Assembly (NCBI GenBank): GCA_937925815.1
Contig: CALAMQ010000068.1
Span: 1-39,611, forward strand
Source of the DNA: an uncultured Granulosicoccaceae bacterium
GTDB taxonomy: Bacteria; Pseudomonadota; Gammaproteobacteria; CALCKW01
DNA length: 39,611 nt
Direction: 5' to 3'
How positions within the stretch are numbered: position 1 is the first letter of the stretch; every line of letters starts with the position of its first letter. The position numbers and the translations under genes are program-made. Positions 1 through 39,611 of this stretch are shown here, one piece after another. Under the pieces are notes generated by a model. The model searched no databases. It saw only the letters and a list, made by a program, of their open reading frames with translations, and was not told where the DNA came from.

Positions 1-987
<987 letters not shown>

Positions 988-998
988 TCACTGACCCA

Positions 999-1796
999 TC
1001 ACGTGGTCAGTTGACCTCCGACATCGCCAAACCGAGCGTTGGCGCTGCGTATCAACCGCGAGCGGGTTTCTTCGAGGTGTGTGCGGGTGACAGGTGCGTG
1101 GTTTTCATCGCGCAGATCGGCACCGACAGTCTTTGAGACTTCATAGGCTTCAGCGACCATCATGTCGTAGGCGACATCATCGCGAAGCGGTCCGGGCAAT
1201 ACCAAGAAAAACGATACGCCCGGGGTTGTCATCGCGTGCAGAGATTCAGGCTCAAACTGACCCGGCTCAACCATGTTCACCACACTGAATATACCGCCGT
1301 GCTCATGATTGAGGCTGTAGAGCCCTGTGTCACCGAGCTCGTATCCGCGCGCTTCAAAGGCGTTGGCGAGCGCTACGCCGGACAACACTTGACCGGGGCG
1401 AGCCATGACGTTGATCACTGTCAGCGCGGGTTCATCCGCGGCACTTGCCATTGCTGATTCGTCTTCTGAGAGCCGCCAGTCCAACGCCGCTGTGGCGTCG
1501 AGATCATCGGATTCAGGCGCGTAATCAAGTGCGGGTTCAAGCGCCTCAACTGGCGCCACATCTTGACGCTTGGCGGCTTGACGATCGGGTTCACGCTGGT
1601 GCAGCGCGCGCTCGATCACAGCTGGATCAACGGTTGCATTGGTGAGTGTCACTGCCTCATCGAGTGACTGCACGGCGTTGTCTCGGGTGTCTGAAAACGT
1701 GCGACGACGCCGGCCACCGAGGAAAAAATTGCCGTAGACAAACACCAGCGTGACGACACCGCCAACCACCAGTAACCACCGCAAGGTATCCATCAT
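999..1796 (-). CDS. zipA: Cell division protein ZipA
   Basis: Tethers FtsZ to the inner membrane and stabilises the Z ring. The 265-residue protein has the expected layout: an N-terminal membrane anchor at about residues 6-27 (LRWLLVVGGVVTLVFVYGNF), a basic patch GGRRRR, a variable acidic linker to about residue 125, and a C-terminal FtsZ-binding domain starting near LTVINVMARPGQVLSG. There are two possible ATG starts one codon apart (1796 and 1793). It sits between smc and ligA, an order typical of Gammaproteobacteria, and this is the best taxonomic marker in the window. The identification rests on the domain layout plus this synteny. Confidence 0.95.
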   Translation of the reverse strand: MMDTLRWLLVVGGVVTLVFVYGNFFLGGRRRRTFSDTRDNAVQSLDEAVTLTNATVDPAVIERALHQREPDRQAAKRQDVAPVEALEPALDYAPESDDLDATAALDWRLSEDESAMASAADEPALTVINVMARPGQVLSGVALANAFEARGYELGDTGLYSLNHEHGGIFSVVNMVEPGQFEPESLHAMTTPGVSFFLVLPGPLRDDVAYDMMVAEAYEVSKTVGADLRDENHAPVTRTHLEETRSRLIRSANARFGDVGGQLTT

Positions 1797-1863
1797 CGCT
1801 CGTTCAACTCAGCGTTCGGTTTATCGACTCCGACCGGCCCCAGAGGCCACTCGGTGCGGGTTT

Positions 1864-4800
1864 TCAGGCGGTTGCCAAGGCTTCGGCTGCGCCCACATCG
1901 ACTGATACCAGCCGCGACACCCCAGGTTCGTTCATGGTCACGCCCATGAGCTGTTCAGCGAGCTCCATTGCAAGCTTGTTATGGGATATGTAGATGAACT
2001 GTACCCTCTGCGACATTTCTCTGACAAGTTCGCAAAAGCGCCCGACGTTGGCGTCATCAAGCGGTGCGTCAACCTCGTCGAGCATACAGAAGGGTGCGGG
2101 GTTGAGGTCAAAGAAGCCAAATACCAGTGCCACAGCTGTGAGTGCTTTCTCACCGCCAGACAGCAAATGAATGCTACTGACACGCTTGCCAGGCGGTCGC
2201 GCCATCACCTGAACGCCGGCGCTGAGCATGTCGCTGTCAGTCAGCTCCAAACGCGCCTCGCCGCCACCAAAAAGGCGTGGGAAGTAGTGTTGCAGGCGCT
2301 CATTGACGCGCTCGTAGGTGTCTTTGAAGCGCTGCCGTGTCTCGCGGTCGATGCGCGCGATGGCGGCCTCGAGCGTCGCGAGCGCTTCATTCACATCAGC
2401 GAGCTGCTTCTGTAAATACTCTTCGCGCTTGCGGGTCTCTTCGTATTCGTCAATCGCGGCGAGGTTGATCGCGCCGAGACGCTGTATCCGACCTTGCACT
2501 TGATTGAGCTGTTCTTGCCACTCAACTGGCGCTGCGTGCGCCGGCAAGCTATCGAGCACAGCGCTCAAATCCACGTCCAGCGGCTCGGCTTGTTCAAGCA
2601 AGGTCTGTACGCGCACTTGCAGCTCGTGGCTCGCCAGTCGCTCAGCGTTGAGCCGCTCACGCACCTCGAGCCCAAGCCGCTCGGCGCGCGCGCGCCGCTG
2701 CTCACCTTCGCGTACGCGCAATTCCACCGTTTCCGCCTGCTCGCGGCTGGCAACCACCAACTGCTCCGCCGCCGCGCGGCGTTCAAGCAGCTCGGCCAGA
2801 CGCTCGTCGACGTCGTCTTCAGGGTTGCCAACTTCCTCAAGCGCGAGTGCGAGCTGTTCGCGGCGCTCGCTCAAGTGGCGCTGCTGGTCTTCCATTCGAA
2901 CCAAGTTTTCACGCGTCGCCTCGCGCTGGCTGCGCAATGTCTCAAGGCGAACTGCCGCCTGGCGCCCGGCTTCACCCGCGTTTCGCGCGTCTTCGCGCGC
3001 ACGCCGCAGCGCGTCGTCGGCGCGTGTTTGCGTCTCAGCGAGCGACTGTCCGGTTTCACCGAGCACAGACAGCGCGGTTTCCGCTGCCCCCGCTGCGGCG
3101 AGACAGGCGGCCAATTCACCGGCCTCGGCCACGCGACGCGATTCTAAGGCCGCGCGTTCAGCGTCGAGCGTCGCGGTGCGAGCGCGGGCCTGTTCGCATT
3201 GCTGCGCTACACCCTCGCGACGCGCTGTGAGTTGCGTACCACTGCGAAGTGCATCGTTGACAGCGGATTGGGCACTCTCGCGCGCGGCCTCGGCGTCAGC
3301 GACCTCATCGCGCAATTGCTCGCGCTCAGCCTCGCGCGCCTCGAGCTCGGCGCGGTCGACGTCGAGTTGGGCCGAGAGTTCAGTGATCTCACGCTCACGC
3401 GCCAGCACGCCGCTCTCGCTGTCGTCAGCGCGGCAAATGCGCACCCATGCCGGCCCTACGCGCTCGCCGAGCCGGGTGACAAAGGACTCACCGTCGCCAA
3501 GCTCCGCACGGCGCGCTAGAGCGTCATCAAGGGTTTCTGCCGTGTACACGCCGCGAAGCCACGCGGCGGCGGCGCCAGCGCCGCGCACGTGATCGGAGAG
3601 TGCACCGTGACGCTCTGCCGACTCGGCGGCGCGCGATGGCGCCAGCACCGTCAGGCTGCCGCTCTCAAGAGTCTCAACGCCGTTGAGTGCCGCAGTGAGG
3701 TCGTCGACTTCAACCGCGTCCAACACGTCACCAAGCACCGCTTCGACAGCGGCCTCCCAGCCGTTTGCGACGTCGAGTTGCTCGGCGAGGCGCGGGCGTG
3801 CGGCGAGACCGGCGGCTTCGAGCCAGCCTGAAACGGCGTCTCCATTGTTGCGGATTGCCGCTTGCTGCAGCGCATCGAGAGAAGCGAGCCGCCCTTGTGC
3901 AGTTTGTACACGTGAACGCAGCGCGTCGAGTTCGCCCAAGCATCTGCGCTCGCGCTCGCGCCCGGCTGCGAGCGAATCGTGGACAGACTCAAGTGCCGCG
4001 CGGCAAGACTCAACGCGCTCGAGTGCCTCGGCCTCGGTCGCCTCGAGTTCAGCGAGCGTGGCGGCGAGGTCTTCGGGGTTGAGCTTGCGTTGTTCATCGA
4101 GCATGCGCGCGAACTGGGCCTGCACGTGTTGCTCGCCGCGGCGCAGGTGCTCTGCGCGCGTGCGCTGCACATCGAGCTCGCGCTGGCGCTCATTGCGCTC
4201 GGCGGTGAAATCGGTCAATCGCTCGCGACTGGCGCTCGCAAGTTCTTCGGCGCTTGCGAGCTCGGCGTCACAGCGCTGGCGCTGTGCATCGAGTGCTTCA
4301 AGTTCAGGGCCTTCGCGCTCGAGGTCAGATTCGAGTGAGGCAATACGCTCACGGTCGCGTTCGAGGTGGAGCCGGACCTCGCCCACCGCCTGTTCAGCCT
4401 GTGCCAAATCCCGCTCGCGTGCTTCGCGCATCTGGCGACGGTGTTTGATTGCCTGTTCAGCGCGTGAGACCTCTGCGCCAAGCCGATAGAACTCCGCCTG
4501 CTGGGCGTTAAAGGCTTCTTGGCCGTCGGCAAGCACCGCGCGATCAGCTTCAATGGCAGCCTCGGCCTCACGCTGCTCGGCCAGTGCCGCGTCCAGCTCG
4601 GTTTCGATGCCGCGCTCTCGCACTTGCTTGCCGTCGAGTTCCACGGTGTAGTCGCGCCAGCGCAGCGCCAGCAACTGGGCCTCGAGTTCGCGCTCTTCTG
4701 CCTTGAAGGTCTTGAAGCGTTCCGCGGCTCGGGCCTGACGCTGAAGGTGGCCGAGCTGTTTGTCGACCTCCTCGCGCAGATCGTTGAGGCGATCGAGGTT

Positions 4801-5367
4801 TTCGCGGGTGTGGCGGATCCGCGTCTCGGTCTCGCGACGCCGCTCTTTGTATTTTGAGATGCCCGCGGCTTCTTCGAGGAACACGCGCAGGTCTTCAGGC
4901 TTGGCTTCGATCAAACGAGACACCGTGCCCTGCTGGATGATTGCGTAGCTGCGCGGTCCCATGCCGGTGCCGAGGAAGATGTCCTGCACATCGCGGCGAC
5001 GGCAGCGGGTGCCGTTGAGCGAGTAGACCGATTGCCCGTCACGCGTGACGGTGCGTTTGACCGAGAGCTCAGCGTAGGCCGCGTACTGACCGCCAAGCCC
5101 GCCGTCGCTGTTGTCAAAAACCAGCTCGACAGACGCTTGGCCGACGGGCTTGCGCGCGCTTGAGCCACTGAAAATGACGTCGTCTTTGGACTCGCCACGC
5201 AGTTGTTTGGCGGAACTCTCGCCCATCACCCAGCGCACGGCGTCAATGACATTGGACTTGCCGCAACCATTCGGACCCACTATACCCACGAGGTTGCTCG
5301 GCAACTTGAGGGTTGTCGGATCGACGAAGGACTTGAATCCGGCAAGCTTTAGGCGGGTCAACCGCAT
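1864..5367 (-). CDS. smc: Chromosome segregation protein SMC
   Basis: Structural-maintenance-of-chromosomes ATPase that, with ScpA and ScpB, organises and helps segregate the chromosome. Its 1167 residues match the usual length. Walker A is GPNGCGKSN at residues 31-39. Long heptad-rich arms full of Glu, Arg, Ala and Leu flank a hinge near residues 500-650. The C-terminal head carries the signature LSGGEKALTA at about 1069 and Walker B (MLDEVDAPLDD) around 1095-1105, followed by YISHNK. It is 67 bases upstream of zipA and divergent from cysZ. Because its codon usage is strongly biased, it casts long spurious reading frames on the opposite strand. Confidence 0.98.
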   Translation of the reverse strand: MRLTRLKLAGFKSFVDPTTLKLPSNLVGIVGPNGCGKSNVIDAVRWVMGESSAKQLRGESKDDVIFSGSSARKPVGQASVELVFDNSDGGLGGQYAAYAELSVKRTVTRDGQSVYSLNGTRCRRRDVQDIFLGTGMGPRSYAIIQQGTVSRLIEAKPEDLRVFLEEAAGISKYKERRRETETRIRHTRENLDRLNDLREEVDKQLGHLQRQARAAERFKTFKAEERELEAQLLALRWRDYTVELDGKQVRERGIETELDAALAEQREAEAAIEADRAVLADGQEAFNAQQAEFYRLGAEVSRAEQAIKHRRQMREARERDLAQAEQAVGEVRLHLERDRERIASLESDLEREGPELEALDAQRQRCDAELASAEELASASRERLTDFTAERNERQRELDVQRTRAEHLRRGEQHVQAQFARMLDEQRKLNPEDLAATLAELEATEAEALERVESCRAALESVHDSLAAGRERERRCLGELDALRSRVQTAQGRLASLDALQQAAIRNNGDAVSGWLEAAGLAARPRLAEQLDVANGWEAAVEAVLGDVLDAVEVDDLTAALNGVETLESGSLTVLAPSRAAESAERHGALSDHVRGAGAAAAWLRGVYTAETLDDALARRAELGDGESFVTRLGERVGPAWVRICRADDSESGVLAREREITELSAQLDVDRAELEAREAEREQLRDEVADAEAARESAQSAVNDALRSGTQLTARREGVAQQCEQARARTATLDAERAALESRRVAEAGELAACLAAAGAAETALSVLGETGQSLAETQTRADDALRRAREDARNAGEAGRQAAVRLETLRSQREATRENLVRMEDQQRHLSERREQLALALEEVGNPEDDVDERLAELLERRAAAEQLVVASREQAETVELRVREGEQRRARAERLGLEVRERLNAERLASHELQVRVQTLLEQAEPLDVDLSAVLDSLPAHAAPVEWQEQLNQVQGRIQRLGAINLAAIDEYEETRKREEYLQKQLADVNEALATLEAAIARIDRETRQRFKDTYERVNERLQHYFPRLFGGGEARLELTDSDMLSAGVQVMARPPGKRVSSIHLLSGGEKALTAVALVFGFFDLNPAPFCMLDEVDAPLDDANVGRFCELVREMSQRVQFIYISHNKLAMELAEQLMGVTMNEPGVSRLVSVDVGAAEALATA

Positions 5368-5501
5368 ACGGTGTGGCTTCTCTTTATTGGACGTCAGACC
5401 GGGCGGGCACTGTCACCCCGCGGCCGCGCTAGTCTAACCGCTCAAGCCGCACAACACACCTGTCACACACACGCGACACGCAAAGGGAATCGGACCACAC
5501 C

Positions 5502-6293
5502 ATGGGCGTTTCGACCGCCGCCACCGGCGCTGCCAGCTTCCGACGCGGTTTCAGCTTGATCGCAACCCCGGGCCTGCGGCGTTTTGTTATCGCGCCACTG
5601 GCGATCAATACCGCGCTCTTTATCGCCGCGCTGGACACCTTGCGACGCCAATTCGCCAAGCTATTGAGCGCCCTCAATGACAGTGCATTTATGCAGTGGC
5701 TTGCAGGTGTCGAAGCGCTGGCATGGCTTGTCGGCGCGGTTCAGGGGCTGCTCTGGTTGGTGTTTGGTCTGGGCGTGGTGATCGCTGTCTTCTATGTGTT
5801 TTCGCTGGTCGCAAACTTGATTGCCGCCCCGCTCAATGGGGTGTTGGCAGAACAGGTGGAACGCCACCTCAGGGGCCAAAAAACCAGCCCCGTGGTCGCA
5901 AGCTGGGTCGCCGCTGTACGCGCCCTGCCACGAACGCTGCTTAGCGAGCTGCGCAAATTCGCCTACCTGCTGCTCTGGACCCTGCCGTTGCTGGTGCTGA
6001 CCTTCATCCCAGGACTCAATTTGCTGTCGACCTTTGCGTGGCTGCTCTTTGGTGCATGGCTGATGGCGCTCGAATACCTAGACTACCCAATGGGCAATCA
6101 AGGCCACACATTCACGTCGGTGCGCAAGACACTGCGCGCCCACCGCGGGGCGGCACTGGGCTTCGGCGGCTGTGCGGCCCTCGCACACAGTATCCCGCTG
6201 CTAAACCTGATCGCGATGCCCGCCGCCGTCGCGGGTGCCACAGCACTCTGGGTTAGCACCATCGACAACACCACGCCTGAGCGCCACCCATGA
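5502..6293 (+). CDS. cysZ: CysZ-family sulfate permease (EI24 domain)
   Basis: A 263-residue inner-membrane protein of the CysZ/EI24 family, which brings sulfate into the cytoplasm for cysteine synthesis. It begins with the family-typical FRRGFSLIATPGLRRFVIAPLAIN and has hydrophobic segments near residues 28-45, 72-110, 160-190 and 220-250. E. coli CysZ is 253 residues, so length fits. Its stop overlaps the start of the following peptidase gene (ATGA at 6290-6293), so the pair is translationally coupled. It is divergent from smc across 134 bases. No sulfur-assimilation gene lies nearby, so the sulfate role is inferred from the family alone. Confidence 0.85.
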   Translation: MGVSTAATGAASFRRGFSLIATPGLRRFVIAPLAINTALFIAALDTLRRQFAKLLSALNDSAFMQWLAGVEALAWLVGAVQGLLWLVFGLGVVIAVFYVFSLVANLIAAPLNGVLAEQVERHLRGQKTSPVVASWVAAVRALPRTLLSELRKFAYLLLWTLPLLVLTFIPGLNLLSTFAWLLFGAWLMALEYLDYPMGNQGHTFTSVRKTLRAHRGAALGFGGCAALAHSIPLLNLIAMPAAVAGATALWVSTIDNTTPERHP

Positions 6294-7162
6294 CATCCGT
6301 TTCCCTGAAAAATCACAGAACCTCGGCAAGCACCAGGGCAGCTGTGCGCCGCACGGCTTTGTCACTTGCCCAACTTGTTGCAACGTTACTGTGCTGCGCG
6401 ATATCGGGCTCCGTTGTGGCAGCCCCGCGCGCGCAACTCACCCCAGGTGGCATCGCCATTTTGCCGCTGGGTGACTTCGATTCACGCCCGAGCGTGACAT
6501 ACGGCGACAAACGCGTGCTCACCGTTCAGCACGAAGACGGCTGGCACGCTTACGTCGGCATCGCACTGTCGGCCAAACAAGGCGCGCACAGCGTCCGTGT
6601 GAACGGCGGGGATGTTCAATTTACGGTCAACGGCAAAACCTACCTCGAACAACGCTTGACCATCACAAACACCCGCAAAGTCGATCCACTCGAGCAAGAT
6701 CTCGAACGCATCCGCAGCGAGCGCACGCGCAAGGCCAACGCGAGACTGCACTGGAGTGACGAACTGCTCGGCTTTGATTTTATCAGGCCCGTCACCGGCC
6801 CGAAGTCGAGCAGTTACGGCTTGCGGCGTATCTTAAATGGCCAGCCGCGCAACCCGCACAGCGGCATGGACATCGCGGCCCCAACCGGCACGCCCATACT
6901 CGCCCCTGCCGCCGGTCGCGTGATTGAAGTTGGCGATTTCTTTTTCTCTGGCAACATGGTCTACATCGACCATGGACAGGGCTTGATCAGTCTCTACGCA
7001 CACATGAGCAAAATGGATGTCGCGGTCGGTGACACAGTTGACCAAGGACAAAAGCTCGGCGAAGTCGGCGAGACCGGTCGGGTCACGGGCCCGCACTTGC
7101 ATTGGTCGGTTGGTCTCAACGGCAACTGGATAGACCCCGCTTTATTTTTGGACGCGCCCTGA
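6290..7162 (+). CDS. Secreted M23 (LytM-type) metallopeptidase
   Basis: Probable periplasmic peptidoglycan endopeptidase or amidase activator. An N-terminal signal peptide spans about residues 1-44, with likely cleavage after SVVA. A beta-rich region follows, then a LytM domain at about 165-290. The zinc ligands are visible: His190 and Asp194 in PHSGMDIAAP, and His271 in PHLHWSV. His238 (LYAHMSK) and His269 complete the active site, so the enzyme looks catalytically intact, unlike EnvC/NlpD-type factors. There is no LysM domain. It overlaps cysZ by four bases. The precise bond cut cannot be told from sequence. Confidence 0.88.
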   Translation: MTSVSLKNHRTSASTRAAVRRTALSLAQLVATLLCCAISGSVVAAPRAQLTPGGIAILPLGDFDSRPSVTYGDKRVLTVQHEDGWHAYVGIALSAKQGAHSVRVNGGDVQFTVNGKTYLEQRLTITNTRKVDPLEQDLERIRSERTRKANARLHWSDELLGFDFIRPVTGPKSSSYGLRRILNGQPRNPHSGMDIAAPTGTPILAPAAGRVIEVGDFFFSGNMVYIDHGQGLISLYAHMSKMDVAVGDTVDQGQKLGEVGETGRVTGPHLHWSVGLNGNWIDPALFLDAP

Positions 7163-7184
7163 CACCGAACACACCACGTGTCAG
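7159..7184. terminator. Weak hairpin between convergent genes
   Basis: An inverted repeat, CTGACAC at 7159-7165 and GTGTCAG at 7178-7184, spans the stops of the convergent M23 peptidase and AI-2E-type permease genes. The stem is seven base pairs with a 12-base loop. No T-tract follows on either side, so termination activity is doubtful. Confidence 0.3.
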
Positions 7185-8287
7185 CCCTCCTCTGACTTAT
7201 CTCTAGCGGCGTCGATATCGCTCTGAGTCTTGAAGCCTGTCGCCGGCAACCAGGCACTGAATTCAACCCCGTAGATGTGCCAGACGGTTACGAACAAGGC
7301 GCCCACGATGGGGCCAATGATAAATCCGAGAAAGCCGAACATCACAAGCCCGCCCATGGTGCTAAAGAAGATCATGAGCTCGTGGAGTTCGGTATCACTG
7401 CCGACCAGCTTTGGCCTGAGCACGTTATCCAGACTGCCCACCACTAGCGCGCAAAAAAGGCCGAGACCAATGCCGCTGACCGTGTCACCTGTAACCAGCA
7501 GAAAAGCCGTTGCCGGCACCCAGACCAGCGCGGTGCCGATCCCAGGGACAACCGACAACAGCATCATTGCAATTGACCAAAACAAGGCACTGGGCAATCC
7601 CACTACCGCAAAGGCCAGACCGGCCAATGCCCCTTGCAACACCCCGATGACGATGGTGCCCTTGAGCGTGGCGCGGGTGACGGAGGTGAAGCGGTGGAGC
7701 AGCAAGCGCTCGTCGTGATCATCAAGCGGCAGGTAGTAGAGGATACGCTTGAGCAGTTGGTCACCGTCTATGAGCAAAAAGAACATCGCGTAGACCGCAA
7801 TGAGCAAGCGCACCACCATGCTGACGGTGCCAATGGTGACCGACTGCAACAGCTCAACAATTTTGGCGCTGGCCGACCCCAACACACTGGTCAGCTGACT
7901 CACCACCACTTCGCGAAACGGCAGCAGTTGCTCGTAGAACGGCAGGTACTCAAGCGCACTGGACACCGCACCGGGCTCTGCAACCCAGGCGATCACGGCG
8001 GCGAGGTTACCTTGCAGAGCGAGTGCTTGCCCGACCGCAGCGGAGCCAACGAGCAACAGCGGCACGAACACAAAACACAATGCGATCAGAACCGTAACCA
8101 GCGATGCAAACGCCTCACGCCCGCCAAATAGCTGCCGCAAACGCAGATACAACGGGTGAAAGAGCGCGGCAAACAACGCGGCCATGAAGATCACCATGAG
8201 AAAGTCGGCGATCATCGTCAGGAACAGCGCGGATATGGCGGCGACCACAACAGCCAGCACCGCCTTGTTGATGTTGTCTTGTTTCAT
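7181..8287 (-). CDS. AI-2E family transporter (PerM/YdiK-like membrane protein)
   Basis: A 368-residue polytopic membrane protein of the AI-2E transporter/UPF0118 family. N-terminal hydrophobic segments (VLAVVVAAISALFLTMIADF and onwards) precede a soluble central part near residues 105-160. A C-terminal membrane block contains the characteristic VVGLPSALFWSIAMM and VPGIGTALVWVPA stretches. Members include autoinducer-2 exporters and Na+/H+ antiporters, so the substrate is unknown. The reading frame is open eight codons further up, but the ATG at 8287 (MKQDNINK) has a GAGAA element just upstream and gives a normal N-terminus. It converges with the M23 gene, leaving only 18 bases between the stops. 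Confidence 0.85.
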   Translation of the reverse strand: MKQDNINKAVLAVVVAAISALFLTMIADFLMVIFMAALFAALFHPLYLRLRQLFGGREAFASLVTVLIALCFVFVPLLLVGSAAVGQALALQGNLAAVIAWVAEPGAVSSALEYLPFYEQLLPFREVVVSQLTSVLGSASAKIVELLQSVTIGTVSMVVRLLIAVYAMFFLLIDGDQLLKRILYYLPLDDHDERLLLHRFTSVTRATLKGTIVIGVLQGALAGLAFAVVGLPSALFWSIAMMLLSVVPGIGTALVWVPATAFLLVTGDTVSGIGLGLFCALVVGSLDNVLRPKLVGSDTELHELMIFFSTMGGLVMFGFLGFIIGPIVGALFVTVWHIYGVEFSAWLPATGFKTQSDIDAARDKSEEG

Positions 8288-8390
8288 CGTTCTCACTGGA
8301 CCGCAGCACAACGGGTTAAGACCCCTTCGCGGCGCAACCTCACTCTGACATGATGACGCATACTGTACGCAATCTCAGGCCAGCGCTCAC

Positions 8391-9203
8391 ATGAATTGGC
8401 AATACGCTTACGACAACAGTCACGCGGTCACAGACAGCGCCGCACTGATTGAGCGCGCGGCACAACGCGCCACAGAGACACGACAACGCCACCAAGCCAG
8501 CGCGCAACTGGACCTCGCCTACGGCGAGCACCCTCGGCAACGCTTGGACCTCTTTCTGCCCCGCACTCAGTCTGCAAGAGCCTTGCTGGTCCATGTGCAC
8601 GGGGGGTATTGGATGCGCACTGACAAATCGAACTGGTCTCACTGCGTCGAAGGCGCATTGGCGCAGGGCTTGGCCGTGGCCGTGCCCTCCTATCGCTTGT
8701 GCCCAGAGGTGTCTATCGCCTCGATCAGCGCTGATGTTGCCAGCGCCATTGCCTTTGCTGCGGCGAAGGTGAGAGGAACGATTGTGCTCTCGGGTCACTC
8801 GGCCGGCGGGCACCTTGTCGCCAGACAACTCTGTCAAGACAGCACGGTCTCACCCGACATCAGGAAACGCATCCGCGCCGCGCTCTCTATCAGCGGGCTG
8901 CATGACCTTCGACCGCTGATCAAGACCCCCCTGAACACCACTTTGCAGCTCTCGCAACCAACCGCCCGCGCCGAGAGCCCAGCACTGCTCGACCCCCTAC
9001 CTGAAGCTGTGCTGTACGCCTGGGTTGGAGCGAACGAATTGCCCGAACTGCGCCGCCAAACGCAATTAATTGGGTCAATGTGGTTCGGTCTTGCAAGTGC
9101 CACCTCAACGCGAGAAGTCTCAGACCAGCACCACTTCGACATCATCGACGCACTTGAAGACCCCGACAGTGCAATGCTCAACACGCTGCTCGCGCATTGC
9201 TGA
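8391..9203 (+). CDS. Alpha/beta hydrolase, kynurenine formamidase-like
   Basis: A 270-residue serine hydrolase. The oxyanion-hole motif HGGYW is at residues 70-74 and the nucleophile elbow GHSAGGH at 135-141, with Ser137 as nucleophile. A C-terminal DQHHF near residue 246 supplies the likely catalytic histidine. HGGYW together with GHSAGGH is typical of arylformamidase (kynurenine formamidase)-type esterases. No other tryptophan-degradation gene is adjacent, so the substrate is open; a general esterase is equally possible. The ATG at 8391 follows a short divergent spacer from the AI-2E-type gene. Confidence 0.8.
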   Translation: MNWQYAYDNSHAVTDSAALIERAAQRATETRQRHQASAQLDLAYGEHPRQRLDLFLPRTQSARALLVHVHGGYWMRTDKSNWSHCVEGALAQGLAVAVPSYRLCPEVSIASISADVASAIAFAAAKVRGTIVLSGHSAGGHLVARQLCQDSTVSPDIRKRIRAALSISGLHDLRPLIKTPLNTTLQLSQPTARAESPALLDPLPEAVLYAWVGANELPELRRQTQLIGSMWFGLASATSTREVSDQHHFDIIDALEDPDSAMLNTLLAHC

Positions 9204-9223
9204 ACACAGCGTTGCATTGTTTA

Positions 9224-10414
9224 TCAGCGGCTGCACCACCGCCAGGGGGGCTCATCCAAGGGGCCAAGATCGGCAACCGCCGTCTCGCCTTGGCGGCTTT
9301 CAAGTGTCAGTACCGAACACACCTCGCTGCGCGCCAATTCGCGCACCAGCGACGCATTGTGAGTCACCACAATGACTTGTGCCGGACAACTCACAATCAG
9401 CCGCGCCAGAGGCGCCATGAGTTCGGGGTGAAGGCTGGTCTCGGGCTCGTTCAATACCAACAGCGCCGGCGGGCGCGGACTGAGCAGTGCGGCGAGCAGC
9501 ATGAGGTAGCGCAGTGTCCCATCAGAGAGCTCGGCCGCTGCGAGTGGACGCAAGAGCCCGGTGCGTTTTAGGTTTACATCAAACTGACCACGGCTCACAT
9601 CAATCTGCAAGCTTGCCCCTGGAAATGCATCGTCAATCGCGTCTTCGAGCCTCGCGTTGTCTCCAATTTCCACAACGGTTTGCAGCGCCGCCGCCAAGTC
9701 ATCACCGCCGTCGGCGAGTACCGGCGTACGGGTGCCTACGTGCGCACGGCGCGCAGGCGCGTCTTGGTCGGTACGCAGGTGGTCGTAAAAACGCCAACCC
9801 TGCAACGTCCGCGCTAACGCGACCAGTTCTGGTGCTGCGGCGGGATCAACTGGCAGATCAAGCATGCTTTCGTAGCTTGCAGCGTAACGGTGCAAGACTT
9901 CCCAGCCACCGGATGCGTTTCGCGATTTGAGCAGCGGCCCAGAGCGGCTGACCAGTGTTGTCGCCGGGCGCAATGGTTCACCACTGAACACGGCTTCTGC
10001 CTTTATCTCTGGGTCGAGCGAAAAAGCCGTGGGGCCGGTGTTGCCAGGCGCTGGTAGACCGAGTTCGAAAGCATAGCCATAGCCGTTTTCGGCATCGCGT
10101 GTCGAAAAGCCAACTTTCAAACGCACGGGCTCGCGTCGTGCTGTGCCCTGCGCCGCCACACCTTGCGCAGCAGCTGCCACACTGCCCTGTTGCGGTCCAG
10201 CCCAGAGTGCTGATTGCAAACCGCCCTCTCGCGCCAACGCCGCCACCATGCCGTTGCGGTGACCACCGCTTGCGGCGGCAGCCAAGAGTCGCAGGCCGCG
10301 GTACACGTTGGATTTTCCGACCCCATTTGCACCGGCGACGACTGTGAGTTCTGACAGCGGCATGACCAACCGACGCAATGAACGGTAGTTCTCAAATGCA
10401 AGTGTGGTGATCAC
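9224..10414 (-). CDS. AAA-family ATPase with ABC/RecF-like fold
   Basis: A soluble ATPase of about 396 residues, function unknown. It has Walker A (GANGVGKSN), an ABC-like signature (LSDGTLRYLMLL), Walker B (LLVLNEPETSLHPEL) and a switch histidine (VVTHN), the layout of the RecF/OLD-like ATPases. The start is taken as GTG at 10414 (VITTLAFENYRSLRRL), the usual N-terminal beta-strand of this fold, with GAGG about 11 bases upstream. An in-frame ATG at 10441 would extend it nine codons into the end of djlA. No nuclease or other toxin-like partner is adjacent, so a defence role is not indicated. Confidence 0.75.
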   Translation of the reverse strand: MITTLAFENYRSLRRLVMPLSELTVVAGANGVGKSNVYRGLRLLAAAASGGHRNGMVAALAREGGLQSALWAGPQQGSVAAAAQGVAAQGTARREPVRLKVGFSTRDAENGYGYAFELGLPAPGNTGPTAFSLDPEIKAEAVFSGEPLRPATTLVSRSGPLLKSRNASGGWEVLHRYAASYESMLDLPVDPAAAPELVALARTLQGWRFYDHLRTDQDAPARRAHVGTRTPVLADGGDDLAAALQTVVEIGDNARLEDAIDDAFPGASLQIDVSRGQFDVNLKRTGLLRPLAAAELSDGTLRYLMLLAALLSPRPPALLVLNEPETSLHPELMAPLARLIVSCPAQVIVVTHNASLVRELARSEVCSVLTLESRQGETAVADLGPLDEPPWRWCSR

Positions 10415-10427
10415 AGCAAAGCTAACC

Positions 10428-11375
10428 TCAAGAAATGCCACGCACTTTCTTGATTAGATTATAGGCAAGTTGAATCTCTTGCGAACGCTCGGTCGCCGCC
10501 TGAACCATGTCCGCGGGCACACCCTGACCAATCAATTTGTCAGGGTGAAATTCACTGACCAATTTACGGTAGGCCCGCTTGACATTGGCATCGCTGTCTT
10601 TCTCTGAAACACCGATAGCTTGGTAGGCGGCGGCCACGGTTGCGTTCTGCGACGGTTCGCGCGGCGGATTGGCGGAACCCGCGCGGTCAGAGCTACCCCG
10701 GCTGGAGTTCGTGCGCGAACTCTTGCGTGCACGTGAGCCAAAATGGTCCTGTCCGTGTGTCATCTTGATCAAATGTTCAAGCGCGACGAATGAAAAGCCA
10801 AGTCTGCTTGCAATCTCGCGCAGTAGCTCTTCTTCTGGACCACGAAAGTCGCCGTCGGCGAGCGCCACGTCCATTAGGTAGACCAACAACAATTGGGTCA
10901 GGTGGGGAGACTTGCCCGCCGAGCGTCGAAATCGGTCGAGAGCATGAGCGACATCGAATGAGGAATCGGCACCCTGTTGAAACAGCGCGATGGCCTCGCG
11001 ACGTCGCGCGGCGGACATACCGAGTTGGTGCATAAACGCCTCGGTGTGCGAAATCTCACGCTCTGAAATTCGCCCATCGGCCTTAGCGAGTCGGCCCATG
11101 AGCTGAAACACGGTCTCAAGGAAAACTTGTTGCCGGCTCTCAGCCGCAGTGCGCGCGCGCCCGACCGGGCCAGCAGGTCGGGAACGGCCCGCATTGTGCG
11201 GCACACCAGCGCCGCCCCAGGCGCCACCGGAAAAGGCACCGCCCGGCGGTGTCGGCGGTGGACGTCTGATGAACCACACCACGATTTCCACCAATATCCA
11301 GCCAATCAGCGCACCGACCCAACTCCCGGTAGACAGGTATCCCAGCAGCGCAGCAAAGGCTTTCCAGACGATCAA
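10428..11375 (-). CDS. djlA: DnaJ-like membrane co-chaperone DjlA
   Basis: A membrane-anchored J-domain co-chaperone that stimulates DnaK. The 315 residues show the DjlA layout: an N-terminal hydrophobic anchor (FAALLGYLSTGSWVGALIGW and on to about residue 36), a Gly/Pro/Arg-rich linker, a TerB-like helical domain at about 80-205 (LMGRLAKADGRISEREI), a basic Ser-rich linker, and a C-terminal J domain from about 245 with the HPD motif in SEFHPDKLIGQG. The stop lies just upstream of the AAA-ATPase gene on the same strand, so the two may be co-transcribed. E. coli DjlA is 271 residues; the excess is in the linkers. Confidence 0.92.
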   Translation of the reverse strand: MIVWKAFAALLGYLSTGSWVGALIGWILVEIVVWFIRRPPPTPPGGAFSGGAWGGAGVPHNAGRSRPAGPVGRARTAAESRQQVFLETVFQLMGRLAKADGRISEREISHTEAFMHQLGMSAARRREAIALFQQGADSSFDVAHALDRFRRSAGKSPHLTQLLLVYLMDVALADGDFRGPEEELLREIASRLGFSFVALEHLIKMTHGQDHFGSRARKSSRTNSSRGSSDRAGSANPPREPSQNATVAAAYQAIGVSEKDSDANVKRAYRKLVSEFHPDKLIGQGVPADMVQAATERSQEIQLAYNLIKKVRGIS

Positions 11376-11602
11376 TTCTGTCCCCGTGTCTGATTAAGAG
11401 GCGTCGAATACTTCCGTTCGCCACAGCCCTTGATGCTCGCAGTTCTAATGCCAACCGATCAACTCCCAGTGCCAAGGCTTTCAAGACGTTAACGTCCACC
11501 ACTGACGTCACTGAACAAGGCCCGCAACACAGAGCCGAAAGCTTGTGTGCAAACAATTGCCAAGATCGGAGCTGGGCTGCCATCGGCTGAGACGCCGATA
11601 AG

Positions 11603-12283
11603 TCAGCGTTCGGAGAACGCCACCACCTCAACGACACCGTTGGCGAGGTGGCGCCACTGCACATGCCACTGTGCAATCTCGACCGCATAGTGGCGAGACG
11701 CGTCTGCGTGATAGGCAGGCCGTGCGTCGAATGCAAGCACCTCTGACAGCTGTTGCCGCACCGAGGCGACGTCATCACCGCAGGCCGCTTCAAGCGCCGC
11801 CTGAGCCTTGACCGACCATTCGACGACGAGCTGCTCAGGTGGTTCTGGAGCGAGCGCATTGTGTGCGTCCGGTGCCGAATCGGACCACGGCAAATAGGGT
11901 TTGATGTCAACGATGGGTGTGCCATCGAGCAGATCCCCGCCAGTCACCCGGAGGCCATCCGCCTCCACTGAGACCAGCTGCACCAGGGACAAACCAAGCG
12001 GATTCGGCCGGTGCGTCGACCGCGTCGAAAACACCCCGGTGCGCGCGTTGCCACCGAGGCGTGGCGGTCTCACGCGTGTTGAAACCCGCCCTGGTGGAAC
12101 CGCGTGGAAGAGAAACAGCAACCACACATGGCTGACGCCCTCGAGCCCTGTGAGGCCGTCAGTCCACGCCGCGTCTACCCGCACAAAAGACTCAATTGAC
12201 GGCGCCAATCCGCTCTGCCTTGGCACCGCAAATTTACCGGCGAAAGGCGATTCGACAACCGCAATCGGCGAGAGCGTGATCAC
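11603..12283 (-). CDS. trmO: tRNA (t6A37) N6-methyltransferase TrmO
   Basis: Methylates the N6 position of t6A at position 37 of threonine tRNAs, using S-adenosylmethionine. The start is set at GTG 12281-12283, giving VITLSPIAVVESPFAGKF, the conserved N-terminus; this yields 226 residues against 235 for E. coli TrmO (YaeB/TsaA). Conserved motifs follow: FAVPRQSGLAP, HVWLLFLFH, GVFSTRSTHRPNPLGLS and LLDGTPIVDIKPYLPW. The C-terminal YaeB-type domain ends with HVQWRHLANGVVEVV. It is divergent from yheS across about 107 bases. The open frame runs 44 codons further up, but that part overlaps the yheS leader and has no family match. Confidence 0.92.
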   Translation of the reverse strand: MITLSPIAVVESPFAGKFAVPRQSGLAPSIESFVRVDAAWTDGLTGLEGVSHVWLLFLFHAVPPGRVSTRVRPPRLGGNARTGVFSTRSTHRPNPLGLSLVQLVSVEADGLRVTGGDLLDGTPIVDIKPYLPWSDSAPDAHNALAPEPPEQLVVEWSVKAQAALEAACGDDVASVRQQLSEVLAFDARPAYHADASRHYAVEIAQWHVQWRHLANGVVEVVAFSER

Positions 12284-12390
12284 GATTGACCACAACCGCG
12301 ACCGCAACCGCCCGCACACTTGTACTCGACCGACACAGATCGCCCCCGTATGCTTGCGCTGATCACCGTCGCCCCCGAGCACCTGCCACA

Positions 12391-14301
12391 ATGATTCGCG
12401 CTGACAATTTGACAATCCGTCGCGGCGCTCGCGAATTGATCACAGCAGCGACTTTTGACGTGTATCCCGGCCAGCGCATGGGCTTGATCGGTGACAACGG
12501 GTCTGGCAAGAGCAGTTTGCTGGCGGCCATGTTGGGCGAGCTCGATATCGATGCGGGATCGATAAGCATACCGGCCGGTTGGGTGATTTCCCACGTCGCC
12601 CAAGAGACACCCGCCACCAGCCGCAGCGCGCTCGAATACACCCTCGACGGCGATCAACAATTGCGCGCGCTGCAAAGCGCGTTGGCGGAGGCAGAAGCGG
12701 CATCTAAGGGCGAGCGGCAAGCCGAATTGCTCGCGGCCCTCGACAACATCGACGCCTGGACTGCAGAGTCGCGCGCGCACCAACTCCTTCACGGACTCGG
12801 ATTCTCAGAGGACGATTGCGCCCGCAGTGTGCAGGATTTTTCGGGCGGTTGGCGGGTCCGGCTGAACCTCGCGCAGGCCTTGATGTGCAGGTCGGATGTG
12901 CTGCTGCTCGATGAACCAACCAACCACCTTGATATCGACGCCATTTTCTACCTCGAACGCTGGCTTTTCCAATACCCCGGCGCACTGATCGTCATCTCAC
13001 ACGACCGTGAGTTCCTCGACAGTGTTGTTGGCAAGGTCGCCCACATCGCCAACACATCGCTCACCGTGTACACCGGCAACTACAGCGAATTTGAACGTCA
13101 ACGCGCTGCACACGATGCGCAACAAGCAAGCGCCCGCGAACGCCAAGCGCGTCAACGCGAACACATGCAGGCCTTTGTCGACCGCTTCCGCGCAAAAGCT
13201 ACCAAAGCCAAACAAGCGCAAAGCCGACTCAAGGCCCTGAGTAAATTGCCAGACATCGCAGCCGCCGTGGCATCAAGCGGGTTCAGCTTCCAATTTGAAA
13301 CTCCAGAGAAAATGCCAGAGCGGCTGATGTCACTCGCGCACGCGTGCATTGCCTATGCCCCTGACCAAGATCCGTCAGCGGCTGTTTTGCAAGACATCAA
13401 TATCGCCATCAACGCCGGCAGCCGCATTGGATTGATCGGCGCAAATGGCGCCGGCAAATCCACATTGATTAAAGCCTTGGCAGGCGACGCGAACTTGTGT
13501 TTAGTCGACGGCACGCGCGACCTGCACATGCACACAAAAATCGGTTACTTCGCACAACACCAGCTCGAACAACTGCACGACGACGAAACACCCGTAGAAC
13601 ACCTAAAGCGCCTCGACCCAAGCGCGTCTGAATCGCAACTGCGCGGCTACGTTGGCCGCTTCGGTTTCAGCCATGACCGGGCACTGTCTGTCGTCGGCCC
13701 CTTTTCAGGTGGCGAGCGTGCACGCTTGGCGCTGGCGATGCTGATTTACCAAAAACCCAACGTGTTGTTGCTAGACGAGCCAACCAACCACCTCGACCTC
13801 ATGGCGCGCGAGGCGCTGGCACTGGCGCTGCAGGGGTTCGCCGGCGCGTTAATAGTGATTTCACACGACCGACATCTGCTGCGCGCGTGTTGTGATGAAT
13901 TCATGTTGGTCGACAACTGCCGTGCGAATCCGTGGGACGCAGACCTCGACGCGTTCGCAACGTGGCTCAGCGAACGCAACACAAAGCCCAAACAATCGAT
14001 TCAAGCACCCAACGCGTCGCTGTCAAAACGCGATGCCCGGCGCGACGCGGCGCAGCTTAGGGCACGCGCGCAACCGCTTATGCGCAAGATCTCGGCGATC
14101 GAGACCGCCCTGGAGCGCGCGCAGAACACCCTTTCCGCAGTGCAACAAAAACTCGCAGACCCGTCCTTGTACGACGCCGGCAACAGCGACACGCTGCGGG
14201 ATCTCTCTGCACAAGACAACATCCTGCGGGCTGAAATCGACGAGCTCGAAACGCAATGGATGACACTGCAAGAAGAGCTCGAAGCGCTGAATCAGTCCTG
14301 A
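12391..14301 (+). CDS. yheS: ABC-F ATPase YheS
   Basis: A ribosome-associated ABC-F protein without membrane domains. The 636 residues match E. coli YheS (637) in length and motif wording. The first ATPase domain has GDNGSGKS at 34-41, FSGGWRVRLNLAQAL and LLLDEPTNHLDIDA. The interdomain linker contains DRFRAKATKAKQAQSRLK. The second domain has GANGAGKS, FSGGERARLALAM and LLLDEPTNHLDLMA. A charged C-terminal coiled coil spans about residues 560-636. The start is ATG 12391 (MIRADNLTIRRGARELI); the frame is open 35 codons upstream, but only this start matches the family. ABC-F proteins act at the ribosomal E site to resolve or tune translation. Confidence 0.93.
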   Translation: MIRADNLTIRRGARELITAATFDVYPGQRMGLIGDNGSGKSSLLAAMLGELDIDAGSISIPAGWVISHVAQETPATSRSALEYTLDGDQQLRALQSALAEAEAASKGERQAELLAALDNIDAWTAESRAHQLLHGLGFSEDDCARSVQDFSGGWRVRLNLAQALMCRSDVLLLDEPTNHLDIDAIFYLERWLFQYPGALIVISHDREFLDSVVGKVAHIANTSLTVYTGNYSEFERQRAAHDAQQASARERQARQREHMQAFVDRFRAKATKAKQAQSRLKALSKLPDIAAAVASSGFSFQFETPEKMPERLMSLAHACIAYAPDQDPSAAVLQDINIAINAGSRIGLIGANGAGKSTLIKALAGDANLCLVDGTRDLHMHTKIGYFAQHQLEQLHDDETPVEHLKRLDPSASESQLRGYVGRFGFSHDRALSVVGPFSGGERARLALAMLIYQKPNVLLLDEPTNHLDLMAREALALALQGFAGALIVISHDRHLLRACCDEFMLVDNCRANPWDADLDAFATWLSERNTKPKQSIQAPNASLSKRDARRDAAQLRARAQPLMRKISAIETALERAQNTLSAVQQKLADPSLYDAGNSDTLRDLSAQDNILRAEIDELETQWMTLQEELEALNQS

Positions 14302-14427
14302 GCACCAAACTGATCTTCGAGCTGAGCTTGATACGTTCCAAGGAATTGTGCTCGAATCATAGCTTGAATGAATCAGTGCGAGCCGCCCGAGCCTCGCCAA
14401 CTCCAACCGAATGAGTTTTCAAAACCC

Positions 14428-15522
14428 ATGACATCCGGCCCTAACGTTGACGCATTCGTCGAGTTCGAGCGTGTGCAGAAAAGCTACGACGGCGAGTCGC
14501 TGGTGGTAAAAGATCTCAATCTCAGCATCGGCAAAGGCGAGTTCCTGACGATGCTCGGGCCCTCGGGTTCAGGTAAAACAACCTGCCTGATGATGTTGGC
14601 CGGGTTCGAGACTGCGACGCACGGCGAGATCCGCCTCAACGGCCGAGGCATCAATAACATCCCCCCGCACAAGCGCGGGATCGGCATGGTGTTTCAAAAC
14701 TACGCGCTCTTCCCGCACATGTCGGTGAACGAGAACCTCGCCTTCCCGCTGCAAGTTCGCGGCCTGTCGAAGTCGGAGACCGAGTCCAAAGTAAAACGCG
14801 CACTCGACATGGTGCAGATGGGCGCCTTCGGCAACCGCCGCCCGGCTCAGCTCTCTGGCGGTCAGCAGCAGCGTATCGCCGTTGCTCGAGCACTGGTATT
14901 CGACCCCGAGCTCGTGCTGATGGATGAACCCCTGGGTGCGCTCGATAAGCAACTGCGTGAGCAGATGCAATACGAGATCAAGCACATTCATGAGAATCTG
15001 GGTGTCACCGTGGTCTATGTCACGCACGATCAATCCGAAGCGCTAACCATGTCGGACCGCATCGCGGTGTTCAATGACGGTGTGATCCAGCAGCTGGCCG
15101 ACCCCGAGACGCTGTACGAGCGACCAGACAATTCTTTCTGCGCACAATTCATTGGCGAGAACAACAAACTCGGCGGCAAGGTCATCGCAATTGACGGCGA
15201 CACTGCCACAGTTGAATTTGATGACGGCGCGACCTGCAAGGCCCTGGCTTGCAATTGCGAGGGCGTCGGTGAACGCAGTTTGCTGTCTATCCGACCCGAG
15301 CGGGTCAAGATCGAATCCAGCCAAACGCCGGACTCAGTCAGCGCTCGCGTTCTAGAACTGATTTACCTCGGCGACCACATCCGCTGCCGCATGGATGTGC
15401 ACGGCCACAACGGTTTTATCGTCAAAGTGCCGAACTCCGCCGGTCACGCACAAATGAACGTCGGTGAGACGGTCAACTTGACGTGGGAGCGCGAGGATTG
15501 CCGCGCGCTCGATGTTATCTGA
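14428..15522 (+). CDS. potA: ABC importer ATPase, PotA type
   Basis: Energises the adjacent PotD/PotB/PotC-type importer by ATP hydrolysis. It has Walker A GPSGSGKTT, Q-loop FQNYALFPHMSV, signature LSGGQQQR, Walker B VLMDEPLGALD, the H-loop VTHDQSEAL and a C-terminal TOBE region from about residue 250. The chosen start at 14428 gives 364 residues; an in-frame ATG at 14368 would add 20 residues, and neither has a strong ribosome site. It is first of four genes potA-potD-potB-potC. The subclass covers spermidine/putrescine and related cation importers. The location beside gmaS, mgs and tmm leaves open a substrate other than polyamines. Confidence 0.85.
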   Translation: MTSGPNVDAFVEFERVQKSYDGESLVVKDLNLSIGKGEFLTMLGPSGSGKTTCLMMLAGFETATHGEIRLNGRGINNIPPHKRGIGMVFQNYALFPHMSVNENLAFPLQVRGLSKSETESKVKRALDMVQMGAFGNRRPAQLSGGQQQRIAVARALVFDPELVLMDEPLGALDKQLREQMQYEIKHIHENLGVTVVYVTHDQSEALTMSDRIAVFNDGVIQQLADPETLYERPDNSFCAQFIGENNKLGGKVIAIDGDTATVEFDDGATCKALACNCEGVGERSLLSIRPERVKIESSQTPDSVSARVLELIYLGDHIRCRMDVHGHNGFIVKVPNSAGHAQMNVGETVNLTWEREDCRALDVI

Positions 15523-15602
15523 TTAGTTTTTCGTGACGAAGCAGGTAGCGCCTAAACCCCGGGGGCCTGCCTTGCAACATAAATTCCGAGGGTGACAAAA
15601 GG

Positions 15603-16691
15603 ATGGGAAACACCATGAAACTAAAACAACTCGCCTTTGGCGTCGCCACAGCTATAACAGCGGTGTCAGCAGCACAAGCCGCAGAATCTATCACCGTCGT
15701 CTCTTGGGGCGGTGCATACACCAAGTCGCAAGTGGAGGCATACCACAAGCCGTGGATGGCAGAGACTGGCAATACCATTATCTCCGAGGACTACAACGGT
15801 GGTCTGTCTGAGGTGAAGTCTCAGGTTGAAGCTGGCAACGTCAAGTGGAACGTCCTCGACGTCGAGTACTCAGACGCTGTGCGCGGGTGCGACGAAGGTC
15901 TGCTCGAGCCGATTGATCACTCCATCTTGCCAGCCGCCCCAGATGGCACCGCTGCTATTGACGATTTCATTGAAGGCGCGCTGCCAGAGTGTGCAGTCTC
16001 TAATATTGTTTGGTCGACCATCTTCGCCTACGACACCACCAAGACCTCCGGCGTTGAAGGCATTGCTGACTTCTTCGACCTTGAGAAATTTCCAGGCAAG
16101 CGCGGCATCCGCAAGAACCCCAAGGCCAACCTCGAAATGGCACTGATGGCTGACGGCGTTGCCGCTGGCGACGTCTATGACATGCTCGAGACTCCAGAAG
16201 GCATCGACCGCGCGTTTGCCAAGCTCGACTCCATCAAAAGCGAAGTTGTCTGGTGGGAAGCCGGTGCACAGCCACCGCAGCTCTTGGCTGACGGCGAAGT
16301 GATCATGACCACCGCGTACAATGGCCGGATTTTCAACGCCGCTGCGGGCGAGGGCCAGCCGTTTGAAGTGAACTGGGACGGCCAGATCCTCGACTTCGAC
16401 TTGTGGGTCATTCCCAAGGGCGCGCCTAACATGGAAGCGACACTCGACTTCATTGCCTTCTCAACTGACACCCAGCGCCTCGCTGACCAGGCGAGCTGGA
16501 TTGCCTACGGCCCGGCACGCAAGTCATCTGGTGCTCTCGTTGGACTCTACAACGACGGCAAAACTGAAATGGCGCCGCACATGCCAACAGCTGAAGCCAA
16601 CCTCGGCAACGCATTGGTCAACAACTTTGAATTCTGGGCAGACAACCAGGATGAGTTGAACGAGCGTTTCAACGCGTGGCTCGCACTCTGA
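15603..16691 (+). CDS. potD: Periplasmic solute-binding protein, PotD type
   Basis: Captures the substrate of the Pot-type importer in the periplasm. A signal peptide (MKLKQLAFGVATAITAVSAA, cleaved near AQA-AE) is followed by a family-1 extracellular solute-binding fold beginning ITVVSWGGAYTKSQVEAYHK. The frame allows ATG at 15603 (GAGGG upstream at 8 bases) or at 15615 (AGGA upstream); the latter gives the more usual signal peptide. Length, 358-362 residues, fits PotD-like proteins. SWGGAY at the N-terminus is typical of a broad polyamine/organic-amine binding group rather than of classical E. coli PotD, so the ligand is uncertain. Confidence 0.83.
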   Translation: MGNTMKLKQLAFGVATAITAVSAAQAAESITVVSWGGAYTKSQVEAYHKPWMAETGNTIISEDYNGGLSEVKSQVEAGNVKWNVLDVEYSDAVRGCDEGLLEPIDHSILPAAPDGTAAIDDFIEGALPECAVSNIVWSTIFAYDTTKTSGVEGIADFFDLEKFPGKRGIRKNPKANLEMALMADGVAAGDVYDMLETPEGIDRAFAKLDSIKSEVVWWEAGAQPPQLLADGEVIMTTAYNGRIFNAAAGEGQPFEVNWDGQILDFDLWVIPKGAPNMEATLDFIAFSTDTQRLADQASWIAYGPARKSSGALVGLYNDGKTEMAPHMPTAEANLGNALVNNFEFWADNQDELNERFNAWLAL

Positions 16692-16714
16692 TCACACACT
16701 GTTGATCAGTTGGA

Positions 16715-16737
16715 CGGGCCGCCTCTCGCGCGGCCCG
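16715..16737 (+). terminator. Intercistronic hairpin after potD
   Basis: A perfect eight-base-pair GC stem, CGGGCCGC at 16715-16722 and GCGGCCCG at 16730-16737, with a seven-base loop, lies between potD and potB. There is no T-tract, so it is more likely an mRNA-stabilising or attenuating hairpin that favours the binding-protein message than a full terminator. Confidence 0.55.
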
Positions 16738-16786
16738 CTCCTCTGGCTGGCATGTAGCCCACAGAACATCACAACAGAAGTTTTGC

Positions 16787-18040
16787 ATGAGCGACACACA
16801 CAACGCGCCCGTCATTGCAGCTGACGGCACACCGCTTAAAGCACGGCTCGCACGCGCTCTCTTCAGACGCAAACTCGACGCCTTTTTGCTGGTGTCACCG
16901 CTGCTGGTGTTTTTGCTTGTGTTTTTTCTTGCGCCCATTGGATGGTTTTTGTCCAAGGGTTTCCACGACGACCTCTTCTCCACTGAGATGCCCAACACCT
17001 CAGCTGTGTTGGCTGACTGGGACGGTACAACTGAACCCACCGAAGCGCACTACGCGGCGCTGGTGACAGACTTGGTCGAGACGCGAAAGACTCGGACCAT
17101 CGGCAAAGTCGCAACGCGCGTCAATCGCGAGCTATCCGGATCGCGCTCACTGTTCACTTCGACCGCACGCAAGGCGGCAAAGATGGAGGCGCCGTTTAAA
17201 GACGCGCTGATCAAAACCAAAAAAGACTGGGGTGAAATCGCGGTTTGGCAAGCGATGAAAGCAGCATCGCGCACGTTCACCATTGGCTATTACGCCAATG
17301 CCCTCGACCGGCGCCAGCTCGCGGACGGTTCAGTCGTCGCACAACCCGAAGAGCGGCGGATCCACGTCAAACTGTTGATCAGAACGCTCGAAATTTCTTT
17401 TCAAGTGACACTGTATTGCTTGTTGCTCGGGTACCCAATTGCCTACCTGCTGGCAACCCTACCCAACCGCACGTCCAATCTTTTGATGATTCTGGTACTG
17501 CTGCCGTTCTGGACCTCAATTTTGGTGCGCACCACCGCTTGGATTGCAATGCTGCAGTCTCAGGGCGTACTAAACGACGTCTTTGTGTTTCTCGGTGTAA
17601 CACCAGACGAGGCCCGATTCTCACTGATTTATAACAAGCTTGGCACCCTCATTGCCATGACCCATATCTTGCTGCCGTTCATGGTCCTACCGTTGTATTC
17701 GGTCATGAAAGGCATCCCACCGTCTTACGTGCGCGCGGCGAAGAGCCTCGGCGCAACTAACTGGACGGCGTTTTGGCGTGTCTACGCGCCGCAAACAGTA
17801 CCCGGCATTGGCGCGGGTGCCATTCTGGTGTTCATTGTTGCCATTGGCTATTACATCACTCCCGCACTGGTGGGCGGCCAAGACGGTCAGATGATTTCCA
17901 ACTTCATTGATTTCCACATGCGCCGGTCACTCAACTGGAACCTCGCCGCAGCACTGGGCACGGTCTTGCTCTTGGTGGTGCTCACGCTCTACTGGGTGTA
18001 CGACCGAGTGGTTGGCATCGACAACATGAAGCTGGGCTAA
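16787..18040 (+). CDS. potB: ABC importer permease, PotB type, with long periplasmic insertion
   Basis: One of two inner-membrane channel subunits of the Pot-type importer. The first membrane segment is near residues 33-53 (FLLVSPLLVFLLVFFLAPIG). A hydrophilic stretch of about 145 residues (55-198) follows, then the usual MetI-type permease core with segments from about 201 to 405. The cytoplasmic EAA-type loop is visible as YVRAAKSLGATNWTAFWRVY. At 417 residues it is well above E. coli PotB (about 285), and the excess is the insertion. It is followed by potC after three bases, so the two are coupled. Confidence 0.85.
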   Translation: MSDTHNAPVIAADGTPLKARLARALFRRKLDAFLLVSPLLVFLLVFFLAPIGWFLSKGFHDDLFSTEMPNTSAVLADWDGTTEPTEAHYAALVTDLVETRKTRTIGKVATRVNRELSGSRSLFTSTARKAAKMEAPFKDALIKTKKDWGEIAVWQAMKAASRTFTIGYYANALDRRQLADGSVVAQPEERRIHVKLLIRTLEISFQVTLYCLLLGYPIAYLLATLPNRTSNLLMILVLLPFWTSILVRTTAWIAMLQSQGVLNDVFVFLGVTPDEARFSLIYNKLGTLIAMTHILLPFMVLPLYSVMKGIPPSYVRAAKSLGATNWTAFWRVYAPQTVPGIGAGAILVFIVAIGYYITPALVGGQDGQMISNFIDFHMRRSLNWNLAAALGTVLLLVVLTLYWVYDRVVGIDNMKLG

Positions 18041-18043
18041 CTG

Positions 18044-18952
18044 ATGAGCGGACTCCCCTCCTATGCCGGCTTCGGCGAGCGCGTTTGGTATTACACCTTC
18101 AGGGCGATTTGCGCAGTCATTTTTCTGTTTTTGATTACACCAATCTTGGTTGTGATCCCGCTGAGCTTTAACGTCGAGCCCTATTTCAGCTTCACTCCGG
18201 GTATGTTGAGCCTCAAGGCTGAAGCCTTCTCTACCCGTTGGTACCTCGACATCTTGCAAAATGGCATGGCCAACCCCGATGCCACAACTGGTTGGTGGGC
18301 CGACGCTTGGAACAATTCGCAGTGGGTGCGCTCCATGCGCAACAGCTTTTATATTGGTGTGTTATCCACGCTCGTATCAACTGCACTCGGCACACTCGCC
18401 GCTGTGGGCTTGAGCCGCTCAGAGATGCCTTACAAGAATGCCATTATGGCGACGTTGATCTCACCGATGATCGTGCCGTTGGTCATCACCGCAGCAGGGT
18501 CGTTTTACGCCTTTAGCCAATTCAACCTCGCCTACACCTACACGGGATTAATCCTCGCGCACGCGGTGCTAGGCATCCCCTTTGTCATTATTACAGTCAC
18601 CGCGACACTGGTTGGATTCGATCAGAGCCTGGTACGTGCGGCGCAAAGCATGGGCGCAAGCCCCGTGCGCACATTTTTCAAAGTGCAGATGCCGCTGATT
18701 CTGCCTGGCGTCATTTCAGGTGCGCTTTTCGCGTTCATCACTAGCTTTGATGAAGTGGTGGTGGTGATCCAAATGGCAGCGGCGGAACAACGCACCATCC
18801 CACGGCAGATGTTCTCTGGCATTCGCGAGCAAATCAGCCCAACCATTCTTGCCGTGGCGACAGTCTTGGTGGTGATTTCAATCGCATTGCTGGCGACACT
18901 CGAATTGTTGAGACGCCGCTCGGAGCGCCTGCGCGGGCTCTCTGCAAGCTGA
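18044..18952 (+). CDS. potC: ABC importer permease, PotC type
   Basis: Second channel subunit of the Pot-type importer. The 302 residues contain an N-terminal membrane segment (AVIFLFLITPILVVIPLSF) and a periplasmic loop to about residue 100. The MetI core includes the EAA-type loop SLVRAAQSMGASPVRTFFKV and a closing segment ILAVATVLVVISIALLATLE. The ATG at 18044 lies three bases after the potB stop. It is the last clear gene of the potADBC unit. Length and motifs are normal for the family. Confidence 0.87.
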   Translation: MSGLPSYAGFGERVWYYTFRAICAVIFLFLITPILVVIPLSFNVEPYFSFTPGMLSLKAEAFSTRWYLDILQNGMANPDATTGWWADAWNNSQWVRSMRNSFYIGVLSTLVSTALGTLAAVGLSRSEMPYKNAIMATLISPMIVPLVITAAGSFYAFSQFNLAYTYTGLILAHAVLGIPFVIITVTATLVGFDQSLVRAAQSMGASPVRTFFKVQMPLILPGVISGALFAFITSFDEVVVVIQMAAAEQRTIPRQMFSGIREQISPTILAVATVLVVISIALLATLELLRRRSERLRGLSAS

Positions 18953-19090
18953 CACCAAACCCGGTGAGAAATGTCACCGTTCACCCAAGCCAGCGCTTGG
19001 GCCACGATCAACGCTGGCGCGTTTCCTGCGATCGCTTAAGACTGACAGTTGCACGGATGCAACCAGATCGCTAGCCAGGACGGTAAACGC

Positions 19091-19561
19091 GTGTTTGAAC
19101 AGACCAGTAAGCTCGGCACAAATGCCGGCAAGCCCACTCTCGTAGCCCTCGGAGCTAGTGCCATGATCGCGGCTGCGCTGCTGCTGCCGAAAGGCGATCT
19201 GCACCGCGCAGCGGCAATAACAACGCAGGCAAACGCATCTCAACCCGCCTCTGCGGCACTGATGGCAGGCAATACGCTGCAGGTTGAGACGCGCCTAGGC
19301 GACGCCAGCGCCCCCGCATTTTATTCGGTGTGTCACGGCTTCTCTGCCACGCACAACACCGAGTCGCCCTATCAGATCGACTACTCCAATTGCCCGATAA
19401 AACGCACACAGGTGGTGGAGCACGAGCGCTTCAGTCTGACCCTGCCAGAGTCGGTTGAGACCGTGTTGATCGAGGTATGGCCACTGCAGCGCGTCGAGCA
19501 AGCCCGTTATATCCTCACAACCCCAGCGGCTCTGCAACGCGATGGTCTAGACCTGCGATAG
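19091..19561 (+). CDS. Unrecognised small protein with one membrane segment
   Basis: No family recognised. The chosen GTG start at 19091 (VFEQTSKLG) has AGGA ten bases upstream and gives 156 residues; a TTG at 19049 would add 14. One hydrophobic stretch (LVALGASAMIAAALLLP, about residues 17-33) could be an uncleaved anchor or a signal peptide. The remainder is soluble, with two cysteines (YSVCHGF and SNCPIK) about 23 residues apart that could form a periplasmic disulfide. It is 138 bases downstream of potC and converges with gmaS. Whether it belongs to the importer operon is not known, and it could be a spurious frame. Confidence 0.5.
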   Translation: MFEQTSKLGTNAGKPTLVALGASAMIAAALLLPKGDLHRAAAITTQANASQPASAALMAGNTLQVETRLGDASAPAFYSVCHGFSATHNTESPYQIDYSNCPIKRTQVVEHERFSLTLPESVETVLIEVWPLQRVEQARYILTTPAALQRDGLDLR

Positions 19562-19633
19562 CACCACCGGTTGGTGGGCATGCCGACCTACCAGAACCCA
19601 GATCGGGGCATACGAGCTGAACGTGGCGCCCGG

Positions 19634-20947
19634 TTAGCAATCGAGCGTGTTAGCGCGTTCCCACTCACTTAAGTGCGCACAGTAATCGGCCCAATCTTGC
19701 ATTTTGAGTTTGACAAAGGCGTCTATCAACTCGTCACCCAATCCAGCTCGAAGATTCTTGTTTTTGTCTAAAGCGCGAAGCGCATCGAGCAGATTGAGCG
19801 GCAGACGTTTTGCGCCCCGCGCCTTTTGCGGGTCGGCGTACATGTTGTTGAAAAGTGGCTCCCCTGGATCGCGCTTTTGTTCAAGACCATCGAGCCCTGC
19901 GGCCAAGAACCCAGCTTGCATGAGGTAGGGGTTGGCGGCTCCGTCCATCAGGCGCAGTTCAAATCTGCCATCATCTGGCACCCTGATCATGTGCGTTCTG
20001 TTGTTGCCGGAGTAAGTGACAGTATTGGGTGCCCAAGTGGCGCCAGAACGCGTGACGGAGCCATTGATGCGTTTATAGCTGTTGACGGTGGGGTTGAACA
20101 ACGCGCACAGCGCCTCCGCGTTATGCACAATGCCACCGAGGAAGGCATAGGCCGTGGAGGACAACCCAAGTCCACGTTTGTCTTTTTTACTGAGAAAGAG
20201 GTTTTTCTTTCCAGTCTTATCCCAAAGTGACACATGAGCATGGCAGCCGTTGCCTGTGAGCTCTGCAAAAGGTTTGGGCATAAACGTCGCCCGCACTTGG
20301 TGGTTCTCCGCGAGCGTTTTGGTCATAAATTTGAAGAACACGTGGCGGTCGGCGGTTTTGAGAGCGTCGTCATAGTCCCAATTCATTTCGAACTGGCCAT
20401 TGGCGTCCTCGTGATCGTTTTGGTAGGGACCCCAACCCAAATCAATCATGGCGTCACAAATGCTGCGAATCACCGGATAACGCCGCATCAATGCCTGTTG
20501 GTCGTAACAGGGTTTACTCTGGGTATCGCGTGGATCAGAGAGGACTGAACCGTCCTCTGACACCAAGAAGAATTCACATTCGACACCGGTTTTCATGCGC
20601 AGCCCGCGCTTCTGCGCACGCGCCAATTGCGTTTTCAGGGCCACGCGCGGCGAAGCGGCGACGGGCTCACCGTCCATGTACAAGTCCGCAGCCAACCAAC
20701 CGATCTCAGGCTGCCAGGGCAATTGAATTAAACTCTCCGGGTCCGGCACACCAAACATGTCAGGGTGCGCCGGTGTCATATCGAGCCAAGCGGCAAAGCC
20801 TGCAAAGCCCGCCCCCTCTTTCTGCATTCCGGCGATCGCGCGAGCCGGCACCAATTTCGCGCGCAAGTTGCCAAATAGATCGACAAAGCTGATTAGAAAA
20901 TACTGGATACCGCGGCTCTTGGCCTCTTTGCTCAAATCCACTGCCAT
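19634..20947 (-). CDS. gmaS: Gamma-glutamylmethylamide synthetase (glutamine synthetase-like)
   Basis: Joins monomethylamine to glutamate with ATP, giving gamma-glutamylmethylamide, the first step of the indirect methylamine pathway. The 437 residues belong to the type III glutamine synthetase-like group (GlnT/GmaS). Active-site stretches are visible: VECEFFLVSEDG, NDHEDANGQFEMNW, GNGCHAHVSLWDK, RINGSVTRSGATWAPN and FELRLMDGAANPYL. The start is ATG 20947 with GGAGAAGAAC upstream. It follows mgsC by 41 bases at the end of the mgsA-mgsB-mgsC-gmaS unit, divergent from tmm. That context favours GmaS over an ordinary glutamine synthetase or a gamma-glutamylpolyamine synthetase, though the nearby Pot importer keeps the last possible. 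Confidence 0.87.
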   Translation of the reverse strand: MAVDLSKEAKSRGIQYFLISFVDLFGNLRAKLVPARAIAGMQKEGAGFAGFAAWLDMTPAHPDMFGVPDPESLIQLPWQPEIGWLAADLYMDGEPVAASPRVALKTQLARAQKRGLRMKTGVECEFFLVSEDGSVLSDPRDTQSKPCYDQQALMRRYPVIRSICDAMIDLGWGPYQNDHEDANGQFEMNWDYDDALKTADRHVFFKFMTKTLAENHQVRATFMPKPFAELTGNGCHAHVSLWDKTGKKNLFLSKKDKRGLGLSSTAYAFLGGIVHNAEALCALFNPTVNSYKRINGSVTRSGATWAPNTVTYSGNNRTHMIRVPDDGRFELRLMDGAANPYLMQAGFLAAGLDGLEQKRDPGEPLFNNMYADPQKARGAKRLPLNLLDALRALDKNKNLRAGLGDELIDAFVKLKMQDWADYCAHLSEWERANTLDC

Positions 20948-20988
20948 GTTCTTCTCCGTCTTTGCCGATACAGTTAAAACGCTTCTGC

Positions 20989-22305
20989 CTACATTTGCTT
21001 ACCCGGCACCCACTCGGTGCCCGCCAACGGCACTCCTGCCATAGCAGCGGCTTCGATAGTCAAGGCTGCCAAGTCTTGTGGTTCGAGGTTGTGCACATGT
21101 GACTTGCCACAGGCACGGGCAATCGTCTGGGCTTCAAGGTTTAAGACATTGAGGTAATTGGCCAAACGCTTACCGGCTTCCACTGGATCGAGCCTCGAGG
21201 CGAGCTCTGGATCTTGTGTGCATATCCCAGCGGGATCACGGCCATCTTGGTAATCGTCGTAAAACCCTGCACTGGTGCCGAGCTTATTGTATTCAGCTTC
21301 GTGGACAGCGTTGTTGTCACCCAGGGCAATCAAAGCGGCTGTGCCGATCGAAACCGCATCGGCTCCCATCGCTAGCGCTTTTGCAACGTCTGCCCCGCTG
21401 CGAATCCCGCCGGAGACGATCAACTGCACCTTGCGGTGCATGCCAAGTTCGGTCAGCGCCTCCACAGCCTGGCGTACCGCCGGCAAGGTTGGGATGCCGA
21501 CGTGCTCGATGAACACATCTTGCGTGGCTGCTGTTCCACCTTGCATCCCGTCAACCACAACAACATCCGCCCCAGCTTTTACGGCCAGAGTGACGTCGTA
21601 GTAGGTGCGCGCCGCACCGACCTTGACATAAATTGGTATTTGCCAATCAGTGATTTCACGCAGCTCCTGAATTTTGATCTCAAGATCGTCCGGACCGGTC
21701 CAGTCTGGGTGCCTGCACGCACTGCGCTGATCAATGCCGGCCGGTAAATCGCGCATGTCGGCAACGCGGTCAGAGATCTTTTGTCCCAACAACATTCCGC
21801 CACCACCTGGCTTGGCACCCTGTCCAACTACCATTTCTATTGCGTCAGCCCTGCGCAGGTCGTCGGGATTCATGCCATAGCGAGATGGCAAGTATTGGTA
21901 AACCAAATGCGTGGAATGGCGGCGCTCTTCAGGTGTCATGCCGCCGTCACCGGTGGTCGTACTGGTGCCCATTTGCGATGCGCCACGTCCGAGCGCCTCT
22001 TTGGCTTGTGCGGACAGTGCACCGAAGCTCATGCCGGCAATGGTGATCGGAATGTCGAGTGTGATGGGTTTCTCAGCAAAGCGATCACCGAGTGTCACTC
22101 GGGTATCACAGCGCTCTCGGTACCCCTCTAGCGGATAGCGCGACATGCTAGCGCCGAGGAAGACCAAATCGTCAAAACTCGGCACGTGTCGTTTGGCGCC
22201 GAAGCCGCGAATGTCGTAAATGCCCGTGCGCGCGGCCCGCTCAATTTCGGCGATAACCGGTCGGCTGAAGGTGGCTGATTCTCGCAACCAGTTGTGGTCC
22301 ACCAT
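20989..22305 (-). CDS. mgsC: N-methylglutamate synthase subunit C, FMN-binding glutamate synthase domain
   Basis: FMN-dependent synthase subunit, homologous to the central/FMN part of GltB. With MgsA and MgsB it is expected to turn gamma-glutamylmethylamide into N-methylglutamate. Conserved family stretches include GMSFGALSAQAKEALGRGA, GQGAKPGGGGMLLGQKI, VVDGMQGGTAATQD and VSGGIRSGADVAKALAMGAD. The 3Fe-4S cysteine region of GltB is replaced: residues 347-366 read GFYDDYQDGRDPAGICTQDP, with Tyr349, Tyr352 and Asp357 where the cluster cysteines would be. The ATG at 22305 has GAGGAG upstream, 11 bases after the mgsB stop. GlxD of rhizobia is a close alternative name. Confidence 0.87.
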   Translation of the reverse strand: MVDHNWLRESATFSRPVIAEIERAARTGIYDIRGFGAKRHVPSFDDLVFLGASMSRYPLEGYRERCDTRVTLGDRFAEKPITLDIPITIAGMSFGALSAQAKEALGRGASQMGTSTTTGDGGMTPEERRHSTHLVYQYLPSRYGMNPDDLRRADAIEMVVGQGAKPGGGGMLLGQKISDRVADMRDLPAGIDQRSACRHPDWTGPDDLEIKIQELREITDWQIPIYVKVGAARTYYDVTLAVKAGADVVVVDGMQGGTAATQDVFIEHVGIPTLPAVRQAVEALTELGMHRKVQLIVSGGIRSGADVAKALAMGADAVSIGTAALIALGDNNAVHEAEYNKLGTSAGFYDDYQDGRDPAGICTQDPELASRLDPVEAGKRLANYLNVLNLEAQTIARACGKSHVHNLEPQDLAALTIEAAAMAGVPLAGTEWVPGKQM

Positions 22306-22316
22306 GGCGCTGCTCC

Positions 22317-22988
22317 TCAGTAGGCTGCTGTGTTATCAATGTTGAAGTGGTACAGCTCACGAGCAGAGCCAAATCGCCGGAAGGCCGAGCTGTCACAGTC
22401 TGTGACGCCAGCGGCCAAGAGCAAGCTATCGAGCTGGACGCAATGTGCAGTTTCCATAGGCTTCTCAACACAGTCCGCCCCTAGACTGGCGACATCGCCC
22501 CGAACAAAGAGTCGCGCTTCATACAGCGAGTCACCCAACGCCTCTCCGGCGTCCCCACACACAACCAGACAACCCTTTTGCGCCATAAACGCGCTCATGT
22601 GACCGACGTTGCCGCGAACGACAATATCGACACCTTTCATTGATATCCCACACCGGGAAGACGCATTGCCATCGACAACCACCAGCCCGCCATGCCCGCT
22701 GGCCGCACAGTACTGAGACGCGTCCCCGTGAACGTGAACACGCCCAGACATGATGTTTTCAGCAAGCCCAGGACCGGCGTTGCCGTGCACTGCGATAGAA
22801 GCATGCTGATTCATACCGCCGCAGTAGTAACCTACATTGCCGTCAATCGACACATCGTGTGCGGCAACAGCCCCAACCGCAATGGCGTGTCGACCTGCGG
22901 GATTGACAACCGAAACGGATTTGGCTGAGGCTTCGTGGAGACACGCGTTGAGTGGCCGCACCCCGTCGCATAAGTCAAACGTTGTCAC
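22317..22988 (-). CDS. mgsB: N-methylglutamate synthase subunit B (GXGXG beta-helix protein)
   Basis: Homologous to the C-terminal GXGXG beta-helix domain of GltB, a structural part of the synthase. The start is taken as GTG at 22986-22988 (VTTFDLCDGVRPL), overlapping the mgsA stop as GTGA, and gives 223 residues. The frame is open further up, but inside mgsA. The glycine-repeat helix is seen in SIDGNVGYYCGGMNQHASI, NIMSGRVHVHGDAS, IVVRGNVGHMSAFM and LVVCGDAGEALGDSLYEA. It lies between mgsA and mgsC in the operon. Confidence 0.85.
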   Translation of the reverse strand: MTTFDLCDGVRPLNACLHEASAKSVSVVNPAGRHAIAVGAVAAHDVSIDGNVGYYCGGMNQHASIAVHGNAGPGLAENIMSGRVHVHGDASQYCAASGHGGLVVVDGNASSRCGISMKGVDIVVRGNVGHMSAFMAQKGCLVVCGDAGEALGDSLYEARLFVRGDVASLGADCVEKPMETAHCVQLDSLLLAAGVTDCDSSAFRRFGSARELYHFNIDNTAAY

Positions 22989-23878
22989 GCTGCCATGTCC
23001 TCCCGCTCCCAGGTGTATATTCGGGCCGGTTCTGGTTCCCAAACGTCTGCGTGTTCAGCACCGGGCAACTGTGCAATAGCCCGGTACTCAGACGCCATCG
23101 CAACCCACTGATCGGTTTCAGCGAGAACGGCTGGCTTGCAAGCGATTGGATCGCGAAGCACAGCAAAACCGCTGCGAGTACCAATGGCAAAGGTGTAAAA
23201 GCCGTCGAGGTCTTGCAGCGCAGATTCCAACGCGCTGCGCAGGGAGTCCCCGTTTCGCATTCTGTGAGACAGGTATCCTGCAGCAACTTCAGAATCGTTG
23301 TCCGTTTTAAATTGCAGCCCCGCTCGAATAAGCGACTGTCGCAATCGATTGTGATTGGACAAAGAGCCGTTGTGCACCAGACAGACGTCATGGCCGGTTG
23401 AAAATGGGTGTGATCCCAAGGTCGTGACAGCGCTTTCAGTGGCCATGCGCGTGTGGCCGAGCGCATGACTGCCTGTGATCTCGTTCAGCGCGTGTTTATC
23501 GACAAAGTCACGCGGGTGAGACGCTTCTTTGTAGATTTCAACACGCTGCCCAACGCTCATGATATCCGCGTCTGGATACTGGGCTTTTATCCACGCCTGT
23601 ACTGTGTCGTTACATTGACCCTGCAACAGGACATGATTGCCAAGCACCGAGACTTCACAAGCAAATTGGGCAGTGACGGCAGATGCAAATTGCTCTCGCC
23701 GTTGAGGCTCGGCAAGCCTGACACTGAGTTTCAAACCCTCTGGGCCGTCGCGGTACACCGCGACGCCAGCACTGTCTGGCCCCCGCTCCCCCATCTGCAC
23801 CAGCATCTTTGACAGCAGAGAGCCTAATTGTGACCCGATACAGTCATGCTTGGCGTACAAGCCAACGATCCCGCACAT
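22985..23878 (-). CDS. mgsA: N-methylglutamate synthase subunit A (class II glutamine amidotransferase)
   Basis: Amidotransferase subunit of the synthase, homologous to the N-terminal Ntn domain of GltB. In this setting it probably takes the methylamino group from gamma-glutamylmethylamide. Translation is set at ATG 23878 so that the catalytic Cys2 is exposed (MCGIVGLYAKHD), giving 297 residues; an upstream extension in frame would bury it. The class II motifs GERGPDSAGVAVY, GHTRMATESAVT, LVHNGSLSNHN and TDNDSEVAAGYL are all present. It is the first gene of mgsABC-gmaS and faces tmm across a 344-base divergent region. Confidence 0.87.
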   Translation of the reverse strand: MCGIVGLYAKHDCIGSQLGSLLSKMLVQMGERGPDSAGVAVYRDGPEGLKLSVRLAEPQRREQFASAVTAQFACEVSVLGNHVLLQGQCNDTVQAWIKAQYPDADIMSVGQRVEIYKEASHPRDFVDKHALNEITGSHALGHTRMATESAVTTLGSHPFSTGHDVCLVHNGSLSNHNRLRQSLIRAGLQFKTDNDSEVAAGYLSHRMRNGDSLRSALESALQDLDGFYTFAIGTRSGFAVLRDPIACKPAVLAETDQWVAMASEYRAIAQLPGAEHADVWEPEPARIYTWEREDMAA

Positions 23879-24222
23879 GCGCGACTCCACGCGGCACAAT
23901 GTCACCACAGAGAATAGGGTCAGCTGATAGAGCGCGTCAATCGCTATGACAACCTGACAAATATTTTTCACTTCGGCCAACGCTTATAATCACGTGCCAT
24001 TCTGTATTGTCCAACACAGCTCCGCGGCGCGACCAACGCTGGGGCGCGCCGCACCAAATCTGTGCAGTGAACGGCGTTGACACGCCAACATCCCAACCCT
24101 TCTCTGACACGACAAATATTGGCGCTTGAACAATAAGATTTGCCGCGTTGGGCATGCGATCATCTCACTAATATTCTCGCGAGAGCGTGCAGTTTCAACC
24201 TCATAAAATGGAGAATGATCCA
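23879..24222. promoter_or_regulatory. Divergent regulatory region between mgsA and tmm
   Basis: This 344-base stretch separates the mgsABC-gmaS operon from tmm and must hold both promoters. No coding frame is convincing. It contains a perfect ten-base palindrome TCTCGCGAGA at 24175-24184 and a short inverted repeat, GGCGT-TGAC-ACGCC at 24073-24086, that overlaps a TTGACA hexamer. A clear plus-strand promoter for tmm with a good -10 at proper spacing was not found, and no exact sigma-54 -24/-12 pair was found in the parts inspected. Confidence 0.5.
23911..23940 (-). promoter_or_regulatory. Candidate sigma-70 promoter for mgsA
   Basis: On the minus strand TTGACG (23935-23940) and TATTCT (23911-23916) are 18 bases apart, about 35 bases upstream of the mgsA ATG. 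The -35 matches five of six and the -10 four of six consensus bases. The call is by eye only. Confidence 0.35.
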
Positions 24223-25563
24223 ATGGGAAAACGGGTAGCAGTAATTGGCGCAGGCCCATCAGGCCTCGCGCAGCTCAGGGCGTTTCAGTCAGCCGCGCAA
24301 AAAGGCGCAGACATTCCAGAGGTTGTTTGCTTCGAAAAGCAAGATGATTGGGGTGGTTTGTGGAACTACACCTGGCGCACGGGCCTCGATGAATACGGCG
24401 AGCCCGTGCACGGTTCAATGTACCGCTACCTGTGGTCCAATGGCCCAAAAGAAGGACTGGAGTTCGCGGATTATTCCTTCGAAGAACACTTCGGAAAGCA
24501 AATTGCAAGCTACCCCCCTCGAGCCGTTCTCTTCGATTACATCAAGGGACGCGTCGAAAAAGCCGACGTCAGAGGGTGGATTCGGTTTCGCAACCCAGTG
24601 CGCCATGTGAGTTACGACGACGGTACAAAACAATTCACAGTCAGCGCGCATGACCTTGTCGAAGACAGAGAATACAGCGAAGTGTTCGACCATGTCGTGG
24701 TCGCAAACGGGCACTTCTCTACCCCCAATGTCCCGGAATTTGATGGCCTAGACCGGTTCAACGGCCGCGTACTGCATGCGCACGATTTTCGCGATGCTGT
24801 TGAATTCAAAGACAAAGATATTCTCATCATCGGCACGAGTTACTCGGCCGAGGACATTGGTTCGCAATGTTGGAAGTACGGTTGCAAGTCCATCACGGTA
24901 AGCCACCGCACAGCGCCGATGGGCTATGACTGGCCAGACAACTGGCAAGAGGTGCCGCTGCTGACCTCTGTTGATGGCAATACCTGTGTGTTCAAGGACG
25001 GCACGACAAAAGAGGTGGACGCCATCATCTTGTGCACAGGCTACAAGCATCACTTTCCATTCATGCCACCCGCCCTAACCCTGCGTACTGCCAACCGCTT
25101 GGCAGCCGCTGACCTCTACAAAGGTGTGGTATTCAACCCCAACCCTGCACTGTTCTACCTCGGGATGCAGGATCAGTGGTACACCTTTAACATGTTCGAT
25201 GCACAAGCATGGTATGTGCGCGACATCATCATGGGCACGATCTCTGTGCCAGACAGCGCTGCCCGCGAGCAAGACGTCGTAGACCGGGTTGCAGCAGAAG
25301 ACGCGCTTGAAGACGACTACGCTTGCATTAGATACCAAGGTGACTACGTCAAAGAATTGATCGCAGACACCGACTACCCAAGCTTTGATGTCGACGGTGC
25401 AAACGAAGCCTTTTTCCAGTGGAAGAAGCACAAAAAGGTAAACATCATGACGTTTCGCGACAATTGCTACACGTCAGTGATCACAGGCACCCTTGCACCG
25501 GTCCACCACACACCGTGGAAAGACGCACTCGATGACTCTATGGAGAGCTACCTCGAGAACTGA
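24223..25563 (+). CDS. tmm: Trimethylamine monooxygenase Tmm (bacterial flavin monooxygenase)
   Basis: FAD- and NADPH-dependent oxidation of trimethylamine to trimethylamine N-oxide in the cytoplasm. The 446 residues carry the FAD motif GAGPSG at 9-14, the FMO signature [11 protein letters not shown] at 179-189 and the NADPH motif [10 protein letters not shown] at 204-213. Tyr207 is where the bacterial Tmm enzymes have their functionally important tyrosine. Stretches such as [33 protein letters not shown] and [19 protein letters not shown] match known Tmm proteins closely. ATG 24223 is preferred because GGAGA lies eight bases upstream; ATGs at 24208 and a start at 24187 are possible. It is monocistronic, ending at a strong terminator. 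Confidence 0.95.
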
Positions 25564-25588
25564 TTAACACCAAGTTTAGACAAAAACC

Positions 25589-25619
25589 AAAGGGGCCTGA
25601 CAATGTGTCAGGCCCCTTT
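25589..25619. terminator. Strong bidirectional rho-independent terminator
   Basis: A perfect 14-base-pair stem (AAAGGGGCCTGACA at 25589-25602, TGTCAGGCCCCTTT at 25606-25619) with a three-base loop. T residues follow on the plus strand (to 25621) and an A-rich stretch precedes it, giving Ts on the minus strand. It ends tmm and the convergent amt/small-protein transcript. Confidence 0.93.
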
Positions 25620-25632
25620 TTCGTGGTTGGAT

Positions 25633-25797
25633 TTACTTACGGTATGAACTGGACTCGTGCGCTGCACCCAGCACAAGTGCCAGAACGCATAAGCCAAGCG
25701 CTATCCACACCCACACCGACACCATGCCGGATCCGGCGCCAACGAAATAAGCGCCTTCAAAACCGTTCCATGTGCCACTTTCTACAGGTGAACCCAT
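25633..25797 (-). CDS. Small single-pass membrane protein (54 residues) downstream of amt
   Basis: No named family recognised. The ATG at 25797 has GGGAGA about five bases upstream, and the frame runs to TAA at 25633 just before the shared terminator. The product has a polar N-terminus with aromatic and Gly residues (NGFEGAYFVGAGSG), one hydrophobic helix of about 20 residues (SVWVWIALGLCVLALVLGAA) and a short charged tail (HESSSYRK). It is the next gene after amt on the same strand, with only 26 bases between, so it is almost surely co-transcribed with it. An accessory or regulatory partner of the transporter is an inference from position. Confidence 0.75.
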   Translation of the reverse strand: MGSPVESGTWNGFEGAYFVGAGSGMVSVWVWIALGLCVLALVLGAAHESSSYRK

Positions 25798-25823
25798 TTT
25801 TTTCTCCCAGTTTTGTCAGTGAG

Positions 25824-27194
25824 TTACGCGTTGTTAGATGAGCTGATGCCTTCAGGGTAGGCAACTGCAGGGACCTTGGTGATGTCCAGACCGTCAATCT
25901 CTGCGTGCTCAGGCACCCGCAACAGACCAAACACTTTCAGCACCAGTGACACCAAGTACCCAGGCACAAATCCACAAGCGAACATCACCACCAATCCGAC
26001 AAGCTGACCTGTCAACGACGTGACCGCAACGCCGGCATCGCCAAAAAGCGCAGGATAACCGGTTGCAAACAAGCCAACTGCAATCACGCCCCAAGCGCCA
26101 AGTGTACCGTGCACGGTGACGGCGCCGACTGCATCGTCAATGCCGAGCTTCTCAAAGAAGCGCGCGGATGCGGGCATCATGCAGGCACCAGCAAAACCGA
26201 TTGCGAAGGCCATCGGCGGCCACCACAAGTCGAGACCAGCAGCACACGAGATAATGCCGCCAAGCGCACCTGACATCATCCAGAAAGGGTCTCGTGTGAC
26301 AACCCAGGCACCGATAATCCCGCCAGCAAAGCCCATGAGGATGTTAAAGGTCAGTGCCGATAAGGTCACAGGTGTGCCGTAAATCGTGCCAAATTGTGCG
26401 CTACTCCAAGACCACGCTTCGCCTGGGAATATTGCGCAAGCCATTAGGAAGCCCCAGAAGCCCGCGATAATCAGCATCAAGCCGATTAGCGTCAACGGCA
26501 TGCTGTGCCCTGCGATGTGATTGGATGTGCCATTTGTGAACTTGCCAATTCGTGGCCCGAGGTTGATCAAGACCCCCAGTGCGAAGAAGCCCGCGACCAT
26601 GTGCACAACGCCTGCAGCACCAAAATCGTGGTAGCCAAATTCCGTGACCAACCAGCCGTCTGCATGCCATCCCCACGCTGCGGCAAATACCCACGCGAAG
26701 GTGCCAAGAATGATCGCAAGAATAATAAATCCGATCACTTTGATACGCTCTATGACCGCCCCCGACATGATTGAAGCCGTTGTGGCTGCAAAGAGCGTGA
26801 AGGCGCCCCAGAACACACCTGTTGCGCTGTCAGCAAAATTTGGCCCCATGCCTTCAGACCACGGCAGGAAGTACGCGGCGTACTCTGCCCCGCTGATCTC
26901 TAGTGGCCCAGTGCTCATGCTGAGGCCTGTGGGAAATGCCCAATACACCCAAAAGCCAATGAGGTAAAAAGCGGGCACGAGGAAAGCAAATGCGAGAATA
27001 TTTTTGATACTCGAGGCGAGCACGTTCTTGGTTCTCGATGCCCCCATCTCATAGGCTAAAAAGCCCACGTGTATCAGAATCATCAGCGGAATGGTTAAGT
27101 AGTAGTAGGTCTCAGCCAACGCTGTGTTCGTCCCGCTTGCGCCCGCTTGTAACGCCGCGACATCGGCGGCAAGTTTTGCAATTTCCTCTTCCAT
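25824..27194 (-). CDS. amt: Amt-family ammonium/methylammonium transporter
   Basis: An 11-helix-type Amt channel/transporter of 456 residues in the inner membrane. Family features are visible: FAATTASIMSGAVIERIK, the first pore histidine in GAAGVVHMVAGF, and the second in DDAVGAVTVHGTLGAWG. There is no signal peptide; instead a short helical, acidic N-terminal extension (MEEEIAKLAADVAALQAG) precedes the first membrane segment. ATG 27194 has AGGA upstream. Its place between a methylamine-pathway operon and tdm suggests it recovers ammonium or methylammonium. No glnK or other PII gene is adjacent, which is unlike the usual glnK-amtB pair. Confidence 0.9.
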   Translation of the reverse strand: MEEEIAKLAADVAALQAGASGTNTALAETYYYLTIPLMILIHVGFLAYEMGASRTKNVLASSIKNILAFAFLVPAFYLIGFWVYWAFPTGLSMSTGPLEISGAEYAAYFLPWSEGMGPNFADSATGVFWGAFTLFAATTASIMSGAVIERIKVIGFIILAIILGTFAWVFAAAWGWHADGWLVTEFGYHDFGAAGVVHMVAGFFALGVLINLGPRIGKFTNGTSNHIAGHSMPLTLIGLMLIIAGFWGFLMACAIFPGEAWSWSSAQFGTIYGTPVTLSALTFNILMGFAGGIIGAWVVTRDPFWMMSGALGGIISCAAGLDLWWPPMAFAIGFAGACMMPASARFFEKLGIDDAVGAVTVHGTLGAWGVIAVGLFATGYPALFGDAGVAVTSLTGQLVGLVVMFACGFVPGYLVSLVLKVFGLLRVPEHAEIDGLDITKVPAVAYPEGISSSNNA

Positions 27195-27410
27195 TTAGTC
27201 TTCCTCTTCAGTGTGGGAACATGAATCAAGTGGCATCGCAAGGCGCGCCCAGTGAAACAAACAAAAACGAAGGTACTGAGTATTCAACCGTGAACGGCGG
27301 CGATATCTGTGCACGCTAAGTCACCACGGTGTTTGTCGACTGGCATTGCCAATCTAAATTCAAAGGAAAATACGCGCTTTGGCGCAAAGGCAGGAGAGGT
27401 CATCGACACG

Positions 27411-28142
27411 CTAGACGCTCGCATGCGCATGCCCTCCAGCCATCGCCATCCAGTTGCTGTAAAGCCTTTCGCACAGCGCATTCATCTTGGAGAGTGACTT
27501 CGCGCAGCTCGACTCAAGGATTTGCAAACCGTCGCAACCCATCGCACCGACCAGCGCATCGCGATACGCTGGAACCGCGCCCCACGATGCGACTGTGTCT
27601 TGTTCGGCTTCTAGATGAAATTGGAAAGACAAGGCGTGATCATCAACTTGAATCGCTTGAACAGAACACGCCTCGCTTGAAGCGAGCACGCTCGCTGACG
27701 GTGGCAAAGACACAATTTCTGCGCTGTGCCATTGCAACGCGTCAAATTGTTCAGGCACACCGTGCATCACAGCATGGGATAGTGCCGATGGCGCGCGGGT
27801 AACTGGCATTACGCCAATCTCAGGCTTTCCAGGCGCGACCTCACCGCCGAGCGCGACTGCCAGCAACTGGTGCCCAAGACAAAGCCCAAAAAAGGGCTGT
27901 TTGAGATCGCAGACACTCACGCGTATTGCCTCAATCTCTTCTTTCAACCACGGGTGTTCTCTCACCTGCCACACATCCATCGGACCGCCCAGCACCCAAA
28001 GCGCGTCGAACTGCGCGACATCGGGAATGGGCTCCGAGCGGTGAAGCATCACCGTTGTCAGTGTGTGCCCGTCGCGAGCAAGCAATCCGCGCAAATACCC
28101 GGCGTGTTCATCATCGTGATGCTGAAAGCACAATATTTTCAT
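27411..28142 (-). CDS. Class I glutamine amidotransferase (GMP synthase-like)
   Basis: A stand-alone class I amidotransferase of 243 residues. The catalytic triad is visible: Cys88 in GLCLGHQ, His176 and Glu178 in SFQFHLEAE. The oxyanion region LGGPMDVWQ is at about 51-59. Stand-alone members hydrolyse glutamine or gamma-glutamyl compounds such as gamma-glutamyl-polyamines and related amides. Being inside the methylamine island, action on a gamma-glutamylamide is a reasonable but unproved guess. The ATG at 28142 has only a weak ribosome site. It lies 216 bases upstream of amt and 355 bases after tdm, so it may have its own promoter. Confidence 0.82.
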   Translation of the reverse strand: MKILCFQHHDDEHAGYLRGLLARDGHTLTTVMLHRSEPIPDVAQFDALWVLGGPMDVWQVREHPWLKEEIEAIRVSVCDLKQPFFGLCLGHQLLAVALGGEVAPGKPEIGVMPVTRAPSALSHAVMHGVPEQFDALQWHSAEIVSLPPSASVLASSEACSVQAIQVDDHALSFQFHLEAEQDTVASWGAVPAYRDALVGAMGCDGLQILESSCAKSLSKMNALCERLYSNWMAMAGGHAHASV

Positions 28143-28497
28143 TCACGCTCGCCGGTTTTCGAGCCCGCAGCATGCGCGGGGTTGCAAATTCCGATTTCAA
28201 GTCACTGATTGACTCAAATACCACAGGTGTACTATCAACCGCTTCGACCATACCCCGAGCCTGTATCACTGGCAACAAGCTTCCCAGTTTTGGTGCAGAA
28301 TTGGCTCAATAACAGTCAGACTTGAAAGCCTGCATACAATACAACACGATCACATGCGAGGGAGATGCAGCGCTTTAACATGAACCCCAGTCGCACTATA
28401 TCGGTGCATATCAATACAACTCAGTCCCAATGGGCACTGACAAAGCACCGTCTTTGCCTTGTCGCGCACGGTGAGTGCCCCAACAGCGGGCACGCAG
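28143..28497. other. Intergenic region between tdm and the amidotransferase gene
   Basis: This 355-base gap follows the tdm stop on the minus strand. A small stem, GTGCCC/GGGCAC around 28477-28495, close after tdm could be a weak terminator, but has no T-tract. The region probably holds the promoter of the class I amidotransferase gene. No convincing gene was seen; a 51-codon plus-strand frame at 28365 is treated as spurious. Confidence 0.5.
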
Positions 28498-30876
28498 TCA
28501 ACTGCTGTAGTCTCCTTTGACACGCCGTTTTTGTGGATCGAAATGCGACAAGCCCACAACCTTTGCAAGTAAGCGCTTTTGCAACCCGTCAAGCTGACCC
28601 ACTTCCAATTCGGTGTCAACGTCAGCGTGCGCAATGTCCACCCGCGCCATGGCGATGGTCTTGCCTAGGATGGGCGACTTAACCGCCGATGTGATCTCGC
28701 CAACCTGAGCGCGGCCTAAGCGAACGCAATCGCCGCTGCTCGGCACGACACCACTTTCAATATCAAGCCCGACCAACTTACGTTGTGGGTTGGCCTTGCG
28801 GCGCTCCAGCGCTTCGCGGCCGATGAAGTCGTCCTCTTTGGATTTAAGTGGCACAGTGAAGCCAATACCTGCTTCAAAGGGGTCGGTCTGGTCACTGAAT
28901 TCGTAGTTGGCGAAGATGAGACCGGCCTCAGTGCGCAGCATGTCGAGTGCGCCCAAACCGCAGGGCAACAAACCGTGCGGCTCGCCGGCCGCTTTCACCG
29001 CATCAAATACTGCTGCGGCATCGCGAGGGTGGCAAAACACTTCATAGCCAAGTTCGCCGGTGTAGCCGGTTCGGCTGAGCACCACGGGCAGTCCATGCAG
29101 ATCCCCGACGCGCGCGATGGTGAACCGAAACCACGCCAGTTCTTCTACTGTCGGCTGGGCCGGCGGCGTCCAGAACACGTCTTTGAGGATCTCGCGTGAC
29201 AACGGGCCTTGCACCGCAATATTGGCCAGTTGGTCAGTCGAATTGCGCACCCATGCTTGCATATTGTGAGTGGCCGCCTGCTCGCGCAGCCACTCCCCTG
29301 AACTGTCACAGCCACCCACCCAACGGAAATTGGTGTCGCCGAGCCGGTAAACAGTGCCGTCGTCGATCATGCCGCCGTGCTCATAGCACATGGCGGTATA
29401 GACCACTTGCCCAACGCTGAGCTTTTTCATGTTGCGTGTAACGCAGAGTTGCATCAGCGCCTCGGCGTCGGGTCCTGTTACTTCGTATTTTCGAAGCGGT
29501 GACAGATCCATGACAACAGCCTTCTCGCGGCAGGCCCAATACTCGGCGATGGCGCCCGAATTCGACATCTGATTGGCTAACCAGAAGCCGTTGTACTCGC
29601 TGAAATCACGTGTGTATTGCGCAAAGCTCGAGTGAAAACCGGTTTCTCGTGTTTCTTCCATATCTGCCTCCGCGCTCTTCCTGAACCCGATAGAGCGTTT
29701 GAAGTCTTCGTTCGCGCCGTAAACACGCACCTGTATGTCTGTGGGATTCCAGCCGTTGGCCGGGTCGATGTCACACGGGCACGCCGTAGAGATACACAGG
29801 ATGTCGGTGACCGCTCGCAGCAAGACGTAATCACCCGGCCGCGACCAGGGATCGTCCATACCAAGTGCGTTGGTGTCATCGAGCAAGGTGTTGAAAAAGA
29901 AATTGATCGCAGGCCAACCGCCGCGGGGTTTGATTTGCCATGCCCCGAGCTCTCGGTTCATGTTGTCAGTGCAGTTGATGTGGCCGGGGTAACCGAGGTC
30001 ATCGTAGTAGCGCGACGTGCAGGCGAGCCCAAAGGTATCGTGGCGCCCACACGTGTCTGCCACCAACTCGACCAACTGCGTTTGATCACAGGTCCAGTAC
30101 TTCGAGAAAAGCCCTGGTGCCGGGTAGCCGAGCCCACTGAAGGACCGTGTGGCTGTGGGGTCGATTTCGCGTTCAGTACCGCGCTCGAGTTCGCGCAAAT
30201 CAAAGGCTTGGAAATCTGAGCACTCGCGACCCTGCACATCGAGAATCTGAAAGTACTGCCCGGCACGCACTTCGTAGGCGTGGGCTTGCCCAGGCTGAAT
30301 ATTGGCGTCGTGCAGTGGATCGGCCAATGGATCGGGCGCAGAGAGCGGCGCGCCCTCTTCTCCACCCTTGTAATGCCGCGCGCGCTGACGCGTGATGTAC
30401 GCGACAATTTCAGTCGGCGTATCTTGCGCATGCGGCGCCATGGCGGCGCCGTCAGAGCAGACAATCAACAAGCCGGCGCACTGCGCACTGAAGGTGACAG
30501 ATTCACCGGCGCGCGAACCATCCGCAAACACCCGAGTTGCGTCGGCGTTGGCGAGGTCGAAGCCGGCGTGACTCAAAGCCCGGCGCACCCGCCCACCGCT
30601 CGCATCACCAGCGGCCAAAGCGCGCTGTATTCCACGTGGTAGCCCGGAGCTCACGCCTCCAATCATGGCGATATCTGAGCGACCATCAGGCGTGAAAAAC
30701 GCAAGCTCTGCCGGTTGCAATCCCTCGGGATCGACAATGCAGATGTCGTCGCCAGCTTCGATCTCAAGCGCCCGTGTGCCACCGGCCGGCACCGGGTAGC
30801 GCTCAACTCCAGGTGGCAATACTGGCAGGCCAGGCACCCGGACACCGGCTTGCTCGAACGGCTTTTCAAGTCTCAT
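28498..30876 (-). CDS. tdm: Trimethylamine N-oxide demethylase Tdm (DUF1989 + GcvT fusion)
   Basis: Cleaves TMAO to dimethylamine and formaldehyde in the cytoplasm; the second domain resembles folate-binding aminomethyltransferases and is thought to trap formaldehyde on tetrahydrofolate. The 792 residues have a DUF1989 domain at about 195-395 and a GCV_T plus C-terminal barrel region at about 410-785. Candidate zinc ligands are Cys366 and Cys368 (STACPCDID) with Cys302 (INCTDN) or Cys286. GcvT features include QGPLSREIL, VLSRTGYTGELGYEVF and GLGALDMLRTEAGL. ATG 30876 has GAGGAGG upstream, the SD overlapping the preceding stop. It ends the tmo-tdm series, nine bases after the permease. Confidence 0.93.
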   Translation of the reverse strand: MRLEKPFEQAGVRVPGLPVLPPGVERYPVPAGGTRALEIEAGDDICIVDPEGLQPAELAFFTPDGRSDIAMIGGVSSGLPRGIQRALAAGDASGGRVRRALSHAGFDLANADATRVFADGSRAGESVTFSAQCAGLLIVCSDGAAMAPHAQDTPTEIVAYITRQRARHYKGGEEGAPLSAPDPLADPLHDANIQPGQAHAYEVRAGQYFQILDVQGRECSDFQAFDLRELERGTEREIDPTATRSFSGLGYPAPGLFSKYWTCDQTQLVELVADTCGRHDTFGLACTSRYYDDLGYPGHINCTDNMNRELGAWQIKPRGGWPAINFFFNTLLDDTNALGMDDPWSRPGDYVLLRAVTDILCISTACPCDIDPANGWNPTDIQVRVYGANEDFKRSIGFRKSAEADMEETRETGFHSSFAQYTRDFSEYNGFWLANQMSNSGAIAEYWACREKAVVMDLSPLRKYEVTGPDAEALMQLCVTRNMKKLSVGQVVYTAMCYEHGGMIDDGTVYRLGDTNFRWVGGCDSSGEWLREQAATHNMQAWVRNSTDQLANIAVQGPLSREILKDVFWTPPAQPTVEELAWFRFTIARVGDLHGLPVVLSRTGYTGELGYEVFCHPRDAAAVFDAVKAAGEPHGLLPCGLGALDMLRTEAGLIFANYEFSDQTDPFEAGIGFTVPLKSKEDDFIGREALERRKANPQRKLVGLDIESGVVPSSGDCVRLGRAQVGEITSAVKSPILGKTIAMARVDIAHADVDTELEVGQLDGLQKRLLAKVVGLSHFDPQKRRVKGDYSS

Positions 30877-30885
30877 GCGTCCTCC

Positions 30886-32847
30886 TCAATCGATGCCGAG
30901 CGCGCGGCGCTTGTCTGCTGCCCACCTCATGGCGAGATGATCTGCCGCCAGCCCCATGAAGGCCACGCACATTCCAAGTACGAGGCCCTTGCCGACGTCA
31001 GTTGACGACAGTGCGCGCTGCATTTCTTGGCCGAGGTCCTGAGTGCCGATAAACGCCGCGATGATCACCATGAACAACGAGAACATGATGCTTTGATTGA
31101 TTCCAACCATCATCGTCGGCAGTGCCATTGGTAGCCGCACTTTCCAAAGCGTCTGGCGTTTGTTGGCGCCGGACATGTCAGCAGCCTCGATTAGGGTCTC
31201 GGGCACCCCGCGAAGACCTTCAATGGTGTAGCGCGCGAGCGGCACCATCGCGAACACCACCACCGCACCAATGGCCGCGACGTCATTGACGCCAAACAAC
31301 ATCACCACGGGGATGAGGTAAATAAAGCTTGGGAAGGTCTGCGCCGTGTCGCAAATTAGCAGGCCGACCTTCGCGCGACGCTCGTTTCCGGCGGCCCAGA
31401 TGCCAAGTGGCAACCCGACCAAGGCCGCAAGCAACACAGCAAAACTGACCATATAGGCTGTGATCATGGCGCGATCCCACCAGCCGCTCATGGCAATGAA
31501 CAACACGAACGCGCTGACCGTCAACGCACTGCGACGCCCACCAATGCGCCACCCCACAGCCGCGACAAAGGCCAGGACTGCGGTGAATGGCAGCCAGAGG
31601 TAGGCGTCGCGCATTGGAATCAGCACATCGCGAATAAGGAAGGCACGGATAGCGAGTGTCACGGGGTCGACCAAGCGGATGAAGCCGTCGAGAATCACGT
31701 CGAGCTGTTTGGAGATGGTGAAGGCTTGGGTGCGTTTGATCTCTTGTGCCAGTGGCCAAAATTCTGCGAGCGTCCACAGGCCGACCACCAACACTGCCCA
31801 CACCAGCAACAGCTTGTTTCGCTGGTGCCAGGGTGTGCCTTTTTCAAAGTGCTCGGGTTGCCGCTCGGCCCAAGCCTTAGAACAGCGGTCGAGCACCACA
31901 GCCAGTAATACGATGGTGATTCCGATTTCGACGGAGCGCCCCATCTTCAGCGCTTGCAACAACTGCAATAGCTTTTGCCCCAGACCTGGCATACCGATGA
32001 AACTCGCTAGTACCACCATCGCAAGGCTTTGCATGATCACTTGATTGACGCCGACTAGGATGTCATTACGCGCAGACGGGATGCGTGCGTAGCGCAATAA
32101 TTGCCAACTCGTCGCGCCACACATCTGGCCGCTTTCGATGATTTCCGGAGAGACTTTCTTCAACCCGAGCAAGGACATGCGAATCATTGGCGGCATGGCG
32201 AAGATGATGGTGACAATCGCTCCAGCCTTCGGACCGACTCCGATAAACACCACCACCGGAATCATGTAGGCAAAGTGAGGCAGCGACTGCGTGAGGTTGA
32301 GGACAGGATCGAGCACCAACTCAAACCGGCTGCTGCGCCAAGCGAGCACACCGAGAACCAAGCCAAACAACACGGCGATGGGTGCCGCGACAATGATCAC
32401 CGACAAGGTTTCCATTGCCCACTTCCACTGGCCGAGCAAAGCCACCCAAATGAAAGTCCCACCACTCAATATTCCGAGCGCCCATCCCCGCAACGCATAG
32501 CCCACCATGAATGCCGTGGCTGCGATCACGGTCCAGGGAATCGGGTCTTCGAGCCGTGGCCACCGGCGCTTGCCGTACAACAAATTTGCCGTGACATCGA
32601 GCAACCACTGCACGCCATCAGCAAACGCGCGGGTCACGTGCATCAGTCCGAGATCATCGCGCATAAAAGTAAACACGGCGTTGATCCAATCCGCCAGAGG
32701 CCAAACTAACCAGACTGGAGGACGGACCAACCAGTCGGGCGCCACCGGTTTGAGCACGGCCAATACAATGGCGGCCAACGCAATCCACCACCACAGTTTG
32801 TGCGATTCTTCGCCCGGGGAGATGGAGGGTGGAGAGCCGGCACCCAT
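30886..32847 (-). CDS. TMAO-type ABC importer permease, tandem ProW-like domains
   Basis: Membrane subunit of the quaternary-amine importer, the TmoW/TmoV counterpart. Its 653 residues contain two MetI-type permease domains in one chain. EAA-type loops are seen at about 234-262 (SPEIIESGQMCGATSWQLL) and 548-577 (VPETLIEAADMSGANKRQ). Each is followed by a similar stretch, QVIMQSLAMVVLASFIGMPG and QSIMFSLFMVIIAAFIGTQD. An N-terminal region of about 100 residues carries an extra membrane segment. The ATG directly abuts the stop of the ATPase gene (TGAATG), so the two are coupled, and tdm follows nine bases later. Confidence 0.88.
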   Translation of the reverse strand: MGAGSPPSISPGEESHKLWWWIALAAIVLAVLKPVAPDWLVRPPVWLVWPLADWINAVFTFMRDDLGLMHVTRAFADGVQWLLDVTANLLYGKRRWPRLEDPIPWTVIAATAFMVGYALRGWALGILSGGTFIWVALLGQWKWAMETLSVIIVAAPIAVLFGLVLGVLAWRSSRFELVLDPVLNLTQSLPHFAYMIPVVVFIGVGPKAGAIVTIIFAMPPMIRMSLLGLKKVSPEIIESGQMCGATSWQLLRYARIPSARNDILVGVNQVIMQSLAMVVLASFIGMPGLGQKLLQLLQALKMGRSVEIGITIVLLAVVLDRCSKAWAERQPEHFEKGTPWHQRNKLLLVWAVLVVGLWTLAEFWPLAQEIKRTQAFTISKQLDVILDGFIRLVDPVTLAIRAFLIRDVLIPMRDAYLWLPFTAVLAFVAAVGWRIGGRRSALTVSAFVLFIAMSGWWDRAMITAYMVSFAVLLAALVGLPLGIWAAGNERRAKVGLLICDTAQTFPSFIYLIPVVMLFGVNDVAAIGAVVVFAMVPLARYTIEGLRGVPETLIEAADMSGANKRQTLWKVRLPMALPTMMVGINQSIMFSLFMVIIAAFIGTQDLGQEMQRALSSTDVGKGLVLGMCVAFMGLAADHLAMRWAADKRRALGID

Positions 32848-33873
32848 TCAGGCGGACCCAAGCAGAACATTCAAAGCGGTGTCGCGGTTCAACACTCCGA
32901 CCACGGCACCATCGTCATCAGAGACAGGCAACTGGGGACTGAGGTCATCGACCAGCCGACGCGCGAGATCGTGCACTGTTGCGCCAGCCGAGATTGCCAC
33001 GACGTCTGGCACTGTCGAGGACACGGGTGCCATCAGGTCTCGGGCATGAACCACCCTTGCTTTGTCGATATTCTCGGTAAATTTAGCAACGTACTCGGTC
33101 GCAGGGTTCATCACGATATTGCCGGGCTTGTCACACTGCTCGATCGCTCCATCTTTCATGATCGCGATGCGGTCCGCCAGACGAAGTGCCTCGTCGAAAT
33201 CGTGGGTAATGAATACGATGGTCTTGCCAAGCAGGTCTTGCAAACGCAGGAATTCATCCTGCATTTCTCGGCGAATCAGCGGATCGAGCGCTGAGAAAGG
33301 TTCATCGAGAAACCAAATATCAGGCTCTATTGCCAGGCTGCGTGCAATGCCGACCCGTTGTTGCTGTCCGCCAGAGAGCTCGCGCGGGAAATACTCTTCA
33401 CGCCCCTGGAGCCCGACGAGTTCAATCATTTCCATTGCACGGGCGCGGCGCGCGTGCTTGTCTTGGCCGCGCATTTCGAGCGGAAATGCCACGTTATCTA
33501 GCACTGTGCGGTGCGGCAACAGGCCAAAGCTCTGAAACACCATGCCCATCTTGTTACGCCGAAGTTCGATCAGTTCAGCTTCCGACAAGGCCGTCAGATC
33601 TGCACCCTCTACTTCTATACCGCCACCGGAGATGTCCACCAAACGAGACAGGCAACGCACCAATGTTGACTTCCCAGAACCGGACAACCCCATGATGACG
33701 AGCATCTCACCCTGGTGTATGTCCAGCGACACGTTGCGCACAGCGGAGATGTAACCCGCTTCGCGAAGGACATCAAAACCCGGATCGTGCCCGTTTAGCC
33801 CATTGAGGTAGGTCGTCGGATCAGGGCCGTACAACTTCCACACTTCGCGGCAGGAAATAACGGGATTGGACAT
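32848..33873 (-). CDS. TMAO-type ABC importer ATPase (ProV-like)
   Basis: ATP-hydrolysing subunit of the adjacent importer. The 341 residues have Walker A GLSGSGKST, Q-loop FQSFGLLPHRTV, signature LSGGQQQR, Walker B IWFLDEPFSALD, the switch region FITHDFDEAL, and a C-terminal CBS-like segment at about 275-341 (DLMAPVSSTVPDVVAISAG). The ATG at 33873 is chosen because GAGGG lies eight bases upstream; a GTG three codons earlier is also in frame. It belongs to the ProV/OpuAA group for betaine-like quaternary amines, and the adjacent tdm and TmoX-like gene point to TMAO. It corresponds to one of TmoW/TmoV in roseobacters. Confidence 0.88.
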   Translation of the reverse strand: MSNPVISCREVWKLYGPDPTTYLNGLNGHDPGFDVLREAGYISAVRNVSLDIHQGEMLVIMGLSGSGKSTLVRCLSRLVDISGGGIEVEGADLTALSEAELIELRRNKMGMVFQSFGLLPHRTVLDNVAFPLEMRGQDKHARRARAMEMIELVGLQGREEYFPRELSGGQQQRVGIARSLAIEPDIWFLDEPFSALDPLIRREMQDEFLRLQDLLGKTIVFITHDFDEALRLADRIAIMKDGAIEQCDKPGNIVMNPATEYVAKFTENIDKARVVHARDLMAPVSSTVPDVVAISAGATVHDLARRLVDDLSPQLPVSDDDGAVVGVLNRDTALNVLLGSA

Positions 33874-34018
33874 GGCTATCACCCTCAGGGGTTGATTCAG
33901 TCGCGAAGGACTGTCGATGCCTCTCGGGCCCAGTCTTCGGGAGTCGCATTCTCGCGGCGTGTTGTGTCCAGCGAATCAATACCCCACGCTAGCACAAGCA
34001 CGGCAAAACGATAACTCA

Positions 34019-34053
34019 CTGCCCCGCCCGACACGCAAGGTCGAACGGGGCAG
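34019..34053 (-). terminator. Intercistronic hairpin after tmoX
   Basis: CTGCCCCG at 34019-34026 pairs with CGGGGCAG at 34046-34053, and an inner CGAC/GTCG pair can extend the stem. It lies about 28 bases after the tmoX stop and about 145 bases before the ATPase gene. With no proper T-tract it is likelier an attenuating or 3'-stabilising hairpin that keeps binding-protein mRNA above that of the membrane subunits. Confidence 0.55.
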
Positions 34054-34080
34054 CTTTAGGTCACACTGAAGGCTCGGGAC

Positions 34081-35022
<942 letters not shown>

Positions 35023-35140
35023 CTATATCCTCCAGGTTTATGACGCGGGCTTTTGGCTACCCGCTCTACCCCACAGACGAATTGATACAACGCCTGTGGG
35101 CTCTGCACCGCCGACTGCAACCCTGTGCAGTCAGCGATGA

Positions 35141-35746
35141 TCAAACTGGAAAAGCTGGCTGTGCACTTGACTGTGACCAATCAGGTTCAAATGCAAGCAC
35201 GGTGGCATCGGTCGGCGCGCCGGGATTGAACAGCCCGTTGTGCCAATACGTTGCCTGCCAATAAGGGTTTTTCTGTGACAATCGCCAGACCTTACAGCGC
35301 AAACTCACGCGCTGCGCGTATTTCTCAAATTTCAATTCAACTGTTTTAGCGCGAGCAATTTTGACAGCCCCAAGTGAGTCAGCCCCGAAACTCGCGGTCA
35401 ACACGTCTGAGAAATGCACGGCAGATTGGAAATAGGTTGAACAGAGAAGCTTGAGCGCGCCTTCACGCCGCTGAGCGGGATCGTACGTGCGCCGGCTAAT
35501 ATGCTGCATCTCGGGCACCATCGTGTGCTCAGGCAGGCGGTTGAGCACGGTCATGATCGTGCCGAGATTCGTGCGCTCTGCGTCGTCTCCATAGAGAATG
35601 ACATCAGGCATGACGCTCTCGTCTGGCATGCCATCGCGGTCGCGCATCAACATTTGCCGAACGCGGCACTGCCAGCGCAAGAAACCCAGCCGCTGAGCGG
35701 CCGCTTCTGCGTGCGAATCACCGTCTACACGCGCACTGTTTTCCAT
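35141..35746 (-). CDS. Unrecognised 201-residue protein in the methylamine island
   Basis: Function unknown. The start is placed at ATG 35746 (MENSARVDG) because GGAG lies nine bases upstream and it begins just after the hydrolase stop; an ATG at 35761 would overlap that gene. The product is soluble, with no signal peptide or membrane segment. It has an Arg-rich block near the N-terminus (LRWQCRVRQMLMRDRDG) and a pattern of conserved-looking aromatics late in the chain (YWQATYWHNGLFNPGAPTD, VLAFEPDW). Its position inside an otherwise functional methylated-amine operon suggests an accessory role. It is upstream of tmoX by 121 bases. Confidence 0.72.
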   Translation of the reverse strand: MENSARVDGDSHAEAAAQRLGFLRWQCRVRQMLMRDRDGMPDESVMPDVILYGDDAERTNLGTIMTVLNRLPEHTMVPEMQHISRRTYDPAQRREGALKLLCSTYFQSAVHFSDVLTASFGADSLGAVKIARAKTVELKFEKYAQRVSLRCKVWRLSQKNPYWQATYWHNGLFNPGAPTDATVLAFEPDWSQSSAQPAFPV

Positions 35747-35747
35747 A

Positions 35748-36578
35748 TCAATGTGCTCCATAGCACTGCAGGTCGAAGTGTTGAGTGTGCTTGAGCCTCG
35801 GGATACGCGCTCGCGCCAAATCGGACGCCGCGGTGTCAATGTCGGCGATCACAAATCCCACTCGCGTGCCCCCATCGGCCACCACCTGGCCCCACGGATC
35901 GACGATTAACGAGTGGCCAAAACACCCGCCACCGCCTTCAATATCTCCGACCGCGCAGGCGGCCACAACCCATGCCCCGTTTTCAATTGCTCGCGCTCTA
36001 CAGAGAATATGCCAGTGGGCCTCACCCGTCTTTTGTGTAAACGCCGAGGGAACAGCGAGAACGTCAGCGCCCGCGCTGGCCAGCGCCTCATACAAATTGG
36101 GGAAACGCAGGTCGTAACAAATGCTGCAACCGAGTGTGCACCAGTCGGTTTTCAGTACGCAGGCCTCGCTGCCGGGCCACACCACATCCGACTCTCGATA
36201 CACTTCAGTGTCTGAAAGTTGGATATCAAATAAATGGATTTTGCGGTAGCGCAAAGCGACTGCGCCCACGGAATCAATCACCACACTGCAGTTGTACACC
36301 TTGCCATCAGGCGCCGGCAGAGCAACGGAACCCGCGTGAACCCAGACCGCGTTCTCTCGAGCAAAATCTCGCATCGCAACGAGGAAAGGGTTGACGCTCT
36401 CCGCCGCCACAGGCGGTGCAAAGCGTCCAGACTCCACCCGAAAACCCGATGCGTATTCAGGTAGAAAAAGCGCCTGCGCCCCCTCGTTGACCGCCGCTTG
36501 TGCATGCAACAAGGCGACGTCAATTGCCGACTCGAAAGTCGGCATTGGGGGCAACTGTAAGCAGGCGACCCGGGTCAT
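35748..36578 (-). CDS. Carbon-nitrogen hydrolase, nitrilase superfamily (Nit/omega-amidase-like)
   Basis: A 276-residue cytoplasmic amidase fold. The Glu-Lys-Cys triad is seen at Glu41 (LPEY), Lys113 (YRKIHLFDI) and Cys154 (CYDLRFPNLYE). YRKIHLFDI with CYDLRFP is typical of the Nit branch, which includes deaminated-glutathione amidase and omega-amidase; these hydrolyse amides of 2-oxo acids. In this context a substrate made from glutamine-like gamma-glutamylmethylamide is conceivable, but this is inference. The gene begins nine bases after the preceding 136-residue protein, so it is part of the operon. Confidence 0.85.
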   Translation of the reverse strand: MTRVACLQLPPMPTFESAIDVALLHAQAAVNEGAQALFLPEYASGFRVESGRFAPPVAAESVNPFLVAMRDFARENAVWVHAGSVALPAPDGKVYNCSVVIDSVGAVALRYRKIHLFDIQLSDTEVYRESDVVWPGSEACVLKTDWCTLGCSICYDLRFPNLYEALASAGADVLAVPSAFTQKTGEAHWHILCRARAIENGAWVVAACAVGDIEGGGGCFGHSLIVDPWGQVVADGGTRVGFVIADIDTAASDLARARIPRLKHTQHFDLQCYGAH

Positions 36579-36587
36579 TGTCGGGTA

Positions 36588-36998
36588 TCAGAACTTGGTG
36601 TAAGCCAAGCGCAACTGCGCGAGCGGGTGCCGTTCTGACATTTGAAACTTGATCAGCAACTCTCGCGCAATCATGTCGCGGTCTTGTTGGTTGTCCGGGA
36701 GGCTGATGTTGTCGGGCACGCGTACCCAGCCGTTGATGTTGCGGTCGAATACGGCGGGATTGCCGTCTTCGTACCCCATGTGTACATCTTCAAGCCAGTT
36801 CAGATCTTGCCAGCCCATGATCTCCATGTACTTGGCGAGAAAGGGTGTTAGGCGTTCATAATCCGGCACAAGGTTGACGTCATAGCGGTAACCGATGTGC
36901 TGACCGATTTCCTGTTCCCGCGCGCTCTCAAGTCCATCACCTTTGATGAACTGATCGACGTCCTTGATCTCGGACCCTTTGTAACTTGTTCCAGCCAT
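36588..36998 (-). CDS. Unrecognised 136-residue protein between mgsC-like gene and hydrolase
   Basis: No family recognised. ATG 36998 (MAGTSYKGSEIKDVD) is chosen because GGAGA lies about five bases upstream; an in-frame start five codons earlier is weaker. The protein is acidic and soluble, without membrane segment or signal peptide. Notable stretches are IGYRYDVNLVPDYERLTPF, WLEDVHMGYEDGNPAVFDRN and LLIKFQMSERHPLAQLRLAY, the last a likely amphipathic helix. It sits directly after the second synthase-like module, separated from it by a short hairpin. A fourth subunit or assembly factor for that module is a guess from position only. Confidence 0.72.
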   Translation of the reverse strand: MAGTSYKGSEIKDVDQFIKGDGLESAREQEIGQHIGYRYDVNLVPDYERLTPFLAKYMEIMGWQDLNWLEDVHMGYEDGNPAVFDRNINGWVRVPDNISLPDNQQDRDMIARELLIKFQMSERHPLAQLRLAYTKF

Positions 36999-37015
36999 TG
37001 CTGTCTCCAACAAAC

Positions 37016-37036
37016 CGGGGCCGCTGTACGGCCCCG
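37016..37036 (-). terminator. Intercistronic hairpin after the second mgsC-like gene
   Basis: CGGGGCCG (37016-37023) and CGGCCCCG (37029-37036) form an eight-base-pair stem with a five-base loop, in the gap between the mgsC-like gene and the 136-residue protein gene. There is no real T-tract. Partial attenuation or RNA processing is more likely than full termination. Confidence 0.5.
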
Positions 37037-37043
37037 AGATCGA

Positions 37044-38390
37044 TTAAAGGTGGTGGTAGTCTTCAACACCGACTGTGTGATTGGTACCGGCGAGCGGCAC
37101 CCCAGCGATGGCAGAAGCCTCCATAGTCAGGGCCGCGAGATCTTCGGGCTCAAGCGAATGAATATTGGTTTTACCGCAGGCCCGTGCAAAGAGCTGCGCC
37201 TCGATGGTCAGCGTGTGCAGGAAGTTGTATACCCGCTCGGCCGCTTCATCTGGGTTCAGACGCTTGCGCAATGTTGGGTCTTGAGTTGCAACCCCAACCG
37301 GGCAGCGACCGGAGTGACAGTGATAGCAGTATCCCGGTTCAACACCCATTTCTTCCTGGTAGTTAGCTTCGGGGATGTCCTTGTTACAGTTCAGCGCCAT
37401 CATTGCCGAGTGGCCAATGGCGATGGCATCAGCGCCCAGTGCAATGGCCTTGGCAACATCAGCGCCGTTGCGGATACCGCCTGCGTACACCAGAGAAATC
37501 TCGCCTCGCTTGCCGATGTCATCAATTGCCTTGCGCGCTTGACGGATTGCCGCCATTCCCGGCACACCGGTATCTTCTGTTGCCAGGTGCGGCCCCGCGC
37601 CCGTGCCACCTTCCATGCCGTCGATGTAGATCGAATCCGGGTCACACTTTGCGGCCATGCGAACGTCGTCGTACACACGGGCTGCGCCGAGCTTGAGCTG
37701 GATTGGGATCTGCCAGTCGGTGGCTTCGCGAATCTCCTGAATCTTGAGAGCGAGGTCATCGGGACCAAGCCAATCAGGGTGGCGCGCCGGCGAGCGTTGG
37801 TCGATACCGGCCGGCAAAGAGCGCATCTCTGCGACCTGATCGGTGACCTTCTGACCCATCAAGTGACCGCCAAGACCCACTTTACAACCCTGGCCAATGA
37901 AGAACTCGCACCCGTCTGCCAACACGAGGTGGTTGGGGTTGAAGCCATAACGTGACTGGATGCATTGATAAAACCACTTGGTGGAATACCGCCGCTCATC
38001 CGGGATCATGCCGCCCTCACCCGAGCAGGTAGCGGTGCCAGCCATACTTGCACCGCGCGCAAGCGCAGTCTTGGCTTCAAAACTCAGTGCACCAAAGCTC
38101 ATGCCTGTGATGTAAATGGGGATATCGAGCTCAATAGGCCGTTTGGCGCGAGGCCCAATCACGGTCTTGGTTAGGCACTTCTCGCGGTAGCCCTCGATCA
38201 CGAAACGCGTGAGCGTGCCGGGCAAAAATGTCAGGTCATCCCAGTGCGGGATTTTCTTGAACAGGGAGAAACCGCGCATGCGGTAGCGCCCAAGTTCTGA
38301 TTTGATGTGGATATCGTCAATGACGCGTGGCGGAAAGACAAAACTCTCGCCAAGACGGTTGACGTCGCGGTCCAGGGGTTTTTTGGCCAT
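37044..38390 (-). CDS. Second FMN-binding glutamate synthase-like subunit, with iron-sulfur cysteines
   Basis: Homologue of MgsC/GltB central domain, 448 residues. FMN-domain stretches such as GMSFGALSFEAKTALARGA, GQGCKVGLGGHLMGQKV, IDGMEGGTGAGPHL and AGGIRNGADVAKAIALGAD are intact. Unlike the mgsC at 20989-22305, it keeps a cysteine cluster, Cys355, Cys358 and Cys363 (CYHCHSGRCPVGVATQD), as in the 3Fe-4S site of GltB. The ATG at 38390 follows the mgsB-like stop after 14 bases. It belongs to a second complete A-B-C set and may act on glutamine/2-oxoglutarate, on a methylated amide, or be the electron-receiving form of the synthase; sequence alone does not decide. Confidence 0.86.
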   Translation of the reverse strand: MAKKPLDRDVNRLGESFVFPPRVIDDIHIKSELGRYRMRGFSLFKKIPHWDDLTFLPGTLTRFVIEGYREKCLTKTVIGPRAKRPIELDIPIYITGMSFGALSFEAKTALARGASMAGTATCSGEGGMIPDERRYSTKWFYQCIQSRYGFNPNHLVLADGCEFFIGQGCKVGLGGHLMGQKVTDQVAEMRSLPAGIDQRSPARHPDWLGPDDLALKIQEIREATDWQIPIQLKLGAARVYDDVRMAAKCDPDSIYIDGMEGGTGAGPHLATEDTGVPGMAAIRQARKAIDDIGKRGEISLVYAGGIRNGADVAKAIALGADAIAIGHSAMMALNCNKDIPEANYQEEMGVEPGYCYHCHSGRCPVGVATQDPTLRKRLNPDEAAERVYNFLHTLTIEAQLFARACGKTNIHSLEPEDLAALTMEASAIAGVPLAGTNHTVGVEDYHHL

Positions 38391-38404
38391 GTCAGGACGT
38401 CTCC

Positions 38405-39274
38405 TCAGAGAATGAGTTTCTTTTCGCTCGGTTCAAGGTTGTCGTAGTTCCACAACTGACGACCGGCGACGATTTTCTTGAAATGCGCTACGCCTTGATC
38501 AGGCATGAGCTCGTATTGCGACAACTTGCGCGTGAGCCACGCTTTGTCGAGATCAGTCAATTCCTCTTCTACTGCATCCACGCCCAGGCTTTGAATCTTA
38601 CCGCCGACAAAGATGGTTCCGTCGTACATGGAATCACCAAGGTTCTTACCGGCGTTGCCGCAGAACACCATTCGACCGCGCTGCATCATGAAACCGGTCA
38701 ACGCACCGGTGTCACCCCCAACGATGATGGTGCCACCTTTTTGATCGATGCCCGTGCGAGATCCGACTGAGCCGCGGCACACCAAGTCACCACCGCGAAT
38801 GGCCGCACCGAAGGTTGAGCCCGCATTCTTCTCAATCAAAATGGTGCCGGACATCATGTTTTCGCCACATGACCAGCCCACACGGCCAGAAATACGCACA
38901 TTGGGTCCGTCGATTAAGCCGGCGGCAAAGTAGCCAAGTGAGCCGTCAAACTCGAGGTTCAACTTGCTCAATATGCCAACCCCTAGACTGTGCATGCCGC
39001 GGGGATTGAGCACCTTGACCGTGCCTACACCGTCTTCCATCAGCGCGCGTATCTTGAGATTCACGTCGGTCGCGGTGAGACCGTCGGCGTCAATCTCAGC
39101 TGACTTGGCTGTGTCCACCACCGGTGCCCACGGATACAGAAAGTTTTCATCTTCTGTAGGCTCAAAAAACTCTTTCATTGAGCGGCCGGTGAGCTGCTCT
39201 GACATCATGCCGAGTGCTTCGGCTCGGTCTTCCTGGCTCATCGCCCGCAATTCGGCGTCGCTCATGCTTGCCAT
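38405..39274 (-). CDS. Second GXGXG (glutamate synthase beta-helix) subunit
   Basis: Homologue of MgsB and of the GltB C-terminal domain, 289 residues, longer than the first copy (223) by an N-terminal part (MASMSDAELRAMSQEDRAEA and on). The glycine helix runs from about residue 90: VKVLNPRGMHSLGVGILS, ISGRVGWSCGENMMSGTIL, VGSRTGIDQKGGTIIVGGDT and CGNAGKNLGDSMYDGTIF. ATG 39274 has AGGAGG seven bases upstream and overlaps the end of the A-like gene by 13 bases; a second ATG at 39265 would form an ATGA overlap but is too far from the SD. Confidence 0.86.
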   Translation of the reverse strand: MASMSDAELRAMSQEDRAEALGMMSEQLTGRSMKEFFEPTEDENFLYPWAPVVDTAKSAEIDADGLTATDVNLKIRALMEDGVGTVKVLNPRGMHSLGVGILSKLNLEFDGSLGYFAAGLIDGPNVRISGRVGWSCGENMMSGTILIEKNAGSTFGAAIRGGDLVCRGSVGSRTGIDQKGGTIIVGGDTGALTGFMMQRGRMVFCGNAGKNLGDSMYDGTIFVGGKIQSLGVDAVEEELTDLDKAWLTRKLSQYELMPDQGVAHFKKIVAGRQLWNYDNLEPSEKKLIL

Positions 39275-39611
39275 ACCCGCACCTCCTCGTCGTAGGGGTC
39301 GTAGGTGTCAATTTCCTGAGGCAGGATTGCGCGGATCGCCACTTCTTCGGACGCCATCGCGATCATGTCGTCGGACTCGTACAACACCAAAGGCTTTGCC
39401 GCCATGGTGTCCTTTGCCATGCCGAGCGAGTCGGAGGTGGCAACGAGATAGGTGAAGACGCCGTCAATCTCTTCTATTGACGTGCGCAAACTGTCTTCCA
39501 AACTGATGCCGTTAGCGAGGTTGTCAGCGGTGTAAACAGCGAGCAATTCGCTGTCACAATTGGACATAAACCGGTGCCCCTTTCGCTCCATCTCGCGACG
39601 TTTCAGCCAGT
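39262..39611 (-). CDS. Second class II glutamine amidotransferase-like subunit, C-terminal part (cut by right edge)
   Basis: The last 116 residues of a class II amidotransferase, homologous to MgsA (and GlxB). The visible part includes MSNCDSELLAVYTADNLANG, corresponding to the Asp-Ser-Glu segment of the family, then GVFTYLVATSD, AKDTMAAKPLVLY and AMASEEVAIRAILP. The N-terminal catalytic Cys2 and the HNG motif lie beyond position 39611, so activity cannot be judged. It starts the second A-B-C module, overlapping the B-like gene by 13 bases. Confidence 0.85.
   Translation of the reverse strand, partial: WLKRREMERKGHRFMSNCDSELLAVYTADNLANGISLEDSLRTSIEEIDGVFTYLVATSDSLGMAKDTMAAKPLVLYESDDMIAMASEEVAIRAILPQEIDTYDPYDEEVRVWQA

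Follow-up and report, generated by a model that had tools for sequence, protein, structure and literature searches.

A predicted single-helix membrane protein co-encoded with a divergent clade of Amt transporters

We analysed a stretch of 39,611 nucleotides from an uncultured Granulosicoccaceae bacterium (contig CALAMQ010000068.1), hereafter the window, in which an ammonium transporter-like gene (amt) is followed 26 nt past its stop codon by the ATG of a small open reading frame (ORF), both on the minus strand (Table 1). Stop codons interrupt reading of the same interval on the plus strand. An earlier note, made from the letters of the window alone, had proposed that this interval packs a ribosome-binding site, a start, a hydrophobic helix and a charged tail directly behind amt on its own strand and ends at a strong terminator, and all of these features are borne out on the minus strand. 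The stem-loop starts 13 nt past the stop codon of the small gene, is common to the convergent gene tmm and is flanked by T-runs on both sides, of which the minus-strand run was computed with the stem and the plus-strand run was read from the sequence. The names gmaS and mgs are given to neighbouring genes by inference from their domains and from matching gene order beside other amt genes of the same clade, and by inference this set would represent the route from methylamine to N-methylglutamate. The DUF1989 and GcvT protein is probably a TMAO demethylase (Tdm), a recurrent neighbour of amt genes in this clade. A second glutamate-synthase-like and GXGXG-like set lies at 37044-39274 on the minus strand, arranged like mgsC-mgsB at 20989-23042.

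Table 1 Features of the window around the small gene
Feature	Position	Strand	Details
gmaS-like, mgsC, mgsB and mgsA-like genes	19634..23878	-	Glu_synthase, GXGXG and GATase domains
tmm, trimethylamine monooxygenase, convergent neighbour	24223..25563	+	NF058570, 831 bits (cutoff 675)
Bidirectional intrinsic-terminator-like stem between small gene and tmm	25589..25619	.	14 pairs, 8 G-C
Small membrane protein gene	25633..25797	-	ATG at 25797; 54 codons, 54 aa; product MGSPVESGTWNGFEGAYFVGAGSGMVSVWVWIALGLCVLALVLGAAHESSSYRK
Predicted transmembrane helix, about residues 28-46	25660..25716	-	Hydrophobicity, KD mean 2.6
Ribosome binding site GGGAG	25804..25808	-	6 nt 5′ of small-gene ATG; read from sequence
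amt, divergent-clade Amt/MEP-family transporter	25824..27194	-	456 aa; PF00909, E 1.9e-57
DUF1989 and GcvT protein gene	28498..30876	-	PF09347 and PF01571

Judged by its pattern of substitution, the small ORF is protein-coding and held by purifying selection. Comparison with its nearest relative, from the same genus (G001), gives pS 0.61, pN 0.14 and a dN/dS of about 0.13; pN is below pS for 2768 of 2775 pairs of homologues, and variability at codon positions 1, 2 and 3 is 0.42, 0.31 and 0.57. ORFs as short as this one are common in GC-rich DNA, and it might have been a chance ORF or a leader or untranslated element within the 3′ UTR of amt. Conservation at the protein level across classes speaks against such an origin, as do ribosome sites, with a GGAG- or AGGA-like site 5′ of the start in most homologues. 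We regard the ORF as coding because of the homologue set and the excess of pS over pN, and we rule out chance, which retains virtually no plausibility given the homologues 3′ of amt and the substitution pattern. Orthologues, WP_023852390.1 among them, are already annotated in RefSeq, labelled ‘hypothetical protein’, and the gene is therefore unnamed rather than unseen.

The small protein has an acidic N-terminal segment containing W10, a single hydrophobic helix and, following that helix, H47-E48 and a basic end with R-K. The family signature is M-G-[SA]-P..TW-x-G..[YF]-x-G..W-[TM]-G-x-x-HE-x-x-[SA]-Y. Across 41 homologues, lysine and arginine average 0.02 before the helix versus 3.9 after it, and the positive-inside rule predicts an N-out/C-in orientation, most clearly for the type to which the window's protein belongs (type A, below). 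An AlphaFold2 model of one homologue contains a long helix. In size and in its single transmembrane helix, assessed by hydrophobicity, the positive-inside rule and AlphaFold2, the protein fits what is expected of a single-helix accessory subunit. Neither the window's protein, the 41 members nor the other subtypes match any Pfam or NCBIfam family over cutoff, the best sub-cutoff match of the small protein being DUF7942 at 15.4 bits (cutoff 26.7); membership of a known family was ruled out on this basis.

The transporter belongs to the Amt/MEP/Rh family (PF00909, 195 bits; cutoff 23.2), and a Foldseek search with the model of a clade member recovers the Amt fold with a probability of 1.00 to solved Amts. 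It fails both the classical ammonium transporter model TIGR00836 (200.6 bits; cutoff 343.3) and the marine subtype model TIGR03644 (170.5 bits; cutoff 514). Because NCBIfam amt models score it so far below cutoff, the plain annotation ‘ammonium transporter’ is doubtful for this gene. In E. coli AmtB numbering, D160, H168, H318, F107 and F215 are kept in 57 of 57 aligned clade Amts and S219C, W212F, Q104F and F31Y are fixed in the same 57, which also carry A162G/Y and N216L/Y; the alignment is locally ambiguous around W148. The substituted sites line the outer vestibule and pore of AmtB, and the changes would fit altered substrate handling, which they do not demonstrate. In place of the C-terminal HGENAY of E. 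coli AmtB, clade A and B Amts carry forms such as KVPAxAYPE.

We fetched 80 amt relatives with the Amt protein alone as query, and the sample is therefore not biased towards the small ORF. A homologue of the small ORF lies just 3′ of amt in all 80 of these close-relative loci, across gaps of 10-114 nt (mostly 20-30; starts assigned). When 398 genomes were drawn evenly across the phylum, their Amts split into 14 with 42-100% identity to that of the window and others with no more than 39%. A single-helix ORF is found directly 3′ of 14 of 14 clade Amts in this draw and behind none of the 16 classical Amts examined; the one apparent exception in the clade (L135, genome G102) has a small ORF that lies below the hydrophobicity threshold used and was recognized by reading the DNA. 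Likewise, a set of 293 Rhodobacterales genomes contains 57 clade Amts, of which 56 are directly followed by the partner: an HMM places 53 of these partners on the contig and strand of their Amt, with 37-99 nt separating the aligned ends, and reading of the DNA adds three more (G413, G280 and G524). The 57th (G618) lies at a contig break, where the amt match stops early and the small gene opens another contig. Profile searches covering up to 398 genomes each revealed no copy of the small protein away from an Amt, and no natural fusion of the two proteins was noticed. Linkage to a single transporter family, as expected of an accessory subunit, is thus met in 80/80, 14/14 and 56/57 cases. The earlier note had suggested looking for homologues beside other amt genes and would have considered its proposal refuted by their absence together with a non-coding pattern of substitution; the result is strongly the opposite.

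Small proteins of the family fall into three types that match Amt subclades A, B and C, each of which forms one clade in the tree. Type A, that of the window, reads GSPF...TW.G...HE..AY, type B reads MNTSPI.SWEGAEAYFTFAD...HE and type C reads MSTIGY.SWAVDLAEVGAVYPFQG.E...HRIQ. The joint Amt clade is monophyletic and separated from classical AmtB/Amt by a very long branch of 2.7 with support of 100, in a quick tree and not a careful maximum-likelihood one. Types A and B are homologous (hhalign 97.6%), and a profile built from type B only picks up the small ORF of the window with an E value of 4.5e-4. Similarity of type C to A and B is weak (hhalign 11-25%), and for this type only common position and architecture are therefore established, not homology. 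One genome (G448; locus L171, G448:C2:2222100-2226300) carries tandem clade amt genes of types C and A, each followed by the matching partner subtype. Pairwise distances correlate at r 0.91-0.92 between Amt and small protein, 0.80 between Amt and DmmC/DmmD and 0.55 between Amt and Tdm. A comparison with Tmm reveals no difference (0.85 for Amt and small protein against 0.86 for Amt and Tmm), and co-inheritance alone could account for part of the correlation.

Genes for methylated-amine metabolism (tmm, tdm, dmmDABC, gmaS and mgs) occur in the fetched flanks of 67 of the 80 type A loci, an upper figure since paralogues account for some of the Tdm matches, at 25-31% identity. They are also near 12 of 15 type B and C loci, and near none of 15 classical amt loci. 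The gene glnK, whose position beside amt marks a GlnK-regulated Amt, adjoins 13 of 15 classical Amts versus 0 of 95 clade loci, and clade Amts do not meet that criterion. The genome of the window itself reproduces the difference, with glnK behind each of two classical amt genes and the small protein instead behind the amt studied here, and the absence of a PII gene to which the earlier note had drawn attention is thus upheld. Two loci depart from the methylated-amine setting: in G161 (L175:3856-10786) a clade B amt and its partner lie directly behind eutR-eutBC, of which eutBC encodes ethanolamine ammonia-lyase, with a LysE-type translocator on their other side, and in G448 the pair sits behind an aminotransferase. 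The pair therefore accompanies amine catabolism generally and methylated amines most often. The G161 arrangement suggests a role in amine or ammonia metabolism beyond methylamines.

Single-helix partners of transporters are a known kind of protein, represented by AcrZ and MgtS (review PMC10710835). AcrZ, KdpF and MgtS resemble the window's protein in size, in having one helix and in serving one transporter; AcrZ differs in modulating an RND pump, and no sequence relation to any of the three was shown. The nearest functional precedent is the 61-aa sP36 of Methanosarcina mazei, which is likewise small and tied to an ammonium transporter, being reported to act on AmtB1. However, sP36 is mainly archaeal, has no transmembrane helix, works with GlnK1 and, as a soluble hexamer, relocates to the membrane (PMC10714827), whereas the protein described here has a strong helix, comes from loci without glnK and does not qualify as a member of the sP36 family. 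In the AmtB-GlnK system, too, amt has an adjoining gene, there for a protein that acts on the transporter. The two systems differ in that GlnK, a soluble trimer, plugs the pore, whereas the small protein is integral to the membrane, has one helix and is unrelated to GlnK; the Amt of the window, moreover, belongs to another clade and has no neighbouring glnK.

Comparison across genomes demonstrates that the small protein is conserved and under selection, that it is co-encoded behind the clade Amt essentially without exception, that Amt subgroups carry matching small-protein subgroups and that the pair replaces the amt-glnK arrangement. We consider it probable, with considerable room for error, that the product of the small ORF is an accessory subunit with a single helix, dedicated to a distinct clade of Amts, with binding and function inferred. 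The earlier idea of a small membrane partner thus gains comparative support; any binding, tuning or assembly of the transporter by this protein is inferred. As a working model, the N-terminus with its conserved tryptophan and aromatic residues would lie outside, one helix would pack against the Amt trimer within the membrane, and the HE...YK tail, which is conserved, would face the cytoplasm at the site that GlnK uses for docking on classical Amts, so that the small protein might stabilize or gate the channel in place of PII control. The resulting two-part permease would most likely carry methylammonium or related alkylammonium (and/or ammonium) in methylated-amine degraders. The proposed link to methylammonium finds support in gene context, and the pore-region substitutions are compatible with it; the substrate is read from context only. 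Physical binding, stoichiometry, gating, substrate and direction of transport are all inferred. A bolder proposal, which we put forward tentatively and would not be surprised to see fail, is that this separate Amt branch constitutes an obligate two-component alkylammonium permease whose channel functions only together with the co-encoded small helix, has lost its PII pairing, has co-diverging subtypes and includes an Amt-like protein of genome G408 without the twin histidines.

The small protein could instead be a regulator rather than a structural subunit, binding Amt only when needed and then inhibiting it or altering its selectivity, or recruiting another protein through its HE...YK tail and so replacing GlnK. 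Such a role is suggested by its occupation of the position that glnK holds behind a classical amt of the same genome, by the absence of glnK from clade loci, by a C-terminal motif in clade Amts unlike the HGENAY of E. coli AmtB and by the precedents of AcrZ (PMC10710835) and of sP36 on archaeal AmtB1 (PMC10714827). Invariable, closely spaced co-encoding in one apparent transcription unit better suits a constitutive partner, an argument weakened by the fact that GlnK too is co-encoded, and we judge regulation unlikely while keeping it in serious contention. A reversal of direction, in which the pair vents ammonium freed in amine breakdown and imports no methylammonium, seems to us rather improbable. 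Uptake is what AmtB-type channels are chiefly known for, and the changes S219C, W212F and A162G/Y, which affect the outer site and the pore, hint that substrates are recognized differently, although neither point excludes efflux. Ammonium is indeed released by the amine clusters and ammonia by EutBC, the ethanolamine ammonia-lyase encoded beside the G161 pair, and Rhodobacteraceae growing on methylamines or glycine betaine are reported to supply diatoms with ammonium (PMC7574528).

An interaction between the two proteins has not been demonstrated, leaving room for a small membrane protein that is merely co-transcribed and serves another step of amine metabolism without touching Amt. We modelled Amt and the small protein as a single chain with AlphaFold2 by read-through concatenation at 38 loci, reading the amt stop as glycine (a device only; no read-through is claimed), and the small part reached pLDDT 65-95, no higher in confidence than the 69-97 obtained when it was folded alone. 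Covariation between the two proteins gave no coherent interface at an effective depth of only about 31 sequences. However, the small gene tracks Amt rather than amine genes, the two stay together where their neighbours change and the profile searches, in up to 398 genomes each, found no small gene without an Amt, leaving such independence little credibility.

Amt proteins are textbook homotrimers under cytosolic PII regulation. Having a co-encoded partner specific to one clade would alter the reading of many ‘ammonium transporter’ annotations in marine methylated-amine degraders; it provides a testable candidate for the methylamine uptake step, and the fixed pore substitutions offer direct sites for mutagenesis. 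An amt recurs in Roseobacter methylated-amine (TMA/DMA/MMA) clusters and, in the passages found (PMC7574528, PMC4744692, PMC5520151), is treated as an ordinary ammonium transporter with no mention of the small gene; it very probably belongs to the same clade. The literature on one-helix partners yielded none for the Amt/MEP/Rh family, and a search of mainly open-access literature found no small membrane partner of a bacterial Amt, so that a single-helix partner for an Amt is new as far as this search reaches, without excluding a prior description.

Neither the phylum nor the Rhodobacterales draw yielded an orphan copy of the small protein. The sole candidate, a weak extra match in genome G408 (contig G408:C35), lies 3 nt behind a further Amt-like gene whose product is 29% identical to the window's Amt, and its position is a blind confirmation of the pairing. 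This Amt-like protein (L204:2800-4386; PF00909, 88.5 bits) has neither the twin pore histidines nor the Phe gate, and its gene stands behind two branched-chain-type ABC permease genes. The small protein behind it is type-C-like, giving a non-canonical Amt the same partner arrangement.
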